A DNA stretch of 64,000 nucleotides from Chitinophagales bacterium (GTDB lineage: Bacteria; Bacteroidota; Bacteroidia; Chitinophagales; CAIOSU01). This document shows, one piece after another, positions 1 to 64,000 of the stretch (positions within the stretch are counted from its first letter, which is position 1; each line of letters begins with the position of its first letter). The DNA is taken from positions 1 through 64,000 of the forward strand of contig JAGYJT010000016.1 of assembly GCA_018401955.1 (NCBI GenBank), written 5' to 3'. Under the pieces are notes generated by a model. It had not been told where the DNA came from, did no database searches, and saw only the letters and a list, made by a program, of their open reading frames with translations. The position numbers and the translations under genes are program-made.

Positions 1-99
1 TCCTTTGGTCGATGGTACAAAGTCAATTAGCGCTATACCATCTAAACATCAAGGCACATTGTACTTCGTACATCGTACTTCTAAAATCGTACATCCTCT
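1..99. other. Intergenic end of window with GTAC word repeats
   Basis: No gene is visible. The stretch from about 56 to 96 repeats short words around GTACTTC, GTACATC and TCGTAC, one of several intergenic word-repeat tracts in this window. A short inverted repeat (GATGGTA at 11-17 and its complement near 42-48) could form a hairpin downstream of proA. Confidence 0.4.
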
Positions 100-1362
100 T
101 TAAGCCCTTATCTGCCCATTGCCTTCAATTATCCATTTGTAGCTTGTCAGCTCGGCCAGTGCCATAGGGCCGCGGGCGTGGGTCTTTTGGGTACTGATAC
201 CGATTTCGGCACCCAACCCAAATTGGGCGCCATCGGTAAAGGCAGTAGAGGCATTAGCGTAAACCGCTGCGGCATCTACATTCTTAAGGAAACAATCAAC
301 AGTCTCTTGGTTTTCGGCAATTATGGCCTCGCTGTGCTTGGAGCTGTATGTGCTTATATGCTCCAGCGCATCTTGCAAGCTATTCACGGTTTTTATGGCC
401 ATAGTCATGGATAGGAACTCCGTACCGAATGACTCATCATTTGCAGCCTTTAGCAACTCGGCAGGGTAGTTACCTTTAAGCGCTGCATAGGCTTGTTTAT
501 CAGCATAGATTAACACCCCTTTTTCTGCCAACGGGGTAGCAATTGCGGGCAAATCACTTAAACGATTATTGTGTATTATCAAACAATCCAAAGCATTGCA
601 AACACTCACTCTGCGGGTTTTGGCGTTGTCTATTATGGCAATGCCTTTTTTTAGGTCGGCACTGGCATCAAAGTACGTATGTACTATGCCCGCACCGGTT
701 TCTATCACGGGCACTTTGGCATTATTGCGCACATAGTTAATGAGGCCCTGGCTACCACGCGGTATCAATACATCAATATAATTAACGGCTTTCAGCAATA
801 CCTCCGTAGCCTCACGGTCGGGTGGCATTAAGTATAGCACATGGGGGTTGATGTCGTTTTGCTGCAATACTTCGGCTATAATTTTTGCAATGGCGGCATT
901 ACTGCTAGCGGCATCTTTGCTACCCTTTAGCACACAAGCATTACCTGATTTAAAACACAACGAGAATACATCAAACGTTACATTTGGCCTTGATTCGTAG
1001 ATAACCCCCACCACACCCAGTGGCACGGTAACCTTGCTTATTTGTAGACCATTGGGCAATGTTTTTTGCATCAAGGTTTTACCAACAGGGTAATCCAGGG
1101 TAGCCACGTTGCGAATGTCATCGGCTATACCTTTTATGCGATCGGTGGTAAGTTTCAGTCGGTCGTATTTGGGGTCTATTGGGTCCATCAGGTCCAAGTC
1201 CTTTTGGTTGGCTCTCAACAGGGTAGGGGTTTGCGCTTCAGCTACATCAGCTATTTCTAGTAGTACCTTATTAATGGTCTTAATAGGCAGCATATTGAAT
1301 ATGGTACTGGCCTTTTGGGTGAGTTTTAAGTTGTTGGTAATATCGGTTTGTAGCTGTGTCAC
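100..1362 (-). CDS. proA: Gamma-glutamyl phosphate reductase
   Basis: This enzyme makes glutamate-5-semialdehyde from glutamyl 5-phosphate with NADPH, the second step of proline synthesis in the cytoplasm. The 420-residue protein has the full family length. It shows the aldehyde-dehydrogenase-like fold signatures YESRPNVT (about residues 122-129), LKGSKDA and IPRGSQGL, and the catalytic cysteine in SVCNALD at residue 255. The start is GTG; I see no better ATG in frame upstream. It lies 107 nt downstream of proB on the same strand, so the two probably act as one proline operon with the usual B-A order. The gap between them holds TTGGTTAATCAG-like word repeats. Confidence 0.97.
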
Positions 1363-1469
1363 GGTTTTGGTTTGGATAGCTGTGGGTTATTGGTTAATCA
1401 GTTAAAGGCTAACTGGTTCGATCTTATAACCTATCTGTTATTTGTCATTTCTTGTTTGTTATCTCCAGC

Positions 1470-2555
1470 TTACTCTGCATTTAAATAAAGATAATCATAG
1501 TGTACTAATGGTGGTTGGCCTTTCTGGCCTATTCGTTCTTGGGCTTTAGTTGAGCCATATTTGGCTACCCCCATGCCTATGGGTTTACCACTTTCAGCGA
1601 TAATACTTACCACATCGCCTTTTTCAAAGTGGCCTGCTATTTTTACGATGCCCACAGGTAGTAAGCTAATGGCTTTGCCGGGTTTAAGTAGGGCGTCATG
1701 GGCGCCTTGGTTAATGGTTACTTTGCTATTCGCAAACCCTTCGGCATTGGCCACCCAGCGCTTTAATTGCGAGGCCGATTTGTGAGGTGCAAAGGTGGTA
1801 CCAATAGCTTTACCGGCCATTAGGTCGAGCAGGATGTTCTCTTTTTGGCCATTAGCTATGTGCACAGTTACGCCCACTTTAGCCAGTTTATGGGCCATGC
1901 GGGCTTTGGTTATCATGCCACCTCTGCCGAAGTTGGAGCGCTGGGTAGTGATGAAAGAAAAGTCAACTTTTGCTTTATCAATCAAAGGTATCAGTTGCGC
2001 TTCAGGGTCGGTTGGGTTGCTATTGTATAAGCCATCCACACTAGTAAGTATTATTAATGCATCGGCTCCTATCATTGATGCGATAAGGGAGCTCAGTTCG
2101 TCGTTATCCGTAAACATCAACTCGGTTACCGCTATTACGTCATTTTCATTAACTACCGGAACGATGTGGTTTTCCAGCAGGTTGTTTACGCAACTTTTCA
2201 TGTTGAGGTAGTGCCTGCGGTCGCGAAAGTCACCTTTGGTAACCAGCACTTGGGCACAAACAATTTCTTGCTTGGCAAACAAGGTAGAGTAGGTATTGAT
2301 GAGTTTTATCTGCCCTACAGCGGCCAGTTGTTGCCGGGCCGCAACGGTGTCGGTTTTATCTTTAATGGTAATCACGCTTCGCCCAGAGGCCACTGCGCCT
2401 GATGAAACCAAGACCACACCAATGTTTTGTTTGGCTAAATCAGCAATTTGGCTTACTAACTTATCCATCTGCTCCTCATCGGGCAAGCCATCAGCGCGGG
2501 TAATAACGTTTGAGCCAACCTTTACAACTATCTTCTTCGCAAACTTTGCCGCCAT
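1470..2555 (-). CDS. proB: Glutamate 5-kinase
   Basis: It phosphorylates glutamate with ATP, the first and normally feedback-controlled step of proline synthesis. The N-terminal amino-acid-kinase domain (about residues 5-255) has KVGSNVIT near the start, LVSSGAVASG, NENDVI and GRGGMITKA. The C-terminal part (about 275-355) fits a PUA domain, as in the long form of ProB. Length 361 residues is normal. The ATG at 2555 is preceded 21 nt upstream by a TAACTTTG -7 element, so transcription of proB-proA probably begins here. Confidence 0.97.
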   Translation of the reverse strand: MAAKFAKKIVVKVGSNVITRADGLPDEEQMDKLVSQIADLAKQNIGVVLVSSGAVASGRSVITIKDKTDTVAARQQLAAVGQIKLINTYSTLFAKQEIVCAQVLVTKGDFRDRRHYLNMKSCVNNLLENHIVPVVNENDVIAVTELMFTDNDELSSLIASMIGADALIILTSVDGLYNSNPTDPEAQLIPLIDKAKVDFSFITTQRSNFGRGGMITKARMAHKLAKVGVTVHIANGQKENILLDLMAGKAIGTTFAPHKSASQLKRWVANAEGFANSKVTINQGAHDALLKPGKAISLLPVGIVKIAGHFEKGDVVSIIAESGKPIGMGVAKYGSTKAQERIGQKGQPPLVHYDYLYLNAE

Positions 2556-2576
2556 ACTAGGTATTCATTAGGGTTG

Positions 2577-2584
2577 CAAAGTTA
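2577..2584 (-). promoter_or_regulatory. Predicted -7 element of the proBA operon
   Basis: On the minus strand this reads TAACTTTG, a perfect match to the Bacteroidota -7 consensus TAnnTTTG. It lies 21 nt upstream of the proB ATG. No clear -33 TTG is found at the usual spacing. Confidence 0.5.
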
Positions 2585-2596
2585 ATAGATATCAAT

Positions 2597-2947
2597 TCAT
2601 TTGCCTCTTTCGTTTAGCCATTGGCCAAACACTTTAAAAAACATAAAGAAAGCGCTCAGCATGGCTACGGAAAATATAAGGTACCCGTTGCGATAGATAA
2701 CACCCATTGCAGTGGCAAATACCAATACGGTTATGCCAGATATAATCATGATGCCGGTACTATCGCCAAGGCCACGCTTTTCGAGTAGTTTTTGGTCTAG
2801 CTCGCCAATAATAAAATTGATGTGCTCTTTGTCAAGGCCTTGCGCAGTAAGCTCTGCTTCAATTTCGGAGTACTTCATACCTTTTTTAAAGCGGGGGTAA
2901 AGCTCATTTACTTTGTCATCTACTAGCTTCCAATCTAATTTTAGCAT
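2597..2947 (-). CDS. Small membrane protein, paralog of its upstream neighbour
   Basis: Function unknown. The 116-residue protein has a soluble N-terminal part of about 60 residues with the pattern WKLVD...ELYPRFKKGMKYSEIEAELTAQG, followed by two predicted membrane segments (about residues 66-84 and 89-107) and a short basic tail. The upstream gene ending at 2984 has the same layout and conserved words (WKLV, ELYP, KGM, YSE, QG, HIN), so the two arose by duplication. The N-terminal module looks like a small helical domain that could contact a partner or nucleic acid, but no known family is recognised. The gap between the two genes is 36 nt, consistent with co-transcription. Confidence 0.8.
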   Translation of the reverse strand: MLKLDWKLVDDKVNELYPRFKKGMKYSEIEAELTAQGLDKEHINFIIGELDQKLLEKRGLGDSTGIMIISGITVLVFATAMGVIYRNGYLIFSVAMLSAFFMFFKVFGQWLNERGK

Positions 2948-2983
2948 AGCCCTTATTTTTTGAACAAAAGTTACGTAATGACG

Positions 2984-3352
2984 CTATTTCCATTTGGCCC
3001 TATTTGAGCTTCTTTCCTTTGCGTTTCGCAGCAACATTTTTGCTAGAATGAAAATAAGTATACAGATGCCAACTGCCAAAAGTATGTAGCCGGTTTCAAA
3101 TACTAGCGCTATCCCTATCACAAAAATTATAGCCACTGTAAAAGAGAATAACACCAATGGAATGTTTACCGTGTTTGCATGTTCCTGACGATATCGTTTT
3201 TCCAAAGCTTCGGCAATGGCATTTATGTGGTTTTGGTCAAATCCTTGTTGGGTAAGCTTGCTTTGCAGTTCACTGTATAGCATACCCTTAGCATACGAGG
3301 GGTATAGCTCTTCGGCAATTTTCTCAACCAGTTTCCAATTGACTTGTAACAT
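2984..3352 (-). CDS. Small membrane protein, tandem paralog
   Basis: A 122-residue protein of unknown function. The reading frame is open further upstream, but I place the start at the ATG at 3352, because from there the protein begins MLQVNWKLV and aligns with the paralog downstream, which begins MLKLDWKLV. It has a soluble N-terminal domain (ELYPSYAKGMLYSELQSKL), two membrane helices (about residues 60-78 and 83-103) and a basic tail. It is probably transcribed with the 2597-2947 gene. The divergent neighbour is the MATE exporter. Confidence 0.8.
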   Translation of the reverse strand: MLQVNWKLVEKIAEELYPSYAKGMLYSELQSKLTQQGFDQNHINAIAEALEKRYRQEHANTVNIPLVLFSFTVAIIFVIGIALVFETGYILLAVGICILIFILAKMLLRNAKERSSNRAKWK

Positions 3353-3404
3353 CAACCTTGTTTTAATAATCAAACGGCTAGGTATTATTCCCACATGAAA
3401 GTAA

Positions 3405-3412
3405 TAACTTTG
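3405..3412 (+). promoter_or_regulatory. Predicted -7 element of the MATE exporter gene
   Basis: TAACTTTG on the plus strand matches TAnnTTTG exactly. It lies 63 nt before the start codon at 3476, giving a leader of about 55 nt. Confidence 0.4.
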
Positions 3413-3475
3413 CGCGCCTGATAAAAATTATTTAGGAAGCAACCTTTACGTTGCAGCACTCGATTACCATTATCT

Positions 3476-4831
3476 ATGTTCTCCGCCGAAAGTAGACAAT
3501 ATTACAAAAAACTCATGTTGCTGGCCATCCCAGTAAGCCTGGGGCAGGTGGGCCATATGATGACTGGCATGGCCGATACTGCCATGGTAGGCCAGTTGGG
3601 CAAAACAGAACTGGCAGGCGTAGCCTTTGCTACCAATGTGTTTATGTTCCTTTTTATTTTTGGTATCGGCCTTAGTATTGGTATTACTACATTGGTTGGG
3701 CAGGCTTTTGGAAGTAATAACAAGCTAAAGTGCCGCAGCTTGTTACAGCAAGGGCTTTTCTTTTACGGTTTGGTAGGGCTCGTTCTTACCTTACTCAATT
3801 TGACATCGATACCGTTGTTTCCGTATATGGGTCAAGAAGCGGATGTGGTGCAGGTGGCAAGCCCTTTTTATATTTACATCTCTATTTCCGTATTACCGGT
3901 AATGGCCTTCTCTGGTTTAAAGCAGTTTTTAGAGGGGATGGGCAAAACCGTACCGCCCATGGTGATAAGCTTATTGGGTAACTTGTTTAACGTTGGCTTG
4001 AATTATGTATTGATTTTTGGCGCTTTTGGCATTGAGGCTATGGGTGTAAATGGTGCTGCCGTAGCTACGCTTATTGCCCGCACCCTCATGTTTGTTGGCC
4101 TTGCTGTGTATATGTATTGGGATTTGGAACTGCGGTATTATTTTCAGGGCATCGCAAAATTTAAACCCGATTGGGTAACCTTGTCAGAGTTGGGCAAGGT
4201 AGGTTTACCAATAGGGTTGCAGTTTTTTATGGAGGTGGCCACTTTTGCACTAGGTGCCATTATGATGGGGTGGTTGGGCAAGGTGCCGCAATCGGCGCAT
4301 CAAATAGCCATTACCTTAGCTGCTACTACCTTTTTGGCCGCAAGTGGCATTGGCACCGCGGCTACTATTATGCTCAGTAACTTACATGGGCAGCGGCAAT
4401 ATGTACAGTTGCGCAAAGCAGGCTACGCAGCCTATAGATTGGTATTGCTGTTTATGGTGTTTACGGCTATAGGGTTCGCTGCTTTTAGCGATATTTTACC
4501 TACCTACTTTATCAATGAAGAAGATTATGAGGTGGCGGCTATAGCCTCTGGTTTGCTGGTAGTAGCTGCGCTGTTTCAGTTAAGCGATGGGCTGCAAATG
4601 ATTGGCATATCTTGCTTACGTGGCTTAGGCGATGTTGAAGTGCCTATGTGGATGGCGCTGGTTTGTTATTGGGTGATAGCATTGCCCAGTAGCTACATAT
4701 TTGCCTTTGTACTTCAACTGGGCCCTCCGGGTATTTGGTATGGCTATTTAACCGGGCTTACATTAGCTGGAGTTGCTTTTTGGGTAAGGTTCAATGTGCT
4801 TACCAAACGCTTAGCGTTAGGAAAAAATTAA
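3476..4831 (+). CDS. MATE family multidrug/Na+ or H+ antiporter
   Basis: An inner-membrane exporter of the multi-antimicrobial extrusion family (NorM/DinF-like), which expels cationic drugs or metabolites in exchange for Na+ or H+. The 451-residue length and about twelve hydrophobic segments in two six-helix halves are typical. Family words visible are PVSLGQVGHMMTGMADTAMVGQLG at the N-terminus (helix 1-2), ASPFYIYISISVLP, GVNGAAVATL and a second-half repeat. The substrate cannot be read from the sequence. It stands alone and converges with the porD-like gene. Confidence 0.93.
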   Translation: MFSAESRQYYKKLMLLAIPVSLGQVGHMMTGMADTAMVGQLGKTELAGVAFATNVFMFLFIFGIGLSIGITTLVGQAFGSNNKLKCRSLLQQGLFFYGLVGLVLTLLNLTSIPLFPYMGQEADVVQVASPFYIYISISVLPVMAFSGLKQFLEGMGKTVPPMVISLLGNLFNVGLNYVLIFGAFGIEAMGVNGAAVATLIARTLMFVGLAVYMYWDLELRYYFQGIAKFKPDWVTLSELGKVGLPIGLQFFMEVATFALGAIMMGWLGKVPQSAHQIAITLAATTFLAASGIGTAATIMLSNLHGQRQYVQLRKAGYAAYRLVLLFMVFTAIGFAAFSDILPTYFINEEDYEVAAIASGLLVVAALFQLSDGLQMIGISCLRGLGDVEVPMWMALVCYWVIALPSSYIFAFVLQLGPPGIWYGYLTGLTLAGVAFWVRFNVLTKRLALGKN

Positions 4832-4879
4832 AGGATAGTTTTTTCTTGGACCATGTACAATCGTCCACAGCTTATTAGT

Positions 4880-5788
4880 TTACCCCTTCTTCATTTGGTT
4901 GTACATGTCTGTTTTTTTGCCGTCAAGCTTTACCAGCACATTATAGGCCTCATTGCGTTCACCTGGAGGTGCTTTGGTAAAAATACCAATGAGTTCGGTT
5001 CTTTTGGCATCAAAAAACATCTGCAATATCATTGAGTTAGGGTCGCTTTCGGCTAAGCGTTCCATTTTCTTTAGGGCAGCAAGTATAGCTGCACGCCCAG
5101 TGGCAGTGTTTTCAAACATTAAGTCTAAACCCTTGCGATGGTACTCGTAGGCTGCTTCACGAATAACTTCTAAACGCGGCTTTAATATTTCATCTAACAG
5201 AATACTCCTGTTTCTATTGCCATCAAAAGGTTGCCACCCGGTGCTTTGCCCTGCACCCATATTTTGTGGCACGTTGTTTAATACAGTAAGTGCTTTGTTA
5301 AAGTGCGGTGTACCACCATTTAACGAGTAGGTGTCGTAGTCCATGCCAATTATGATGTATGCCCAATATGCCAGTAATGAGGCAAGGTTGCTATTGAACA
5401 TGTTTTCGTTGAACTGAACGGGCTCAAACTCTGTATAGCTAAAACTAAAGTTAGGGTCGGCATAGTTGAGTATAGGCGAGTTGTAGCTGCTGTTATAAGC
5501 CGTTCGCGATAGCTGGATATTGGCAGTGGCTTTAAAGTTGTTGCCACCCAAGTCTTCAGTAATGTTTATGATAAAGCTACACTCTATCCGTTCCTCAGGC
5601 AAAAACACGTCACCGGTCCATTTACGGTTGTTCATAAACTCGAAAATGGTTGTTTCAAGCGTTTTAAAAACCTTAGGGTCGGTACTTGTTATTTTGGATG
5701 CAACTACCTGCACATTGCAATTAAGCTCTTGTGCGCTAACCGCGAAGGCTAGTAATAGAAGCCAAAATATACCTAGTAGTTTTGCCAT
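4880..5788 (-). CDS. porD: DUF4835 / PorD-like type IX secretion protein
   Basis: The 302-residue protein starts with a signal peptide (residues 1-19, cleavage after VSA-Q) and matches the DUF4835 family, many members of which are annotated as PorD of the T9SS. Conserved words include QELNCNV at the mature N-terminus, TTIFEFMNNRKWT, a central YADPNFSF...QFNE segment, the D-D-Y tract GMDYDTYS and the C-terminal DAKRTEL. It is expected in the periplasm or at the outer membrane. It is the last gene of the dapA-bamD-rpoZ-coaBC run, with only 2 nt separating it from coaBC. T9SS substrates elsewhere in this window fit this role. The exact molecular role of the family is not well established. Confidence 0.8.
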   Translation of the reverse strand: MAKLLGIFWLLLLAFAVSAQELNCNVQVVASKITSTDPKVFKTLETTIFEFMNNRKWTGDVFLPEERIECSFIINITEDLGGNNFKATANIQLSRTAYNSSYNSPILNYADPNFSFSYTEFEPVQFNENMFNSNLASLLAYWAYIIIGMDYDTYSLNGGTPHFNKALTVLNNVPQNMGAGQSTGWQPFDGNRNRSILLDEILKPRLEVIREAAYEYHRKGLDLMFENTATGRAAILAALKKMERLAESDPNSMILQMFFDAKRTELIGIFTKAPPGERNEAYNVLVKLDGKKTDMYNQMKKG

Positions 5789-5790
5789 AA

Positions 5791-6993
5791 TTATAGTTGC
5801 TCAACAATAGCATTGATGATATCAATAGCTACCGCGGTTTTGCTTTTTAATTCAAACTGTTTCTTGGTTCCTTTATTGTCTATCAAGGTAACCTTATTTG
5901 TATTGTGGCCAAAGCCCGCGCCCTCGTCACCTAGTGAGTTGAGCACAATTAGGTCAAGGTTTTTCTTTTTCAGCTTGGCTTTTGCATTCTTTTCTTCATC
6001 GTTTGTTTCAAGTGCAAAGCCTACCAATAGTTGTCCTTTTGCTTTGTTTCGGCCTAGTTCGGCCAAGATGTCTTGGGTTTTTACCATGTGCAGCTCTATG
6101 TCTTGCCCTTCTTTCTTTATTTTTTTATCGGCTACCTCGGCAGGGGTATAGTCTGCCACGGCGGCTGCCATTATGGTAATATCTTTGCCTGCAAACTCTT
6201 GTATTGCTGCGGTGTACATTTCGGCGGCCGTACCAACTTCTATAATATTAATGCTACCGTTAAAAGTTGGGTTTTGTGATGTAGGGCCTTTTATCAACGT
6301 TACCGTTGCACCTAAGTTTAGCAACTGTTGGGCAAGTGCAAAGCCCATTTTGCCCGTAGAGTGGTTGCTAATGTACCTTACAGGGTCAATTGGCTCTTGC
6401 GTTGGGCCAGCACTTATGAGTACTTTTTTGCCAGCAAGCTTTTCGTGCTTGGTGTTAAATACCTGATTATCTAAAAAGTGGATAATATCTTCCGGCTCAG
6501 CCATTCTGCCTTCGCCAACCAAACCGCTAGCTAGTTCGCCGTAAGTAGCGGGTATTATCAAGTTTCCGTAAGAGCGCAGTCTTTCAATGTTATTGAGCGT
6601 TGATGGGTGTTGGTACATGTCCAAATCCATCGCGGGCGATACAATTACTGGGCAACGTGCCGATAAATAAGTGGCGGTAAGTAGGTTATCGCTTTGCCCA
6701 TGTGCCATCTTAGCGATGGTATTGGCCGAAGCGGGTGCTATGAGCATTGCATCGGCCCATAGGCCAAGATCCACGTGGCTGTTCCAGTTGCCATTATCAT
6801 CAGCATAGCTGGTTAATACTGGGTTTTTGCTGAGCGTGGATAGAGTTAAAGGGGTAATGAACTGTTGCGCAGCAGCAGTCATTATTACCTTTACATTAGC
6901 ACCTTGTTTTACCAATAGGCGCACCAATATCGCACATTTGTACGCGGCAATGCTGCCGGTTATTCCCAGCAATATATTTTTGTCCGCGAGCAT
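5791..6993 (-). CDS. coaBC: Bifunctional CoaBC (PPC synthetase/decarboxylase)
   Basis: It catalyses two steps of coenzyme A synthesis: coupling of 4'-phosphopantothenate to cysteine, and decarboxylation to 4'-phosphopantetheine. The N-terminal flavoprotein decarboxylase half (about residues 5-180) has GITGSIAAYK, the PASANTIAKMAHG segment and SPAMD. The C-terminal synthetase half (about 188-400) begins with VLISAGPTQEPIDPVR and has SNHSTGKMG, followed by AAAVADYTP. Length 400 is standard. It lies 9 nt after rpoZ and 2 nt before porD. Confidence 0.97.
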   Translation of the reverse strand: MLADKNILLGITGSIAAYKCAILVRLLVKQGANVKVIMTAAAQQFITPLTLSTLSKNPVLTSYADDNGNWNSHVDLGLWADAMLIAPASANTIAKMAHGQSDNLLTATYLSARCPVIVSPAMDLDMYQHPSTLNNIERLRSYGNLIIPATYGELASGLVGEGRMAEPEDIIHFLDNQVFNTKHEKLAGKKVLISAGPTQEPIDPVRYISNHSTGKMGFALAQQLLNLGATVTLIKGPTSQNPTFNGSINIIEVGTAAEMYTAAIQEFAGKDITIMAAAVADYTPAEVADKKIKKEGQDIELHMVKTQDILAELGRNKAKGQLLVGFALETNDEEKNAKAKLKKKNLDLIVLNSLGDEGAGFGHNTNKVTLIDNKGTKKQFELKSKTAVAIDIINAIVEQL

Positions 6994-7002
6994 AGTATGC
7001 TA

Positions 7003-7332
7003 TTAGGCCAGTTCGTCAGCACGACGGTAGTAAATGTCGTCGTTCTTAAATTCGTCTAAAGCAATAATTACCGGGTTTGGCAACTTCTCGTAATACTTGC
7101 TTATTTCTATTTGCTCACGGTTTTCAAAAACCTCTTCCAAATTGTCATTGGTGCTTGCAAACTCATTCAATTTTGAGTGCAACTCTTCTTTCAACTTAGC
7201 ATTTATTTGGTTTGAGCGCTTAGCAATAATTACTAATGATTCAAACAAATTGCCACCGCTCTGTGCAGCGATATAATTCAAGTCGCGGGTTTCTACATTA
7301 GGTTGTAGGCCCATTAAATGGTTCTTTTTCAT
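7003..7332 (-). CDS. rpoZ: RNA polymerase omega subunit (Rpb6/RpoZ family)
   Basis: A 109-residue homolog of the Bacteroidota omega subunit, which helps RNA polymerase assemble. The N-terminal part carries the omega-like signature around TRDLNYIAAQSGGNLFESLVIIAKRSNQIN, corresponding to the conserved helix that holds beta-prime. The C-terminal half is acidic and ends in a YYRRADELA-like tail. Position between bamD and coaBC is typical for the phylum. Start could be Met1 or Met7. Confidence 0.85.
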   Translation of the reverse strand: MKKNHLMGLQPNVETRDLNYIAAQSGGNLFESLVIIAKRSNQINAKLKEELHSKLNEFASTNDNLEEVFENREQIEISKYYEKLPNPVIIALDEFKNDDIYYRRADELA

Positions 7333-7335
7333 AAC

Positions 7336-8166
7336 TCAGGATTTAGTCGATTCGGCCAGTTTTTTCAACTCTTCTAGTTTTACTATGGCCTCGTCGTAAT
7401 GTTTTTTTGCGTCGTTCAGGTATATACTGCTAGGGAAACGTCTTGCAAAAGCGTTGTAGCTTATTACTACCGATTCGTAGCGTTCTTTTTGTCTTTGTAT
7501 TATGCTATTTTCGGCATACAATAAATAGCTTTTCACCACATTGTACGAAATCTTTTCCGCATCCTTCGTATCAGGGTATTCAATCAAAATATTGGCAAAC
7601 GACACGGCGGCAGCTTTGTAGTGCCTGGTGCGCAAGTAAAGCTCGGCGGCAGCCAAGGCTTTAACTTCTAGTTTGCGCCGCATTTGGTCAATCTTTAAGT
7701 TGCAGTCCGCTAGCCTTTCAGTATTGGGGTAACTGTTAATGTACAACTGGAAAGATTGGATAGCTTTTTCGGTATACGTTTGGTCAAGCGGCACTTCTGC
7801 AGACATTTCATAATCGCATTGCGCAGTCATATACAAACATTCTTCTGCAAACGGGCTTAAACCGTAATTATCGCTAATGTTTTTGAAGTGGAAACCAGCA
7901 ATTAGGAAATTAGCCTCATTGTAATGGCACATTGCGTATTTAAAATAAATTTCGTCAATGTTTTTGGTGCCTTTAAACACGGGAATCAACTCTTCATAAA
8001 GCGGAATAGCCTTGCTGTAGTCTTCTTTGGCGTAGTAATCATTGGCCTTGGTGAGCTTATAGTTAAAGTCAGCGCTTTTCAGCACTTTTTGGTAACTATC
8101 GGCACACGAGGTACCCATCAGTATTACTACTGCCAGTATTACGGCGTATATTCCTTTGTTTAGCAC
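7336..8166 (-). CDS. bamD: Outer-membrane assembly lipoprotein BamD (YfiO)
   Basis: A lipoprotein of the BAM complex, which inserts beta-barrel proteins in the outer membrane. The open frame extends to a TTG at 8229, but I prefer the GTG at 8166: from there the protein starts with a compact lipoprotein signal ending in the lipobox LMGTSC. It then carries TPR-like repeats (FNYKLTKANDYYAKEDYSKAI, YFKYAMCHYNEANF, YESVVISYNAFARRFP) over about 240 residues, as expected for BamD. It is followed after 3 nt by rpoZ. Confidence 0.92.
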   Translation of the reverse strand: MLNKGIYAVILAVVILMGTSCADSYQKVLKSADFNYKLTKANDYYAKEDYSKAIPLYEELIPVFKGTKNIDEIYFKYAMCHYNEANFLIAGFHFKNISDNYGLSPFAEECLYMTAQCDYEMSAEVPLDQTYTEKAIQSFQLYINSYPNTERLADCNLKIDQMRRKLEVKALAAAELYLRTRHYKAAAVSFANILIEYPDTKDAEKISYNVVKSYLLYAENSIIQRQKERYESVVISYNAFARRFPSSIYLNDAKKHYDEAIVKLEELKKLAESTKS

Positions 8167-8240
8167 AGTTTGCAAAATTACTGTATTTTCTTGATAGCGT
8201 AAAAAGAGATTTGGGCCACTAGGCTGCAACGTAACGGTTA

Positions 8241-9128
8241 TTAGGCTTGGTTTATTATATCAAGCTCCGCTTCTAGTTTTGTTGTAAGCTCATTGCTAAT
8301 GCGCCATAAGGGCAACCGCACTTGGTCTGTACCAATGCCTAGTTGTTTAAGTACCGCTTTTACGCCGCCCGGGTTGCCTTCAACAAACAGTAAATTGGTT
8401 AAGTCGGTTAGCTTGTAATGCAACTTTCTAGCTGCTACAAAATCGTTTTTTAGTGCCAGACGCACCATTTCTGAGAAATCGGCAGGTATGGCGTTGCCAA
8501 TAACGGATATAACCCCATCAGCACCGCAGGCAATCAAAGGCAAGGTAATCAAGTCGTCGCCAGAAATAACCAAAAAGCCTTCAGGGCGGTATTTGATTAT
8601 CTGCATTACTTGGTCAAAGTTGCCCGAAGCTTCTTTGACAGCGATAATGTTTTTAAAATCACGTGCTAGGCGCAGGGTGGTTTCGGCTGTAATGTTTGAT
8701 GATGTGCGACCTGGTACGTTATACAAAATAACCGGCACTGGCGATGCCGCTGCAACTGCCTTGTAATGCTGGTAAATACCTTCTTGTGTGGGCTTGTTAT
8801 AGTAGGGGCTAGCTGATAGTAAAGCATCGTATCCTTCAAAATCAAAACTTTTAATAGATTCAACCAACTCATGGGTATTGTTACCGCCAAAACCTGCTAC
8901 CAGGGGCACACGCTTATTGACTGCTTTAGTCGTAAAACGCAATACCGCTAACTTTTCTTCGCTACTAAGTGTAGCCGACTCGCCAGTAGTGCCCAGCGAT
9001 ACCAGGTACTCAACACCGCCCTTTATGTCGTGCTCAATTACATTTTTAAGTCCATCAAAATCAATACTTCCGTCTTCGTTAAAGGGGGTAACCAATGCTA
9101 CTCCCGTACCTCTAAACTGCTGTGGCAT
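8241..9128 (-). CDS. dapA: 4-hydroxy-tetrahydrodipicolinate synthase
   Basis: It condenses pyruvate and aspartate semialdehyde, the first committed step toward lysine and meso-diaminopimelate for peptidoglycan. The 295-residue TIM barrel has GTTGESATL (binding of substrate carboxylate), YNVPGRT with the catalytic tyrosine, and IIAVKEASG with the Schiff-base lysine (about residue 163). Its first 17 nt overlap the end of the upstream gene, suggesting translational coupling. Confidence 0.97.
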   Translation of the reverse strand: MPQQFRGTGVALVTPFNEDGSIDFDGLKNVIEHDIKGGVEYLVSLGTTGESATLSSEEKLAVLRFTTKAVNKRVPLVAGFGGNNTHELVESIKSFDFEGYDALLSASPYYNKPTQEGIYQHYKAVAAASPVPVILYNVPGRTSSNITAETTLRLARDFKNIIAVKEASGNFDQVMQIIKYRPEGFLVISGDDLITLPLIACGADGVISVIGNAIPADFSEMVRLALKNDFVAARKLHYKLTDLTNLLFVEGNPGGVKAVLKQLGIGTDQVRLPLWRISNELTTKLEAELDIINQA

Positions 9129-9672
9129 TTTGTGTTTGGTTTTTGTTTATATCGTTAAGTAGTTGATCTACTTGTTTTATCATTTGTGGTAGTTCTTGCT
9201 CTGTCCCTAATGATACCATTAGGTCATAACAGTCAATGGTGTTTTCGCTATATCGCCCAACTTTACATTTTGCTACACTTACTTGTGCCAAGTATTCCAA
9301 TGGCTTGCACTCGTTGGTGTGCAGGCATATTAATATGTCGTATGGCTTATCGGCCCAAAGTTTGCGGGCATCTTGCTGGGGTATGCCCAGCCAGCTTATT
9401 TGCTCAGGATCAAGGTAATCAAAAGCGATTTCCTCATCTTTTTTTACCTTTTTCACATATCCCAGCACCTCAACTTTTTTGCCTTTACCGGCTAGCTTTT
9501 CCGCATACTTGTCTGCCAGTTGAAAGTTTTCACGATTGCGACCGTCAAACCAGATGCCTATAAACCTTGAGCCATCAAAATTCTTTACCACACCCAAACG
9601 ATTCTGTTGGGCTGTTTCTCGCTCTAAGCTTCGGCGAAACAAATAGTTTTTAAAACGGCTAAACCACGACAT
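9112..9672 (-). CDS. Conserved protein of unknown function, DUF6913-like
   Basis: A 186-residue soluble protein, with a basic N-terminus (SRFKNYLFRRSLERE) and a Rossmann-like pattern: GIWFDGRNRENFQLADKYAEKL, VEVLGYV, DILICLHTNECKPLEYLAQVS, KCKVGRYSE. This fits a family found beside dapA in many Bacteroidota (annotated as DUF6913, from memory). The role is unknown. It is the first gene of the dapA-bamD-rpoZ-coaBC-porD run, and overlaps dapA by 17 nt. A TACCTTTG -7 element lies 7 nt before its ATG. Confidence 0.75.
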   Translation of the reverse strand: MSWFSRFKNYLFRRSLERETAQQNRLGVVKNFDGSRFIGIWFDGRNRENFQLADKYAEKLAGKGKKVEVLGYVKKVKKDEEIAFDYLDPEQISWLGIPQQDARKLWADKPYDILICLHTNECKPLEYLAQVSVAKCKVGRYSENTIDCYDLMVSLGTEQELPQMIKQVDQLLNDINKNQTQNATAV

Positions 9673-9679
9673 TTACCAT

Positions 9680-9687
9680 ACAAAGGT
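9680..9687 (-). promoter_or_regulatory. Predicted -7 element of the dapA-porD gene run
   Basis: TACCTTTG on the minus strand, exact match to TAnnTTTG, preceded by a TTTG-type -33 box with 16 nt spacing (slightly short). It is only 7 nt from the start codon at 9672, so the predicted RNA would have almost no leader. Confidence 0.5.
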
Positions 9688-9869
9688 ACAAATTGCGCAA
9701 CAATCAAAAAGCAGAAATAGGCGATAGTGTGATGAAGCATTGGGTGCCCGTATATTTGATGGTCATTAATAGGTAAAAAGTTTTTTTTGTTGAAGTTGCG
9801 ATAGTGTTATTGAAATTTGCTAAATTGTTAAGCCTATCTAACGTCTATTCCTCAATTTAGCACACTACC

Positions 9870-11852
9870 ATGTTTTTGATTAACTACTTCAAGGTTTTTT
9901 GTCTGTTCGCCGGACTTGTGTTTTGCCAATCTGTTTTTGCAAACGATACCATTTACGAGAACCGCCGACAGGCTTATATTGATACTGCACTTAAAGAAAC
10001 GAATGAAATTGATTTAATTGCCATACAAGCCTATAACAGTGGGGTAGTTGATACCAACCTGATAAGGAATATTTTAAATAGGATAACCAATGGCTCAACC
10101 TTCGATTTTCAGCTGGTAAAGTTGGTAAGGGTACTAATGCTTACTAATGGCCAATACGACAATATGATTTTGCCAGCTTTGGATACTGTTCCGTTTTGGC
10201 TTACCAAATCAGATACGATACGCGGGTATTGGTCAGAGAACCACACTATCATGTGGATGTCGAGTGACTGGCTACTCCATGAAAAGTATAATAGGCCTAT
10301 TGATACTGCGCTACGCCAACGATTGGTGCATTATTTAAACCTTAAGCTGAAGTATGGTTTTTACGAATTTTATTCTCCTACATACGCTCCGTATACCTTT
10401 AGTGGTTTAATTAATCTTTCTGATTTTGCCCAAGACCCCCAAATTAAAGACTTGGCAACGAAGGCTGCGGTGAAACTATTAAGAGACTTATTAAGGATGA
10501 CTAATGACCGAGGGGTAATGTTTGCTGTGGCAGGTAGGTCTTATGTAGAAAAATATGAGAAGGCTTATGGGCAAAACCACAGTAGTTTAATCTACCTGTT
10601 AACGGGTGTGGGCGAAGTGCCAAGGGGTACCTCTCACTCAGGGTCGTTTTTATGTACCTCGCCTCTTGAGGTTGATAGTATAGTATCTTCTTGGACCTCG
10701 AAACTAGATACTACTTACTACAATGGGCACTCTATTGATACCAGCTTAGCAATAAATAGTGTACTTAGGCCGCTGGATAAAATAATTAGCCAATGGAGCT
10801 CGGGCATGTATTTTCATCCTAAAGTTGCTTACGAGTCGGCAAACCTTGTAATTGACTCTAACCTTTGGCGCCATGTCGATTTTGAGCCATTCAGGCCATT
10901 TGAGATTTTTAATGCTAGCGACGTTGAAATTATTGCTACTAACCTTTCGGTAATTTCGTCAAGCACCGTTATCTGTGGTGCAGAAATATCCATATTCAAG
11001 AATGATGGTGTAACGCTAACCTCATTGTACGATTTTTGGAAGGGCAAGGCTGGTTTTCAACAGTACCCTATAATGGCTAATATAGTTAATACGGCAGTGT
11101 ACCCTGGCTCGGGCAGTATAAAGCAGGATTGGAGCGACCGCAACTCTGACAATGCAAACGAACATTTGCCTATGGTATCTCAATCAAGCAATGTGGCGTT
11201 GGTTATGTATCGCCCTGAGCCTGGAAATATTCTATTAAAAACGAAAGATGTTGGGCTCCATTTTACGGATGCCGATTTTGACGAAATAAGAACCGATAGC
11301 TTGTGGTTGCTTGGTAGGGTAGAAGATAGCTATGTTGCGGTTCGCAGGCCATGCGATAGTTTGATAAACGGTATTCGTGCTTGTTCAAACGAGAGGGGCC
11401 AGTCATGGGTAATTATAGTTGGCGACTCGGGTATGTATGGTGGTTTTACCAATTTTCAAAATTTGGTTACGCAATCACAGTTTAGCGAAACATGGTACTT
11501 CGATTCTATAAATGAGCAATCGGTATATTATGCCAGTGTATCGTTTGATACCATAGATATTGATTATGCTTGGCGAGTTGATAGTTTAATTAGCTCAATA
11601 AAAGAGGTTGTGAGCATTGGAGGTTTTAAATTATACCCTAACCCGACCCAAAATGAAGTAACCATTGAGCTTGATAACAATCAGCCAGCAACTATAGCTG
11701 TTTATAGCATGGTAGGCAAGTTAATGTACTCGGTAAAAACGGAAGATGCTTTACAGCGTATTGCCACTGATGCTTGGCCAGAGGGATTGTATGTTATACA
11801 GATTGAGCAAAATGGTGAACGCTTTGTTCAAAAGCTGATGAAGGCTAATTAA
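9870..11852 (+). CDS. Secreted protein with T9SS type A sorting domain, possible alpha-toroid enzyme
   Basis: A 660-residue protein with a signal peptide (residues 1-24, ending SVFA-N) and a C-terminal T9SS type A domain from about residue 588 (KLYPNPTQNEVTIEL ... GLYVIQIEQNGERFVQKLM). The N-terminal 330 residues look helical with regular amphipathic repeats, including ENHTIMWMSSDWLLHEKY, YAPYTFSGLINLSDF and ENHSSL-like AYGQNHSSLIYLL; the remainder looks beta-rich. This order (helical toroid, then beta domain) recalls polysaccharide lyases of the heparinase/PL8 type, and the EN-H pair could be catalytic, but I cannot assign a family. The protein is probably exported to the cell surface or medium. 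It ends at a strong shared terminator. Confidence 0.8.
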   Translation: MFLINYFKVFCLFAGLVFCQSVFANDTIYENRRQAYIDTALKETNEIDLIAIQAYNSGVVDTNLIRNILNRITNGSTFDFQLVKLVRVLMLTNGQYDNMILPALDTVPFWLTKSDTIRGYWSENHTIMWMSSDWLLHEKYNRPIDTALRQRLVHYLNLKLKYGFYEFYSPTYAPYTFSGLINLSDFAQDPQIKDLATKAAVKLLRDLLRMTNDRGVMFAVAGRSYVEKYEKAYGQNHSSLIYLLTGVGEVPRGTSHSGSFLCTSPLEVDSIVSSWTSKLDTTYYNGHSIDTSLAINSVLRPLDKIISQWSSGMYFHPKVAYESANLVIDSNLWRHVDFEPFRPFEIFNASDVEIIATNLSVISSSTVICGAEISIFKNDGVTLTSLYDFWKGKAGFQQYPIMANIVNTAVYPGSGSIKQDWSDRNSDNANEHLPMVSQSSNVALVMYRPEPGNILLKTKDVGLHFTDADFDEIRTDSLWLLGRVEDSYVAVRRPCDSLINGIRACSNERGQSWVIIVGDSGMYGGFTNFQNLVTQSQFSETWYFDSINEQSVYYASVSFDTIDIDYAWRVDSLISSIKEVVSIGGFKLYPNPTQNEVTIELDNNQPATIAVYSMVGKLMYSVKTEDALQRIATDAWPEGLYVIQIEQNGERFVQKLMKAN

Positions 11853-11880
11853 CAGCGCAACAAGAGAGACAAAATAAAAC

Positions 11881-11910
11881 GGCACAGCCGAACCCCCGTT
11901 CGGCTGTGCC
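11881..11910. terminator. Bidirectional hairpin terminator
   Basis: A perfect 12-bp stem (GGCACAGCCGAA with its complement) encloses a 6-nt loop. A-rich sequence lies on the left (AAATAAAAC) and TTATTG on the right. It sits between two converging genes, the secreted protein and the sigma factor, so it can end both transcripts. Confidence 0.85.
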
Positions 11911-11941
11911 TTATTGACAATCCCAAAAAACCTCTTGTTTG

Positions 11942-12811
11942 TTAGTGCCCCAAGTAATGCTTCAATGAGCGCGAATTGGTGGTTTTACGCAAACGGCGCA
12001 AAGCACGCTCTTTGATTTGGCGAACCCGCTCGCGGGTAAGGTCAAAAATCTTACCGATTTCTTCCAAGGTCATGTAGCCTTCGCCTTTAAGGCCATAGTA
12101 GTACATTACAATTTCGGCATCGCGCTTAGGTAGCATCGATAATACCTTGTTTATTTCCTTTTTCAACGATTCTTTCATCATTTGGCGCTCCGTATCGCTG
12201 GCATCGTCATCCACCAGCACATCATACAAGCTGCCACTATCGCCTTCTTGTCCCATTGGCGCATCCATGCTTATGTGGCGGCTAGCACCTTTTATCAGGT
12301 CTTCAATTTCTTTGCTGCTTATTTCAAGCAACTCTTCTAGTTCTTGGTGGGTTGGTTCTCGCTGAAACTCTTGCTCAAAAGCGCTCATCGCTTGGGTAAT
12401 CTTGTTATACGAGCCTACCTTATTCATCGGCATACGGACAATTCTCGATTGCTCCACCAAGCCTTGAAGTATGCTCTGCCTAATCCACCATACGGCATAA
12501 GATATAAACTTAAAGCCACGGGTTTCGTCAAACTTCTGGGCTGCTTTTATCAAGCCCAGGTTACCTTCGTTTACTAAGTCGCTAAGTGGTAGTCCTTGGT
12601 TTTGGTATTGCTTGGCTACTGATACTACAAACCTAAGGTTTGCTTTTACCAGGTGCTCCAATGCATCACTGTCCCCCTCCTTAATTCTTTGTGCTAGCTG
12701 CACCTCCTCATCCGCAGTTAATAGTTTTACTTTGGCTATCTCTTGCAGATATTTCTCCAAAGCTTGACTATCGCGTTGCGTAATCTGGTTAGTGATTTTT
12801 AGTTGTCTCAT
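11942..12811 (-). CDS. rpoD: Primary RNA polymerase sigma factor (RpoD/SigA, short Bacteroidota form)
   Basis: The housekeeping sigma factor. At 289 residues it lacks region 1.1, as in other Bacteroidota. Region 1.2 is ALEKYLQEIAKVKLLTADEE (about residues 18-37); region 2 holds NLRFVVSVAKQY, LPLSDLVNEGNLGLIKA and the -10/-7 recognition helix FKFISYAVWWIRQSI; region 3 follows with RIVRMP; region 4 ends with the helix-turn-helix MTLEEIGKIFDLTRERVRQIKERALRRLR. It is expected to read the TTG/TAnnTTTG promoters seen throughout this window. Confidence 0.96.
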   Translation of the reverse strand: MRQLKITNQITQRDSQALEKYLQEIAKVKLLTADEEVQLAQRIKEGDSDALEHLVKANLRFVVSVAKQYQNQGLPLSDLVNEGNLGLIKAAQKFDETRGFKFISYAVWWIRQSILQGLVEQSRIVRMPMNKVGSYNKITQAMSAFEQEFQREPTHQELEELLEISSKEIEDLIKGASRHISMDAPMGQEGDSGSLYDVLVDDDASDTERQMMKESLKKEINKVLSMLPKRDAEIVMYYYGLKGEGYMTLEEIGKIFDLTRERVRQIKERALRRLRKTTNSRSLKHYLGH

Positions 12812-12903
12812 TCCGCAAGATTTTAGTCTCTAATACGAAATGCGAGCACCTTTGTTACGGATAAAGTGGAAATAGTGGTAATAAAAAGGTAGAGGGGATA
12901 GGT

Positions 12904-13617
12904 TTATTTACTTACAAAGGAACCGTAGCATTGTTTAATGGCCTTAGCTAGGTCATAATCGTTGCTTGATACTATGAAATCTGCTGGAAGATTGCAGTAA
13001 TTCATAAAGTGCTCCATTTGCTCATCAGATAACGGGACAAACTGTTTTATAAAGGTTGGGTTATAGCGAAAGGCAATATATTCGCGCATAGCCTCTTCAT
13101 AGTTCCATTGTGCTACATGCTGTTGTTGCTCGCGTATGTGTTTGGCTTTGCTATCAAAACCAAACGTGATGCTACCGTTGGGGCCTACGCCAAACCTAGG
13201 CGTGTGCGGAAAATGAGGGCTTACCGGTGGCGCATCGGGCGGTGGTACGTTCATTATATCTTGCCTTATATCGCGTGGCATAATGGTCACTTCATCAATA
13301 TCATAAAGCTCACGGTACATTACTATTACCACATTGTTTTTAAGGGCAATGTCTAACGGAACAATCCATTGTTTGGTAACAAAACCAATTGAAGAAATCC
13401 TGAGCGTATCGCCTGGTAATACATTGAAAGAGAAGGTACCATCTGCATCAGTAGTAGTGCCTTTACGACTTTGCACGCCGTATATATTGGCATATGGCAT
13501 ACCTAAGCTATCGCCAACATCTATTATTTTACCCACAAGCGGCACTGGTTGTGGTACTTGCGCCATGGCTATATAGCCATACAAGCAAAATAGTGAGATA
13601 AAAAGGCAATGTAGCAT
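12904..13617 (-). CDS. Secreted or surface protein with CarboxypepD_reg-like domain
   Basis: The open frame begins at a TTG at 13638, but the ATG at 13617 gives a compact signal peptide (LHCLFISLFCLYGYIAMAQ), so I use it: 237 residues. After the signal, residues about 28-105 form a carboxypeptidase-regulatory-like beta-sandwich (VGKIIDVGDSLGMPYANIYG, TTTDADGTFSFNVLPGDTLRISSIGF), a module common in TonB-linked and surface proteins of this phylum. The C-terminal part has a Pro/His-rich linker and a helical tail with no recognised family. Partner and function are unknown. Confidence 0.8.
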   Translation of the reverse strand: MLHCLFISLFCLYGYIAMAQVPQPVPLVGKIIDVGDSLGMPYANIYGVQSRKGTTTDADGTFSFNVLPGDTLRISSIGFVTKQWIVPLDIALKNNVVIVMYRELYDIDEVTIMPRDIRQDIMNVPPPDAPPVSPHFPHTPRFGVGPNGSITFGFDSKAKHIREQQQHVAQWNYEEAMREYIAFRYNPTFIKQFVPLSDEQMEHFMNYCNLPADFIVSSNDYDLAKAIKQCYGSFVSK

Positions 13618-13686
13618 ATGATACAAATAACGTAACAAAATACGGTAAGTTGTAAAAAGGAGCCATTAAATTTGACTAATCCTGCT

Positions 13687-14229
13687 TTACGGCTTTTGCA
13701 ATTCTGCAGATAAGTTTAAGCTAAAAGCGCATTGGCCATTACCAATACTGAAAGTGTTTAAGTGGTTCTGCTCCTCATATCGGCCATCACTCCAAACAAA
13801 AATATTAAACGATTTTCGGTCAATATCTACAATAATGTAATAGGGCACTTTTTGCTCTTCGTATATTTCAAACTTAACGTGCCTATCTTTTATGGCTGTT
13901 GATGGGGAAAGTATTTCGATAATTAACGCAGGAGCTTTACTAATAAAATCACCATAGTCGTCACAAATCACTGCTATGTCAGGTCTTAATACTGTATTGT
14001 CATCCACAATCCAATCTAGTTCATATACTATCTCACAACTTCCGCATTTGTCTTTAAGTGCTGTTAGTGCGGTTTCAATAGTAAATACTAAATTTTTAGC
14101 TATTAGTTGATGCTTTTTCGTTGGCGAGGGCGTCATCGCAAATGGCATACCATTAATGAGTTCCCAATGTCCCTCCCATTGGCGATAGTCGCTTACGGTA
14201 TGGTTGGGTATGTATTTTAGTGACCTCAT
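13687..14229 (-). CDS. Uma2 family protein (PD-(D/E)XK nuclease fold)
   Basis: A 180-residue member of the Uma2/DUF820 family. The core signature is present: RPDIAVICDD (catalytic Asp), LIIEILSPST (Glu) and KFEIYEEQKVPYYIIVD. The proteins have a restriction-endonuclease-like fold and are often linked to transposon-related or unknown roles; no activity is proven for most. It stands alone, divergent from hisF. A TATCTTTG -7 element lies 5 nt before the start codon. Confidence 0.88.
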   Translation of the reverse strand: MRSLKYIPNHTVSDYRQWEGHWELINGMPFAMTPSPTKKHQLIAKNLVFTIETALTALKDKCGSCEIVYELDWIVDDNTVLRPDIAVICDDYGDFISKAPALIIEILSPSTAIKDRHVKFEIYEEQKVPYYIIVDIDRKSFNIFVWSDGRYEEQNHLNTFSIGNGQCAFSLNLSAELQKP

Positions 14230-14234
14230 ATTAA

Positions 14235-14242
14235 CAAAGATA
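14235..14242 (-). promoter_or_regulatory. Predicted -7 element of the Uma2 gene
   Basis: TATCTTTG on the minus strand matches TAnnTTTG. Its distance of 5 nt to the ATG at 14229 would place the transcription start at or inside the start codon. Confidence 0.45.
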
Positions 14243-14362
14243 AGGTAACATTAGAAGTAAAACCAGCATTGGCACATTGCACTTGCCCATTTTTTTACTC
14301 AAAACAAATAAATCCCGCCAATCGTTAGGACATAACAGTAATGCCCTTTACTTTTACCGCCT

Positions 14363-15115
14363 ATGCTTACAAAACGCATTATACCTTGTCTTGACGTTAA
14401 AGATGGTCGCACTGTAAAGGGTGTAAACTTTGTTGACCTAGTGGATGCTGGAGACCCTGTTGAGCAAGCTGCCATATATGCGGACGAAGGGGCGGATGAG
14501 TTGGTTTTTTTGGATATTGCCGCCACTTCTGATCATCGAAAAACGATGGTTGATTTAGTTGCAGAGGTGGCCAAGCAAGTTAATATACCTTTTACCGTAG
14601 GGGGCGGAATCCGTAATGTTGACGATGTGAATAAGCTGCTGTACGCTGGTGCCGATAAAATTTCCATTAACTCAGCCGCAGTGCGCAGGCCCGAACTGAT
14701 TACCGAACTAGCCAAGGCTTTTGGCACCCAGTGCATTACCGTTGCAATTGATGCCAAGGTAATTGATGGCAGATGGATAGTGCACCTTAATGGTGGAAGG
14801 TTGCCAACTAATATTGACCTGTTTGACTGGGCACGCCAAGTTGAGGATATGGGCGCCGGTGAAATATTGTTTACCAGCATGGACCATGACGGTACCAAGC
14901 ATGGGTTTGCAGTTGCTGCAACCGCGCACGTGAGTGATGTGGTGAACATACCGATAATAGCCTCTGGTGGGGCCGGCTCGGCCAAGCATTTTGAGGATGT
15001 ATTTAAAAATGGTAGAGCCGATGCCGCCTTGGCTGCCAGTATATTCCATTTTGGTGCGGTAAGCATCCCTGAATTGAAATCTTATTTAAAAGCCCAAAAC
15101 TTACCGATACGATGA
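14363..15115 (+). CDS. hisF: Imidazole glycerol phosphate synthase, cyclase subunit
   Basis: HisF uses ammonia from HisH to convert PRFAR into imidazole glycerol phosphate and AICAR in histidine synthesis. The 250-residue (beta-alpha)8 barrel has the catalytic Asp in [15 protein letters not shown] (residue 11), FTVGGGIR, the second catalytic Asp in VAIDAKV (about 130), and the phosphate-binding IIASGGAGS. It overlaps hisIE by 4 nt (ATGA). The other his genes, including hisH, are not in this window. A near-match -7 element (TACTTTTA) is 6 nt before the ATG. Confidence 0.97.
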
Positions 15116-15708
15116 GTCAACCCGATTTTGATAAAGGTGGTGGCCTGTTGCCAGCCATTGTTCAAGATGCCCAAACCGCTAAGGTATTGATGATGGGGTA
15201 TATGAATGAGGAGGCGTACGAAACAACCAAAGAAAGTGGCTTGGTTACTTTTTATAGTCGCACCAAAGAGCGGTTGTGGACTAAGGGCGAAACATCGGGT
15301 AATTTTTTGGTGGTCGAATCATTAACACTCGATTGCGACCAAGACACGCTGTTGATTAAGGCAACCCCTAAGGGCCCAATATGCCATACCGGTACCGATA
15401 CTTGTTTTGCAGAAAGCAATGCGGATAGCATCCATTTTTTGGCGTTTTTGCAACAACTGATTGAGGGCCGTAAAATAGCTGATGCCGACACATCGTATAT
15501 TGCTAGCTTGTTTGCCAAAGGAACGAATAAAATTGCCCAGAAGGTTGGCGAAGAGGCCGTAGAGCTGGTGATAGAGGCTAAAAGCGAAAACGATGAACTG
15601 TTTTTGAATGAAGCAGCCGATTTGATGTTCCATTATATGATACTGCTCTCTAACAGGGGGTACGGTATTAAGGATGTAGTAAAGGTGCTTAAGCAGCGCC
15701 ACGAGTGA
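15112..15708 (+). CDS. hisIE: Bifunctional phosphoribosyl-AMP cyclohydrolase / phosphoribosyl-ATP pyrophosphatase
   Basis: This fused enzyme carries out steps 2 and 3 of histidine synthesis. The N-terminal PRA-CH domain (about residues 1-110) has [28 protein letters not shown] and the metal-binding CDQDTLL and CHTGTDTCF. The C-terminal PRA-PH domain (about 112-198) has [14 protein letters not shown] and the acidic [13 protein letters not shown]. Length 198 is typical. The ATGA overlap with hisF indicates translational coupling. Confidence 0.97.
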
Positions 15709-15884
15709 TATTGGTAGCTATACGTTAGCTGTATTGTAACATATTGGGTATTGCATTTCTCTATAGTTTTGTTAAAATTGCATTGGTAGCCGCCTTTGGG
15801 CAACGGGGTGTTACAGCATCTTATTAATTACAATCTATTTTAACAAATAAATGGCTACAAGTCACTAGTAACTATCATCTTTAC

Positions 15885-15892
15885 TACCTTTG
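15885..15892 (+). promoter_or_regulatory. Predicted -7 element of the response regulator gene
   Basis: TACCTTTG matches TAnnTTTG and lies 28 nt before the start codon at 15921. No convincing -33 TTG is visible. Confidence 0.4.
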
Positions 15893-15920
15893 TAGCGCAA
15901 CTAACCGACACCGCGTAAAT

Positions 15921-16586
15921 ATGGAAGAAACGCTACCTAAAGTTACCAAGATATTGATAGCAGACGATCATGCTATGTTTATAGATGGTATTAAGTCGCT
16001 TTTGCGCAAGTTTGATAAGGCTGAGATTGTAGCTGAGGCTAACGATGGGCTAGAAGCCCTTGAAATACTCAAAGAGGGCGGAATCGACTTGTTGGTAACC
16101 GATATAAACATGCCGGGCATGAGCGGTACCGAGCTTACCAAAATTGTAAAGCGTGATTTTCCTGAAGTAAAGGTATTGGTGCTTACCATGTACAACGATA
16201 GGGAGATAATAAATGAAATATTGCTGGCAGAGGCCGAGGGTTACATCCTTAAAAATACCGGCAAGCAAGAGTTGATAACGGCCATTAACCGTTTAGCTGA
16301 CGATGGTACATATTATAGCAACGAGGTGATGAACATCATCTTAGAAAACATTAAGGATAGCAATAAACCACCGAAGCCCGAAGACGATAGAGTAAAAGAC
16401 CTTACGCCGCGCGAACTGGAAATTTTGCAATTGATTTGTGAAGAGCTCTCTACTGCTGAAATTTCGCAGAAGCTTTATATCAGCCCCCGCACCGTGGAAA
16501 CGCACCGCAAGCATATCATCCAAAAAACCCAAGTAAAAACAATAGTGGGCCTTATAAAATTGGCCATTGAAAATAAGCTGGTATAA
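15921..16586 (+). CDS. NarL/LuxR family response regulator
   Basis: A 221-residue DNA-binding response regulator. The receiver domain (about residues 8-125) has the acidic pair DD (15-16), the phosphorylation site Asp61 in LVTDINMPGMSG and the lysine in YILKNTGK. The C-terminal LuxR-type helix-turn-helix (about 152-215) has LTPRELEILQLICEELSTAE and SPRTVETHRKHI. No histidine kinase lies next to it, so the partner is unknown. The stop is immediately followed by the end of the convergent macro-domain gene. Confidence 0.93.
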   Translation: MEETLPKVTKILIADDHAMFIDGIKSLLRKFDKAEIVAEANDGLEALEILKEGGIDLLVTDINMPGMSGTELTKIVKRDFPEVKVLVLTMYNDREIINEILLAEAEGYILKNTGKQELITAINRLADDGTYYSNEVMNIILENIKDSNKPPKPEDDRVKDLTPRELEILQLICEELSTAEISQKLYISPRTVETHRKHIIQKTQVKTIVGLIKLAIENKLV

Positions 16587-17123
16587 CTACTGTTCCACCA
16601 CGTCGTTTAGCACGTCAATATTTATCTCCAGCTCTTCTGCAGAGAAAAGCACCATACGCACCAGCTTAATATGGGTAGTATGTTGCAGGGTGCGCTTTAT
16701 TGTTGCTAAGGCTACTTCGGCGGCATCTCTTATAGGGTAGCCAAAAATACCAGTTGATATAGCTGGAAAGGCGATACTTATTAATCCATTTTCATCAGCT
16801 AGGCGCAAACTGTGCTCGTAGCAACGGGCCAAAATGTAATCTGATGGCTTGTTGATGCCATAGATTGGGCCAAGCGTATGTATCACAAATTTATTGGGAA
16901 GCTTAAACCCTGGCGTAATTACAGCATCGCCATACACAATAGGCGCTAATGGTATACAAGCGTTATAAAGCTCTGGGCCAGCAGCTGCATGTATGGCGCC
17001 GGCAACACCACCCCCTGCGCGAAGCTCGGCATTGGCGGCATTTACGATAACGTCAACATCGGGTTGATCGGTAATATTACCTTGAATTAGCTCTAGTACG
17101 GTTCCGTTAAGCTTTACCTGCAT
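16587..17123 (-). CDS. Macro domain protein (O-acetyl-ADP-ribose deacetylase-like)
   Basis: A single macro domain of 178 residues. It shows the ADP-ribose-binding elements VDVIVNAANAELRAGGGVAGAIHAAAG and the phosphate loop AISTGIFGYP. Close bacterial relatives (YmdB/MacroD-type) remove acetyl from O-acetyl-ADP-ribose or mono-ADP-ribose from proteins. The gene abuts the convergent response regulator with no gap. The cellular target is unknown. Confidence 0.93.
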   Translation of the reverse strand: MQVKLNGTVLELIQGNITDQPDVDVIVNAANAELRAGGGVAGAIHAAAGPELYNACIPLAPIVYGDAVITPGFKLPNKFVIHTLGPIYGINKPSDYILARCYEHSLRLADENGLISIAFPAISTGIFGYPIRDAAEVALATIKRTLQHTTHIKLVRMVLFSAEELEINIDVLNDVVEQ

Positions 17124-17219
17124 CCGTTTATCTGATTTCTTTTGATGCTATATATAATAAGCATCAGCCCCAAAATTTATTAGCTAAAAATAAAGATAAT
17201 TTGAGGGAAATACAGACTG

Positions 17220-17695
17220 CTAAATCGTTTTGGCATTATTATTATTGGGTCCGTCCCATATCTGCTTCAACTTCAATAATTTAATGAAGAAGGGGATTAC
17301 CAAAATAAACTCCAATCGAATCGTATTGCCATCAGATGTTAGGGGAAACATTATAACGCTAGCTAGTAAAACAGCATGCATTATGCATAAAACAAGCCCT
17401 AAAAGTATTGCCCAGTCTTTGCCGAAAAACAAGCCATAACCCACTAAACTAGAAACCAGGAAGAAAAGCGTAATTATGGCGCCGTTGAGGCTAAACACAG
17501 TGTACGCCTCTATACCGTAAAACGCTAACTCAATAGGAAAGTTAATTATTGCTGCAATGATTGACGGTATAATGAATACGCCAAAATCATAAATAGCCAG
17601 CTGAAACCCTTTATCCACCAAGGTAGTAGGCTGCGACGGTATTTTTTAATATCGATGGGTTGCGATGTTTCGCCGGCATCTAGTATTTGGTCCAT
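17220..17695 (-). pseudogene. Frameshifted gene for a small four-helix membrane protein
   Basis: Two overlapping frames form one protein. From the ATG at 17695 frame 1 reads MDQILDAGETSQPIDIKKYR... WWIKGFSWLFMI and then meets a stop. At the four-A run at 17583-17586 (T on the coding strand) a shift joins it to frame 2, FGVFIIPSIIAAIINF..., which continues for about 120 residues with four hydrophobic segments to 17220. One extra T would restore a continuous protein of about 158 residues. It is either a true frameshift mutation or a homopolymer sequencing error. The family is unknown; an acidic N-terminal tail precedes the first membrane segment. It lies just downstream of ribE on the same strand. 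Confidence 0.7.
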
Positions 17696-17716
17696 GGTAT
17701 CCCTTTTTTTGATGTT

Positions 17717-18319
17717 TTACTTTGTAATTGATTGATAAGCTTTCATTTGCTTGGCCAAGTATTTGCCAATTATATCAAACTCTAAGTTAATGGTATCACC
17801 TTCTTGTAAAGCATAAAAGCTGGTATTTTCATAAGTGTAAGGTATAATGGCTACCGAAAAGTGGTCGGTACCCACATCGGCTACCGTGAGGCTAACGCCA
17901 TTTACACAAATGGAGCCTTTCTCTACTATTAGTATATCCTCCGAAGGGCTATATCTAAACCAAAACTTCCAGCTGCCTCCTAATGTGTCTTTTTGGTAGC
18001 AAGTAGCGGTTTGATCTACATGGCCTTGTACCATGTGCCCATCAAAACGTGCATTGGCTCGCATAGCGCGCTCAAGGTTTACCACGCTGTCAACCTTTAG
18101 TTTGCCCAAATTGGTGCGCTCTAAGGTCTCCAAAATTGCAGTTACAGTGTACTCTTCTCCATCAATGGCTACTACTGTTAAACATACACCGTTGTGCGAA
18201 ACACTCTGGTCTATTTGCAGCTCATGTGTAATTGCCGAGTTTACCTTTAGGTGAACGTTCGTTCCTTCAGGTTTAATTTCTGTAATGGTACCAAGGGTTT
18301 CAATAATACCTGTAAACAT
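17717..18319 (-). CDS. ribE: Riboflavin synthase (alpha chain)
   Basis: It converts two molecules of 6,7-dimethyl-8-ribityllumazine into riboflavin and a pyrimidine. The 200-residue length and tandem lumazine-binding repeats are typical: MFTGIIETLGTI at the start, SVSHNGVCLTV in repeat 1, GHMVQGHVD, and SICVNGVSLTV in repeat 2. No FMN riboswitch is seen upstream; the region instead holds TTAATTAG word repeats. Confidence 0.96.
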   Translation of the reverse strand: MFTGIIETLGTITEIKPEGTNVHLKVNSAITHELQIDQSVSHNGVCLTVVAIDGEEYTVTAILETLERTNLGKLKVDSVVNLERAMRANARFDGHMVQGHVDQTATCYQKDTLGGSWKFWFRYSPSEDILIVEKGSICVNGVSLTVADVGTDHFSVAIIPYTYENTSFYALQEGDTINLEFDIIGKYLAKQMKAYQSITK

Positions 18320-18393
18320 ATTTTGGTTATTGGTTGATTGGTTAATTAGTTAATTAGTAGCTGGTGTTTACCAATAAACCAGTAACCAGTTAA
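18320..18393. repeat. Intergenic word repeats TTGGTTAATTAG / ACCAGTTAACTAG
   Basis: Words such as GGTTATTGGTTGATTGG, TTAATTAGTTAATTAG and their complements CCAATAAACCAGTAACCAG and TTAACTAGTTATT follow each other, so the tract can also fold back on itself. Related tracts lie at 1384-1420 and 47103-47124. Confidence 0.6.
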
Positions 18394-21129
18394 CTAGTTA
18401 TTACCGCCATTCCCCCTTATTAGGTGGATATATCCTTTTAATATCTCGGGGTTTTGCACAATACCAGCTTCACGCAATTCTAGTACTCTGCAAACGTAGT
18501 AATATACATCTTCGCCCAATGGCTTTCCGTTGGCATCGTTCCCATCCCAGTTAATATTGGGGTCGGTAGTTTCATACACTAGGTAACCCCAACGATTGTA
18601 TATTTTCATATCTACCTCATATACAAAAAGGTACGGTTTGCGTGGGGTGTATAAATCATTGTCGCCATCATTGTTAGGGGTAAATACGTTCGGCAAAATA
18701 TAACATGGGCAATTGTCAACGCACATAATGTTGCTAAAGGCACTTTCGTTGCCAGCTGTATCAACAGCAGTTACCGCATAGCAACCAGCCAAGGTGCTCT
18801 CAATAGGACGGTGACTAAAGGTGGTGTCGGCTGCCCCTACAACGCTGTCAATTAAGTTAAACTCGTCGGTACCTGGCACTGAGTAGTATATGCGATATTT
18901 GTATGCATCCTTCTCATCGCAGGTATTATTTACGTTGTTCCAAGAGAGCTTATTGTTTAATGAACTTGCCTCAACATCACAATTCTCTCCTTTTTCAATA
19001 CTGCCACAATTGTTGCCAACTACCAACACTGGTACGCAAGGCGCTACCGAGTCTTGTGGCACGGCACAACTCTCTTGTGACTTGTTAAAAAGGGTATCGG
19101 GCATTGAAGGGATGGTGTAAATACCAAAACCACGAACCATGTAACAATACTCTTCACCATTTATTAAGTCCCTATCTACATATTCGGGTACATCTACCGT
19201 ATCTATTGGTGTAAATACCCCACTAATGCTGCGGTTAATTTCGAAGCGTGCATTTATCCAAGGCACTTGAAAATCAAAGGTCATATCTACACGTCGGTCG
19301 TTTCCAACGGTATTAAGGTATATGGATGATGCCATCTCGCTGGTGCCCAGCAACACACCACCTTGAGTATAAAACTCAACTTCGTAGGCATACGGTGAGC
19401 CAGCTGTATTAAGGCCATTATCGTTAAAGGTAGTATCATCCAGCCCTGTAAAGGTGTTACTAGTATAGCTCACTAACTGTGTGCGGTTGGTGGTGCCACT
19501 AAGGCCATCAACTCTGTACAAGCGGTACTCGTAAGGGCCAGGGTATAGCACCGTATCCAAATCTTGTGGAGATGGGATTGGGTTTACCCAGCGCACGAAT
19601 ATCTGACCGTTTGTAGCATCAGTTGAATTTACATCAACATTGATTATCAAAGGCAATTTTCGGGCAAGTTGCGTGCAGGCTTCTTCTGATGGTAAGCTTT
19701 CTACCTGGTTATAGATGATACCAAAGCTAGTTCTGTCGCCAAAGTGAGCCAACACTCGGTAACAATATGTTTGGCCTATTTGAGCGGTGCTATCTTCAAA
19801 GGTAAAGTCCATCTGCATCCCCGATATTTGGGTATAGCCTCTGCCCGCCAGCCCTACAACACAAGTATCAATTGGGAATGGGTTGGAGCCAATGCGCCTC
19901 CATACCGTAAAGCCTAGGAAACGGTCGGTTTCTTGCAAGCCACAAGCATAAGGGTCCTCCCACGAAACATCAATATTATCATTGCTTGTATTGGGGATGG
20001 CAATTACATTTTGGGGCGGTGGTCCCACTATCCGTATTAGCATCGTTTCTACATCGGTAAGCGGTATACTCTGGCCACCTGGTGCTACAAAGTTATCAAA
20101 TGCCCTAAAAACAACTTGGTAAGGGTCTCTGCGAATGTGGTTGCAAATGGTTTGCCACTCGAATGTGCCAATTGCCGGGTTGCCGGTATTGCTTACAAAA
20201 TCTGCAGGGCTATCGGCCAAAGGGAGGTTTAATGGGCCGCCGTAAGCGGCTATGTTCACTGTTTGTGGGTTGGGGTCGGTAGCGCTTACTTGAAAATTGA
20301 GTAAACTACCTGCCACTATGCACGTATCCCTTATTTCGGCAAACACTGGAGGGTCGTTGTTATAGTCCCTCACAATTATTTGCATATCCCTAAGCACAGT
20401 GCCCAAAAGGGTTCCTTCTCTATACTCCCTTACCAATATGGCAATATTGTATACGCCAGCTTTTTTGGGCACTGCCCATGTAATTTCACCGGTGGCACTG
20501 TTAATAGTAAAGTTGTTGTCTATCCCTGGGTTAATTTCGTCAGGGTAACGATACAACGATACTGGCGTGGCGGTTTCTTGTAAAGGTACTACTAGCTCAA
20601 AAGTTAAGCTATCCCCATCAGGGTCAAATGCGCCCGGATTATGGAAAAAGGTATCGTTAAGGTTCGCGTAGTCAATAGGGGGGGTAAGTAGTATGGGCGA
20701 GCTATTGCCACCAATAAAAGAAGGATTGAAAATACGCAAGGTATCTTCAATGTAAAATAGCGTACCAATACTATTATTCATGTTCTCAATGCCGCCAATG
20801 CGGTTTGGGTCGGCCATTGAGATAAGGTAATAGGGTAGTGGGCCAGCGTAAGTATGCGTGGTTTTGTAAACGTTAATCTTATAGTCAGCATTAATAAATT
20901 CAACCCTAACCCTGCCGGCCATAGTGGTGGTACCGTCGCCCCAATCAACGGGTAAGGTATCGGTGTCGGGTGGTTGTAGGTTTGGTAGTGGGGTCGTATA
21001 AGTGGTAACGGTAACTTCGTAAGATAAAAATCCTAACTGGCGAAAAGTGAGCTCCCCAGCCCGATAATGCGTAGCCGAGACGTTAAGGCTCAGCAGCAAA
21101 AAAAACATTACCAGTATCCGATACATCAT
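18394..21129 (-). CDS. Large secreted protein with gliding-motility-associated (T9SS type B) C-terminal domain
   Basis: A 911-residue surface or secreted protein. The open frame starts at 21237, but the ATG pair at 21129/21126 gives a classic signal peptide (MMYRILVMFFLLLSLNVSA-T). Several Ig-like or cadherin/fibronectin-type beta modules follow (VDWGDGTTT, NNPPVFAEIRDT-like segments, PGAFDPDGDSLTFELV, NPIPSPQDLD). The C-terminus is the T9SS type B domain: PNVFTPNNDGDND, IYNRWGYLVYET, WDGNDANGKPLGEDVYYYV. Such proteins are exported by the T9SS and often serve as adhesins or matrix components. It follows sdhB directly on the same strand. Confidence 0.9.
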   Translation of the reverse strand: MMYRILVMFFLLLSLNVSATHYRAGELTFRQLGFLSYEVTVTTYTTPLPNLQPPDTDTLPVDWGDGTTTMAGRVRVEFINADYKINVYKTTHTYAGPLPYYLISMADPNRIGGIENMNNSIGTLFYIEDTLRIFNPSFIGGNSSPILLTPPIDYANLNDTFFHNPGAFDPDGDSLTFELVVPLQETATPVSLYRYPDEINPGIDNNFTINSATGEITWAVPKKAGVYNIAILVREYREGTLLGTVLRDMQIIVRDYNNDPPVFAEIRDTCIVAGSLLNFQVSATDPNPQTVNIAAYGGPLNLPLADSPADFVSNTGNPAIGTFEWQTICNHIRRDPYQVVFRAFDNFVAPGGQSIPLTDVETMLIRIVGPPPQNVIAIPNTSNDNIDVSWEDPYACGLQETDRFLGFTVWRRIGSNPFPIDTCVVGLAGRGYTQISGMQMDFTFEDSTAQIGQTYCYRVLAHFGDRTSFGIIYNQVESLPSEEACTQLARKLPLIINVDVNSTDATNGQIFVRWVNPIPSPQDLDTVLYPGPYEYRLYRVDGLSGTTNRTQLVSYTSNTFTGLDDTTFNDNGLNTAGSPYAYEVEFYTQGGVLLGTSEMASSIYLNTVGNDRRVDMTFDFQVPWINARFEINRSISGVFTPIDTVDVPEYVDRDLINGEEYCYMVRGFGIYTIPSMPDTLFNKSQESCAVPQDSVAPCVPVLVVGNNCGSIEKGENCDVEASSLNNKLSWNNVNNTCDEKDAYKYRIYYSVPGTDEFNLIDSVVGAADTTFSHRPIESTLAGCYAVTAVDTAGNESAFSNIMCVDNCPCYILPNVFTPNNDGDNDLYTPRKPYLFVYEVDMKIYNRWGYLVYETTDPNINWDGNDANGKPLGEDVYYYVCRVLELREAGIVQNPEILKGYIHLIRGNGGNN

Positions 21130-21236
21130 GGAGAGGGGAATTGAAATTCGCAATATGGTAAAAATAACAAAAAAATACCGAGAAGAGTCCCGGTATTCTT
21201 TAACGTTATGATATAAAAAAAGATTGCGAGGTTGCA

Positions 21237-22010
21237 TTATTCACCACCTCCACCACCTTTTTCAGGCGAATGACTAATAGCGGCTCCAAGGAACTGTCGG
21301 TTCATGCGGGCTATGTGCTCTAGGCTAATACCTTTCGGACATTCAACTTCGCAAGCACCAGTATTGGTACAGTTACCGAAACCTTCTTCATCCATTTGAT
21401 TTACCATAGCCAACACACGCTTTTGGGCTTCCACTTCACCTTGTGGTAGCAAGCTTAAGTGTGATACCTTTGCTGAGGTAAAGAGCATGGCAGAAGCATT
21501 TTTGCATGCAGCTACACAAGCGCCACAACCAATGCAAGTGGCGGCATCAAATGCCTCATCAGAGTTTTGCTTGTTGATTGGGATGGCATTGGCATCAACT
21601 GGCGACCCCGAGTTTACCGAGATGTAACCACCTGCCTGAATAATGCGGTCAAATGCCGAACGGTCAGTAACCAAATCTTTGATTATCGGGAACGGAGCCG
21701 CGCGCCATGGTTCAATGTGGATGGTATCACCATCGTTGAATGAGCGCATGTGCAACTGGCAGGTTGTAATACCTCTACCTGGGCCGTGTGGCTCACCATT
21801 GATATACATGCTGCAGCTACCGCAAATACCTTCACGACAATCATGGTCGAATGCTACAGGCTCATCGCCCTTTTCTACCAGTTGGTCATTAAGCACGTCA
21901 ATCATTTCCAAAAATGACATATCCGGAGAGATGTCGCTAATTGGATAATCAACCATTTTGCCGTTATCTTTCGGCCCCTTTTGGCGCCATATTTTTAGCT
22001 TAAGATTCAT
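21237..22010 (-). CDS. sdhB: Succinate dehydrogenase/fumarate reductase iron-sulfur subunit
   Basis: Electron-transfer subunit of respiratory complex II. The N-terminal [2Fe-2S] domain has [16 protein letters not shown]; the C-terminal domain has the cysteine clusters [15 protein letters not shown] and [16 protein letters not shown] for the [4Fe-4S] and [3Fe-4S] centres. Length 257 residues. It is the last gene of the sdhC-sdhA-sdhB order. The 85 nt gap before it is filled with AATTTTCAATTTTTAA repeats. Confidence 0.97.
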
Positions 22011-22012
22011 GT

Positions 22013-22094
22013 TCTTGAATTGAAAATTTAAAATTGAAGATTAAAAATTGAGTCCCGTTATCAGAATTTTCAATTTTTAATTTTACAATTTTCA
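22013..22094. repeat. AATTGAAAATT word repeat / inverted repeat between sdhA and sdhB
   Basis: Repeats of TTGAAAATTTAAAATTGAAG and GATTAAAAATTGAG on the left are mirrored by complements TTTTCAATTTTTAATTT and ACAATTTTCAATTATT on the right, with a GC-rich centre (GTCCCGTTATC). The RNA could form an AU-rich hairpin of 20 bp or more inside the operon. Confidence 0.6.
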
Positions 22095-22095
22095 A

Positions 22096-24036
22096 TTATT
22101 TATAACTCCTCTGTACCATTTTGATGTTCTCGTAGTGCAACTCTTCTTTATGCAGTATTGCTGGTACACCAGCACCTTGGTACTCCCAAGCAGCTACATA
22201 AGCATAGTTATCGTCATCGCGCAACGCCTCACCCTCAGGGGTTTGGTATTCTTCACGGAAGTGACCGCCACAAGATTCATTACGATCCAAAGCATCTTGG
22301 CACATCAACGCTCCAAGTTCAATAAAATCGGCAACACGGCCTGCTTTTTCAAGCTCTTGGTTAAATTGATCGGCACTGCCAGGTATTCTTACATTTTTCC
22401 AGAAGTCTTCGCGGATGGCATTTATTTCTACAATTGCCTCCCTAAGGCCTTCGGCATTGCGAGACATACCACATTGCTCCCACATTATTTTGCCCAACTT
22501 CTTATGGTAATAATCAACAGGTTTGGTGCCGCCATTGTTCATCAACTTATGTAACCTATCTTTTACTTCTTTTTCCGCAGCATCAAACTCCGATGAGTTG
22601 GTAGGGATAGGTCCAGTACGGATATCATCGGCAAGGTAATCACCGATAGTGTAAGGCAACACAAAGTATCCGTCGGCCAAACCTTGCATCAATGCTGATG
22701 CACCCAAGCGGTTGGCACCATGGTCAGAGAAATTAGCTTCACCCAATACAAACAAACCTTCAACATTGCTCATCAGGTTATAATCTACCCAAAGGCCACC
22801 CATGGTATAGTGTACCGCAGGATATATGCGCATTGGGGTTTTGTATGGGTTCTCGTCGGTAATCTTCTCATACATTTGGAAAAGGTTACCATATTTGGCA
22901 GCTACCACGTCTTCGCCCATTCGCTTAATGGCATCGCTAAAATCAAGATAAACCGCCATTTTACTAGCTCCAACACCATAGCCTGCATCGCAACGTTCTT
23001 TGGCCGCACGGCTGGCTACATCACGTGGCACTAAGTTGCCGAAGGCAGGGTAACGACGCTCTAAGTAATAATCGCGCTCGTCTTCCGGAATATCCACAGG
23101 CTTGCGCGGGTCATCTTTTTTCTTCGGAACCCATATGCGGCCATCGTTACGCAACGACTCCGACATCAAAGTTAGTTTCGATTGGTGATCGCCACTTACC
23201 GGTATACAAGTTGGGTGAATTTGTGTAAAACAAGGGTTGGCAAACAATGCACCTTTTTTGTGTGCTTTCCAAGCAGCGGTAACATTACTGCCCATGGCAT
23301 TGGTACTCAAAAAGAATACGTTGCCATAGCCGCCGCTTGCCAAAACTACCGCGTGTGCCGAGTGGCGTTCAATAACACCGGTGTTAAGGTCGCGGGCAAT
23401 TATACCGCGCGCTTTTCCGTCAACCAACACCACGTCAAGCATCTCGTGGCGATTGTACATTTTAATTCCACCCTTGGCAATCATCCTGCTCATGGCAGAG
23501 TATGCGCCTAAAAGTAACTGCTGGCCCGTTTGGCCCCTTGCATAAAAGGTTCTACTCACCTGCACGCCACCAAAAGAACGGTTATCCAACAAGCCGCCGT
23601 AGTCGCGGGCAAAAGGTACGCCTTGCGCCACGCATTGGTCAATAATGCTTGCCGATACTTCAGCTAAACGATATACGTTAGCCTCACGAGAGCGATAATC
23701 ACCACCTTTAATGGTGTCGTAAAAAAGGCGATAAGTGCTGTCGCCGTCATTTTGATAATTTTTAGCAGCATTTATACCGCCTTGGGCAGCTATCGAGTGC
23801 GCACGGCGCGGGCTATCTTGAAAGCAAAAAGCCTTAACATTGTAGCCCATTTCGGCGAGCGATGCAGCTGCCGAAGCTCCTGCCAAACCTGTACCAACAA
23901 TGATTACGTCGATACGACGTTTGTTGCCTGGGCTTACCAACCTTACGTGATTCTTATGATCCACCCATTTGTTAGCTAGTGGCCCTTCAGGTATTCTAGC
24001 GTCAACTATTGATGTTTTTTCCCTAAACTCTGACAT
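22096..24036 (-). CDS. sdhA: Succinate dehydrogenase/fumarate reductase flavoprotein subunit
   Basis: Catalytic subunit of complex II, oxidising succinate (or reducing fumarate) with covalent FAD. The 646-residue protein has the N-terminal FAD-binding [18 protein letters not shown], the flavin-linking His in [16 protein letters not shown], the active-site segment [16 protein letters not shown], and near the end GCGHFREE-type [15 protein letters not shown]. The layout of the gene order (C-A-B, no sdhD) fits the type B enzyme with menaquinone. Confidence 0.97.
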
Positions 24037-24055
24037 ATATTGTATGAATTAGCGC

Positions 24056-24739
24056 TTATCCGAAGAAATAGATGTAAACCGGTATAACGGCAAATAACAA
24101 AGGTATTAACACCGCAAAGGCGTATCCGGTTTTCTTAATGATAGGTGAGTAGCGAGGATGGCTAAGCCCCAACGACTGGAAACCGCTTTGGAAACCATGC
24201 CATAGGTGAAAACCTAATACACCCATGCTTATAACATAAATTAAGGTGTACCACCAATTTTTGAACGAGGTCATTACCAAAGTGTGCAAATCTCTATTGC
24301 CTGCAGCGTCAGTACCTAGCTCACCCCAGTGCATTTCGTACCAAAAGCTCCTCATGTGCAGCACAATAAAAACGAGTATTAATGAGCCCAATACCGCCAT
24401 GTTTCGGGCTGCAAAATTGGTGTTTTTATCGGGCCTGCTGTAAGCATATTTTGTAGGCCTAGCTTTCCGGTTTTGTATTGTTAGCAAAAAGCCATCAACC
24501 GCATGGAAAACAATACTAAAATAAGTGAGGTATGACAATATTTTCACTGCCGGAAAGGTAGTCATAAACAGGGCATACGCATTAAATTGTAGCTTTCCTG
24601 CTTCGTCCGTTAAAAATAATTGTAAGTTGCCAGCCAAGTGCCCCAGTAAGAAAATACATAGAAATAGGCCTGTGGCAGCCATAAAATACTTTTTCGACAA
24701 GGAACTCAGGAAGTATGAGTTAGTAGTTTTTGTGCTCAT
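24056..24739 (-). CDS. sdhC: Succinate dehydrogenase cytochrome b subunit
   Basis: The membrane anchor of complex II, 227 residues with five membrane helices and several conserved histidines (GHLAGNLQLF, FHAVDGFLLT, LHMRSFWYEMHWGELG, GFHLWHGFQSGFQSLG), which fit the di-heme b558-type anchor of type B enzymes. It should reduce menaquinone. It is the first gene of the operon; a TACATTTG -7 element lies 30 nt upstream. Confidence 0.95.
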   Translation of the reverse strand: MSTKTTNSYFLSSLSKKYFMAATGLFLCIFLLGHLAGNLQLFLTDEAGKLQFNAYALFMTTFPAVKILSYLTYFSIVFHAVDGFLLTIQNRKARPTKYAYSRPDKNTNFAARNMAVLGSLILVFIVLHMRSFWYEMHWGELGTDAAGNRDLHTLVMTSFKNWWYTLIYVISMGVLGFHLWHGFQSGFQSLGLSHPRYSPIIKKTGYAFAVLIPLLFAVIPVYIYFFG

Positions 24740-25082
24740 GTACGATTAACCGTTTAACAGAATCCGCTGCAAATGTACTTAAGGAAGCATTAAGTTACGC
24801 CATTTGTAAAGTACTAATTGCATTTTTGGCCTAATTTAGATTGTTTCTAAACTCTCCCCTAATCAGGGTATCGCAAAATTAACAACTACATCAAGATTTT
24901 GTTGAGGGCCTTTAAGTGACATTTGTCATTGGTGTTGCCTAGTCGAGGTTTAAAATCAAATTTGAAAATCGGCTGCAAATGTTATGGTTTATTGCAGTTG
25001 CATTAGCTGCGAGTAGTTTTTATTTGAGGGTAAGACCTGCGCAAAAACTAAAATGAGCGTTCAATTTTGAATCTTTGTAGTT
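24740..25082. other. 343-nt intergenic region between sdhC and the bestrophins
   Basis: Divergent promoter region. It holds the sdhC -7 element at 24770-24777 and, just before the bestrophin ATG at 25083, AATCTTTG (7 of 8 to TAnnTTTG) with a 5-nt gap. A short palindrome TGACATTTGTCA lies near 24920 and might be an operator. I see no gene here. Confidence 0.5.
24770..24777 (-). promoter_or_regulatory. Predicted -7 element of the sdhCAB operon
   Basis: TACATTTG on the minus strand matches TAnnTTTG and lies 30 nt before the sdhC ATG. Confidence 0.45.
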
Positions 25083-26012
25083 ATGATTAATTACCAACCC
25101 AATAAAAATTGGTTTCGCGACTTGTCGCATTTTTACGAGAGTGCTACCATGCGCAAAATAATGCGCTCGGTAGCAGGTATTGGTATAGCTACAGCACTGC
25201 TTTGTATTACGGTTGATTATTTTGACCTACACGGTGCACTTCAAATGGGTTCAGGGGTATATTCGTTATTAGGTATTGCACTTAGTATAGTATTGGTTTT
25301 CCGTACCAACACGGCTTACGATAGGTGGTGGGAAGGTCGTAAACAATGGGGCGCTTTGGTTAACAACTGCCGCAATTTGGCCATAATGCTCCATGCTTCA
25401 TTGCCTGACGGTGATAAGGATACCCGTAAGTTTTTTGCGAAGCATATTTCTAACTTTTGCATTGCTTTTAAAGAGCATCTGCGTGAGGGCACTCAAATTG
25501 ACGAACTGATATTAATGAAGCCCGAAGAAGAAGCTTTATACAAAACCAAAAACCATATACCCAATTACATTAGCTTTATTATATACAATAGGGTGGAGCA
25601 AGCCTATCGCAATGGTGAAATACGGGATATGGATTTCCTTAACATTAAGCCACAGATAACGGCGCTGCTCGATATTTTGGGTGCCTGCGAGCGCATTAAA
25701 AAAACGCCTATCCCCTTTTCATACTCTATTTATATAAAGATGTTTATCCTCTTTTACGGCTTGTTTTTGCCGTTGGGGTTGGTTGAAGAGTTTGGCTATT
25801 GGACTATACCCATGACCATGATTGTGTTTTTTGCTTTTATTGGCTTGGAGCTAATGGCCGAGGAAATTGAGGAGCCTTTTGGTAATGATAACAACGACCT
25901 ACCTACTGCCACCATAGCACACAATATTAAAAACAACGTGTTTGAGATTTTGGAAGCGAGGAACCCGGTGATAGATAGCAAGGTTTCGGAGCCTTATGTG
26001 GAAGTACCTTAA
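25083..26012 (+). CDS. Bestrophin-family channel, copy 1
   Basis: A 309-residue bacterial bestrophin (UPF0187) channel. Family signatures are NTAYDRWWEGRKQWGALVNN after the second helix, KFFAKHISNFCIAFKEHLR, and ACERIKKTPIPFSYSIYIKMF before the last helices; the C-terminal EEPFGNDNNDLPT binds the N-terminal half in family structures. Bestrophins pass chloride in animals, while some bacterial members conduct cations; ion choice cannot be told here. The next gene is a close paralog after only 16 nt. Confidence 0.92.
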   Translation: MINYQPNKNWFRDLSHFYESATMRKIMRSVAGIGIATALLCITVDYFDLHGALQMGSGVYSLLGIALSIVLVFRTNTAYDRWWEGRKQWGALVNNCRNLAIMLHASLPDGDKDTRKFFAKHISNFCIAFKEHLREGTQIDELILMKPEEEALYKTKNHIPNYISFIIYNRVEQAYRNGEIRDMDFLNIKPQITALLDILGACERIKKTPIPFSYSIYIKMFILFYGLFLPLGLVEEFGYWTIPMTMIVFFAFIGLELMAEEIEEPFGNDNNDLPTATIAHNIKNNVFEILEARNPVIDSKVSEPYVEVP

Positions 26013-26028
26013 TTTTCAATTCTAACTT

Positions 26029-26958
26029 ATGATAATTTACGAGCCTAATAAGAATTGGATAAAAGATGTGGTGCATTTGCGTCGCAGCTGGACCTTGCAA
26101 AAGATTGTGCGAGCGGTAATGCTTATGGGTGTTCTTACGGCCATTTTCTGTTTTGTTGTGTTGCACTTCAATCTATTAGACCATGTGGGTACCAATACTG
26201 GCGTATACTCATTACTTGGCGTGGCACTTAGTATAGTGCTCGTATACCGCACCAACACCGCCTACGAGCGTTGGTGGGAGGGACGCAAACAATGGGGCGC
26301 ATTGGTAAATACTTGTCGCGATTTGGCTATAACGGTGCATGGCACCTTCCCACATGAAGATGAAGAAAGCCGTAAGTTTTTTGCCAAGCATATATCCAAC
26401 TTCTGTATCGCCCTGCGTGAGCATCTGCGCAGTGGTGTACAAGTGGATGATTTGATTTTGATGCAACCCGAAGAAACAACAGCGTATAAAAACAAAAACC
26501 ACATACCTAATTATATCGTATCGCTCATGTTTAGCCGCTTACAAGAAGCGTTTAAAAAAGGAGATATAACCCCAGAGGACATCCTCAACCTAAAACCGCC
26601 TATTACTAACCTGCTCGATATTATGGGAGCCTGCGAGCGCATTCGTAAAACGCCAATACCATTTTCATACGCCGTGTATATCAAGTTATTTATCATGCTT
26701 TATGGAGCATTTTTACCATTTGGCTTGGTAGCAGACTTTGGCTATTTTACTATACCCATAGTAATGATAGTTTTCTTCGCTTTTATTGGTCTTGAAATGA
26801 TGGCTGCCGAAATTGAAGACCCATTTGGCCTCGATTGCAACGACCTCCCAACTGGCGATATAGCCCACAACATTAAAAACAACGTGTACGAAATACTCGA
26901 GTCTCGCCACCATGTGGAAGTTAAAAGCCATGATGAGCTTTACAAGAAGGTATTTTGA
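26029..26958 (+). CDS. Bestrophin-family channel, copy 2
   Basis: Also exactly 309 residues and clearly similar to copy 1 along the entire length (NTAYERWWEGRKQWG, KFFAKHISNFCIALREHLR, ACERIRKTPIPFSYAVYIKLF, EDPFGLDCNDLPT). The same length, 16-nt spacing and shared order of motifs show tandem duplication. Differences cluster in the first 45 residues and the C-terminal tail. Bestrophins are pentamers, so the two could mix in one channel, but this is inference. Confidence 0.92.
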   Translation: MIIYEPNKNWIKDVVHLRRSWTLQKIVRAVMLMGVLTAIFCFVVLHFNLLDHVGTNTGVYSLLGVALSIVLVYRTNTAYERWWEGRKQWGALVNTCRDLAITVHGTFPHEDEESRKFFAKHISNFCIALREHLRSGVQVDDLILMQPEETTAYKNKNHIPNYIVSLMFSRLQEAFKKGDITPEDILNLKPPITNLLDIMGACERIRKTPIPFSYAVYIKLFIMLYGAFLPFGLVADFGYFTIPIVMIVFFAFIGLEMMAAEIEDPFGLDCNDLPTGDIAHNIKNNVYEILESRHHVEVKSHDELYKKVF

Positions 26959-27085
26959 TTTGATGTGCTGATGTACCAATATACTGATTAGCTAATTTAT
27001 TATGCAAATGAGCATCAGAGTTAGCCAACGGCGTATATTTTTCAAGTCTTGTGTCTTGTGTCTGAAATCTTGTGTCTAATAATCA
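26959..27085. repeat. Intergenic word repeats (GATGTGCTGATGTACC, CTTGTGTCT)
   Basis: After the second bestrophin the words ATGTGCTGATGTACCAATATACTGATTAGC are followed further on by three copies of CTTGTGTCT (near 27051-27079). This is one of several tracts of this sort in the window. Confidence 0.55.
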
Positions 27086-27100
27086 TTATTTTAGCGCAAT

Positions 27101-28471
27101 ATGTGGCAACGGTTATTATGGTGGATGGTGGTATTGGTTTGGGGCCATACTGCACACGGACAAACGGTTTTTAGGGAGGTGTTCGGCGATTCGGCTTGTT
27201 ACGATGAAGGATACTCCATTGTGCCAACGGGCAACAACTACTTGGTAAGTACTGCTTACCTATGCAATGCAGGATGGCAAAGTCGCATGCTGTTGCTTGA
27301 TTTGAACGGGGACTCCGTTAATACCTTTGATGCCATACCTTATAATGGTTATGTGCATCCAACCACCGATAACAACTTTATTTTTTTAGGAGGCAATAAA
27401 GCGGGTTTGGCCTACGACAGTATATTAATAGCTAAGGTAAACCCACAGCTGGATACCCTTTGGACTCGCTGGCTTTACTTTGCGGAATGTAACAACCAAG
27501 TATACAGCATGACAGAAGTAGCTGATGGCTACATTGTTACAGGTATTTATTCTGAAATAGTATGTAATAATGGGCCCTCGTTTCAATCGTTTGCGGTAAA
27601 GGTAGATAATGATGGCAATGAGCTATGGCGCCAAATATATGGTGCACCCGATAACGACGATGAGCTTTTTACGGTAAAAGAGTATACTAATGGCCAGCTT
27701 TGGTTTTATGGTTGGAGACGCGATACTAATGGCACCGAACCTTGGTTGTTGCTGACCAATAGCAATGGCGATTCATTAACAAGCTACTTTGCTGACGATT
27801 TGGGCGATGGCTCGGGTTATGGTTTTGACCTTACTCGTGATGGCGGCTTTATTACCATTAGTTATAGCGACAGCATATACGCCCGTAAGTTTGATAGCAA
27901 TGTTACCATGGAGTGGGAGCGTAGCTTAGGCATCCAATCGGGTGGTGTGTATTTTAGGGCTTTTGAAACGCTAGACCGTAGTTTCGGTTTTTTAGCCTGC
28001 TTGGATGGATTAACTGGTTGCAATAGTAATCTCTTTAAACTTAATACCGACGGTGAGATTATGTGGGCCAAAAATTGGAATGGTTTGCTGCGCAATGTTA
28101 CGGAGCATGAGCCTGGGCAGTTTTTGTTGACGGGCTACACCAATGCTTTCCCAGTATTGCCAGAGGCATTGGTAGTGCGGTTTGATACCATTTTTGATAG
28201 TATCCCTAATTCGGTTTTGGAGCATGATTTAGGCATTGGGCTATCCATTTATCCTAACCCAACATCAGAGAAAATCAACATTGAGTGTTCCGATTTTATC
28301 ACAGGCATTGAGTTGTTTGCTATTAATGGTAATAGGGTGCAAACATCAGCTATTGAACCAAACAAGCAAGCTATGGTAGATTTAGGTACCTTGCCCAATG
28401 GCCTATACATTGTTAAGGTGGCAACCATTTCGGGCCAAATGCTGTTCAGTAGGTTGAACTTGATACATTAG
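27101..28471 (+). CDS. Secreted protein with T9SS type A sorting domain
   Basis: A 456-residue protein, with a signal peptide (residues 1-20, WGHTAHG-Q) and a C-terminal T9SS type A domain from about residue 378 (LSIYPNPTSEKINIEC ... LPNGLYIVKVATISGQMLFSRL). The middle contains repeats of about 50 residues with the pattern V.NDGNELWRQIYG...DDELFTV...TNGQLWFYGW, like the beta-propeller-forming repeats of many Bacteroidota secreted proteins. A specific activity is not apparent. A near-match -7 element (TATTTTAG) is 6 nt before the ATG. Confidence 0.85.
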   Translation: MWQRLLWWMVVLVWGHTAHGQTVFREVFGDSACYDEGYSIVPTGNNYLVSTAYLCNAGWQSRMLLLDLNGDSVNTFDAIPYNGYVHPTTDNNFIFLGGNKAGLAYDSILIAKVNPQLDTLWTRWLYFAECNNQVYSMTEVADGYIVTGIYSEIVCNNGPSFQSFAVKVDNDGNELWRQIYGAPDNDDELFTVKEYTNGQLWFYGWRRDTNGTEPWLLLTNSNGDSLTSYFADDLGDGSGYGFDLTRDGGFITISYSDSIYARKFDSNVTMEWERSLGIQSGGVYFRAFETLDRSFGFLACLDGLTGCNSNLFKLNTDGEIMWAKNWNGLLRNVTEHEPGQFLLTGYTNAFPVLPEALVVRFDTIFDSIPNSVLEHDLGIGLSIYPNPTSEKINIECSDFITGIELFAINGNRVQTSAIEPNKQAMVDLGTLPNGLYIVKVATISGQMLFSRLNLIH

Positions 28472-28582
28472 CAACTTATGCTACCATTACAATAATACAT
28501 GTTGTAGTACGTCATCTTTTATAACTGCCAAACTTGGCCAAAGTAATTTTTACCTTTACACAAAGGTGTTTAACAGCACTCA

Positions 28583-29803
28583 ATGGAAACCAGTTGTACC
28601 ATCACCAATTGCTTCGGGGGGAGCACCACCTTGATTAATAATACCGCTTACACCACCGAGGTGTACAACAGTATTGCAAGTGTGCCACGAGCCATGTGGC
28701 AACAGGTGGTTCCTGCAGCGCATACTTTTCTAAACTACGATTACCTAACCGCTTTTGAGGCATGCTGTAGTCTTAATATGGGTTTTAGGTATGTAGTTTT
28801 TCGTAAACAGGGCAGGTTGGCTGGGGTAGCTACTTTTCAAACCATATTGTTTGATGGTAATAATATTGGTACTGAGGAGAGCCGTAAATCGCAAGGTTGG
28901 TGGCCTCGGTTGGTAAACGGTATTGTAAACCGGATGAAAATGCGCCTATTGGTATTAGGCAACGTTTTTATGACGGGCGAATATGGTTGGTACTTTACTG
29001 ATGTAAAAGCACCAGGTGCAGAGGAGGTTGCTGCGCTGCAATCAGTTATTAATGAGCTAGTACAAGAGGCTAAAACGCTGAAAAAGCCAGTAAGTGGTTT
29101 GCTGGTGAAAGAAGTATTTACGGATAGGTTGGGGGCTTTTCCGCAATTACAAAAGGCAGGTTTCTTTGAGTTTCCTGTGCAGCCAGATATGATATTGGAT
29201 ATTGACCCAAAGTGGCAAACCTTTGATGGCTATTTAGCAGCTATGCAATCAAAGTACAGGGTGCGCATGCGCAAAGCCTTGAAAGATATGGATGGTATAG
29301 AAATTAGGCCCATAACCCTTGCGGAAATGGAGCAACACTTGCCAGACATAGAAGACCTCTATCAACAGGTGGTTGATACATCGGAGTTTAAGTTAGCTAC
29401 CTTTAGAATTCAACATATACAGTACTTAATGGAGCATATGCCCGAAAAATTTTGGGTTGATGGATTTTGGTTGGATGGAAAATTGGTGTCGTACATTTCT
29501 TTTTACAAGCACCAAGGACAGGTAGTAGCGGGCATGATGGGCATGGACCGGGAGGCACAAAAAACTTATGACCTATACTTGAATGTATTATTGCTGGTAG
29601 CCCGCAGGGGCATTGAGCATGGTGCTAAACAGTCGGTATTTGGGCGCACAGCTATGGAAATTAAAAGCTCAGTTGGTGCCAAGCCGCACGATATGTATTT
29701 ATACAGCCGCCATGTATCGGGATGGAAAAACCGCATTGTTATTCCGATGCTTAAACTGCTAACTCGCAACAAACCTTGGAGGCAGCGCAGCCCGTTTAAG
29801 TAG
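28583..29803 (+). CDS. GNAT-fold protein of the peptidogalycan-like (DUF482) type
   Basis: A 406-residue protein with a double GNAT layout. The N-terminal half (about residues 25-190) has FLNYDYLTAFE and RYVVFRKQGRLAGVATFQ; the C-terminal half has DGYLAAMQSKYRVRMRKALKD, VDGFWLDGKLVSYISFYKH and YDLYLNVLLLVARRGIEHGAK, followed by a FGRTAMEIKSSVGAKP segment typical of this group. Such proteins are annotated as acyl or aminoacyl transferases, perhaps on cell-envelope material, but substrates are not known. It stands alone. Confidence 0.75.
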   Translation: METSCTITNCFGGSTTLINNTAYTTEVYNSIASVPRAMWQQVVPAAHTFLNYDYLTAFEACCSLNMGFRYVVFRKQGRLAGVATFQTILFDGNNIGTEESRKSQGWWPRLVNGIVNRMKMRLLVLGNVFMTGEYGWYFTDVKAPGAEEVAALQSVINELVQEAKTLKKPVSGLLVKEVFTDRLGAFPQLQKAGFFEFPVQPDMILDIDPKWQTFDGYLAAMQSKYRVRMRKALKDMDGIEIRPITLAEMEQHLPDIEDLYQQVVDTSEFKLATFRIQHIQYLMEHMPEKFWVDGFWLDGKLVSYISFYKHQGQVVAGMMGMDREAQKTYDLYLNVLLLVARRGIEHGAKQSVFGRTAMEIKSSVGAKPHDMYLYSRHVSGWKNRIVIPMLKLLTRNKPWRQRSPFK

Positions 29804-29863
29804 TAAAAAAGGGCATGCTGTATAGAGCCGTATTGCAAAACTTTGGTACTAATTGGCCTATGC

Positions 29864-30061
29864 TCAATCAGCGCATTTCTGTGCGCAAGTGCTTTGGGTG
29901 TAAGTGGCATTAAACACATCCAACTCTTCTAGACTATCAAAGCACTTTTGGCAGCAAATGTTGCCTTGTAAATCAACCACGCTTACGCAAATGTCTTTTT
30001 TGCAAGAGGTAAATAGGGTAACCATTGCTACTGCTGCTAAAATGAAAAGCTTAGATTTCAT
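29864..30061 (-). CDS. Small cysteine-rich lipoprotein
   Basis: The open frame begins at 30106, but the ATG at 30061 (or MA from 30067) gives a clean lipoprotein signal: MKSKLFILAAVAMVTLFTSC. The mature part is only about 46 residues and contains seven cysteines including the lipid-modified one (CKKDIC, ICCQKC, STCAQKC). The paired spacing suggests disulfides or metal binding. A TATCTTTG -7 element lies at 30083-30090, which supports this start. No family is recognised. Confidence 0.65.
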   Translation of the reverse strand: MKSKLFILAAVAMVTLFTSCKKDICVSVVDLQGNICCQKCFDSLEELDVFNATYTQSTCAQKCAD

Positions 30062-30082
30062 TGCCATTTGCTTGATAAGCTG

Positions 30083-30090
30083 CAAAGATA
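30083..30090 (-). promoter_or_regulatory. Predicted -7 element of the Cys-rich lipoprotein gene
   Basis: TATCTTTG on the minus strand, exact TAnnTTTG, 15-21 nt before the two possible start codons. It lies inside the longer open frame and therefore argues for the short gene. Confidence 0.5.
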
Positions 30091-30137
30091 ACGGAAAAGG
30101 CAACATACTCCAACTTAACAGCTTTGCACAAACAAAA

Positions 30138-30163
30138 CCGCCACAACCCTGAGGCTGTGGCGG
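30138..30163 (-). terminator. Terminator of the TonB receptor gene
   Basis: CCGCCACA pairs with TGTGGCGG, extended by CC/GG after one mismatch around a CTGA loop. On the minus strand it is followed by TTTTGTTTG. It lies 31 nt after the end of the receptor gene. Confidence 0.75.
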
Positions 30164-30194
30164 AAAAAGGAATAAAGGTACGATTATTTATTAT

Positions 30195-32597
30195 TTAGAA
30201 ATTAGCCCTTAACGATAAAAGGAAATTTCTACCTGCTGCCACTAAGCCAGAGCTATAAGGGCGGTAGCGCAAATCTGTTATGTTTTCTACGCCTGCGGTT
30301 ATGGCCAAAAAGTCGGTAATCTGGTAGCTTGCCTTAAAGTTGAGTGTATACCATGCTGGTGAATATGGATTACCGTCATCGTCGGTAGCGTATATCTCAG
30401 TTTTACCTTGCTCTTCGGGTGCCATATTGGCAAAGCTTACCTCGCTATTGTACATGGCATATAGGTCAAGGTTTACGCGTTTAGCAGTAAAAGTAACATG
30501 CGTAATGCCAAATAATGGTGCCGCATGGCGCAACGGGGCCACTTCACCGTTATCCAGTTCCTCCTCACCATTTTGCCAGTTGATGCGGCTGCTTAATCCA
30601 AAACCCTTGGGCAGCTTTAATTTAAAGCCCGCTTGTATGCCAAATACCGTAGCATATGCCGCATTTTGTACAGCCTGCACCTGGCTCAACTCACCATCAT
30701 AAACAATACTATCCAACCCATTTAAGGTATAGTCTCGGCGCACCAGGGCATTATCCAGTATGGTATAAAAGGCAGTAGCATCCACCTCCAGAAATTCGCC
30801 GAATACCTTGGCTGCACCAACTTCAAAATTGTAGGCATACTCGGTATTCAAATCGGGGTTAGGCACCACTACTGCACCCGGCTCACTATCAAACACCTTT
30901 CCCAAGTCATCCACGTTTGGCGAACGGAAACCGGTTGAAAAATTTAAGCTAAGTGCCCATTTTGGGGTAGGGTTGTACACCGCACCTACACTACCTGATA
31001 CGGCACCTTTGCTAATGGTAGCGGAGGTAAATGGAAAAGGATAAAAAGTAGTATCAAAAGTCGCATCCAGTATGTAATGGTTGTAGCGTACACCGGCAGC
31101 CAGGGTTAGTTTTTGAACAGGCTTAAACTGGTAGTTGGCATATACGGCATAGCTCTGCCAAGTACTCATAGGGTAGCGGGCAGGGCCGTTTTCAACTTCG
31201 CCATTTGTAATATCTTTGTTGCTGCCAGTTGAGGTAACATCATTAAATAAACCTTCTACACCGTAAAACAACTTCTGCTTTTCATTGATTGATTTAACGA
31301 AGTCAATGTTTGCCGATAAGGCCATCACTTCCTCAAAGCGGCTAGCAAGGGTACTTTTATTAAAGTCCCTATCGTGGCGACTCTCAGCAAAGCGCTGATG
31401 CGCCAGGCGGATGGTCATTAAGTCATAAGCTAAATTGCTATTAGTGTTAGTTATGCTCAATAAATTCATCATCCACTCTTGGGGCCCATAATACCACTCG
31501 GCACTTAGTGGCAGGCCGTTACGGTAGCGCAATAAGCGGTCGTAGCGGTTATAATTACTGGTGGTGCTGTACTGAAACGTATAGCCCAACTCCCATTTAT
31601 CGTTAGGTTTATAGCGTAACTTCTGCATCAGGTTTATTTGGTTGTAGCCAATTTTCCGTTGCACTTGCGGGTCGTCGTTAGTTACCACTCGGTCTACATT
31701 ATCCAATCTTATAACATACTCGTTGCGTAAATATTCATCTGGGCCATGGCTACCCATGCGCAAATCGCCAAAATCTGAGTACGTAAAGCTGGTCAGCATC
31801 GAAAACTTCCTCCAGCCTACACCTACATTAAAGTGCCCCGTCATTTCGTTGGCCGCCGAAGAGTATCTAGCTGTTGCACTCCCTGTTACCAGCGGGTTAT
31901 TATTAATAGATAACTTAGGCGTGAGGGTATAAAAGCTCATTACCCCGGCAATGGCATCGCTACCATAGTTTACCGAGCCTGGGCCGAAAAGTACTTCGGT
32001 GCGCTCGGTAGCGAAAGCATCTACAGATATTATGTTCTGCACATTACCGCTACGGAAAATGGCCGTGTTCATGCGAACGCCGTCAACGGTTATCAATAAG
32101 CGATTAGTGGCAAAGCCACGAATCATGGGGCTGCCGCCACCGTATTGGCTTTTTTGTATAAACACTTCACCACTTAGTGCAAGCAGGTCAGCAGTGGTTT
32201 GTGGCTGTTGCAAGGCGGTAGTTTTACTACTTATTACGGTTACCTTGTTGGGTACTTCACGTTGGGTTTGGGTCCAGCGCGAGGCGGTAACTACCACGCC
32301 ATCAAGCGTTACGTCACTGCCAACTAAAAGTAGCTCTTTACTGGTACTAAGCCGCTCGTAACTCAATACTTGTAATTTGTAGCCCAATGAGCGAATAACA
32401 ATAGTATCCGCACCAATAAAGTCTGTAATATCTACCTGTCCTTGTTGATTGGTGGTAGTAAATACTTCTGGATTGGAGCTGCTTAAAGTCACGGACTCTA
32501 GCGGCTGCAAAGTTTCTTGATCTTTTACGGTTAAGGTTTGTGAAAACGAAATACTACATACCACTACTAGTGGTATAAGTATATAAATACTTTTCAT
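30195..32597 (-). CDS. TonB-dependent outer-membrane receptor
   Basis: An 800-residue outer-membrane transporter powered by TonB. The start at 32597 gives a signal peptide (MKSIYILIPLVVVCSISFS-Q); the longer frame from 32651 does not. Residues about 20-100 form a CarboxypepD_reg-like domain. The plug domain (about 118-230) has VVVTASRWTQ, PMIRGFATNRLLITVDGVRMN and NVQNIISVDAFATERTEVLFGPGS, a pattern close to hemoglobin/heme-type receptors. A 22-strand barrel follows, ending with aromatic SLRANF. Heme or iron-siderophore uptake is likely but not proven; no heme-handling genes are nearby. Confidence 0.92.
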   Translation of the reverse strand: MKSIYILIPLVVVCSISFSQTLTVKDQETLQPLESVTLSSSNPEVFTTTNQQGQVDITDFIGADTIVIRSLGYKLQVLSYERLSTSKELLLVGSDVTLDGVVVTASRWTQTQREVPNKVTVISSKTTALQQPQTTADLLALSGEVFIQKSQYGGGSPMIRGFATNRLLITVDGVRMNTAIFRSGNVQNIISVDAFATERTEVLFGPGSVNYGSDAIAGVMSFYTLTPKLSINNNPLVTGSATARYSSAANEMTGHFNVGVGWRKFSMLTSFTYSDFGDLRMGSHGPDEYLRNEYVIRLDNVDRVVTNDDPQVQRKIGYNQINLMQKLRYKPNDKWELGYTFQYSTTSNYNRYDRLLRYRNGLPLSAEWYYGPQEWMMNLLSITNTNSNLAYDLMTIRLAHQRFAESRHDRDFNKSTLASRFEEVMALSANIDFVKSINEKQKLFYGVEGLFNDVTSTGSNKDITNGEVENGPARYPMSTWQSYAVYANYQFKPVQKLTLAAGVRYNHYILDATFDTTFYPFPFTSATISKGAVSGSVGAVYNPTPKWALSLNFSTGFRSPNVDDLGKVFDSEPGAVVVPNPDLNTEYAYNFEVGAAKVFGEFLEVDATAFYTILDNALVRRDYTLNGLDSIVYDGELSQVQAVQNAAYATVFGIQAGFKLKLPKGFGLSSRINWQNGEEELDNGEVAPLRHAAPLFGITHVTFTAKRVNLDLYAMYNSEVSFANMAPEEQGKTEIYATDDDGNPYSPAWYTLNFKASYQITDFLAITAGVENITDLRYRPYSSGLVAAGRNFLLSLRANF

Positions 32598-32656
32598 TTT
32601 ATAGGATTTTACGAAAGCCAAAAAAGCAGTAGCTAGGTGCATAAAGCACAATACAC

Positions 32657-32678
32657 CCCATACACCAAAGTGTATGGG
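32657..32678. promoter_or_regulatory. Perfect palindrome upstream of the TonB receptor
   Basis: CCCATACAC and its exact complement GTGTATGGG flank a CAAA loop. It lies 60 nt before the receptor start and just after its upstream neighbour on the same strand. There is no T-tract, so an operator or an mRNA hairpin is more likely than a terminator. Confidence 0.45.
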
Positions 32679-32701
32679 AGCAAGCTAAACGATAATGATA
32701 T

Positions 32702-33238
32702 TTAGGCTTTTACAATTTCCGGCGGAGGTGCCAGCGGCAATGATGCCCGATTTATTGGGGCTCCTGTCTGGTAATATTGTAACACACTGTACCAGGGCAA
32801 AGGTTGCTGCAGGGCTGAAATATCCATACAGAAAATGTCTTTCGCAAAGTGATTGAACTGCGCGTTTTTCTTTTGGTTAACAGGGTCAGTACCTAGTGCA
32901 TTGGCTACTAACGATGCCAGCTGTCGGTTCAGTTTGGTCTCCTCATGATCCCAAAACAACCAATACTGCAAGCTATCATTACCCACGGTATCGGTATACA
33001 CTATGTCATACATTTCGCCTTGGTACTCAAACTCCTTGCTATGTTTCCATTTAAGTTTGGTTGCGGCATCTTTTTTTGAAAAAGCGAGAGGTACCAATTC
33101 GGCACAGTCAATACCCGCTATCATTTTGCGCTTAACTTGCTTTTTGGTTTGATATGCTTGGTACTCAATACTAGCATACCTGCCCACAAACGGTAGCAAG
33201 AAGGTACAAAGCAGCAATATGGCCAAAAATGTTCTCAA
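32702..33238 (-). CDS. Uncharacterised membrane-anchored protein upstream of the TonB receptor
   Basis: About 178 residues of unknown function. The open frame reaches 33331, but its first 30 residues translate the repeat words TCTCATTTCAAATC, so I place the start at the TTG at 33238. A near-match -7 element (TATCTTTA) lies 8 nt upstream of this. The protein has one N-terminal membrane helix (LRTFLAILLLCTFLLPF) followed by a soluble domain with KMIAGIDCAELVPLAF, YDIVYTDTVGNDSLQYWLFWDHEETKLN and a Pro-rich end (PLAPPPEIVKA). Position suggests it is co-transcribed with the receptor. Confidence 0.6.
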   Translation of the reverse strand: MRTFLAILLLCTFLLPFVGRYASIEYQAYQTKKQVKRKMIAGIDCAELVPLAFSKKDAATKLKWKHSKEFEYQGEMYDIVYTDTVGNDSLQYWLFWDHEETKLNRQLASLVANALGTDPVNQKKNAQFNHFAKDIFCMDISALQQPLPWYSVLQYYQTGAPINRASLPLAPPPEIVKA

Positions 33239-33324
33239 AGTACTTGTAAAGATAGGCAAAGATGTAGAGATGACAGATTTGAAATGAGAGATGAGAGATT
33301 TGAAATGGGAAAAACAAAACGCAC

Positions 33325-33425
33325 TCCCCAATGGGGAAACCTAACTATAGCATAGGGCACCGCCCTATGTAACATAGCGCAGTATGGTATGGTTTTGTGT
33401 TTCGTACATGGGGATAGACCCCATG
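33325..33425. repeat. Cluster of three hairpins left of the IS3 element
   Basis: Three short perfect inverted repeats: TCCCC/GGGGA at 33325-33337, CATAGGGC/GCCCTATG (8 bp, loop ACC) at 33351-33369, and CATGGGG/CCCCATG (loop ATAGA) at 33407-33425. A fourth, ACCCC/GGGGT, lies just right of the IS at 34858-34870. This resembles a REP-like palindromic intergenic unit, into which the IS inserted. Confidence 0.6.
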
Positions 33426-33441
33426 CTAGTGATATGACCCG

Positions 33442-33459
33442 TCCTAAAATAAGTTTACA
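33442..33459. repeat. Left inner terminal repeat of the IS3 element
   Basis: TCCTAAAATAAGTTTACA is the inverted counterpart of the three 18-bp units at the right end (34766-34783, 34797-34814, 34827-34844). Only one copy is present on this side. Confidence 0.7.
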
Positions 33460-33474
33460 CCAAAGTAAGCTTAT

Positions 33475-33870
33475 ATGATAGAGATAACCAAAAGGCGTGA
33501 GTCCGCCTGTTTTTACCCCGAGGCCTTCAAACGGCAGGTCATAGATGAGCACCTGCGCACCGGTATGCCGAAGGCTTGGGTGCAAAAGAAGCACGGCATA
33601 CGTGCCAAAAGCGCCATACTGATATGGATGCGCGACCTCGGTTATGTGCCCGTCGGCCAAAGAACCATTATCTTGCCGCCAAAGAGACTTATAGTTTTGG
33701 AAGAAAAGCACGAGCCCGCCGAAGGCGCGGACGACCCGCAACAGCGCATCGAACAACTTGAGCGACAGCTCGAGGACGAGCGCCTGCGCTCGGAGATGTA
33801 CCTACGCATGATCGAGATCGCGGAGACGGAGTACGAGGTGCCCATCAGAAAAAAGCCCGGTACCAAGTGA
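33475..33870 (+). CDS. IS3-family OrfA (helix-turn-helix protein)
   Basis: A 131-residue OrfA. The N-terminal helix-turn-helix (YPEAFKRQVIDEHLRTGMPKAWVQKKHGI) should bind the IS ends, and the acidic C-terminal part (EGADDPQQRIEQLERQLEDERLR) is a leucine-zipper-like coiled coil. It ends with RKKPGTK; the codons for RKK contain six A and a G (33849-33855), the classical site for a -1 frameshift into orfB. Confidence 0.9.
   Translation: MIEITKRRESACFYPEAFKRQVIDEHLRTGMPKAWVQKKHGIRAKSAILIWMRDLGYVPVGQRTIILPPKRLIVLEEKHEPAEGADDPQQRIEQLERQLEDERLRSEMYLRMIEIAETEYEVPIRKKPGTK
33849..33855 (+). promoter_or_regulatory. A6G ribosomal slippage site for OrfAB
   Basis: Read in the orfA frame as A-AAA-AAG. A -1 slip continues as GCC CGG TAC CAA GTG ATC, which is exactly the orfB frame and gives a fused OrfAB transposase of about 437 residues. 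The A6G heptamer is well known in IS3-family elements. Confidence 0.8.
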
Positions 33871-34787
33871 TCCGCGGGATAAGGCACGACCACCCTGGCC
33901 TCGGCCTGGGGCGTTGCTGCCGGTTACTTGGGCTTAGCCGACAGGCGTATTACCAATACTTCCGTGACCTACAGGCGGCAGGCCTGGGCCACGAACTGGC
34001 CATCCGCGAGGTGCTCTCCATCAGGGCGCGGCAGCCCGCCATCGGCGGCAGGAAACTGTACGCAATGCTGGCCCCGTTCCTGCTGGAACACCGCATAAGG
34101 ATGGGCCGCGACGGCCTGTTCGACCTGCTGGCGGCCCATGGGCTGCTGATAAGGAGGAAACGACGGCGGGCCGCCACCACATACTCGGGCCACTGGCTCA
34201 GGAAGTACCCCAACCTTATCAGGGACAGGGTGCCCACCGGGCCGAACCAGATATGGGTGTCGGACATCACCTACTACATGACCGCCTCTGGCTTCGCCTA
34301 CATCAGCTTCGTGACCGATGCCTACAGCAGGAAGATAGTGGGCTACCATGTGGCCGATACACTGGAGGCTGTGCACACGCTCGAAGCGCTGAAGCTAGCG
34401 GTGGAGGGGTGCGGGCCCATCAAAGGCCTTACGCACCACTCCGACCGCGGCGTGCAGTACTGCAGCGCCGCCTACGTGGCCTTCCTGCAAGAAAACGGCA
34501 TCGCCATTAGCATGGCAGAGAACGGCGACCCGCTGGAGAACGCCATCGCCGAACGGCTGAACGGCATCATGAAGGCCGAGTTCCTCGACCATTACCGACT
34601 TGACGGCCTATCGGATGTGGCACGGGTACTACAACAATCGGTAACCACGTACAATACCTTGAGGCCGCATATGAGCTGTGGGATGCTTACACCCGAAAAC
34701 GTCCATGCGAACAGCTTGGAGGTGGAGCGCAAATGGAAAAATTATTACCCGAAGAAAACTACCTTTGTAAACCCATTGCAGGACTAA
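33867..34787 (+). CDS. IS3-family transposase OrfB (DDE integrase core)
   Basis: The catalytic part, 306 residues from the GTG at 33867, but mainly produced as the OrfAB fusion. It has the HTH_21-like segment (IGGRKLYAMLAPFLLEHRIRMGR) and the rve integrase core with the DDE triad: Asp in WVSDITYY, Asp in HHSDRGVQY and Glu in DPLENAIAERLNGIMK, followed by YNTLRPHMSCGMLTPE. All key residues are present. Confidence 0.93.
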   Translation: MIRGIRHDHPGLGLGRCCRLLGLSRQAYYQYFRDLQAAGLGHELAIREVLSIRARQPAIGGRKLYAMLAPFLLEHRIRMGRDGLFDLLAAHGLLIRRKRRRAATTYSGHWLRKYPNLIRDRVPTGPNQIWVSDITYYMTASGFAYISFVTDAYSRKIVGYHVADTLEAVHTLEALKLAVEGCGPIKGLTHHSDRGVQYCSAAYVAFLQENGIAISMAENGDPLENAIAERLNGIMKAEFLDHYRLDGLSDVARVLQQSVTTYNTLRPHMSCGMLTPENVHANSLEVERKWKNYYPKKTTFVNPLQD

Positions 34788-34844
34788 AAAGGAAATGTCA
34801 ACCCATAGCAGGATTATCAGTTAACCTGTAAACCTATTTTAGGA
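34766..34844 (+). repeat. Three direct repeats at the right end of the IS3 element
   Basis: Near-copies of an 18-bp unit lie at 34766-34783 (TGTAAACCCATTGCAGGA), 34797-34814 (TGTCAACCCATAGCAGGA) and 34827-34844 (TGTAAACCTATTTTAGGA). The period is 30-31 bp, about three helical turns. The last is the terminal repeat itself; the first overlaps the end of orfB. Confidence 0.75.
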
Positions 34845-34965
34845 CAAGTCATTATAGACCCCTTTGGGGTAAACCGAATTGTGTATTGCCAACGGGGAAG
34901 TATAACCATAGCATGAATATTCAGTTGAAAATCAAACAGTATTTTTAGTATATTTATTCAACAGT

Positions 34966-35001
34966 TTGTCATCTTTCATTTCTCATCTCTCATCTAAATC
35001 C
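34966..35001. repeat. CATTTCTCATCTCTCATC word repeat
   Basis: Words TCATCTTTCATTTCTCATCTC and TCATCT follow each other. The complement of the same word family occurs at 33266-33310, left of the IS3 element, so the two tracts flank this region in opposite orientation. Confidence 0.55.
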
Positions 35002-35508
35002 ATGTCCATAGCCGAAACCCTAGACCAAACCCGTGTTGCCTTTGCCGAAATTGAGGCATTGTTGAGTAACCATAGCGACGAACAACTACTGCAAGCCCCC
35101 GAGGGCAAATGGCATTGCCTGCAACAAAGTAAAGCATTTGGTCATCTCTCAAAAGCAACTTTGCTAGCGTATAAAATGCCAGGTTTTGCAGTAGGGCTGG
35201 TGTATGGCGAAATCAGGATGGCGTGGCATCGCGCAGCTGGTAAATTGGCAGAGCATGCCTAAGCCCACCATGCTGCTGGTGCCAAGGCACCGGCTGAGTA
35301 TCAGACGAAGTGGCAGTAGAGATAGGCTCGTTAGTGCGTTCGATAAAAATGGGGGCGCGATTATCTTGAAGCCATGGCTACCAAAATAAAGGAACTGGAT
35401 ACCTGCAAGTTAAACACCCCTACCTAAGCAGAAACACTTTGCGAGTTGGCCTATTTTACCTTGTACCATAACAGGCATCATTTAAAAGTGTTGCAGGGGT
35501 TGATATAA
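35002..35508 (+). pseudogene. Degenerate DinB-like gene
   Basis: Pieces of a DinB superfamily (DUF1569/DinB_2-like) protein lie in order but in different frames. The first piece starts with the ATG at 35002 (MSIAETLDQTRVAFAEIEALL ... GKWHCLQQ ... KATLLAYKMPGF), to a stop near 35262. Next GAKAPAEYQTKWQ is found in another frame, followed by ATKIKELDTCKLNTP, a stop, and the family's C-terminal ELAYFTLYHNRHHLKVLQGLI up to 35508. Several indels and point changes are needed, so it is a true pseudogene, not one sequencing error. It lies 150 bp after the IS3 element. Confidence 0.7.
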
Positions 35509-36155
35509 AAGAGGGGTTTGGTTGTAAAATTAGCACTATGAAACCAACTAAAAATTAATAAAAGGAAATGAGAGATAAACAAAGTTACGATAAGCGAAGC
35601 TATCAGCAGATATTACATTCAAGTGATGTTGCCATTTTTCATAATATTCTACTCTGGGTTGGAGTTTTGGTGCCTTTTTGGTAAAGGAAAATGTTCTCTA
35701 GGCACTGTCTAATTCTCAGTGGGTATCATTGGAGATGTTGCAGGTTCAGATTCTTCATGTGCACATTGGGTGGTTTGGGCTTTTCACGGTGTAGAAAGCC
35801 CTAACTATTGTGCAATGCCATCTGAGGCAAAAATTTTCTTAAACCTAAAGGCATTTACATCAGCTCCTATTACCCCTAACCGTCAACAAAGAGCTTACAA
35901 TCAGGCATGGGACAAAAGAATGCTAGAAAAGGGTGATTTGAGTAAAAGCACATTTGACCTACCATAAATAAAATAGTTGAGGTAAAATTCGCCTCAAAAT
36001 ACTTTATGCTCAGTATTGTTTTGTTTTGGTTTTTGGGGCTGGTTATGCTTACTTGGCCCAGCGAATATGATTCCCTTGATGGCGAAGGCAAATTTGCAGT
36101 TATTGCTTGCCCGTTTGTTCTGAAATAGCAATAGGTTACGAAACGCATGTAAGCT
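35509..36155 (+). other. Decayed coding remnants without an intact gene
   Basis: Short frames with protein-like content succeed each other. From the ATG at 35568 a 38-residue frame reads MRDKQSYDKRSYQQILHSSD... and stops at 35684. Another frame (about 35719-35967) carries ...AHWVVWAFHGVESPNYC...NRQQRAYNQAWDKRM, and at 36006 a membrane-like MLSIVLFWFLGLVMLTW runs to a stop near 36124. None matches a family known to me. The pattern fits one or more genes broken by frameshifts. Confidence 0.4.
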
Positions 36156-36434
36156 TTGGAAAAATACCAAAAATTAAACGGCAATGGTTTTCACGCCAGA
36201 CTATTTCGAGTTTTTGAACACCAGTTTAAATGGAAAGATGTACTCACATTTAGGGTATTTGTGGAGAACCAAACAGCATACAAGGCAACCATTGCTGCAC
36301 GAACCAATATGATTGTAGATGGAAAGGCCGAAATGTACTCAGCTACAAAAGACATTCATAGTCTCGATGCCACACCCGACAGGATAGAAGAGCTCTATGC
36401 TATTTATAAAAACCTTTATAGCTCCAAAAGCTAA
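36156..36434 (+). CDS. Short uncharacterised protein, perhaps the tail of a broken gene
   Basis: A 92-residue frame that ends 2 nt before tag. It contains EHQFKWKDVLTFRVFVENQTAY, ARTNMIVDGKAEMYSATKD and HSLDATPDRIEELYAIYKNLY. No family is recognised. Upstream, the frame SEIAIGYETHVSFGKIPKIKR (another frame) points to a longer ancestor. Close packing with tag suggests the original gene was in an operon with it. Confidence 0.4.
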   Translation: MEKYQKLNGNGFHARLFRVFEHQFKWKDVLTFRVFVENQTAYKATIAARTNMIVDGKAEMYSATKDIHSLDATPDRIEELYAIYKNLYSSKS

Positions 36435-36436
36435 CC

Positions 36437-37003
36437 ATGAACCCACCTCCTAAAACCTACTGCCATTACGTTGATGGCCTGCGAGAAAGCGAACCTAACA
36501 ACGTACACGTGGTTTATCACGATACGCAATACGGTTTCCCGATTGAAGATGATAATGAGCTGTTCGGTAGATTGATACTGGAGATTAACCAAGCGGGATT
36601 GAGCTGGAATACTATCTTGCTGAAGCAGGATAATTTCCGGAAGGCGTATCATGGGTTTGATATTGATAAAGTAGCAGCATACGGCGAAGCAGATTTTAAC
36701 CGGCTGATGGGCGATGCGGGCATCATTCGCAACCGATTGAAGATAAACGCTGCCATACACAATGCCCAGGTTGTAAAGGGGCTGCAAAAGGAGCACGGCT
36801 CATTCAAAAAATGGATTGAGCACCTTCACCCCAAAACCAAAGCCGAATGGGTGAAAATTTTTAAAAAGACTTTCAAATTTACAGGCGGCGAAATCGTGAA
36901 CGAGTTTTTAATGAGTACGGGCTATCTGCCTGGTGCACATCACCCCAATTGCCCGCATTACCAAAAGACAATTGCAGTGGGTGCGCAATTTGTTGTGGAA
37001 TAA
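36437..37003 (+). CDS. tag: DNA-3-methyladenine glycosylase I
   Basis: A base-excision-repair enzyme that removes 3-methyladenine from DNA. The 188-residue protein shows the family zinc-binding residues: Cys near the N-terminus (TYCHYVDG), a His in VVYHDTQYGFPIEDD and the C-terminal HHPNCPHY. The catalytic part has LFGRLILEINQAGLSWNTIL and AGIIRNRLKINAAIHNA. It starts 2 nt after the preceding short frame. Confidence 0.95.
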   Translation: MNPPPKTYCHYVDGLRESEPNNVHVVYHDTQYGFPIEDDNELFGRLILEINQAGLSWNTILLKQDNFRKAYHGFDIDKVAAYGEADFNRLMGDAGIIRNRLKINAAIHNAQVVKGLQKEHGSFKKWIEHLHPKTKAEWVKIFKKTFKFTGGEIVNEFLMSTGYLPGAHHPNCPHYQKTIAVGAQFVVE

Positions 37004-37139
37004 TGATGAAGAGGTGTTGAGTCTGTTGCCCATCGATTTATTGTGTCGGTTTGGTAAAGTATTGGTTTATAGGCAAATAGCAATATTGGAACAGTAATTA
37101 GTACCTGTGTAGGTGAAAACCTTAAACCACACAGGTATT

Positions 37140-37808
37140 ATGAACAAGATTTTGATATTGGCAGCCATGACTACTGCACTGTTTTTGGCTTCAACCTTAA
37201 TGGTTGGTGCTCAAACTACCACCAGCCAATGGAGTATTGGCCCCAAAGCGGGTATTACTCTAGCTCACTTGTGGGGCGATGGGGTAAGTGATAATGCCAA
37301 CCCAAGGGTTGCTGAACAGTTTGGTGCATTTGTTACATGGAGTAATGATAGGTGGTACGCCGTTTCGGGTGAGCTTTTGTATAGTTCAAAGGGTTCACGG
37401 TTTAGAACTGATGTGCCTTTTTTCGATGATTTAAAATCGGTTACTAAGGTTAGCTATATCGAAATGCCGATTTTATTCCGTGCCTTTTTAATGAATAAAG
37501 GTATGGTGAGGCCACATTTTTCTGCCGGCCCATCACTGGGTATTTTAGTTATGGCCAATACCAAGGGCGTTAACCCTTCAACCAATGCTCGTAGTTTTTA
37601 TAATGGTGCCAATAAAGTGGATGTAGGCTTTAATGTTGGCGGTGGGGTGAATATTCGCGTAAAAAAGATATGGATTAACCCTGAGTTACGCTATAACCTT
37701 GGTTTAGTGAGCACAACCAGCAATGCTGGTGTTCGCAATGGGGCGCTTACGCTATCAGTAGGTGTGGGTTTTCCAATATCGAAAGGGGCATATTCTGATA
37801 ATCAATAA
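37140..37808 (+). CDS. Outer-membrane beta-barrel protein, PorT-like
   Basis: A 222-residue protein. I use the ATG at 37140, which gives a signal peptide (NKILILAAMTTALFLASTLMVGA-Q). The mature part has the features of a small PorT/OMP_b-brl_2 barrel: SIGPKAGITLAHLWG near the start, alternating hydrophobic strands (SYIEMPILFRAFL, PHFSAGPSLGILV, VGFNVGGGVNIRV), and a C-terminal strand LTLSVGVGFPIS. It probably resides in the outer membrane. Its specific role is unknown. Confidence 0.8.
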   Translation: MNKILILAAMTTALFLASTLMVGAQTTTSQWSIGPKAGITLAHLWGDGVSDNANPRVAEQFGAFVTWSNDRWYAVSGELLYSSKGSRFRTDVPFFDDLKSVTKVSYIEMPILFRAFLMNKGMVRPHFSAGPSLGILVMANTKGVNPSTNARSFYNGANKVDVGFNVGGGVNIRVKKIWINPELRYNLGLVSTTSNAGVRNGALTLSVGVGFPISKGAYSDNQ

Positions 37809-37820
37809 AAATTATACGAA

Positions 37821-38324
37821 ATGAAAGTTGAAAAACTAAACAAACCGCAATTGCAGAAAGTACAAGATGATATATTGGCCATAAAAGTGGGTATGCTGGT
37901 AACAAAGAGCATAGTGGGAGAAAAGCTTTATGCCCGGCCCATGCAAACCCAACTAATGGACGCCGATGGCTGCATATGGTTCTTTAGCTCAAAGCATACT
38001 GATAAAGACCATGAGATAAGCCAAGGCGCCAAGGTAAACGTTGCATATGCCGACAGTAACTCGAGCAGTTACGTAAGTGTAAGTGGCACTGCGCATATTG
38101 TGGAGGATAAGGAGAAGATGGAGGATCTGTGGTCGCCTATAATGAAGGCATGGTACCCTGATGGCATTGATACCCCTGGCATTACCTTATTGAAAATAGA
38201 TATTGACAGTGCCGCTTATTGGGATAGTAGCGCCAATAAAATGGTGGAGATGTTTGAAATAGCGAAAGCCGTTGTTACCGGCGATGTATATGATGGTGGT
38301 GAACATGCTAAAGTAAATGGCTAA
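37821..38324 (+). CDS. Pyridoxamine 5'-phosphate oxidase-like flavin-binding protein
   Basis: A 167-residue split-barrel protein, similar to the general stress proteins of the PNPOx-like group (YzzA/Ydag type). Key segments are LVTKSIVGEKLYARPMQTQLMDADGCIWFFSSKHTDK, VNVAYADSNSSSYVSVSGTAHIVEDKEKMEDLW and WYPDGIDTPGITLLKIDI. Members bind FMN or related cofactors; the substrate is not known. The gene lies 12 nt after the barrel protein and ends with a strong terminator. Confidence 0.88.
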   Translation: MKVEKLNKPQLQKVQDDILAIKVGMLVTKSIVGEKLYARPMQTQLMDADGCIWFFSSKHTDKDHEISQGAKVNVAYADSNSSSYVSVSGTAHIVEDKEKMEDLWSPIMKAWYPDGIDTPGITLLKIDIDSAAYWDSSANKMVEMFEIAKAVVTGDVYDGGEHAKVNG

Positions 38325-38367
38325 TTTTCAGTATCAAGTATCTTGATGCTTTGAAACCTATAAACGA

Positions 38368-38405
38368 GCGAAGCGAGGCAATTATCTCGCTTCGCTTTTG
38401 TTTTG
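38368..38405 (+). terminator. Rho-independent terminator after the PNPOx-like gene
   Basis: A perfect 10-bp stem (GCGAAGCGAG and complement), with loop GCAATTAT, is followed by TTTTGTTTTG. The flanking words AGTATCAAGTATCTTGATGC and TATACTTGATACTCACATCTTGAT form a further outer inverted repeat. Confidence 0.85.
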
Positions 38406-38453
38406 TCTATATACTTGATACTCACATCTTGATTCTAATAAGATTGCTACTAA

Positions 38454-39290
38454 TCAAAAATACACCGGCCCTTTGCCCAAATACTTCTCAATTAGCGGTA
38501 TGTAGTAAGCCTTAATCTCCTCCATATCAAAAGTCTTGGTGCACTTGGTATATAGGTCGTATTGATTGAAATCCTTTATCCACTCTTTGTATTGGGCATC
38601 TTTAGGGCCAAGCAGCGCCTCGTAGCTGTTGCCAGTGTGCCAAGGATAAAAAGAGTGGTAGCGTATCATTACCATAGCCGCTTCAGGCAGTTTATTCTCT
38701 GGGTGGTTTTTAAGTACTTGGTATAGGTACTCATCATGGCCCCAAGCGGTAAGGCAATTGTCCAATCCGCAACCAGCTTCATACATACCCAGCTCGGTAT
38801 TATAGCGTGGGTCGGCCATGTCGGGGTTTTCGGCATTAAACTCAGGGTAAATGCAGGTCTCAGGCAATTTGCAGCCCAGGATAAAAATGTCGCCCACTAA
38901 ACCCCATTGCTCTTTCAGCGAAGTTCCATCTTCATCTTTACCCCATAAAAACATCACCTTGCCCAGGTCATGAATCAAGCCGGTGAGCTGCATCCAATCG
39001 GGTCTGCCTTGCTCGCGCATAGCTTCTGCCGATTGTATGAGGTGCACCACGTTTGGTAGCGTAATATCTGGGTCGCTCAGGTCAACAAATGCTTGCAATT
39101 CCATCATCGCGTCCCATACGTTCATCGGGCGATTGAACTTCAAATACTCCTTGCGCATGCGTTGGCCATACTCCACCGTTTGACGGGTGCGCATTTTGTA
39201 ATAGTTATCCTTTACTACTGCCAAAATGGCCTCATCGCCATTTTTATAATCGCGAAACGCTTCTTTGGCTTTTATTGCTGATACTTCCAT
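38454..39290 (-). CDS. Inositol oxygenase (MIOX family)
   Basis: The enzyme cleaves myo-inositol with O2 to D-glucuronate at a di-iron site. The 278-residue protein matches the MIOX family along its full length: FRDYKNGDEA, YHKM-like YYKMRTRQTVEYG, DESDPD-like DLSDPDITLPN, the HD motif LTGLIHDLGKV, VVGDTF-like LVGDIFILGC, TELGMYEAGCGLD, AWGHDEYLYQV and RYHSFYPWHT, FDLYTKC near the end. The His and Asp ligands are present. The similarity to animal enzymes is strong. No inositol or glucuronate genes lie next to it. A TATCTTTG -7 element is 17 nt upstream. Confidence 0.94.
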   Translation of the reverse strand: MEVSAIKAKEAFRDYKNGDEAILAVVKDNYYKMRTRQTVEYGQRMRKEYLKFNRPMNVWDAMMELQAFVDLSDPDITLPNVVHLIQSAEAMREQGRPDWMQLTGLIHDLGKVMFLWGKDEDGTSLKEQWGLVGDIFILGCKLPETCIYPEFNAENPDMADPRYNTELGMYEAGCGLDNCLTAWGHDEYLYQVLKNHPENKLPEAAMVMIRYHSFYPWHTGNSYEALLGPKDAQYKEWIKDFNQYDLYTKCTKTFDMEEIKAYYIPLIEKYLGKGPVYF

Positions 39291-39307
39291 TGCCTTGGTT
39301 TACAGTA

Positions 39308-39315
39308 CAAAGATA
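39308..39315 (-). promoter_or_regulatory. Predicted -7 element of the inositol oxygenase gene
   Basis: TATCTTTG on the minus strand, exact TAnnTTTG, 17 nt before the ATG at 39290. Confidence 0.5.
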
Positions 39316-39385
39316 CGGGGATTGTAAATTAAATGCTAGGGGGTAAAAATAGTTCAACCACAACGGTCACCAAGGTGATAAAAGC

Positions 39386-39422
39386 ACAAAGGCCACAACG
39401 GTTTTTGCGTTGCGGCCTTTGT
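39386..39422 (-). terminator. Hairpin terminator after the S15/CocE hydrolase, in CACAAAGG repeats
   Basis: ACAAAGGCC-A-CAACG pairs with CGTTG-C-GGCCTTTGT around loop GTTTTTG. On the minus strand it is followed by GCTTTTATC, so it probably ends the hydrolase transcript. The larger tract (about 39355-39450) is built of CACAAAGG and AACCACAA words that form a second, outer inverted repeat. Confidence 0.7.
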
Positions 39423-39458
39423 GTAAATCATAGTGTCCTTTGTGGTTAATATCTCAAC

Positions 39459-41378
39459 TTACAAATTCCCCTTCGCTAGCGGTAATACTATCCTCGATGG
39501 GTATTGCGGCGAGCAATGTAGGGTTAGTTCGGTAGCTACGTCTTCCTTAGGTATGTCAAAATGAAGCATATCTGTACCTGCAATCGATATGCGTAACCGG
39601 TGGCCTTTCTTAAACTGGTAAGAGATGGGTAGCAAATCCATTGCAAATTCCGTTACCTCGTCTGGCGTAAGGTACTCCATGTCTTCGTTACTATAGCTAT
39701 GATAAGGGCCAATTTGCTTGTAGTCGTCAGTGTCTTCGCCAATCTTACGGTGTATGCCACGTAGCATACCCTCGGTAACCATATACACCGTTCCATCGGG
39801 GTGCACGTCTTCAATGTATACAAACACATCAGCATTCTTGTTATTGGCACTTACAAATAGGTGTGCAATTGGGCTGCCGGTCATTTCCACATCAGCCTCA
39901 AACGGGGCAAAATCGTAGTGCAACAACTTTTCGCTAGCTTCTTTTCTGTTAATGTACTTCGTGGGGCCGTTCTTGTATAGGGCCGTTACACTGTTCCAGC
40001 GGCTGTGGCTATCCGTATTTGCTTCAAAGTTTATTGGGTACAGGTTGCTGCCGGTTTGCATTTCATCGGCTTGGCTCACCAGGGTGTTGTTAGCTGATAA
40101 GAATAGTGGCTGATTTTGTACATAATCTGGTGGCCATACATTGGTGCTTTTCCATTTTTCTTCGCCCACGGTAAAGTAATAGAATTTATCATCGTTAAGC
40201 ACATCATTCTGTATCCCTTTTAAGTGGTAATCGAAATAGCGCAGCATTTCCGCATAGATGTCAAAGTCGCGTTTGGTAGTAGGAGAGAAGGGGCTCGCGT
40301 TGTCCGCTGGGCCATGGTCCCAAGGGCCAATCAATACTTTTTCGGTATTGGGGGTGTTCCAAAAACCTTCAATCAACGATTTGGCCAAGCCACCATCGTA
40401 CCAACCGCCTATACGATAGATGCCAGCGCCGCTATTGGCTATTCTTTTATAGTTGTAGTGGTTGCTGTAAACATTGCTGCTACGCAGCATTTCTGGGTGT
40501 TTGTCTTCGCGGCAAACTACCCCATAAATACCTTCGTACACATCAAAGTTATCTTTGTGCACCAATATGTTCTGCTTAAGCTGTTTTCTGCCTTTGTCAC
40601 CTTTTACTGGTTGAATACCTTTTATCAGTCGCTTGGCTTTCTTGCCAAAAACGCCGATATTGTTTTGGTCGAGCGACATGGTTGTAAACCCCCATATATC
40701 AATAAACTGGGCTTGGCGCACCCCACCCGGAAACATTAGGTGGTTATACAAATCGAATATACCCGACCGAGGTATGCAAGCCTTTACAGCAGGATGCTGA
40801 TTAAACAACAATTGCTCTGCAGTAGTTGCGCCGTATGATATGCCTGATGTGCCTACTTTACCATTGCTCCAAGGTTGGTTTATTATCCAATCTACTATTT
40901 CGCCACCATCGGCTACCTCTTCAGGACTAAATTCCATGGTACGGCGGCTGCTTGAGGCACCTGTGCCACGGGCATCGACAATCAATACTGCATAACCATG
41001 CGAAGTAAGGTATTTTACCTCTTCCTCAGCCACAACTACCAGCACTGGGTTTTTGAGCCAGCTGAAAGGCCATTTAGCTTTCAGCGAGCGCACATAGCGG
41101 GTAACATACAGTATGGTTGGTACTTTTTCGCCGTCTTTCAATCCTTTGGGTAAAAAAACGTCAGTGGCAATTTTCACGCTGTCGCGCATGGTAAGGTACA
41201 GCGAGTTGTACTTAAACCCTTTATACTCGGGCTGGGTGTAGCCCTGGTATTCACCTACCTTGCTTACTTTTTCGGGGGTGTCATCTTTGGGGCCGGGTGG
41301 CAGGGCAATGGTTTGGAGGGATAGCAATACAAATAGCGCCAGCATCGCTGCGCGTAACGTGGTTAGTTGGGGAGTCAT
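39459..41378 (-). CDS. Secreted CocE/NonD family hydrolase (X-Pro dipeptidyl-peptidase S15-like)
   Basis: A 639-residue alpha/beta hydrolase with an N-terminal signal peptide (about residues 1-26). The catalytic Ser181 is in GTSGISYGATTAE; GGWYDGGLAKS carries the likely catalytic Asp and IGPWDHGP the His. VDARGTGAS is typical of the family, as is the C-terminal jelly-roll domain (from about 440: PIAHLFVSANNKNADVFVYIED ... GHRLRISIAGTDMLHF). Members cleave esters, amides or Xaa-Pro peptides; the substrate is not clear. It is expected in the periplasm or outside. Confidence 0.92.
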   Translation of the reverse strand: MTPQLTTLRAAMLALFVLLSLQTIALPPGPKDDTPEKVSKVGEYQGYTQPEYKGFKYNSLYLTMRDSVKIATDVFLPKGLKDGEKVPTILYVTRYVRSLKAKWPFSWLKNPVLVVVAEEEVKYLTSHGYAVLIVDARGTGASSSRRTMEFSPEEVADGGEIVDWIINQPWSNGKVGTSGISYGATTAEQLLFNQHPAVKACIPRSGIFDLYNHLMFPGGVRQAQFIDIWGFTTMSLDQNNIGVFGKKAKRLIKGIQPVKGDKGRKQLKQNILVHKDNFDVYEGIYGVVCREDKHPEMLRSSNVYSNHYNYKRIANSGAGIYRIGGWYDGGLAKSLIEGFWNTPNTEKVLIGPWDHGPADNASPFSPTTKRDFDIYAEMLRYFDYHLKGIQNDVLNDDKFYYFTVGEEKWKSTNVWPPDYVQNQPLFLSANNTLVSQADEMQTGSNLYPINFEANTDSHSRWNSVTALYKNGPTKYINRKEASEKLLHYDFAPFEADVEMTGSPIAHLFVSANNKNADVFVYIEDVHPDGTVYMVTEGMLRGIHRKIGEDTDDYKQIGPYHSYSNEDMEYLTPDEVTEFAMDLLPISYQFKKGHRLRISIAGTDMLHFDIPKEDVATELTLHCSPQYPSRIVLPLAKGNL

Positions 41379-41476
41379 TGATAGGTTAAATTAAAATTTA
41401 TACGGGATATAGTGACTAGAAAACTATATGTGGCAAATGGTTGCAAGGCGTATTCAATTTAATCAGCCGATAACAT

Positions 41477-41482
41477 TAATTA
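41477..41482. repeat. Left target-site duplication TAATTA of the IS982 element
   Basis: TAATTA borders the left end of the element and is repeated at 42521-42526 on the right. The sequence is itself palindromic, so part of the match could be chance. Confidence 0.65.
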
Positions 41483-42520
41483 ACGTGAGTTCGGGATAAG
41501 AAAAAGTATCGTAAAATGCTGGAAATGACAGCAAAAAGAAGTATATTTGTTATAGATAAAAAGCTCTCACACAATCTATTATAACAAAAATACTTCCCAT
41601 GCTGAAAGACAAATTTACCGATATTTTCGTTCCCGTGGATGATTTTTGCAAAGAAAGCGGCGACCTTATCGCATCTCTGCGGCTGCCGGGCGGAGAGAAG
41701 AAGTCCCGCAACCGCAAGACCGGCCTCTGCGACTCGGAGGTGATCGCCATACTGCTCATGTTCCACCACGGGCACTTCACCAACTTCAAGCACTACTACC
41801 TGCACTTCGTGGCGGCCAACTGCGGCGACCTTTTCCCCGGGCTGCTGTCCTACAACCGTTTCGTGGAGCTGCAGAGGCGCGTGGCGATACCCCTGATGCT
41901 GTTTTTGAAGACAAGGTGCATGGGCCGCTCGCGCGGCATCAACTTCATCGATTCCACCCACATAAAGGCCTGCCACATCAAGCGTGAGAAGCAGAACAGG
42001 GTGTTCAGGGGCTTCGCCGAGAAGGGGCACGGCACGATGGGATGGTTCTTCGGGTTCAAGCTTCACCTGATAATCAACGACAAGGGCGAGCTTCTGTCCT
42101 ACTACCTGACGAAGGGGAACGTCGACGACCGCAACACCAGGGCCATCACCGCGATGACCAAGAACATCTTCGGCTACCTGATCGGGGACAAGGGCTATAT
42201 CTCCAAGGCCCTGTCGGAACTGCTCTTCAACGATGGCATACAGTTGTTGACCAAAGTGCGCAGGAACATGAAGGGCCAGAGCATGACGGCTACCGAAAAG
42301 ATATTGCTGCGAAAAAGGGCCCTCATAGAATGCGTGAACGACGAGCTCAAGAACATCTGCAAACTGGAGCATACAAGGCACCGTTCAGTGGACGGCTTCC
42401 TGCTGAACCTGGCCGCATCGCTGGGGGCATACTGCTTCTTCCCCAAAAAACCATCCCTGAACATCGAGTTTGTTGAGGACAACCAGTTATCTTTAGCGAT
42501 TGCTTAACCCGAACTCACGT
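41483..42520 (+). mobile_element. IS982-family insertion sequence, 1038 bp
   Basis: Bounded by 18-bp terminal inverted repeats, ACGTGAGTTCGGGATAAG on the left and its near-exact complement on the right (17 of 18). It has TAATTA target duplications on both sides. It holds one full transposase gene. GC content is far higher than that of the neighbouring genes. The insertion lies between two intact genes, so no gene seems broken. Confidence 0.92.
41599..42507 (+). CDS. IS982-family transposase
   Basis: A full-length 302-residue transposase. It has SRNRKTGLCDSEVIAILLMFH and LSYNRFVELQRRVAIPL, which are typical for IS982, and the DDE residues: Asp in NFIDSTHIKACH, Asp in YLIGDKGYISK and Glu in ALIECVNDELKNICKLEHTRHRS. 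No stop or frameshift is present, so the element could be active. Codon use is GC-rich, unlike host genes. Confidence 0.93.
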   Translation: MLKDKFTDIFVPVDDFCKESGDLIASLRLPGGEKKSRNRKTGLCDSEVIAILLMFHHGHFTNFKHYYLHFVAANCGDLFPGLLSYNRFVELQRRVAIPLMLFLKTRCMGRSRGINFIDSTHIKACHIKREKQNRVFRGFAEKGHGTMGWFFGFKLHLIINDKGELLSYYLTKGNVDDRNTRAITAMTKNIFGYLIGDKGYISKALSELLFNDGIQLLTKVRRNMKGQSMTATEKILLRKRALIECVNDELKNICKLEHTRHRSVDGFLLNLAASLGAYCFFPKKPSLNIEFVEDNQLSLAIA

Positions 42521-42526
42521 TAATTA
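42521..42526. repeat. Right target-site duplication TAATTA of the IS982 element
   Basis: It repeats the six bases found at 41477-41482, directly after the right terminal inverted repeat. Confidence 0.65.
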
Positions 42527-42597
42527 ACTAGAGCCTTAAGCTGCATCAACAGTTAAGTACCACCTACATTAACGTTTTCTTTATTCATCCCTTCGAA

Positions 42598-42633
42598 ATT
42601 AACCCGTAACTCGTAACCCGCAACTCGCAACTG
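42598..42633. repeat. CGTAACTCGTAACCCGCAACTCG word repeat before ccmB
   Basis: Successive words CCCGTAACT, CGTAACC, CGCAACT and CGCAACTG form a short quasi-tandem array directly upstream of the ccmB promoter. Confidence 0.5.
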
Positions 42634-42637
42634 TTAC

Positions 42638-42645
42638 TATCTTTG
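42638..42645 (+). promoter_or_regulatory. Predicted -7 element of the ccmB gene
   Basis: TATCTTTG matches TAnnTTTG and lies only 7 nt before the ATG at 42653. A transcript starting at the usual distance would have almost no 5' leader. Confidence 0.5.
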
Positions 42646-42652
42646 TGGTCTA

Positions 42653-43327
42653 ATGAACCTAGCGCAAGAAGTACGGTATTTGGTAGCCAAAGAGTTGCTG
42701 CTAGAATGGCGGCAAAAATATGCCCTTGGCGGCATTGCCCTGTATGTGGTGTCAACGGTGTTTGTAATATATACCAGTCTCAACCAAGGCAGCGAAGAGT
42801 TAGCCAAAACAACCTGGAACGTACTCTTTTGGATTACCCTGCTTTTTACGGCCGTTAATGCCATTGCCAAAAGCTTTACGCAAGAGAACAGGGAGCGTAA
42901 CCTCTATTATTACACTCTCATGAGCCCGCAAGCAGTTATCCTCAGTAAGATGGTGTACAATGCCGGGTTGATGATTTTACTCACCGTAATTGCCTTAGCC
43001 GTGTTTACGGTTATGCTTGGGTCGCCGGTAGGGCAATGGGCTATATTCAGTGTGGTGGTGGTTTTGGGCGGTTTGGGCTTTTCTTTTTTGTTGAGCATGA
43101 TTTCGGCCATAGCAGCCAAGGCGGGAAATAATGCCACGCTGATGGCTATTTTAAGTTTCCCGGTTATACTACCTTTGATATTGATACTGTTAAAATTGTC
43201 GCGGTTTGCGTTCGTTTCCGAAGCTTCTTTTGATGATGTTTCGGGATTGCTGGTAACTTTACTAGCTTTGGATGCAATGCTGGTGGCATTATCGTTTATT
43301 TTATTCCCATATCTCTGGAGAGACTGA
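42653..43327 (+). CDS. ccmB: Heme exporter subunit CcmB
   Basis: Membrane subunit of the CcmABCD heme-handling system for cytochrome c maturation (System I). The 224-residue protein has six membrane helices and family words: KELLLEWRQKYALGGIALYV at the N-terminus, FWITLLFTAVNAIAKSFTQENRERNLYYYTLMSPQ and NATLMAILSFPVILPLILILL. The ATPase gene ccmA is not in this window. It is followed by the ccmC gene after 7 nt. Confidence 0.93.
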   Translation: MNLAQEVRYLVAKELLLEWRQKYALGGIALYVVSTVFVIYTSLNQGSEELAKTTWNVLFWITLLFTAVNAIAKSFTQENRERNLYYYTLMSPQAVILSKMVYNAGLMILLTVIALAVFTVMLGSPVGQWAIFSVVVVLGGLGFSFLLSMISAIAAKAGNNATLMAILSFPVILPLILILLKLSRFAFVSEASFDDVSGLLVTLLALDAMLVALSFILFPYLWRD

Positions 43328-43334
43328 GAAAATT

Positions 43335-44378
43335 ATGTTGAACCTGCTTAGGAAACGTTGGTGGAAATATGTTTCGATAGCTTTTTTGCTATTCGCTATT
43401 GTTGCCGGAATGTATTTCCCGCTCAGCCCAGGTATTACCAAAGTATCTCCTGATAAGGCAATCGAAGGGTCTGTTTTAGAACTTTCAATCGAAACCTATA
43501 ACACCGATTTTAATAAAGAGGATGAGCCAGTAGTTTATCTGCGTGGGGATGATTTGAGTTTTTGTGCCGATGCCGTTATCGTTACCTCCCCAGTGGGCTT
43601 AACTGCTACATTTATATTGCCCGATTCGCTAGGAATAAACGGTGTAAAGCCTTTTAATATAATTGTTGATGGAGCAACCGACGGTACTATGTTTTTGCGC
43701 TCTTCATTGTTTATCACAGGTCGCAACCCTTCTAATGATTCAGAGTATGCTTGCGCCAAGAATATAGAAGTACATGCTAGTGCCAATAAGAGCTTTCCGA
43801 ACAGGGTAATATTAGATGAATCAATTCGCAATCTGTTTTACCACGTGCCCCTTTGGTTTGCTATGTTGTTTTTGTTGATGTTCTCCTTTGGTAGCAGTAT
43901 AGCCTACCTTAATAGCAATAAGATAATTTACGATGTATTTGCCAAAGAGGCCGCCTTTGTGGCCATGCTTTTTGGCGCACTGGGCATTGTAACAGGCATG
44001 ACCTGGGCCAATTTTACCTGGGGTACCCCTTGGACCAACGACCCCAAACTAAATGGTGCCGCAGTGGGTATGCTTACTTATTTGGCCTATTTTGTGTTGC
44101 GTGGCTCGCTCAACCAACGCGATCAGCGCGCTAAGGTAGCTGCCGTGTATGGCATTTTTGCATTTGTCATCTATATCATCTTCATATTTGTGTTGCCAAG
44201 GTTAAGCGATTCGTTGCACCCAGGCAACGGCGGCAACCCGGCCTTTAGTAATTATGATTTGGATAATAGCTTACGCCCTATCTTTTACTCAGCTGTAATA
44301 GGCTTTACGGGCATCGGCTTCTGGATTATGAGTTTGCGCATTCGTTACACACTTTTGCTAGATAAGCAACAAGAATAA
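43335..44378 (+). CDS. ccmC: CcmC-type heme exporter with an inserted periplasmic domain
   Basis: A 347-residue cytochrome c assembly protein. I use the ATG at 43335, since the longer frame overlaps ccmB. The first membrane helix is followed by an extra beta-rich region of about 110 residues (TKVSPDKAIEGSVLELSIETYNT ... FFLRSSLFITG-like MFLRSSLFITG), resembling an IPT/TIG-type fold. The CcmC core then starts: NLFYHVPLWFAMLF with a heme-ligand His, the tryptophan-rich WGTPWTNDPKLN and a second His in DSLHPGN. It should present heme to CcmE in the periplasm. Confidence 0.9.
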   Translation: MLNLLRKRWWKYVSIAFLLFAIVAGMYFPLSPGITKVSPDKAIEGSVLELSIETYNTDFNKEDEPVVYLRGDDLSFCADAVIVTSPVGLTATFILPDSLGINGVKPFNIIVDGATDGTMFLRSSLFITGRNPSNDSEYACAKNIEVHASANKSFPNRVILDESIRNLFYHVPLWFAMLFLLMFSFGSSIAYLNSNKIIYDVFAKEAAFVAMLFGALGIVTGMTWANFTWGTPWTNDPKLNGAAVGMLTYLAYFVLRGSLNQRDQRAKVAAVYGIFAFVIYIIFIFVLPRLSDSLHPGNGGNPAFSNYDLDNSLRPIFYSAVIGFTGIGFWIMSLRIRYTLLLDKQQE

Positions 44379-44390
44379 ATAGACTAGCCT

Positions 44391-44642
44391 ATGAAAGCAT
44401 GGTTTCCTAAGATAATTTTGGGGGTGGCGTTTATCGCCTTGGCCGCCACTGCATTGTATTTGGCCAACACGGGCAAATACACCATAAACAATGAAAACCT
44501 GTGGAACACAGGCAAGATATTTGTTGTGATTTCAGTATTAACACTAATATTTTTTGGAATCACCGCATTTCTCCTACATTTGGAGCGTCAAATAAATTCT
44601 CTTGAAAAAACCATAAACAAACAGGAAGCTCGCAAAACTTAA
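44391..44642 (+). CDS. Small two-helix membrane protein in the CcmD position
   Basis: An 83-residue protein with two membrane helices (about 6-27 and 42-64) and a charged C-terminal coiled-coil tail (LERQINSLEKTINKQEARK). Place and size suggest a CcmD-like accessory subunit of the heme exporter, but real CcmD has one helix and the match is by context only. It begins 12 nt after ccmC. Confidence 0.65.
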   Translation: MKAWFPKIILGVAFIALAATALYLANTGKYTINNENLWNTGKIFVVISVLTLIFFGITAFLLHLERQINSLEKTINKQEARKT

Positions 44643-44696
44643 CTGTTTATTAGAAATCCCCTTACAAAAGGGATATTATGAACAAAAACGACAATT

Positions 44697-46130
44697 ATGG
44701 CAAATGATCCTAATGCGAAGATTGCCAAGTACAGTTTTTACCAAAACGTAGAAATGTACTTTGACAAGGCGGCTATTTTTACCAAGCTGCCGAAAGGTCT
44801 GCTCGAGCAGATTAAAGTGTGTAACTCAGTTTACACCATGAATTTTCCCGTGAAAATGGGAAACGAATACCAAGTAATTGAAGCTTATCGTGCCCAACAC
44901 AGTCATCACCGTATGCCTACCAAAGGCGGTATACGCTACAGTATCCACGTAAATCAAGATGAGGTAATGGCTTTGGCCGCTCTAATGACTTACAAGTGTG
45001 CTATTGTAGATGTGCCGTTTGGTGGTGCAAAAGGTGGCATCAAAATCAGCCCACGCAATACGACCGTAAAACAATTGGAGCGTATAACCCGTCGCTACAC
45101 CGTGGAGCTGATTAAGAAAAACTTTATTGGCCCTGGTATTGACGTGCCTGCGCCCGATTATGGTACCGGTGAGCGCGAAATGGCTTGGATTTTGGATACT
45201 TACATGAGCTACCATCCAGGCCAGATTGATGGCTACGGCTGTGTAACCGGTAAACCCGTAAGCCAAGGTGGTATACGTGGGCGTACCGAGGCTACTGGCC
45301 GTGGTGTTATGTATGGTTTGCGCGAGATTGTTAGTTTTAAAGAAGACATGAAAGCGCTAGGCCTAACAACGGGCTTGCAAGATAAAACCGTGGTAATACA
45401 AGGTTTGGGAAATGTTGGTTACTATGCCGCCAAATTTATGGAGGAAGAAGGTAGCAAAATTATTGCCATTGCCGAGCTTGAAGGTGCCATACACAACCCG
45501 AACGGTTTGGATATTATGAAATTGGTGAAGTTCCGTAAAGAAACGGGCTCAATTTTAAACTTCCCAGGCGCTACCAACATTGCTAATAGTGCTGCAGCCC
45601 TTGAGCTGGAGTGTGACATTTTGATTCCGGCTGCGTTGGAAAACCAGATTACAGAAGATAATGCACCGCGCATTAAGGCCAAAATTATTGGTGAAGCGGC
45701 GAATGGTCCGGTGACCCCAGGTGCCGAAGAGATTTTGTTGGCCAAGGGATGTTTAATCATTCCTGACATGTATCTAAACGCTGGGGGTGTAACGGTTTCT
45801 TATTTCGAGTGGTTGAAAAACCTTTCGCATGTGCGTTTTGGCCGCATGCAAAAGCGTGCCGACGAAACTTCGTACAACAGCATCATTAGCACCGTTGAGC
45901 GCCTTACTGGCCGAACTTTGGGCGAAAAAGAACGTGGTTTGATTACCCGTGGTGCTGACGAAATTGACATCGTTAACTCCGGTTTGGAAGAAACCATGAT
46001 TGATGCTTATAGGCAGATACGTGAAGTAGCCAAAAAACATAAGGATATGAAGAGCATGCGTACTGCAGCATTTGTGGTGGCCATACAGAAGATATCTGAT
46101 GCGTACATGGCTATGGGTATTTTCCCATAA
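44697..46130 (+). CDS. Glutamate dehydrogenase (Glu/Leu/Phe/Val family)
   Basis: It interconverts glutamate and 2-oxoglutarate plus ammonia. The 477-residue protein has the glutamate-binding segment [19 protein letters not shown] with catalytic Lys, the [12 protein letters not shown] loop, [35 protein letters not shown] and the nucleotide-binding [11 protein letters not shown]. Many of these words are nearly the same as in animal mitochondrial GDH, including [15 protein letters not shown] before a 45-residue C-terminal segment. Coenzyme choice is unclear. It follows the ccm genes after 54 nt. Confidence 0.96.
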
Positions 46131-46149
46131 GTTGTCGGAACCACGATTA

Positions 46150-46227
46150 TAAAAAGGATTGGAGGATTAGAAAAGGATTTTACCATATTATGTAAAAATC
46201 CTTTTCCATCATGCTAATCAAGTTAAA
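46150..46227. terminator. Inverted repeat GAAAAGGATTTT between converging genes
   Basis: GAAAAGGATTTT (46170-46181) pairs with AAAATCCTTTTC (46195-46206) around a 13-nt AT-rich loop. AAAAAGGATTGG and GCTAATCAAGTTAAATCAAGG words surround it. It lies between the ends of the glutamate dehydrogenase gene and the convergent HsdR-N-like gene and may terminate both, though stem GC content is low. Confidence 0.5.
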
Positions 46228-46695
46228 TCAAGGTTCAGACAATTTAGAATACTCCGGAATGCTTGGGAGGAAACGGTAGGTACTTTTAGCCAGATCCAGG
46301 GCTACACAGTAAAAATCGTTACCGTTGCCAACCAATATATACGGAACCCGCAAAACGAGATTATAACGCGCCGCTTGTTCCATAGCGGCATCCGTTAACA
46401 ATACCTCCGGGGCTTTGCACTCTACAATGAGTTGCGGAGCCCCGGTTGTGTTATAGGCCACTATGTCGCAGCGCTTTTGGGTGCCGTTAAGGTTTATGCC
46501 CTTCTCTACAGCCAGCAAACTAGCAGTATAGCCTTTCTCTTCAATCAGATAATGGATAAGCAACTGCCGCACCCACTCTTCGGGCGTAAGCACCACGTAC
46601 TTTTTACGGATAATATCCCACACCTCCCTCCGCTGCTCCACCACGCGGAACTTTAGGTTGTATTTGGGGAAATTTATTGGGAAAGCGTGTGACAA
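46228..46695 (-). CDS. HsdR N-terminal-like protein (PD-(D/E)XK nuclease fold)
   Basis: A 155-residue protein like the N-terminal domain of type I restriction enzymes (HSDR_N_2). It has IRKKYVVLTPEEWVRQLLIHYLIEEKGY, which is typical, and the nuclease motif KRCDIVAY...LIVECKAPEV with Asp, Glu and Lys. The helicase part is absent, and so are hsdM and hsdS, so it is a stand-alone member, common in this phylum, with an unknown role. Start TTG at 46695; no ATG in frame fits better. Confidence 0.85.
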   Translation of the reverse strand: MSHAFPINFPKYNLKFRVVEQRREVWDIIRKKYVVLTPEEWVRQLLIHYLIEEKGYTASLLAVEKGINLNGTQKRCDIVAYNTTGAPQLIVECKAPEVLLTDAAMEQAARYNLVLRVPYILVGNGNDFYCVALDLAKSTYRFLPSIPEYSKLSEP

Positions 46696-46709
46696 AATGA
46701 AAATTGATT

Positions 46710-46745
46710 TACCGATGTGCTAATGTACCAATGTGTTGATGGATT
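46710..46745. repeat. CCGATGTGCTAATGTACCAATGTG word repeat
   Basis: Words GATGTGCTAATGTACC and AATGTGTTGATGG are present. Close relatives are found at 26960-26995, 54350-54376 and 54410-54448. Confidence 0.55.
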
Positions 46746-46807
46746 TCATAGTATATTGCAATTGATGAAACAATAATTATCGAACCTTAGCAGAATTATA
46801 ATAAAAA

Positions 46808-47014
46808 ATGGGGCTTAAGAAGTATTTCGAAATGCGCGCAGTAGCAACTTTTTATCAAATTATCTTTGTGGTAATTGTTGTTTCAGCCGTAGCTGTTTAC
46901 AATTATTTTTCGGGAAATACTGGTATTGGTTCTTTTAATGATCAAACTGAGGAGGGTAGTCGAATTGTAGTTGACTCAACTGACAAAAGGAACCTAATTT
47001 ATAAGCCTAACTAA
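46808..47014 (+). CDS. Small single-helix membrane protein, unknown
   Basis: A 68-residue protein with one membrane segment (TFYQIIFVVIVVSAVAVYNYF, about residues 15-35) and a short polar C-terminal tail. It resembles no known family. Coding character is moderate; the gene stands alone between the HsdR-N-like gene and dnaB. Confidence 0.5.
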   Translation: MGLKKYFEMRAVATFYQIIFVVIVVSAVAVYNYFSGNTGIGSFNDQTEEGSRIVVDSTDKRNLIYKPN

Positions 47015-47122
47015 TAAAAACAGAATTACAGATTCAAGATATTATTGCCAGCATTAATTACGCAAGGCTAACTGTTTCGGGTCTATAGGTTTGACAAAAT
47101 AACCAATCAACCAATAACCAAA

Positions 47123-48673
47123 TTAGAAAGGTACATCGTCATCATCTTCCGTAGGCCTATTCATTTTGCTTTGGCGAACGATAGCGTTGGAGTTGAAATC
47201 GTCAAAATCGGCTTCGCTAGGGCGGGGGATAGGGCCGCTGCCCATATCGTTAAAGCTCTCATCTTCCAAGTCGGCAAACTTGGCAAACTTGCTGATGAAC
47301 TTCGCACGCACGGTCTCCAAGGCACCGTTACGGTGCTTGGCTATGATAATTTCACCGATACCTTTAAGGCTCATACCGTTTTCGTCGGTATCCATGCCAT
47401 AGTACTCTGGGCGGTAAAGGAACACCACGATATCCGCATCCTGCTCAATCGCACCCGATTCACGAAGATCGCTCAGTTGTGGGCGCTTATCGCCGCCACG
47501 GGTTTCCACGGCACGGCTCAACTGCGATAGGGCTATTACCGGTATCTCCAGCTCCTTGGCCAAAGCCTTCAATCCACGAGAGATGGAACTGATTTCTTGC
47601 TCACGGTTACCACCGCCTTTACCATCGCCGCTACCACCGGTCATTAGCTGTAGGTAATCGACAATCACCATTGAAATGTCGTGTTGCATTTTCAAACGGC
47701 GGCATTTGGCGCGCAGCTCAAATATGTTGATGGCTGGGGTATCATCGATAAATATCGGTGCATCGCTCAGTCCGTCAATCTTGTGTGTTAGTTGTTCCCA
47801 CTCCCATTTCTCTAGGTTACCACGGCGTAGTTTATCACCAGGTATCTCCGCTTCGGCACTTATCAACCTGTTAACCAACTGCAACGAGCTCATCTCCAGC
47901 GAGAACAGGGCTACGGGTTTCTTAAAGTCGACAGCCGCGTTGCGGGCAATGGCCAATACAAAGGAGGTTTTACCCATACCTGGGCGGGCCGCCATAATCA
48001 CCAAATCCGATTTTTGCCAGCCACCAGTTAATCTATCCAATGCCGTAAAGCCGGTAGGCACGCCTGTAAGGCCATCTTCTTGTTCCCGCAGTTCTTCCAA
48101 TTGCTTAACGGCCTTGCTTAGTAGGCTGCTCATGCTATCGTAGCTGCGGCTAAGGTTCTGCTCGGCTACCGAAAAGAGATTCTGCTCCGCTTTATCCAGT
48201 AGCTGAAAAACATCCGTAGTATCTTCGTAAGAGTCGCGGATAATTTCACTGCTGATGCGAATAAGCTCACGCTGAATGTGCTTTTGGCTGATGATACGGG
48301 CGTGGTGCTCTACGTTGGCCGCCGAGGCCACCTTGTTGGTAAGGCCGGTAATGTACATCAATCCACCAGCCTCTTCCATTACGCCTTCCTTTTTTAGCTC
48401 TTCGCTAACGGTAAGCATATCAATAGGCTGCGAGGCGCCAAACAGGTTAAGTATGGCGCGGTAAATATGCTGATGGCTGTTTACATAAAAGCTATCCGGT
48501 TTAAGGATGTCGATTACAGAGCTCACGGCATCTTTTTCCAACATCAACGCACCCAAAACGGCCTCTTCCAATTCGCGTGCCTGTGGCGGCACTTTTCCGA
48601 ATTCCGAGGTCTCGAAATTCTTCTTGCGGTCGGTAAAAGAGCCTCTTCGAGTAGTATTTTGTTGGTCGGCCAT
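47123..48673 (-). CDS. dnaB: Replicative DNA helicase DnaB
   Basis: The ring helicase that opens the replication fork, 516 residues. The N-terminal domain (about 25-130) has KVPPQARELEEAVLGALMLEKDAV. The RecA-like ATPase has Walker A AARPGMGKTSFVLAIARN (about 228-245), Walker B MVIVDYLQLM, and the DnaB motifs IPVIALSQLSRAVE and QLSDLRESGAIEQDADIV. The acidic tail (RPTEDDDDVPF) is typical for the phylum. A TATCTTTG -7 element lies 36 nt upstream. No intein is present. Confidence 0.97.
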   Translation of the reverse strand: MADQQNTTRRGSFTDRKKNFETSEFGKVPPQARELEEAVLGALMLEKDAVSSVIDILKPDSFYVNSHQHIYRAILNLFGASQPIDMLTVSEELKKEGVMEEAGGLMYITGLTNKVASAANVEHHARIISQKHIQRELIRISSEIIRDSYEDTTDVFQLLDKAEQNLFSVAEQNLSRSYDSMSSLLSKAVKQLEELREQEDGLTGVPTGFTALDRLTGGWQKSDLVIMAARPGMGKTSFVLAIARNAAVDFKKPVALFSLEMSSLQLVNRLISAEAEIPGDKLRRGNLEKWEWEQLTHKIDGLSDAPIFIDDTPAINIFELRAKCRRLKMQHDISMVIVDYLQLMTGGSGDGKGGGNREQEISSISRGLKALAKELEIPVIALSQLSRAVETRGGDKRPQLSDLRESGAIEQDADIVVFLYRPEYYGMDTDENGMSLKGIGEIIIAKHRNGALETVRAKFISKFAKFADLEDESFNDMGSGPIPRPSEADFDDFNSNAIVRQSKMNRPTEDDDDVPF

Positions 48674-48709
48674 TGTTAAGGTAGTGTTAGGTGCTTTTTA
48701 GTAGGGGTT

Positions 48710-48717
48710 CAAAGATA
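48710..48717 (-). promoter_or_regulatory. Predicted -7 element of the dnaB gene
   Basis: TATCTTTG on the minus strand, exact TAnnTTTG, 36 nt before the dnaB start codon. Confidence 0.5.
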
Positions 48718-49116
48718 CCACCATCAATCCTATTTATGAGAACGTTGCAACAGATAAAATAATGCAAAATTTACCCACTTACTTACGCACAAAATATGCT
48801 TTCCTAGGCATGTTGCTATCCATTGTATATCAGTAGATAAGGCGTAATGCCAAACCGGTTATTAACAGCTGTGGAAAACCCAAAATTTATTTATACACAA
48901 CGTTGGTTTTTGGCTGTAAATTTTAAATGGCAAGTCCATTTGAGATTATAATTGCTTGAGTTGAAAGGGGGATAATATCAAATATTAAGCATAAGTTACC
49001 ATAAAAGGCAGGTAAAGCCAGCGTAACTAAGGTATAGGCGAAACACATTCTTCCGTTCATTGTTAACTAGTTGGCAATAGCATATCCACAGCCATGTTTT
49101 TTAAGCCAAAAAACGC

Positions 49117-49124
49117 TAATTTTG
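49117..49124 (+). promoter_or_regulatory. Predicted -7 element of the lepA gene
   Basis: TAATTTTG matches TAnnTTTG and lies 6 nt before the lepA ATG at 49131. Confidence 0.5.
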
Positions 49125-49130
49125 CAGCCT

Positions 49131-50921
49131 ATGAAGAACCTTCGTAACTTCTGTATTATTGCCCACATTGACCATGGTAAAAGTACTTTGGCGGATAGAT
49201 TGTTGTCGTTGACCAAAACGGTTAGCGAACGTGAGATGCAAGACCAAGTGCTGGATAACATGGACCTGGAGCGTGAGCGTGGCATAACTATCAAGAGCCA
49301 CGCCATTCAAATGAATTACCCATATAAGGGCGAGGAGTATACCTTTAACCTTATTGATACTCCCGGTCACGTCGATTTTTCTTACGAGGTGTCGCGTGCG
49401 TTAGCCGCCTGCGAGGGTGCCTTGTTGTTGGTTGATGCCACACAGGGTATACAGGCGCAAACCATTAGTAACCTATACTTGGCTATCGAGAACAATCTTG
49501 AAATTATCCCGGTAATCAACAAGATTGATATGGACGGTGCCATGATTGAAGAGGTAACCGACCAAATTGTTGACCTTGTTGGTTGCAAAGCCGAGGACAT
49601 ACTACTTGCCAGCGGCAAAACCGGTATTGGTATGGAGGGTATTTTGGCCGCTATTATCGAGCGCATACCCGCGCCCAAAGGCGACCCGGATGCGCCTTTG
49701 CAAGCCTTGATTTTCGATTCGTACTTTAATCCCTTCCGTGGGGTGGTGGCTTACTTTAGGGTAATTAATGGTACGCTTGCCAAAGGCGATAAGGTAAAGT
49801 TTGTAAATACTGGTAAGGTATACGAGGCCGATGAGGTAGGTATACTTCGTTTTAAGGATGAGCCAAAAGCCAGCATTGGTGCGGGCAACGTAGGTTACAT
49901 AATTACGGGCATCAAGGTTTCACGAGAGATTAAAGTAGGCGATACCATTACGCACTTTTCAAGCTCGGCCCCAAGTATCAAGGGCTTTGAGGATGTGAAG
50001 CCGATGGTATTTGCGGGTATTTACCCGATTGATAATGACGACTTTGAGGAGCTTCGCGAATCGTTGGAGAAACTGCAATTGAATGATGCATCGTTGATAT
50101 TTGAGCCAGAAAGCTCGGTAGCATTGGGTTTTGGTTTCCGTTGCGGTTTCTTGGGCATGCTGCACTTGGATATTATACAAGAGCGCTTGGAGCGTGAGTT
50201 TGATATGACGGTGATAACCACCGTGCCCAACGTATCGTACTTTGCTTATACCACAAAGGGCGAAAAGCTGGTAGTAAACAACCCAAGCGACTTGCCTGAC
50301 CCAAGTATGCTAGACTATGTAGAGGAGCCGTACATTAGGGCACAGGTAATTACCAAGCCTGAGTATATAGGTAGCATTATGAAGTTGTGCATGGACAAAC
50401 GTGGCATCCTTCAAAACCAAAGCTACCTTACGCCAACCCGCGTAGAGCTTACCTTTGAGATGCCATTGGCCGAGATTGTGTTCGATTTTTATGATAGATT
50501 GAAATCCATATCTAAGGGCTATGCTTCGTTTGATTACCACATGAACGGTTACAAGCAGGGCGAATTGGTGAAAATGGACATAAAGCTAAATGGCGAAAAC
50601 GTGGATGCGTTTTCATCGCTTATACACCGCGATAAGGCTTACGACTTTGGGCGCCGCCTATGTTCCAAGTTGAAAGACCTTGTGCCAAAGCAACAGTTCG
50701 TAATTGCCATACAAGCAGCCATTGGTGCCAAGATTATTGCCCGCGAAACCATTAGCGCCATGCGCAAAGACGTAACCGCCAAATGTTATGGTGGTGATAT
50801 TTCGCGTAAACGTAAGCTATTAGAAAAGCAGAAGAAGGGTAAGAAACGCATGCGCCAAGTGGGTAACGTAGAAGTGCCGCAAGCGGCGTTTATGGCGGTT
50901 TTAAAATTGAATGATGATTAA
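49131..50921 (+). CDS. lepA: Elongation factor 4 (LepA)
   Basis: A ribosome-bound GTPase that acts on stalled or mis-translocated ribosomes. The frame is open from 49071, but the ATG at 49131 gives the standard start [19 protein letters not shown] and a protein of 596 residues, the usual length. GTPase motifs: AHIDHGKST (G1), DTPGHVDF (G3), NKIDM (G4) and the switch with [10 protein letters not shown]. Domains II, III, V and the LepA-specific C-terminal domain ([21 protein letters not shown]) follow. Confidence 0.97.
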
Positions 50922-50950
50922 TGCCGAAGGCATTGGTCACAGTTTTTATT

Positions 50951-51508
50951 TTACTCTTCTGGTTTTGATGTGTACGGGTAACCGTATTGTCGGCGCTTGC
51001 GCTCAAACACTTTGCGCTCGGCCTTTAGACCTGTAAAGTCTTCAATCTGTTTTAATAGGATTAGGGTATGTCCATTATTGATTGGGCTACCTAGCCTTAA
51101 AAATCCACCTTCCCAGTGTAGGTCAATAATCAATTGGCTGGTGGTAGGATTTTTATATTTGGTTAGGGTTTTGAGGCTGGTAAAGGTCCTGACTTCTTCG
51201 GTTTCGCAGCCTTCTATCTTTACAGTAAAACCGCTTTCTGAAACAAGGATTGCTACTCTTTTTGAAGAAAAATAAATATAAAGTGCATCTAGCACATGGA
51301 AAAGCAAAATTAAGCTGCCGGCTAGCACTAGCAGGAGGAATTTACCTTCGTGCTCCCACCAATCATTTGGGAAAGCTAACCTGAAAAGGATAGCCAGCGT
51401 AAAAAGGATTGACAACTTTTCAAAGATAATTGCCTTGAAATTAAGCCAAGCACGCAGCAGCTGCTGGTCATTTACCTCGATGTTGTAAGCTTCCTTTATT
51501 CTTTGCAC
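50951..51508 (-). CDS. Uncharacterised two-helix membrane protein
   Basis: A 185-residue protein of unknown function. It has two membrane segments (about residues 29-46 and 57-80) followed by a cytoplasmic beta-rich domain (RVAILVSESGFTVKIEGCETEEV...FTSLKTLTKY...SQLIIDLHWEGGFLRLG), which is similar in style to PH-like domains, and a very basic tail (RKVFERKRRQYGYPYTSK). The start is GTG. It converges with lepA and follows another small gene on the same strand. Confidence 0.7.
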   Translation of the reverse strand: MQRIKEAYNIEVNDQQLLRAWLNFKAIIFEKLSILFTLAILFRLAFPNDWWEHEGKFLLLVLAGSLILLFHVLDALYIYFSSKRVAILVSESGFTVKIEGCETEEVRTFTSLKTLTKYKNPTTSQLIIDLHWEGGFLRLGSPINNGHTLILLKQIEDFTGLKAERKVFERKRRQYGYPYTSKPEE

Positions 51509-51525
51509 AGTTGACCCTTTTACCT

Positions 51526-51972
51526 TTATCGCTCACAAAATATCAAAAAGTCGTGATGGTTTAAGTATGCCAATTTTGTGAAAGACTTATTGCAGATAAC
51601 TACCTCATTTATTCCATTTAAATCGTTTAGAACGATCGAAACAATATTTATTTGGCTTTGGTACCACCACCATTTGGTTTGTTCATTAACGGTTTCATCT
51701 ATAGCAAAATATATAGGCTCGTTGCCCATGAAACTTCTTACCTCTTTATCTAACAGGCTCCAATCCTCTAAGTGAATTTTTGAGACAAAATGATGAAGCC
51801 TTTCAAAGTTCATCGGATTTGTTGATGGCTTAAAAAATGTGTTGAGCACCTTTAACTCTATACTTTCCCATTGCTGTAAGGGTATTGGCTCAAATATGTA
51901 ACCTTGAGAAAATAATGCTTGTTGAACTTGTTCAGCAGTTATTCTTAAGGGTGTCCAAGTATTACGCTTCAT
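51526..51972 (-). CDS. Uncharacterised small soluble protein
   Basis: A 148-residue protein of unknown family, rich in aromatic residues. Segments include TAEQVQQALFSQGYIFEPIPLQQWESIE, FKPSTNPMNFERLHHFVSKIHLEDW and QTKWWWYQSQINIVSIVLNDLNGINEVVICNKSFTKLAYLNHHDF. No signal or membrane helix. It overlaps the end of the SRPBCC-like gene by 1 nt (TAATG), so both are probably translated together. Confidence 0.65.
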   Translation of the reverse strand: MKRNTWTPLRITAEQVQQALFSQGYIFEPIPLQQWESIELKVLNTFFKPSTNPMNFERLHHFVSKIHLEDWSLLDKEVRSFMGNEPIYFAIDETVNEQTKWWWYQSQINIVSIVLNDLNGINEVVICNKSFTKLAYLNHHDFLIFCER

Positions 51973-52421
51973 TATTTTATGCTAAAGTGCTTTTTATACA
52001 CCGGAACCCTCATAGCAAACTGCGCATAAGTGGCAGGATAAAAAAACGGGTAGAGTAGTGGCGAAGTAAACGCCAAGGTAATGTCATCGATTATGGTGCA
52101 GCCTTGGTGTTCTTTACGCACACGGTGGCGGTGCTCCCAATGTTTTAGGAAGAAGGGTAACTGAATGCCTTTATCAACAAACACGTGCTCCGTTTCGTCG
52201 TAAGTGCGCTCGGTAATGATGCTTTTCCAAACCTGCCATTTGAAGCCCACAAATAGCTTTATGTGCACCTCGTTGCCCACCTCGCTACCATCAAACCGCA
52301 ATAGCTCCGATGGCGGAAACGGCGGCTGTAGGGCTTTGAATAGACCCTCATTAAACTGATTGAAGACGGTGGTATAATCCTGCTCTACTTTGGTTTCTAT
52401 GAGGATGTGGTGGGTTTTCAT
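51972..52421 (-). CDS. SRPBCC/START-fold ligand-binding protein
   Basis: A 149-residue protein of the SRPBCC (Bet v 1-like) fold as judged by HHILIETKVEQDYTTVFNQFNEGLFKAL at the N-terminus, GNEVHIKLFVGFKWQVWKSIITER in the middle and the helical end SPLLYPFFYPATYAQFAMRVPVYKK. Start at 52421; the frame is open further upstream but the additional residues overlap the lipoprotein gene. The ligand is not known. One nt overlap with the next gene suggests an operon. Confidence 0.7.
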   Translation of the reverse strand: MKTHHILIETKVEQDYTTVFNQFNEGLFKALQPPFPPSELLRFDGSEVGNEVHIKLFVGFKWQVWKSIITERTYDETEHVFVDKGIQLPFFLKHWEHRHRVRKEHQGCTIIDDITLAFTSPLLYPFFYPATYAQFAMRVPVYKKHFSIK

Positions 52422-52429
52422 GGGTAGTG

Positions 52430-53077
52430 TTAGGGTTGATTCCAAGTTAGCAGCTGTTTTTTCAAGTCTGCTATGTATTCTTTTGTGAAGGTTTTTGTTG
52501 GTTCGTCTTCAGAGTTCTCCAACATACTTTGGCCAAAAATATCAATTGCCTCCAGGTAATGGCCTTCATTGCCAATACCATTTTCACTTAACGTCCATTC
52601 AAGCCAAATGTCTCGGTTAGTTTGTCCTTTAATAACATTGGGCAGCGCTAATAGTTGTGATAGCCTTTTAGGATGGTGCATGGCATAACCATGCATGGTA
52701 AGGCCAACCATTTCACTCAATGCCCCATCTGATTGCTCACTAATGATTAGGGTAGTATAAAAGTAGAAAGGCAACAAGGTATCGTTAGCCGTCTCCAATG
52801 AATCGAAAACTGCAAAAGTATAATAGTCGTCCATTGGTATGATGCTGCGGGTATATAGCAGCTTGGCCGAATCGGGGATATTGAGATGGCTAAGGTAGTA
52901 GCTGTCAGGCATTAACACCAGCTCGCCGTTGGTTTGCTCAATTTCAAATACTACCGTTTCAACTATTGTATCATAGGTTTCAATAGTGTCGTATTGTTCG
53001 GTGGGTATGTTTTCGCTTGTTGGCGCATTGCACGCTATAAGTGTAAACAAGGCAAATAAAATCAGGCATTGGTTCAT
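52430..53077 (-). CDS. Uncharacterised lipoprotein
   Basis: A 215-residue predicted lipoprotein (signal CLILFALFTLIAC, lipobox LIAC at residues 13-16). The mature N-terminus has a Thr/Glu-rich spacer (QYDTIETYDTIVETVVFE), then a globular domain with LVLMPDSYYLSHLNIPDSAKLLY, YTFAVFDSLE and SDGALSEMVGLTMHGYAMHHP. No family is recognised. It precedes the SRPBCC gene by 8 nt on the same strand. Confidence 0.7.
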   Translation of the reverse strand: MNQCLILFALFTLIACNAPTSENIPTEQYDTIETYDTIVETVVFEIEQTNGELVLMPDSYYLSHLNIPDSAKLLYTRSIIPMDDYYTFAVFDSLETANDTLLPFYFYTTLIISEQSDGALSEMVGLTMHGYAMHHPKRLSQLLALPNVIKGQTNRDIWLEWTLSENGIGNEGHYLEAIDIFGQSMLENSEDEPTKTFTKEYIADLKKQLLTWNQP

Positions 53078-53116
53078 TGGCTTTCCCTTTTATATCCACT
53101 TAAAGCTACTGAATTA

Positions 53117-53704
53117 TTACCTTCCCGCCTCAATCACCAACTTAATATTCCCATACGTATCCTGCAATATTTCAGGCAGTTCGTTGGGGGTAATCCAGAG
53201 GGCTTGGGTAATGTCTTCTTCGGTTTGGGCGGTGAGTGGTTGCTCGGGTGCGGTCATGGCATACCAGTGCGTTTCTTTAAACACCTGCTTGCCTTTCAAT
53301 GGGTAGGTATGGAGGGTATTGATAAGCAACGGGCCGAGGGTAATGTGCCGCAATCCGGTTTCCTCCTCCACTTCGCGCAGGGCGGCAAGGTCCATGGTTT
53401 CGCCTGGTTCTACTTTGCCCTTGGGCAGGTCCCAGCGGCCCAGGCGATTGATGCAGAGAAGCTTTCCTTCTGGTGTTCTTACTAAGCCACCAGCGGCAAA
53501 AATTACTTGGTGGTAGCAGGCTTTAACGCGCTCAAGGCCAGCATCCAGGTCGGCTAAGTTCAATATGGTTTCCTCAATGTTACCATTTTCAAATTCGTGA
53601 ACCACATGTGCCAATTCACCATTAAAAAAGGGTATATTAGGATTATTCGTCAACACCAGCATATTGGTATTGCTAAAGATTGTATAATTTTGGGTTATGG
53701 TCAT
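53117..53704 (-). CDS. Nudix hydrolase
   Basis: A 195-residue Nudix protein that hydrolyses nucleoside-diphosphate-linked compounds. The Nudix box is complete: GKVEPGETMDLAALREVEEETGL (Gly, Glu, Arg-Glu, Glu-Glu and Gly all present). DLPKGK before it and HWYAMTAPEQ later are common in MutT/Ap4A-type members. It begins divergently from pyrE: the ATG at 53704 overlaps pyrE's start by 8 bp, while an ATG at 53662 would leave a 34-nt gap. The substrate is unknown. Confidence 0.88.
   Translation of the reverse strand: MTITQNYTIFSNTNMLVLTNNPNIPFFNGELAHVVHEFENGNIEETILNLADLDAGLERVKACYHQVIFAAGGLVRTPEGKLLCINRLGRWDLPKGKVEPGETMDLAALREVEEETGLRHITLGPLLINTLHTYPLKGKQVFKETHWYAMTAPEQPLTAQTEEDITQALWITPNELPEILQDTYGNIKLVIEAGR
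53685..53692 (+). promoter_or_regulatory. Predicted promoter of the pyrE gene
   Basis: TAATTTTG (exact TAnnTTTG) with a TTG at 53664-53666, 18 nt upstream, gives a good full promoter. The -7 element is only 4 nt before the pyrE ATG, so the transcript would start at or within the start codon. Confidence 0.55.
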
Positions 53705-54338
53705 AAAACAAGCTATCGCGTCGCAAGTTGCTGCAAAACTCCTGCAAATTAAAGCAATCAAACTACAACCACAAGAACCGTTTACATGGTCTTCGGGCTG
53801 GAAATCGCCGATTTATTGCGACAACCGAGTAACCCTGTCAGACCAAACTATCCGTACCTTCATTAAAGAGAGTTTGGTTGATTTGGTGAGCGACCGTTTT
53901 AATTATGTTGAAGCGATAGCAGGTGTAGCCACAGCAGGCATAGCCCAAGGTGCATTGATAGCCGACATGATGAACTTGCCATATGCCTATGTGCGCCCCG
54001 AACCTAAAAGCCACGGTATGGGTAAGCAAATTGAGGGGCGCATTGAGCCTGGACAAAAAGTTGTATTGGTAGAAGACTTGATATCCACTGGTGGCAGCTC
54101 GCTTAAAGCCGCTAAAGTATTGCAAGATGCTGGTTGCGAAGTGCTCGGTGTAGTTGCTATTTTCGATTATGGTTTTGCAACCGCTGTTACCAACTTTGCC
54201 GATGCTGGCGTACCAATTTATACATTGAGCAACTACGAATATCTGTTGCCCATCGCTTTGGAAAATGGTTTTATCGAAGCGGATCAACTCGCTTTGTTGC
54301 AAGATTGGCGCAAAGCCCCAGAGAGTTGGGGGAAGTAA
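53697..54338 (+). CDS. pyrE: Orotate phosphoribosyltransferase
   Basis: It adds ribose 5-phosphate from PRPP to orotate in UMP synthesis. The 213-residue protein has the N-terminal FTWSSGWKSPIYCDNRVTLS (orotate binding), the PRPP loop VVLVEDLISTGGSSLKA with acidic pair, and REKPKSHG-like RPEPKSHGMGKQIEG. The start is supported by the family's N-terminal pattern (Q..KIAxxLLQIKAIKL). Confidence 0.96.
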   Translation: MVIKQAIASQVAAKLLQIKAIKLQPQEPFTWSSGWKSPIYCDNRVTLSDQTIRTFIKESLVDLVSDRFNYVEAIAGVATAGIAQGALIADMMNLPYAYVRPEPKSHGMGKQIEGRIEPGQKVVLVEDLISTGGSSLKAAKVLQDAGCEVLGVVAIFDYGFATAVTNFADAGVPIYTLSNYEYLLPIALENGFIEADQLALLQDWRKAPESWGK

Positions 54339-54344
54339 ATGCAT

Positions 54345-54450
54345 GTACCATTTTACCGATGTGCAAATGTACCGATGGAGTTTAACTATATAAATCTCCA
54401 TTATTTATTGAAATTGGCACATTGGTAAATCAGCACATTGGCACATTATT
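54345..54450. repeat. ATGTGC/ATGTACC and CACATTGG word repeats before pyrR
   Basis: The words TACCGATGTGCAAATGTACCGATGG are followed 35 nt later by ATTGGCACATTGG and CAGCACATTGGCACATT, which are roughly complementary to them. The tract occupies most of the pyrE-pyrR gap and ends just before the pyrR -7 element. Confidence 0.55.
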
Positions 54451-54452
54451 CC

Positions 54453-54460
54453 TATCTTTG
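54453..54460 (+). promoter_or_regulatory. Predicted -7 element of the pyrRB operon
   Basis: TATCTTTG, exact TAnnTTTG, 18 nt before the pyrR start codon. No PyrR-type attenuator hairpin is seen in the short leader. Confidence 0.5.
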
Positions 54461-54478
54461 CACCGATAGCTACCGCCC

Positions 54479-55030
54479 ATGCAGCCACGTGTAATACTTG
54501 ATACACCCCAGTTTGCGCTTACCATAGATAGGCTGTGCTATCAATTGATTGAAAACCACAACGATTTTACCGATGCCGTTTTAATCGGCGTTCAACCGCG
54601 AGGCACGTTCCTTTCCAACCGTATTTACCAGCGTTTGCAACAGCTTCAGCCGGGCTTGAAGCTGGATTACGGAAAGTTGGATATAACCTTTTATCGTGAC
54701 GATTTTCGACGAAGGGAAACACCATTAGCCGCCAGCGAAACCGAATTGGACTTTAGTATTGAAGGCAAAAAAGTAGTATTGGTTGATGACGTATTGTATA
54801 CTGGCCGCACCATTCGTGCCGCTATGGATGCTTTGCTAGATTTTGGCCGTCCGCAACGAGTGGAGTTGCTTACATTGATTGATAGGCGCTTTACCCGCCA
54901 CTTGCCCATTGAGGCTAACTATGTAGGTAAAAAGATAGATTCGATAGCCTCTGAGATTGTACGCGTGGAGTGGCATGATCAAGACGGGGCCGATAAAGTT
55001 TGGATATTAACCGTAAATAAAGATAATTGA
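54479..55030 (+). CDS. pyrR: PyrR regulator / uracil phosphoribosyltransferase
   Basis: A 183-residue PRT-fold protein. In other bacteria PyrR binds pyr mRNA in response to UMP and also makes UMP from uracil. Motifs: VLIGVQPRGTFLSNRI, LDITFYRDDFRR and the PRPP loop VVLVDDVLYTGRTIRAAMDA, RRFTRHLPIEANYVGK. It overlaps pyrB by 1 nt (TGATG). Confidence 0.95.
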   Translation: MQPRVILDTPQFALTIDRLCYQLIENHNDFTDAVLIGVQPRGTFLSNRIYQRLQQLQPGLKLDYGKLDITFYRDDFRRRETPLAASETELDFSIEGKKVVLVDDVLYTGRTIRAAMDALLDFGRPQRVELLTLIDRRFTRHLPIEANYVGKKIDSIASEIVRVEWHDQDGADKVWILTVNKDN

Positions 55031-55968
55031 TGGCAGCCCTGAGTGTAAATCATCTTCTAGGTATACAATACCTCACTAACGAAGACATTGAACTCATCTT
55101 CAAAACAGCCGACCAATTTAAGGATGTATTGAACCGGCCCATTAAAAAAGTCCCTTCCCTTCGGGATATAACCATTGCCAATCTCTTTTTTGAAAACTCT
55201 ACTCGCACCCGTATTTCATTTGAACTGGCAGAAAAGCGCCTGAGTGCCGATATCGTTAACTTCTCTGCCTCTACTTCCTCAACCAAAAAGGGCGAAACGC
55301 TGATTGATACGGTAAACAACATATTGGCCATGAAGGTGGATATGGTGGTAATGCGCCATGCCAGCCCAGGTGCTTGCGTGTTCCTCTCGAAACATATTGA
55401 TGCCCAGATTGTAAATGCGGGTGATGGCACGCACGAGCACCCTACACAGGCTTTGCTTGATGCTTACAGTATGCGCGAGAAGCTGAAACTAACGGACTTT
55501 AAGGGTTTGCGAGTAGCCATCTTAGGCGATATTACCCATTCGCGGGTAGCGCTGTCAAATATCTTCTGCTTAAAAAAACTGGGTGCCGAGGTATTGCTTT
55601 GCGGCCCACCTACTTTAATACCTAAGCACATTGAAGCATTGGGTGTAAGGGTAACCCACAATGTAAAAGAAGCCCTTAACTGGTGCGATGTAGCCAATGT
55701 GCTACGTATACAGCTGGAGCGCCAAGACATTAAGTATTTCCCAAGCTTACGCGAGTACAGTTTGTACTATGGCGTAAATAAAGAGTTGCTTGATAACCTA
55801 AACAAGAAGATAACCATTATGCACCCAGGCCCCATCAATAGGGGAGTGGAGTTGAGCAGTGATGCCGCCGATAGCGACCAATCAATCATCCTTCAGCAGG
55901 TAGAAAACGGCGTAGCCATCCGTATGGCGGTACTATACTTACTAGCTGAAAAAGCCAAGCGAGTATAG
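55030..55968 (+). CDS. pyrB: Aspartate carbamoyltransferase catalytic subunit
   Basis: It makes N-carbamoyl-L-aspartate from carbamoyl phosphate and aspartate. The 312-residue protein has the carbamoyl-phosphate site FFENSTRTRISFELAEKRL, STKKGETL, HASPGACV, HEHPTQALLDAYS and the C-terminal MHPGPINRGVELS. The start at the ATG 55030 overlaps the pyrR stop. No pyrI gene follows, so the enzyme is likely the unregulated PyrB type paired with PyrR. Confidence 0.97.
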   Translation: MAALSVNHLLGIQYLTNEDIELIFKTADQFKDVLNRPIKKVPSLRDITIANLFFENSTRTRISFELAEKRLSADIVNFSASTSSTKKGETLIDTVNNILAMKVDMVVMRHASPGACVFLSKHIDAQIVNAGDGTHEHPTQALLDAYSMREKLKLTDFKGLRVAILGDITHSRVALSNIFCLKKLGAEVLLCGPPTLIPKHIEALGVRVTHNVKEALNWCDVANVLRIQLERQDIKYFPSLREYSLYYGVNKELLDNLNKKITIMHPGPINRGVELSSDAADSDQSIILQQVENGVAIRMAVLYLLAEKAKRV

Positions 55969-56189
55969 AGTACCTATCTTGCTCATTACAATCTTGTCTT
56001 TTATTGTTTTTAAAAACCTTACGCATTTATAATTAATTTATTTGTGCGAATAATGCGCCGTTTGAAGTGATAAAATATACTTCAATTCTGTGTCGTATCT
56101 CAAACGATAAAGTATAGCTTTACCTTGTAGATAAATAATTATCAATTAACGTTGCTGCTGGCGTAAAAAGTAAATTAAAACATAGAGAC

Positions 56190-56798
56190 ATGAAGAGAAT
56201 TTTAATGTGTGTGCTGGTTATGTTACTGGGTTTTGGTTATAGTGCAAATGCCCAGTCGTTTGCTAAGGGTGCGCGATACCATAGTTTAGGATTTGGCGTA
56301 TCTCAGTTTATCCATTTGGGGTATTACAACAGCTATTACAACTTCAGTAATAACTATGGTCGTTACAACCGTGGTTGGCTTTCTCCTACTACCGCCCAAT
56401 TTAACTACCAGCTAGAGTTTGCTATCCACGATTATATAGGAATTGGTTTAACTACTGGCATTGGCTTTGGTGGTGGCGGCTTTGCATCATACTACAGCTC
56501 AGAGATTGCAGTGCCAATTGGCCTAACCGGCAACTTCCACTTTTATCAGTTAATAGATAATAAAGTGAGTAAAGATATCCATGGCGATAAATTGGACCTA
56601 TATGCAGGCCTAAATATTGGCTCTGGAGTTGCCCTGTTAAACAGCCCCAATGATAATGATGTGGTAGTATTGTTATTCGGTGGTTTTCAAGCAGGTGCCC
56701 GCTATTACTTTACTGAGCGCTTTGGTGTAAACCTAGAAGTAGGTTACGGCAGGAGCCTAGTAAATGCTGGTATTGTGCTTAAGTCAGGAGGCAGGTAG
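56190..56798 (+). CDS. Small outer-membrane beta-barrel-like protein
   Basis: A 202-residue protein with a signal peptide (residues 1-22, LLGFGYSANA-Q). The mature part has short alternating strands with many Tyr, Gly and Phe (YYNSYYNFSNNYGRYNRG, IGIGLTTGIGFGGGGFASYY, LYAGLNIGSGVALL, ARYYFTERFGVNLEVGYG), a typical OMP_b-brl barrel of eight strands. Function unknown; it is followed by a terminator. Confidence 0.8.
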   Translation: MKRILMCVLVMLLGFGYSANAQSFAKGARYHSLGFGVSQFIHLGYYNSYYNFSNNYGRYNRGWLSPTTAQFNYQLEFAIHDYIGIGLTTGIGFGGGGFASYYSSEIAVPIGLTGNFHFYQLIDNKVSKDIHGDKLDLYAGLNIGSGVALLNSPNDNDVVVLLFGGFQAGARYYFTERFGVNLEVGYGRSLVNAGIVLKSGGR

Positions 56799-56824
56799 TA
56801 GTCACTCATTCAATTAAATTTTAA

Positions 56825-56857
56825 AGCTCCATACTTTTTAGTGTGGGGCTTTTTTTA
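56825..56857 (+). terminator. Rho-independent terminator after the barrel gene
   Basis: AGCTCCATAC pairs with GTGTGGGGCT (two G-U pairs in RNA) around a TTTTTA loop, followed by seven T. Confidence 0.85.
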
Positions 56858-56968
56858 TGCCTAATATGATAATTCGAACTCAATATGGCCGGTTCAAAGG
56901 TTTTCTCTCATACATTATCAACCATTTTCATAATTTAGTGCTGCCTACCTGCGTTCTAAACCCAATTG

Positions 56969-59431
56969 ATGAAGAAACTATTATTATTGTTGAGTTTGCT
57001 GAGTTGCATTTCTATGGGAATGTATGCTGGAGTGATTTCGGGGAGGGTAACCAGTATCGGTGGGCAATCGTTGCCCTTTGCCAATGTATATGTGCAGGGC
57101 ACCACCTTAGGCACTACCACCAACGAAGAGGGAAGTTACAAACTTGAGCTTGCTGCAGGTACTTACCAAATCGTATATCAATATATCGGGTACAAAAAAA
57201 GGTCAATAGAGATTGTAGTAGGCACCGAGGCAGTGCGCCAAGATATGACCCTAGAGGCTGAAGACTTTAAGCTTGATGAGGTGGTAGTTAACGGCAGCGA
57301 AGACCCTGCTTATCCTATTATGCGCAATGTTATTGCTAAGCGAGATTACTACTACAACCAAGTAGAGGCTTTTAATGCTCAGGCATACGTTAAGGGTTTA
57401 CAGCGCCTTACTAGCGCACCCGATAAGGTTTTTGGCTTTGAAGTGAATTTTGATGGCACCTTGGACAGCAACAATGCAGGCATCGTCTACCTTTCCGAAT
57501 CTATTTCTGACCTTACGGTAATGAAGCCCGATAAGGTAAAAGAGATAATGATAAGTAGTAAGGTAAGTGGGGATAGCAGAGCCTTTAGCTGGAACAGGGC
57601 TAGCGACCTGGCTGAGTTTGATTTCTATAACTCGAGCTTGCGGATAGATTTTTTGAGTGAGCGGATTTTTATATCTCCCTTGTCTGACAATGCATTTACG
57701 TACTATAAGTTTAGGCTTGAAGGGGTGTTTAGCGAAGATGGCAGGTTGATTAACAAGATAGCCGTTATACCTAAACGTTCAAGCGATCCGGTTTTTAGGG
57801 GCTACATTTATATTGTTGAGAACGATTGGCGTATTCATAGTACCGAGCTAACCTTGGTGAAAGAGTCACAAATTAATTTTCTCGATACCCTCAATTTCAA
57901 TTACACCTATGTACCTGTTAATGATAGTGTATGGATGCCTGTGTCGCAGTATATTGATTTTACCTTTAGCATTTTGGGCATTAACGGCACGGGTTATTTT
58001 GTAGCCGTTTATAGAGACTATATACTAAACCCGCCAGTAAGTAAAAAGGATTTTAGCAATGAGGTGTTAGCAGTTACCAAAGAGTCGAACGAAAAGGATA
58101 GTACTTATTGGGAAGCCAACCGCCCGGTGCCGCTCACAGAGACAGAGACCGCCGATTATGAACGAAAGGATAGCTTGGAAGTGCTTATGAACTCTAAGCC
58201 ATACCTAGACTCGTTGAGCAGGAAGGCCAATAAGTTTAAACCCTTGGATTTACTGTTGGGTTATACTTGGAACAACTTTTACAAGAAGTTCTCTATCCGC
58301 ACCAATTCTATTACCAATGATTTGATTCACTTTAATACCATGGAGGGATGGAACCTGCGGTTTAAACCTACATTTGTTAAAGAGTTTAAAAACCGAAGGC
58401 TATTGATTATTGACCCTGCCGTAAGGTATGGGTTTACAAACAGGCATTGGAACGGGTATCTTTCTGCAGGATATCATTACAACAGAAAACGCTATGCCTA
58501 TGCCAGTTTTGACATTGGTCAGTATGTATACCAATACAATAGGGATGAGCCGATAGGCGATTTGATGAACACGTTTTACACGCTATTTATTAAGCGGAAC
58601 TTTTTGAAGGCCTACGAAGAGCGCTTTGTACGTTTCAGTCACCGTATTGAAGTTGCTAACGGATTGATGCTATGGGCAGGAGGTGGTTTTGTGGAGCGCT
58701 ACAATCTTGAGAATACGCACTTGCTGTCCATCTTTAAAATAAAGAGCCGGGATTTTGAACCCAATGAGCCGCAAAACCCAGAGTTTGAGCGCGCAGATTT
58801 TGGCACGCATCGCTCACTTACTTTTAATGCACGCCTAAGGTGGACGCCAGGAAGCAAATACATATCAAGGCCAGACCAAAAGATTGTATTGGGCAGCAAG
58901 TTTCCTACGTTTTACCTCTCTTACCGAAAGGGTATACCCAATGTAGGTGGTAGTATTACCAACTTCGATTATTTGGAGTTTGAGATTGCTGACGACATTA
59001 AAATGGGCTTGGCAGGTACCACTCGGTTTATTGTAAAAACGGGTGGGTTTATCAATAACAAAGTAGTGCCTTTTCAAGATTACCGCCACTTTTTTGGCGA
59101 CCGTACCATTTTTGGCAAAAACTATCTGGATGGTTTCCAGTTGCTAAGGTACTACGTAAACAGTACCAACGATTGGTTTACCGAGGCGCACTATGTGCAT
59201 CATTTTGATGGTTTCCTGTTTAACAAAATACCGGGCGTGCGCAAGTTAAAATGGCAACTAGTTGCGGGCGGGCACTATGTGTACACACCAGAGTACGGCC
59301 ATTATGGCGAAGTAAACGTAGGTATTGAGAATATTTTTAAAATACTACGAATTGACTTTGTATCAGGGTTTGGAAGCAACAATACCCGTGATTTTGGCGT
59401 GCGTGTTGGCATACAGTTTGGCCAGCAGTAA
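56969..59431 (+). CDS. Surface protein with CarboxypepD_reg domain and DUF5686 barrel
   Basis: An 820-residue protein of the DUF5686 family. The start at ATG 56969 gives a signal peptide (KKLLLLLSLLSCISMGMYA-G). Residues about 24-105 form the carboxypeptidase-regulatory beta sandwich (SGRVTSIGGQSLPFANVYVQG, TNEEGSYKLELAAGTY). A region around 110-130 (LDEVVVNGSEDPAYPIMRNVI) is typical of these proteins. The long C-terminal part (from about 430) is a predicted outer-membrane barrel ending in FGVRVGIQFGQQ. Its biological role is unknown. Confidence 0.88.
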   Translation: MKKLLLLLSLLSCISMGMYAGVISGRVTSIGGQSLPFANVYVQGTTLGTTTNEEGSYKLELAAGTYQIVYQYIGYKKRSIEIVVGTEAVRQDMTLEAEDFKLDEVVVNGSEDPAYPIMRNVIAKRDYYYNQVEAFNAQAYVKGLQRLTSAPDKVFGFEVNFDGTLDSNNAGIVYLSESISDLTVMKPDKVKEIMISSKVSGDSRAFSWNRASDLAEFDFYNSSLRIDFLSERIFISPLSDNAFTYYKFRLEGVFSEDGRLINKIAVIPKRSSDPVFRGYIYIVENDWRIHSTELTLVKESQINFLDTLNFNYTYVPVNDSVWMPVSQYIDFTFSILGINGTGYFVAVYRDYILNPPVSKKDFSNEVLAVTKESNEKDSTYWEANRPVPLTETETADYERKDSLEVLMNSKPYLDSLSRKANKFKPLDLLLGYTWNNFYKKFSIRTNSITNDLIHFNTMEGWNLRFKPTFVKEFKNRRLLIIDPAVRYGFTNRHWNGYLSAGYHYNRKRYAYASFDIGQYVYQYNRDEPIGDLMNTFYTLFIKRNFLKAYEERFVRFSHRIEVANGLMLWAGGGFVERYNLENTHLLSIFKIKSRDFEPNEPQNPEFERADFGTHRSLTFNARLRWTPGSKYISRPDQKIVLGSKFPTFYLSYRKGIPNVGGSITNFDYLEFEIADDIKMGLAGTTRFIVKTGGFINNKVVPFQDYRHFFGDRTIFGKNYLDGFQLLRYYVNSTNDWFTEAHYVHHFDGFLFNKIPGVRKLKWQLVAGGHYVYTPEYGHYGEVNVGIENIFKILRIDFVSGFGSNNTRDFGVRVGIQFGQQ

Positions 59432-60049
59432 TTAAGATTTTTTTACAAACTGGATACTAACACCTGAGTCTTCGCCGCGGCCTATCTTCTTGAGGTAAAT
59501 AGCCAAGTTTTGGCGGCTACCATCTACGCTTCTCCGCTCGGTTTCCCAGGTTACATATCCGTCGGTATCAGTAAAATATTTTTCCCCAAACTGTTTTGCG
59601 TAAAACTTTAGCAAGTCGTGAAAGATTGCTTTAGCAATGTACGAGTCGTTAAGGTAATAGTCTACGGTAACCATATCCATCTGGCCGTTTGGCTGAAAAT
59701 CGTATACCACATCAGCAAATGCGGCCATTTCTGGTATAGAGCATGCAATAGAGTATTTTGAGCGGAAATCGCCTGCATTTTCTTCGCAAGCATCTTCAAG
59801 GGCATTTATTTGTTGTTTGGTCATCCCAAAATCAACACCACGTATCAATCCGCCTTTGCCAGGGAGCAATACTTCCGTAAGCAGCGGGTGCAGGGGTTCT
59901 TGTTTATTTAAGGCAAAGCTTGGCTTTTTGGGCATCATGCTTGGTGCGGTAAGCTCTTGCCTGTTAATGGCAGGGGCTTTTACATCAAGAAAAGCACTGA
60001 AACAAATAATCAAACCTAGCAAAAAGACAGTTTGTGCGAATCTCCTCAT
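59432..60049 (-). CDS. Uncharacterised exported protein
   Basis: A 205-residue protein. The frame is open to 60277, but the ATG at 60049 gives a signal peptide (MRRFAQTVFLLGLIICFSAF); the longer version would overlap the divergent AEC transporter gene. The mature part has GKGGLIRGVDFGMTKQQINALEDACEENAGDFRSKYS and a domain with FADVVYDFQPNGQMDMVTVDYYLNDSYIA, GEKYFTDTDGYVTWETERRSVDGSRQNLAIYLKK. No family is recognised. It converges without gap with the DUF5686 gene. Confidence 0.75.
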   Translation of the reverse strand: MRRFAQTVFLLGLIICFSAFLDVKAPAINRQELTAPSMMPKKPSFALNKQEPLHPLLTEVLLPGKGGLIRGVDFGMTKQQINALEDACEENAGDFRSKYSIACSIPEMAAFADVVYDFQPNGQMDMVTVDYYLNDSYIAKAIFHDLLKFYAKQFGEKYFTDTDGYVTWETERRSVDGSRQNLAIYLKKIGRGEDSGVSIQFVKKS

Positions 60050-60182
60050 ATTATAGTCTCGTTCTTGTTGCATAGGTAATATAGTTTGACCAAGCCAAAG
60101 ATTCAAGATTATTTTCACAAAAACCACAAAAATATTTGGGTTAGATGGCCAGACAGCAATTAATGGGTAGGTTTGCAGGGTA

Positions 60183-61088
60183 ATGGCGAGTTTGTTAATC
60201 ATATTTGTTAGCCTAGCCTTAGGTATTTTACTGCGCCAGGTGGGTTGGTTTGGTAAAGATGCACATGTGGTACTCAATAAATTTGTGCTGGGTGTATCGT
60301 TGCCAGCATTGAGTTTGCTTTATTTACCCGGTATGGAATTGAGCCTAACCAGCTTGGGCCCAATATCCACGGCTTGGATAGTATTTATACTGGCTTGGGT
60401 GCTTTTTGGCACTATGGGTAGGGCAGTGGGCTTTGATAAAGCCACCATAGGCTGTATTATATTGTGCTGCGGCTTGTTCAATTCTTCTTTCGTAGGTTTC
60501 CCGGTTATAAAAGCGCTATATGGCGAGGCGGGCATGGAGCAGGCAATATTGGTTGATCAGCCAGGTTCGTTTTTGGTGCTGAGTACCTTGGGTATATTGG
60601 TAGCGGTTTGGTACAGCTCTGGCAAGCCTTCAGTTGGCATTATGGCTCGTAAGCTATTTACTTTCCCTCCTATGCTGGCTTTTATTGCCGCACTGCTGCT
60701 TAAGGTATTCAATTTTCACCATACCGAGTTAACAACTGATATACTTAAACCCCTTGGGCAAACCATTACACCAGTAGCTTTGGTATCGGTGGGTATGCAG
60801 CTTAGGTTTGAAAGGTTAAATGGGTTAAGCAAGGCTCTTGGGCTGGGGTTAGTTTATAAACTATTGATAGCACCCGCAGCCGTATTTGGTATTTTGGTTT
60901 TGGGCTTTGGTTTATCTGGTTTACCTGCGCAAGTGAGCGTTATGGAAGCGGCCATGGCACCTATGATAACAGGCGCAATATTGGCATCGCAATACAACCT
61001 TAACCCTCGCCTAGCTAACCTGTTTGTTGGGGTAGGCATACCGCTCTCGTTTGCCACATTGGCTGTGTGGTATTGGTTAATTGGGTAG
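60183..61088 (+). CDS. AEC family transporter
   Basis: A 301-residue membrane protein with about ten membrane helices, of the auxin-efflux-carrier superfamily (malonate or amino acid transport in bacteria). Typical words: LNKFVLGVSLPALSLLYL, GLFNSSFVGFPVIKALYGEAGMEQAILVDQPGSFL, TPVALVSVGMQLRF and VMEAAMAPMITGAILASQYNLN. The substrate is not known. Confidence 0.9.
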   Translation: MASLLIIFVSLALGILLRQVGWFGKDAHVVLNKFVLGVSLPALSLLYLPGMELSLTSLGPISTAWIVFILAWVLFGTMGRAVGFDKATIGCIILCCGLFNSSFVGFPVIKALYGEAGMEQAILVDQPGSFLVLSTLGILVAVWYSSGKPSVGIMARKLFTFPPMLAFIAALLLKVFNFHHTELTTDILKPLGQTITPVALVSVGMQLRFERLNGLSKALGLGLVYKLLIAPAAVFGILVLGFGLSGLPAQVSVMEAAMAPMITGAILASQYNLNPRLANLFVGVGIPLSFATLAVWYWLIG

Positions 61089-61100
61089 AGGTATAGTGGT

Positions 61101-61349
61101 TTAGCACTGGTTGTTTACAAATGGCTCGCCGTTAAGGTGTGTAATTTTATCAAGCCTTACCCTAGTGCCATCTTCCATTATTAAATGTTCAACGCCCTCG
61201 TGGGCGGTAAAAGTTTTAATAAGGCCTACCACTTGGTGTATCGCTCCGGTATCTTCTTTGATAGTAAGCCGAACGTTATCCTTTAAGGTTGCTGCAGCTT
61301 CCAGCACGTCATATAGGTCGCAATTTATGGGGGTGTATTTCATGCTCAT
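61101..61349 (-). CDS. rof: Rho-binding antiterminator (Rof) family protein
   Basis: An 82-residue protein matching the Rof family: YTPINCDLYDVLEAAATLKDNVRLTIKEDTG, a central GLIKTFTAHEGVEHLIMEDGTRVRLDKI. In E. coli Rof (YaeO) binds transcription termination factor Rho and blocks it. The SH3-like Sm-type fold length is right. Neighbours do not explain its role. It converges with the AEC transporter gene, ending 12 nt after it. Confidence 0.8.
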   Translation of the reverse strand: MSMKYTPINCDLYDVLEAAATLKDNVRLTIKEDTGAIHQVVGLIKTFTAHEGVEHLIMEDGTRVRLDKITHLNGEPFVNNQC

Positions 61350-61397
61350 TTTGGTTTATATTTTAGTATCAAAACCAAATGAGCAGGCTAAAAATTC

Positions 61398-62753
61398 CTA
61401 GGGCTTGGCATCGTTGGGCGGGGTAGTGGCATTTTTCTCTTTCTCAAGTTGTTTTTCCAACTTTAGTTTTTCTTGCTCCTGCTTCGCCAGTTCCTTTTGC
61501 TCCTTTCTATATTGCTTAAGTTCTTCAAGTTGCTTTTTAGCTATCTTTTTGCGAAGCTCCTTATAGCGTTTTTCTTTTAAAGTCTGCACCATTCGCTTGT
61601 CTTCGCGCTCTTTGGCAATATCCAGTGCACTAGCTTGGCCGTCGTTCCAGCCAAGTAATTTTGGGTCGGCCCCTTTGCGCAGTAAAAAACGGATGAGCTT
61701 ACTCCTTCTGTATTGGCGCTTATCATGATAATATACAGCAGTGGCCAGCGGAGAGCCGTTGTAAAAATTGATATCCAAGCCATGATCAAGCATTAGTTCA
61801 ATCAACTCAATCAGCTGATCGTCATGATTGGGATACCGGCCATTTTTGGAGGTTGCGATAATCATACTCTCCAAAATGGTTTTGCTTTTACCCCCCGATT
61901 GGTAAGTATATACTTTGCGATAAACAAACCTATTAGGGTCGGCGCCATTCTCCAATAAAAACTTGGTCATGGCATAATCCATTTTAAGCAATGCCGCGTA
62001 TAGAGGTATTTCAAAGTTTATCTCATACATTTTGCCCTCTGAGCGCTCCGAAACCCGGGTGTAGTTTTCCGCATAGTTTACATCAGCTCCACGGTTCAAT
62101 AAATCACGAACCATTTTCATATCGCTGCGCTTAATGGCTTCCACCAGCAACTTGCTCGGCTCTTTGGTAAGCTTTTCTTGAAAATCCACAAACTGTTTTG
62201 CCTCGGCTACATGAGGGCCATCAGGGTAAAACTTTATATAGTTTCGGTATGCATTTAGGCTACCCGTTTTACGGGCATAGTCCCAAGTTTCACTTTCTGT
62301 AAAACCGCCACCAACCAATCTTGATACATCCCTCTCAACAGTGTCTGCCACACCAATTTTCTCGTCGATTTGTGCATTCAGTTCGGTTAACTCTACCATG
62401 CCAGAATGGCCAGAAGAGTCAATTAACTCCATATATTTTTCAATGTCAACTCTTGCTTGTTTGTACCTATTTAGCGCAAAATTGCTTTTAGCAAGCCAAT
62501 ATTGTATATCGAGAGATGTATTGTTAAGTTTAGTAATGGCAATATCAAGATATTCAATGGCAGCATCAAAATTACCATTATCATAATACTGTTTAGCTGT
62601 TTGTAACAATGGCGTTACATCAGCAACTGTGGCTGTTATCACAGTGTCTTCATCTTCTCCTTCAAGAGCTTGGGCTTGCATGTTTATCGAACAAAACAAT
62701 GCAATCATTAATATCCAAAAGGCCCTCAAATCAATCATATAAAATAGCTTCAT
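61398..62753 (-). CDS. Exported ankyrin-repeat protein with coiled-coil tail
   Basis: A 451-residue protein from the ATG at 62753 (the frame is open to 62828). Signal peptide (IDLRAFWILMIALFCSINMQA-Q). Residues about 50-130 look like TPR repeats (AKQYYDNGNFDAAIEYLDIAI, AKSNFALNRYKQARVDIEKYM). An ankyrin array follows (DMKMVRDLLNRGADVNYAENY, DYAMTKFLLENGADPNRFVY, LIELIELMLDHGLDINFYNG, RSKLIRFLLRKGADPKLLGW). The C-terminal 60 residues are a Lys/Glu/Gln-rich coiled coil (KQEQEKLKLEKQLEKEK). Partner unknown; expected in the periplasm. Confidence 0.82.
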   Translation of the reverse strand: MKLFYMIDLRAFWILMIALFCSINMQAQALEGEDEDTVITATVADVTPLLQTAKQYYDNGNFDAAIEYLDIAITKLNNTSLDIQYWLAKSNFALNRYKQARVDIEKYMELIDSSGHSGMVELTELNAQIDEKIGVADTVERDVSRLVGGGFTESETWDYARKTGSLNAYRNYIKFYPDGPHVAEAKQFVDFQEKLTKEPSKLLVEAIKRSDMKMVRDLLNRGADVNYAENYTRVSERSEGKMYEINFEIPLYAALLKMDYAMTKFLLENGADPNRFVYRKVYTYQSGGKSKTILESMIIATSKNGRYPNHDDQLIELIELMLDHGLDINFYNGSPLATAVYYHDKRQYRRSKLIRFLLRKGADPKLLGWNDGQASALDIAKEREDKRMVQTLKEKRYKELRKKIAKKQLEELKQYRKEQKELAKQEQEKLKLEKQLEKEKNATTPPNDAKP

Positions 62754-63002
62754 AAACTTACACCAGCTTAAGTGTCGCAAAATAACAAAATCCTTACAAT
62801 CAATGAATATATTATGCCCTAGCTTCACACAAAGTTATACTGTAGTGTATAGTGTGTTAAACAGTTGCATCAGTACGGGTAGTTTTTTAACCTAATAAAT
62901 AGACAGTAGGGTGCATATATCGTGCCCAAAAGTTATCAACAAACGGAAAATTACCGAGGAAAAAGGTTGCCTTTTGAAAACTGCTTTCGTACCTTAGTTA
63001 TA
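62754..63002. other. Upstream part of the long intergenic region
   Basis: About 250 nt without a gene between the ankyrin gene and the candidate RNA. Near its right end a TTG at 62967-62969, 20 nt before TACCTTAG (62990-62997, 7 of 8 to TAnnTTTG), could be the promoter of that RNA, with start near 63003. Confidence 0.45.
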
Positions 63003-63269
63003 CTTACAATTGAAGGTAATTACGTTCTTTTATATAAACTTCTAGACGCTTCGCGTCGGCCCACTCGGTATAATTTTTTTGGTTCGAAAGCTTAACATTT
63101 TATCATATGGAGACCGGTTTGCGTTGGCTATGGCGGGCCCGAATCAATAACCTCGGTTATTGACTCTCTTTTTGAGACAACGGGATTACAGAACCTGAGC
63201 AGCTCCTCCAACCCTGATTTACAGAGGTTTTTTCGAAAACCCTTGTTATGCTGTGTGGGCTTTTTTTTG
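63003..63269 (+). ncRNA. Candidate structured non-coding RNA
   Basis: Found in a 599-nt gap between two minus-strand genes. A long-range helix joins 63059-63074 (GCCCAC-U-CGGUAUAAU) with 63245-63260 (GUUAUGCUG-U-GUGGGC): 15 pairs with one U-U mismatch, directly followed by eight T (63261-63268). A hairpin GACGC-TTC-GCGTC stacks on its 5' side (63045-63057). Inside, GGTTCGAAAG (63081-63090) can pair with TTTTTTCG..AACC (63230-63241), or this arm can form its own GGTTTT-TTCG-AAAACC hairpin. Another perfect hairpin, TCAATAAC-CTCG-GTTATTGA, spans 63144-63163. The layout (closed ends, internal bubble, T-tract) is like 6S-type RNAs, but no conserved sequence of 6S, tmRNA, RNase P or SRP RNA is recognised. 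Confidence 0.55.
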
Positions 63270-63298
63270 ATCACAATTTCAGTCCCTTATAATTGAAA

Positions 63299-63330
63299 AA
63301 CGCCCCATTACAGCTTTGTAACGGGGCGTT
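63299..63330. terminator. Bidirectional terminator after the small lipoprotein gene
   Basis: AACGCCCC pairs with GGGGCGTT; after one A-C mismatch TTACA pairs with TGTAA around a GCTT-type loop. T tracts stand on both strands. It ends the minus-strand lipoprotein gene and would also stop any read-through from the candidate RNA. Confidence 0.85.
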
Positions 63331-63352
63331 TTTGTATATTTTTAAGGATGCC

Positions 63353-63664
63353 TTATTGGCACGCTACATTAGGGTCAGCCATTAGTTTTTTCATTTCTGC
63401 TTCAAAAGCCTTTTCGGCCTCACTTCCTTTGGGGTACTTCTCTTGCAGCCCGGCCATGAAAGTTTCCATCTCCATACTGTGCGATTTCAAGTCTGCCGCA
63501 GCTAAGGAGTCTCCAGCTTGCGCTTTTTTGCCCAGTTCCATTCCTTTGCAAAGGTATTGTTTGGTTTTAGCAACGTCTGCTTCTAGGGTATCGGCTTCGC
63601 CACAGCTGGTAAACATTAGGGTAGCACACAATATTGCCAATGATAATTGAATGATTTTTTTCAT
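63353..63664 (-). CDS. Small uncharacterised lipoprotein
   Basis: A 103-residue predicted lipoprotein (signal MKKIIQLSLAILCATLMFTSC, lipobox MFTSC). The mature part is helical and acidic-basic (EADVAKTKQYLCKGMELGKKAQAGDS, MEMETFMAGLQEKYPKGSEAEKAFEAEMKKLM) with two further cysteines, one at the end (NVACQ). No family is recognised. Confidence 0.75.
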   Translation of the reverse strand: MKKIIQLSLAILCATLMFTSCGEADTLEADVAKTKQYLCKGMELGKKAQAGDSLAAADLKSHSMEMETFMAGLQEKYPKGSEAEKAFEAEMKKLMADPNVACQ

Positions 63665-63803
63665 GGTTTACCGGTTTGATGGTGAAGTAATCCCTGCCTT
63701 TCTGCAGTCTACATATATTAACACAAGCGCAAATGCGGCAGGCATAGTTATAGTATTATAAATACTAAGGCTAATAGAATATGCGAAAAAGATACCGATT
63801 ATC

Positions 63804-64000
63804 CTAATTTGCTTTATCCCTAAACACCAGTATTATAGGTACTCCATTAAAATTAAACGACTCTCGCAGGCGGTTCTCTAGGTAGTTTTTGTAGTTCTCG
63901 CGAATGTACTTAACGTTGTTGCCAAAAAACGCAAAGTTTGGCGAGGCAGTAGGCAATTGGCTTACGTACTTTATCTTGATAAACTTGCCTTTGTAAGCTG
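63804..64000 (-). CDS. der: GTPase Der (EngA), C-terminal fragment
   Basis: The window cuts this gene; only its last 65 codons are visible, with stop TAG at 63804-63806. The fragment AYKGKFIKIKYVSQLPTASP, FAFFGNNVKYIRENYKNYLENRLRESFNFNGVPIILVFR is the KH-like C-terminal domain of Der, a double GTPase needed for 50S ribosome assembly. The match to the family is strong. Confidence 0.9.
   Translation of the reverse strand, partial: AYKGKFIKIKYVSQLPTASPNFAFFGNNVKYIRENYKNYLENRLRESFNFNGVPIILVFRDKAN

Follow-up and report, generated by a model that had tools for sequence, protein, structure and literature searches.

Upstream of the replicative helicase gene dnaB in a Chitinophagales bacterium, a 41-nt core (48859-48899) holds three close-set DnaA boxes, and judging from its conservation and from related loci it is probably a DnaA-binding regulatory site of dnaB. 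The initial annotation had offered two readings of the surrounding gap, the chromosomal origin or a DnaA-regulated dnaB promoter. The second is favored by conservation of the core in the genus and by an order-wide enrichment of boxes upstream of dnaB that is unmatched at lepA, at an rpoD-like gene or at dnaA; the first had to be given up.

The window, by which we mean the whole 64,000-nt stretch analyzed, is contig C62 of a 153-contig draft assembly (3.49 Mb, 79% complete). Its 457-nt intergenic gap (48674-49130) separates the divergent genes dnaB (47123-48673, minus strand; 516 aa, NCBIfam TIGR00665, E 1.7e-167, 557.6 bits against a cut-off of 385.25) and lepA, encoding elongation factor 4 (49131-50921, plus strand, ATG at 49131; 596 aa, TIGR01393, E 1.5e-292, 971.4 bits). 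With these exact bounds, a GC content of 0.357 (0.437 for the window) and dnaB identified by its family, the earlier description of an AT-rich gap of this length beside the helicase gene was borne out. The -7 consensus of Bacteroidota promoters is TAnnTTTG, and by this consensus we take TATCTTTG (48710-48717, minus strand) and TAATTTTG (49117-49124, plus strand) to be the probable -7 elements of dnaB and lepA, respectively. The former is invariant in an alignment of five genomes; the latter is identical in the three congeners in which lepA adjoins dnaB. A sigma-70 promoter scan gave one weak match, not above shuffles, an Rfam scan of 48000-50000 gave a single match far under the gathering score, and the predicted fold of the dnaB leader was nothing unusual (z +1.3). 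Near the end of dnaB, 46228-46695 encodes a 155-aa protein with a match to HSDR_N_2, the domain at the N terminus of R subunits in type I restriction systems.

Three sites matching eight of the nine positions of the DnaA box had been reported in the gap, and all were recovered: TTTTCCACA (48870-48878, minus strand), TTATACACA (48891-48899, plus strand) and ATATCCACA (49082-49090, plus strand). The first two fit TTWTNCACA, and the 12-nt spacing between them proved correct on re-counting. A weaker box with seven of nine matches, TTATTAACA (48859-48867, plus strand), lies 2 nt from the 48870 box and is inverted relative to it, so that the core consists of an inverted pair and a third box 12 nt on. 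Taken from the window alone, the cluster is only marginally unusual. Across the whole window, 17 one-mismatch boxes were observed where 18.0 were expected, and the window is thus not enriched overall. In dinucleotide shuffles of the window, three such sites fell within some 457-nt stretch in 32 of 300, and two sites came within 21 nt of each other in 18 of 300.

Conservation within the genus sets the core apart. We aligned the gap of the window genome with those of four congeners, three of which have lepA here. Mean pairwise identity was 0.78 in the core, 0.53 on its dnaB side (48761-48858) and 0.47 on its lepA side (48913-49080), and the core ranked third of 319 41-nt windows, both higher-ranking ones overlapping it. 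Apart from the dnaB promoter end, the five genomes share a single conserved mid-gap block, 48859-48899; the lepA promoter end is conserved in the three congeners with lepA at this place. Between the two promoters, the core is the best-conserved stretch. Its letters differ among congeners, yet their likeness to DnaA boxes is mostly kept: the place of TTATTAACA is taken in the four congeners by TTCTCCACA, TTTTCAACA, TTTTCAACA and TTATTCACA, that of TTTTCCACA by TTATCAACA in three of four (the fourth, from G001, has no box), and that of TTATACACA by TTATGCACA in three and TTGTGCACA in the remaining one. In G001, where lepA and dnaB are on separate contigs, TTATGCACA and TTATTCACA are still found upstream of dnaB (L004). 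A further weak site nearer the dnaB promoter, TGTGCGTAA on the minus strand, reads TGTGGGTAA in two congeners. By comparison, none of the three congeners with lepA here has a box aligned with the 49082 site, which is probably a chance match. The divergent pattern TGTGNAWAA-N0-30-TTWTNCACA occurs once in the 3.49-Mb draft assembly, at 48870-48899.

We then counted strict boxes, defined here as TTWTNCACA or TTATCAACA, between -500 and -100 of the start of the DnaB match; because this match starts a little downstream of the gene's own start, most of the interval is intergenic. The dnaB set comprised 32 loci from 10 families (the best-scoring 30 of 59 genomes and two family loci). Control sets were the 30 best-scoring loci each for lepA and the rpoD-like gene, and 28 loci for dnaA (L092 and L107, whose match lies off the standard offset, were left out). 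Upstream of dnaB there were 39 strict boxes in 23 of the 32 loci, against a mean of 3.3 and a maximum of 10 in 300 shuffles, and TTWTNCACA alone occurred 33 times (mean 1.5, maximum 10 for 300 column-permuted motifs). Eight of the 10 families had at least one boxed dnaB locus; nine of the 32 loci and two of the 10 families had no strict box in this interval. In-register 400-nt windows from +100 to +1300 of the dnaB loci held none. The same interval contained three boxes in 3/30 lepA loci, three in 3/30 rpoD-like loci and nine in 9/28 dnaA loci, with shuffle means of 2.1 to 2.8. Fisher tests of the dnaB loci gave p = 6e-7 against lepA and 0.004 against dnaA, treating sequences as independent; these values are indicative only, because the loci are best-scoring, non-random and related. 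Boxes are present at 21 of the 30 dnaB loci that show no LepA motif within 1.5 kb upstream: they stay with dnaB and not with its neighbor lepA.

Counting from -400 to 0 instead gave 37 boxes in 23/32 loci for dnaB (shuffle mean 2.7), 10 in 10/28 for dnaA (mean 2.9, maximum 8) and nine in 6/30 for the rpoD-like gene (mean 2.6, maximum 6), with two congeners accounting for five of the nine. The latter two genes are thus mildly enriched, well below dnaB, and dnaB is not the sole gene above chance. The number, order and spacing of the boxes differ between families and their orientations are mixed, so there is no fixed box architecture; two loci of family f12 carry four strict boxes each, three of which are perfect TTATCCACA.

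In a wider Bacteroidota set (the best 80 of 143 dnaB loci, among them loci of the Pontibacter and Pedobacter groups and of Hymenobacter), strict boxes had a density of 0.47 per kb over the 900 nt preceding dnaB and of 0.09 per kb in the remainder of these loci, as raw values that include 60 nt of the match and carry no correction for base composition. One-mismatch boxes, also as raw counts, were most frequent just upstream of dnaB, with 53 in -300 to +100 of dnaB at 25 loci of the Pontibacter group, 10 in -300 to -100 at 11 loci of the Pedobacter group and 18 in -300 to -100 at 24 other loci. The 16 Hymenobacter loci did not show this peak, with none in -300 to +100 and four in -500 to -300.

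Could the gap be the origin itself, with DnaA opening the AT-rich DNA and DnaB loaded beside its own gene? The crowding of three boxes, one of them weak, into 41 nt of an AT-rich gap would suit oriC, as would the four-box f12 loci, and since few boxes lie upstream of dnaA in the order, the origin need not be beside dnaA. The GC-skew check that had been proposed for this reading contradicts it. Run on contigs and relatives' genomes, it gave no sign change, and no skew minimum, at the gap. In the window the skew is +0.023 over the 48.7 kb on one side and +0.049 over the 14.9 kb on the other, and in a congener contig where dnaB faces the other way (G004:C6, 217 kb) it is -0.022 and -0.035, single skew windows varying in sign. 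In another genome of the family, G006, the position of dnaB (0.69 Mb) falls inside the negative-skew arm of contig C1, where 36 of 37 20-kb samples between 0.3 and 2.075 Mb are negative (the exception, at 1.655 Mb, is +0.025). The two flanks of dnaB, sampled about 25-45 kb away, agreed in sign in 9/9 further genomes of the order, one flank being below 0.02 in four of the nine (G063, with one flank past the contig end, was left out); in the one-contig genome G051 the skew is weak and mixed. Because the sign holds across the gap, we consider an origin here most improbable.

Nor does dnaA lie at a skew switch in G004 or G006. The one switch found in G006, at about 240-300 kb on contig C1, goes from plus to minus, which under the usual polarity would mark a terminus; no minus-to-plus switch was reached. 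Near this change, four DnaA boxes fall within 84 nt (G006:C1:286599-286682; L245:6599-6682) between genes that by eye are lytic-transglycosylase-like and PhoH-like. This could be a terminus-side regulatory site, or an origin if the skew polarity is inverted.

Three other explanations were weighed against control of dnaB. The boxes might be chance matches in AT-rich DNA, or sites of another protein with a DnaA-box-like motif, as the marginal 32/300 shuffle result for the window would allow; the excess over shuffles of these AT-rich sequences (39 boxes to 3.3), and the far smaller number upstream of dnaA and the rpoD-like gene at similar GC, make chance very unlikely, and we rate another protein with the same motif, which sequence alone would allow, no higher. 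We give just as little credence to a site chiefly serving lepA, or both divergent genes. The core is indeed central between two probable promoters, but boxes precede lepA at a frequency near the shuffle mean in the order and are retained at most dnaB loci that have no LepA motif upstream. Somewhat less remote, and still unlikely, is a site that titrates DnaA or exchanges its nucleotide, akin to datA or DARS, which lies upstream of dnaB by descent and has no part in transcriptional control. Its attractions are the mixed box orientations and the distance of the core, central in the gap, from the -7 element of dnaB (at least 142 nt). The datA and DARS sites have a fixed multi-box architecture with accessory protein sites and act outside transcriptional control. 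Unlike these, the present layout is variable, and the boxes follow one gene, dnaB, through changes of neighbor and across families.

Regulation of dnaB thus remains our preferred reading, and dnaB is the likely gene under control of the cluster. From the comparisons above we infer binding by DnaA, an effect on dnaB, the direction of this effect and a role in the cell cycle. In this scheme DnaA, probably in its ATP form, would bind the inverted pair, whose members are 2 nt apart, together with the third box. Bound there, 142-182 nt upstream of the -7 element, it would alter dnaB transcription, and the TGTGCGTAA site may extend a DnaA filament from the core towards the dnaB promoter. The part of DnaA that reads the box bears the signature RDHSTV, which is present in DnaA from four congeners and from one member of the family. 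Activation seems more likely than repression, by our estimate about twice as likely, because of the upstream position of the core and the result in Mycobacterium tuberculosis described below. The supply of helicase would then track the amount of its loader, the initiator. Since the core sits about halfway between the divergent promoters, lepA might also be affected in this genus.

Pairs of boxes also occur at other genes. Searched on both strands of six genomes, the pair patterns gave 13, 10 and 24 matches, as against 4, 2 and 12 for the reversed patterns. One convergent pair, TTATCAACA-N-TGTGGATAA (L246:10558-10599), ends 84 nt before mraZ in G003, a gene assigned by a TIGR00242 match above the cut-off; mraZ heads the cluster of division and cell-wall genes. 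In the window's own genome the same pair stands at the end of contig C130 (L247:131-172), about 85 nt before an ATG that, by eye, appears to be the start of mraZ, and G004 has the same pattern, known there from the pattern match alone. An order-wide pattern search found the pair in three of 60 genomes (the window's own, G000, together with G003 and the more distant G055), which makes it a feature of the genus and not of the order.

In three congeners, two to three DnaA boxes crowd into about 41 nt directly before the rpoD-like sigma-70 gene, at L233:12651-12679 (G004:C5), G003:C33:203406 and G001:C13:62138. RpoD families are the best matches of its protein, yet under their cut-offs; from its start and its conservation we presume that it is the housekeeping sigma factor. 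Among the 30 best-scoring loci, boxes upstream of this gene were not general in the order. The window's assembly yielded no close orthologue of the protein, the best being 73% identical as against 99% in G003 and 90% in G001. Four near full-length RpoD-like proteins are encoded in that draft, and an RpoD-like sigma factor in the window itself (11942-12811) is 64% identical to the G004 protein. No gene for DnaA turned up in the draft (G000, 79% complete), although all four congeners have one; its absence is most likely an assembly gap.

If the proposal holds, control of helicase supply by the initiator would be recurrent or ancient wiring, and the sites at dnaB, mraZ and the rpoD-like gene provide a short list of candidate DnaA sites. 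Among the papers listed in our search of the open-access literature, there was no study of a DnaA regulon in Bacteroidota and no report of dnaB boxes of such breadth. We tentatively suggest, as an idea that may well prove wrong, that in a large part of Bacteroidota dnaB is the most conserved transcriptional target of DnaA, above dnaA itself. In the genus, mraZ and the rpoD-like gene would also belong to the regulon, and the initiator would jointly govern the supply of helicase, the expression of division genes and transcription in general.

The arrangement can be set beside several known systems. With a bacterial oriC it shares the clustering of DnaA boxes and the AT-rich gap around them; it differs in having no skew switch and in that the boxes follow dnaB across rearrangements. 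In E. coli, DnaA has a preference for box pairs separated by 2-3 bp (PMC11317965, in its passages on double boxes), and close-set boxes upstream of genes are common to both cases. Here, by contrast, the 2-nt pair is inverted and a third box is added, and dnaB is not among the double-box sites named in those passages.

Two distant groups, Caulobacter and Mycobacterium, already offer reports of DnaA acting upstream of dnaB, in the passages on dnaB of the papers cited here. In M. tuberculosis, according to those of PMC7738170, the region upstream of dnaB is bound by DnaA, and dnaB is under-expressed in a DnaA mutant with reduced binding there. The two cases have in common a DnaA site close to the gene for the replicative helicase; the phylum is another, and binding was measured there and is predicted here. 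For Caulobacter crescentus, the relevant passage of PMC8203912 (citing Hottes et al., 2005) places dnaB, with predicted DnaA boxes, in the DnaA regulon. Boxes are thus predicted upstream of the helicase gene in both. Caulobacter also belongs to another phylum, and its dnaB responds to DnaA, whereas the present case is known from sequence alone; in Bacteroidota, on the other hand, the boxes recur across many families.

Follow-up and report, generated by a model that had tools for sequence, protein, structure and literature searches.

A plus-strand RNA gene of a Chitinophagales bacterium, probably a divergent 6S RNA, links the Bacteroidales-1 and 6S-Flavo families

The 64-kb window analysed here, i.e., positions 1 to 64,000 of a contig of a Chitinophagales bacterium, carries a segment (63059-63268, plus strand) which is, with a probability of about 0.9, the gene for 6S RNA in this Bacteroidota genome, where it occurs as a single copy, with a proposed role in sequestering the RNA polymerase that contains the primary sigma factor and with proposed release by pRNAs. 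6S RNA is a small RNA restraining the main RNA polymerase of a bacterium, and is a global regulator. The comparisons presented below show homology of the segment to the Bacteroidales-1 and 6S-Flavo RNAs, a covarying rod, and a free-standing gene with a promoter of its own; the mechanism is borrowed from other 6S RNAs and would be the same here. The RNA is thus of a known kind, diverged past the curated profiles.

The gene lies in a 599-nt gap (62754-63352) between two minus-strand genes, an ankyrin/TPR gene on one side and a small lipoprotein-like ORF on the other, with the C-terminus of der/EngA beyond the ORF. The lipoprotein-like ORF (63353-63664, minus strand) codes for 103 amino acids without a Pfam match and stays beside the RNA gene across the genus. 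Between the two there is a strong hairpin with a T run on both strands (63299-63335, AAAAACGCCCC...GGGGCGTTTTT), which looks like a two-way terminator. The original prediction, made from the letters of the window, described a closing helix of 15 pairs with a single U·U mismatch (63065/63254) ending in T8, an 8-bp hairpin with a CTCG loop, a second hairpin, GGTTTT-TTCG-AAAACC, and a promoter-like TTG-N20-TACCTTAG, all of which are present in the sequence, the helix also in its fold (Table 1). The segment folds at -64.4 kcal/mol (z = -3.29), a value equalled by 1 of 200 dinucleotide shuffles; as an argument against chance, the comparative evidence is stronger than these single-sequence statistics.

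Table 1. Features of the RNA gene and its upstream region (positions in the window)
Feature	Position	Strand	Basis
Promoter, Bacteroidota type (TTTG / TAnnTTTG): TTG 62967-62969, 20-nt spacer, TACCTTAG 62990-62997	62967-62997	+	Genus comparison
boxA-like leader motif ACGTTCTTT	63022-63030	+	Recurs in distant homologs; function inferred
Small leader hairpin GACG-CTTCG-CGTC, just 5' of P1	63045-63057	+	Present in 5/5 genus members
P1 closing helix, 5' arm	63059-63074	+	Fold; covariation, 98.9% of cells paired, 29 sequences
P2, 5' arm (partner 63230-63236)	63084-63090	+	Covariation: A3 89%, A4 77% paired; formable in 29/29
Central bubble, 5' strand, with conserved TTAACA	63091-63108	+	Unpaired stretch conserved in A3/A4
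P3, 5' arm GGAG (partner CTCC 63206-63209)	63109-63112	+	A4 covariation
Apical stem: P4, P5, conserved loop GGCGGGC/GATTACA, variable apical hairpins	63124-63197	+	Core of RF01693 match; P4, P5 covariation
P4 pairing	63124-63128, 63131-63132 with 63189-63190, 63193-63197	+	Covariation
P5 pairing	63138-63141 with 63181-63184	+	Covariation
Apical 8-bp hairpin, CTCG loop	63144-63163	+	Sequence, fold; homologs differ in its length and sequence
P3, 3' arm CTCC	63206-63209	+	A4 covariation
Central bubble, 3' strand, with conserved AAnCCTGATTT	63210-63229	+	Conserved unpaired stretch
Alternative local hairpin GGTTTT-TTCG-AAAACC, excludes P2	63226-63241	+	Local fold -6.5 kcal/mol, z -1.5
P2, 3' arm; sits within local hairpin 63226-63241	63230-63236	+	Covariation
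P1 closing helix, 3' arm	63245-63260	+	Fold; covariation as for 5' arm
T8 tract 3' of P1, presumed transcript end	63261-63268	+	Sequence; most homologs have T runs after P1

The structure was tested on an alignment of 12 homologs from the genus and the order (A3), on which five helices, P1 to P5, were drawn by hand and then counted. In A3, 91.9% of cells are paired and 21 of the 31 pairs show changes on both sides. These figures count sequences and not events, three of the genus members hardly differ from one another, and the sequences counted are those on which the helices had been drawn. The covariation score of 0.573 compares with at most 0.192 when the structure is slid, and was reached by none of 500 shuffles; for P1 alone, 98.1% of cells are paired, with both-side changes in five of nine pairs. 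The Rfam model RF01693 had served to gather the seven homologs that do not belong to the genus, and since its structure line leaves P1, P2, and P3 unpaired, the covariation of these three helices does not stem from the collection step. An alignment of 29 sequences (A4), fitted to the covariance model R1 described below and hence biased towards the structure, gave 91.4% of cells paired, both-side changes in 28 of 31 pairs, and a score of 0.767 versus at most 0.157 when slid. P1 is paired in 98.9% of its cells there, with both-side changes in eight of its nine scored pairs, and P3 in 94.8%, with such changes in all four pairs. The original prediction had named arms of the closing helix varying without compensation as the observation that would speak against it; in the homologs, the arms vary with compensating changes.

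About 30 sequence-by-pair cells of P1 in A4 are G·U pairs, which would read as A·C mismatches on the opposite strand, and the RNA is therefore the product of the plus strand. Since both neighbours of the 599-nt gap are minus-strand genes, it is a leader of neither, as had been proposed, and the covariation of P1 together with the genus-wide promoter bears out a free-standing structured RNA gene on the plus strand. Its overall plan, found by covariation on both the 12 and the 29 sequences, is a rod composed of a closing stem, a central bubble, and an apical stem, with a core of 206 nt, the expectation for the 6S class being about 160-210 nt. The internal loop GGCGGGC/GATTACA (63132-63138, 63184-63190) of the apical stem shows a degree of conservation that is unusual among 6S RNAs.

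At the gathering thresholds of Rfam, no match was found anywhere in the 64-kb window, in accordance with the earlier statement that the RNA is not tmRNA, RNase P RNA, or SRP RNA. With permissive filters, RF01693 (Bacteroidales-1) matches the segment over the whole model with 36.7 bits (E = 1.5e-4), i.e., below its curated cut-off of 60 bits, so that the segment is not filed as a curated member, and its core features, GGCGGGC/GGATTAC with P4 and P5, are all present. Such sub-cut-off matches were found in all five genomes of the genus and in several of the order, those with E > 0.1 (L013-L020) being left out. No match to RF01685 (6S-Flavo; cut-off of 85 bits) was found in the genome of the window at E <= 0.001, and none to RF00013 at E <= 1; the latter profile also misses the control Bacteroides ihuae. 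A match to RF00013 is helpful but not defining for the 6S class, because Rfam places divergent 6S RNAs in other families. The original view that the RNA is not 6S by any known signature is thus correct for the curated profiles only (no match to RF00013 or RF01685, and a match to RF01693 that stays under the cut-off). The 6S-like role offered there as a first guess is supported by the homology to Bacteroidales-1 and 6S-Flavo RNAs, the covariation of P1, the promoter kept in the genus, and the zapA synteny in relatives. Because every curated profile falls short, annotation pipelines will miss 6S RNA in the order of the window. The segment also gave sub-threshold matches to SSRC41, tsr31, trpB, PyrR, and other Rfam models; these were rejected, their E values being near chance and most of them lying mainly on the T tract and the next terminator.

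The relation between the two curated families was addressed with R1, a covariance model built from the 12 order sequences only, which includes no 6S-Flavo and no over-cut-off RF01693 sequence. Among 296 genomes across the phylum it matched 18, at one place per genome, with E between 3e-10 and 1.5e-5 for the others. Curated members of RF01693 and RF01685 are detected at E from 3e-6 to 3e-10 (7e-8 to 3e-6 for the curated 6S-Flavo members). When the R1 places were scanned with Rfam, two proved to be strong members of RF01693 (166.6 and 184.4 bits), five were members of 6S-Flavo above the cut-off (94.3-115.9 bits), and five matched both families below the cut-off. Independently of R1, a single place in genome G148 matches 6S-Flavo with 96.8 bits and RF01693 with 38.3 bits, and one in genome G344 matches them with 82 and 30.6 bits, respectively. 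As R1 detects curated members of both families and single loci match both, RF01693, RF01685, and the window RNA are, on this sequence evidence, one homologous family, with the lineage of the window bridging the two; RF01685 and RF01693 have no common Rfam clan, and uniting them, either as a single family or within one clan, is probably warranted. The places matched by both families include the loci L042, L045, L046, L048, and L049, and G148:C23:237557-237721. With a model built from A4 (R2), the RNA was detected in 18 of 40 near relatives, among them every one of the seven members of the family of the window, once each, and 20 of 20 further loci tested were recovered. It gave no match in the remaining 22 relatives, owing to divergence, filter limits, or real absence, and all the genome counts are lower bounds, as no more than a few candidates in each genome are scored by the whole-genome search. 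Given the bridging position of the copies from this order, a single better model could allow 6S RNA to be annotated in a large part of the phylum.

The likeness of the window RNA to Bacteroidales-1 RNA (first described in PMC2864571) comprises the end-to-end match, the conserved GGCGGGC and GGATTACA core with P4 and P5, the strand, and the size. The two differ in that P1, P2, and P3 covary in the window RNA and its relatives but are missing from the structure line of the Rfam model, and in that the window leader is longer and carries a boxA-like motif, which is missing in the Bacteroidales copies L041 and L044. With 6S-Flavo RNA it shares the same P1-P5 plan and the boxA-like leader, but the GATTACA loop is altered in 6S-Flavo, whose flavobacterial copies lie between zapA and rny, unlike the window copy. 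A 6S RNA and its pRNAs have been reported in B. thetaiotaomicron (PMC7366714); the identification of that RNA with the RF01693 RNA relies on the title of the family in Rfam itself, '6S-Bacteroidales RNA suggested'.

The gene neighbourhood provides a further link to the 6S class. In two families of the class (f24, and f25, which contains the curated 6S-Flavo members), the RNA is located about 30 nt downstream of the ZapA gene, at the loci where this short gene was read, and the RNase Y gene comes next. In E. coli, ssrS lies 41 nt downstream of zapA, and in such operons of beta- and gamma-proteobacteria ssrS has been reported always to follow zapA (PMC7641849). This common neighbourhood of E. 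coli and the flavobacterial-type homologs points to an ancient bacterial 6S locus. The E. coli RNA (RF00013) also agrees in general plan, with a closing stem, a central bubble, and an apical stem; however, its profile is silent in the genome of the window, R2 is silent at the E. coli locus, and the window copy is not beside zapA. In the genome of the window, zapA and rny are neighbours on a different contig (L118) and have no copy of the RNA between them, and therefore the RNA gene has moved in this lineage. The synteny is absent in the whole genus, where the RNA lies between the ankyrin gene and the lipoprotein and der genes, and in another genus of the same family the neighbours differ again. 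No report of zapA-6S synteny in Bacteroidota was found in literature that did not cover the main survey of 6S distribution, and no novelty is claimed. The order zapA - 6S RNA - rny is seen at loci L046, L049, L050, L052, and L055 (RNA at about 1501-1670), which belong to two families.

Counted against the 6S identity are the lack of a curated profile match at cut-off, the loss of the zapA synteny in the genus, and the failure of R2 in 22 of the 40 relatives. It is nevertheless improbable that the segment is a real homologous Bacteroidota RNA of another function, acting by base-pairing or by titrating a protein through the GGCGGGC/GATTACA loop. The apical loop sequence, unusually conserved for a 6S RNA, the silence of RF00013, and the fact that polymerase binding of the RNA is a prediction would suit such a function, but the homology to 6S-Flavo, the closing stem with its central bubble, the zapA synteny common to the relatives and E. 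coli ssrS, and the absence of any other 6S profile match in the genome argue for 6S RNA. Far less credible is a role in cis, as the leader, trailer, or terminator of one of the adjacent genes: the neighbours are constant within the genus and a T tract follows the helix, but both genes are on the minus strand while the G·U pairs put the RNA on the plus strand, the neighbours change outside the genus, and the lipoprotein gene has a likely terminator of its own (the hairpin 3' of the RNA gene). A chance or DNA-level inverted repeat giving no RNA would agree with the only moderately exceptional fold of the single sequence, yet it is already refuted by the compensatory changes with G·U intermediates in eight of the nine scored pairs of P1 across 29 sequences, as well as by the conserved unpaired core and the family matches, and its probability is negligible.

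If the RNA acts like other 6S RNAs, its transcription would start near 63004, a site deduced from the promoter, and end in the T8 tract, and the transcript would probably be trimmed to about 206 nt. The rod would mimic an open promoter, bind the RNA polymerase holoenzyme with the primary sigma factor, and restrain the polymerase when growth slows. Release would follow from the synthesis of short pRNAs by the polymerase, with one strand of the central bubble as template, and from a refolding of the RNA; by analogy, the 5' strand is likely to be the template region, and a search of the sequence for the pRNA start site gave no convincing signature. The refolding could here be a change from P2 to the local 3' hairpin. 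The mutual exclusion of the two, noted in the original prediction, holds in the window. P2-type pairing is formable in all 29 sequences (mean duplex z of -2.3), whereas the local hairpin, frequent in the order of the window (z of -1.5 in the window itself, reaching -4.2), is weak or missing in the majority of homologs from Bacteroidales and Flavobacteriales. A general switch across the homologs was rejected on this ground, and the switch reading is plausible for the order of the window only. In lactic acid bacteria and in the 6S-1 RNA of B. subtilis, a hairpin arises opposite the 5' central bulge, and refolding induced by pRNA frees the polymerase (PMC8414754); the window hairpin is situated at the matching place, and by this analogy it may serve polymerase release.

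Each of the five genus members has the promoter motif TTG-N20-TAC[CT]TTAG in a similar position and with an equal 20-nt spacing, the spacer sequence having diverged. A promoter scan of 36 homologs was weak overall (median p of 0.35, not significant), and the promoter evidence thus rests on the genus comparison. The leader between the promoter and P1 contains the boxA-like motif, which is kept in several families of the class. Of 56 homologs, 31 have its pattern G[CT]TC[TA]TT in the 60 nt preceding P1, versus 1.6 expected from flanks and 0.9 from shuffles, the counts not being independent, as many loci come from one family, and the pattern having been chosen after the data were seen. The motif is absent in the f24, f28, and f31 homologs. 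Between the 7-mer and P1 there are mostly 16-22 nt in f25; in the genus the distance is mostly 26-29 nt, part of which is taken up by a hairpin of 13 nt (63045-63057).

The motif partly resembles the boxA of rRNA operons, in that some flavobacterial 6S leaders (GTTCTTTAAAA) fit the gamma-proteobacterial consensus GYTCTTTAANA (PMC5725501) and in that, as in rRNA (PMC10250234), it precedes the 5' arm of a long-range helix. It differs from it in preceding a 200-nt RNA, not an rRNA operon, and the second half of the window copy GTTCTTTTATA does not follow the consensus, AANA being absent. The GTTCTTT core is enriched in the leaders, and a 16S leader from the same genus carries AAAGTTCTTTGAAATA. 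In f25, rRNA leaders have GTTCATT[AG]ACAT-like sequences. The GTTCATT variant is also present in three 6S leaders. On the model proposed for the rRNA leader-trailer helix (PMC10250234), it may tentatively be suggested that many Bacteroidota 6S RNAs are made by Nus-modified RNA polymerase, boxA in the leader recruiting NusB/NusE, which would keep the 5' arm of P1 at the polymerase until the 3' arm emerges. The boxA-like leader is the part of the analysis considered new and is unproven; it offers a way of testing whether the biogenesis of 6S RNA is linked to the rRNA antitermination machinery, to which, if the suggestion is true, the output of 6S RNA would be tied. A NusB-family protein is encoded in the genome of the window, and an rRNA leader with GCGTTCTTTGATAG is present in a genome with an over-cut-off RF01693 member.
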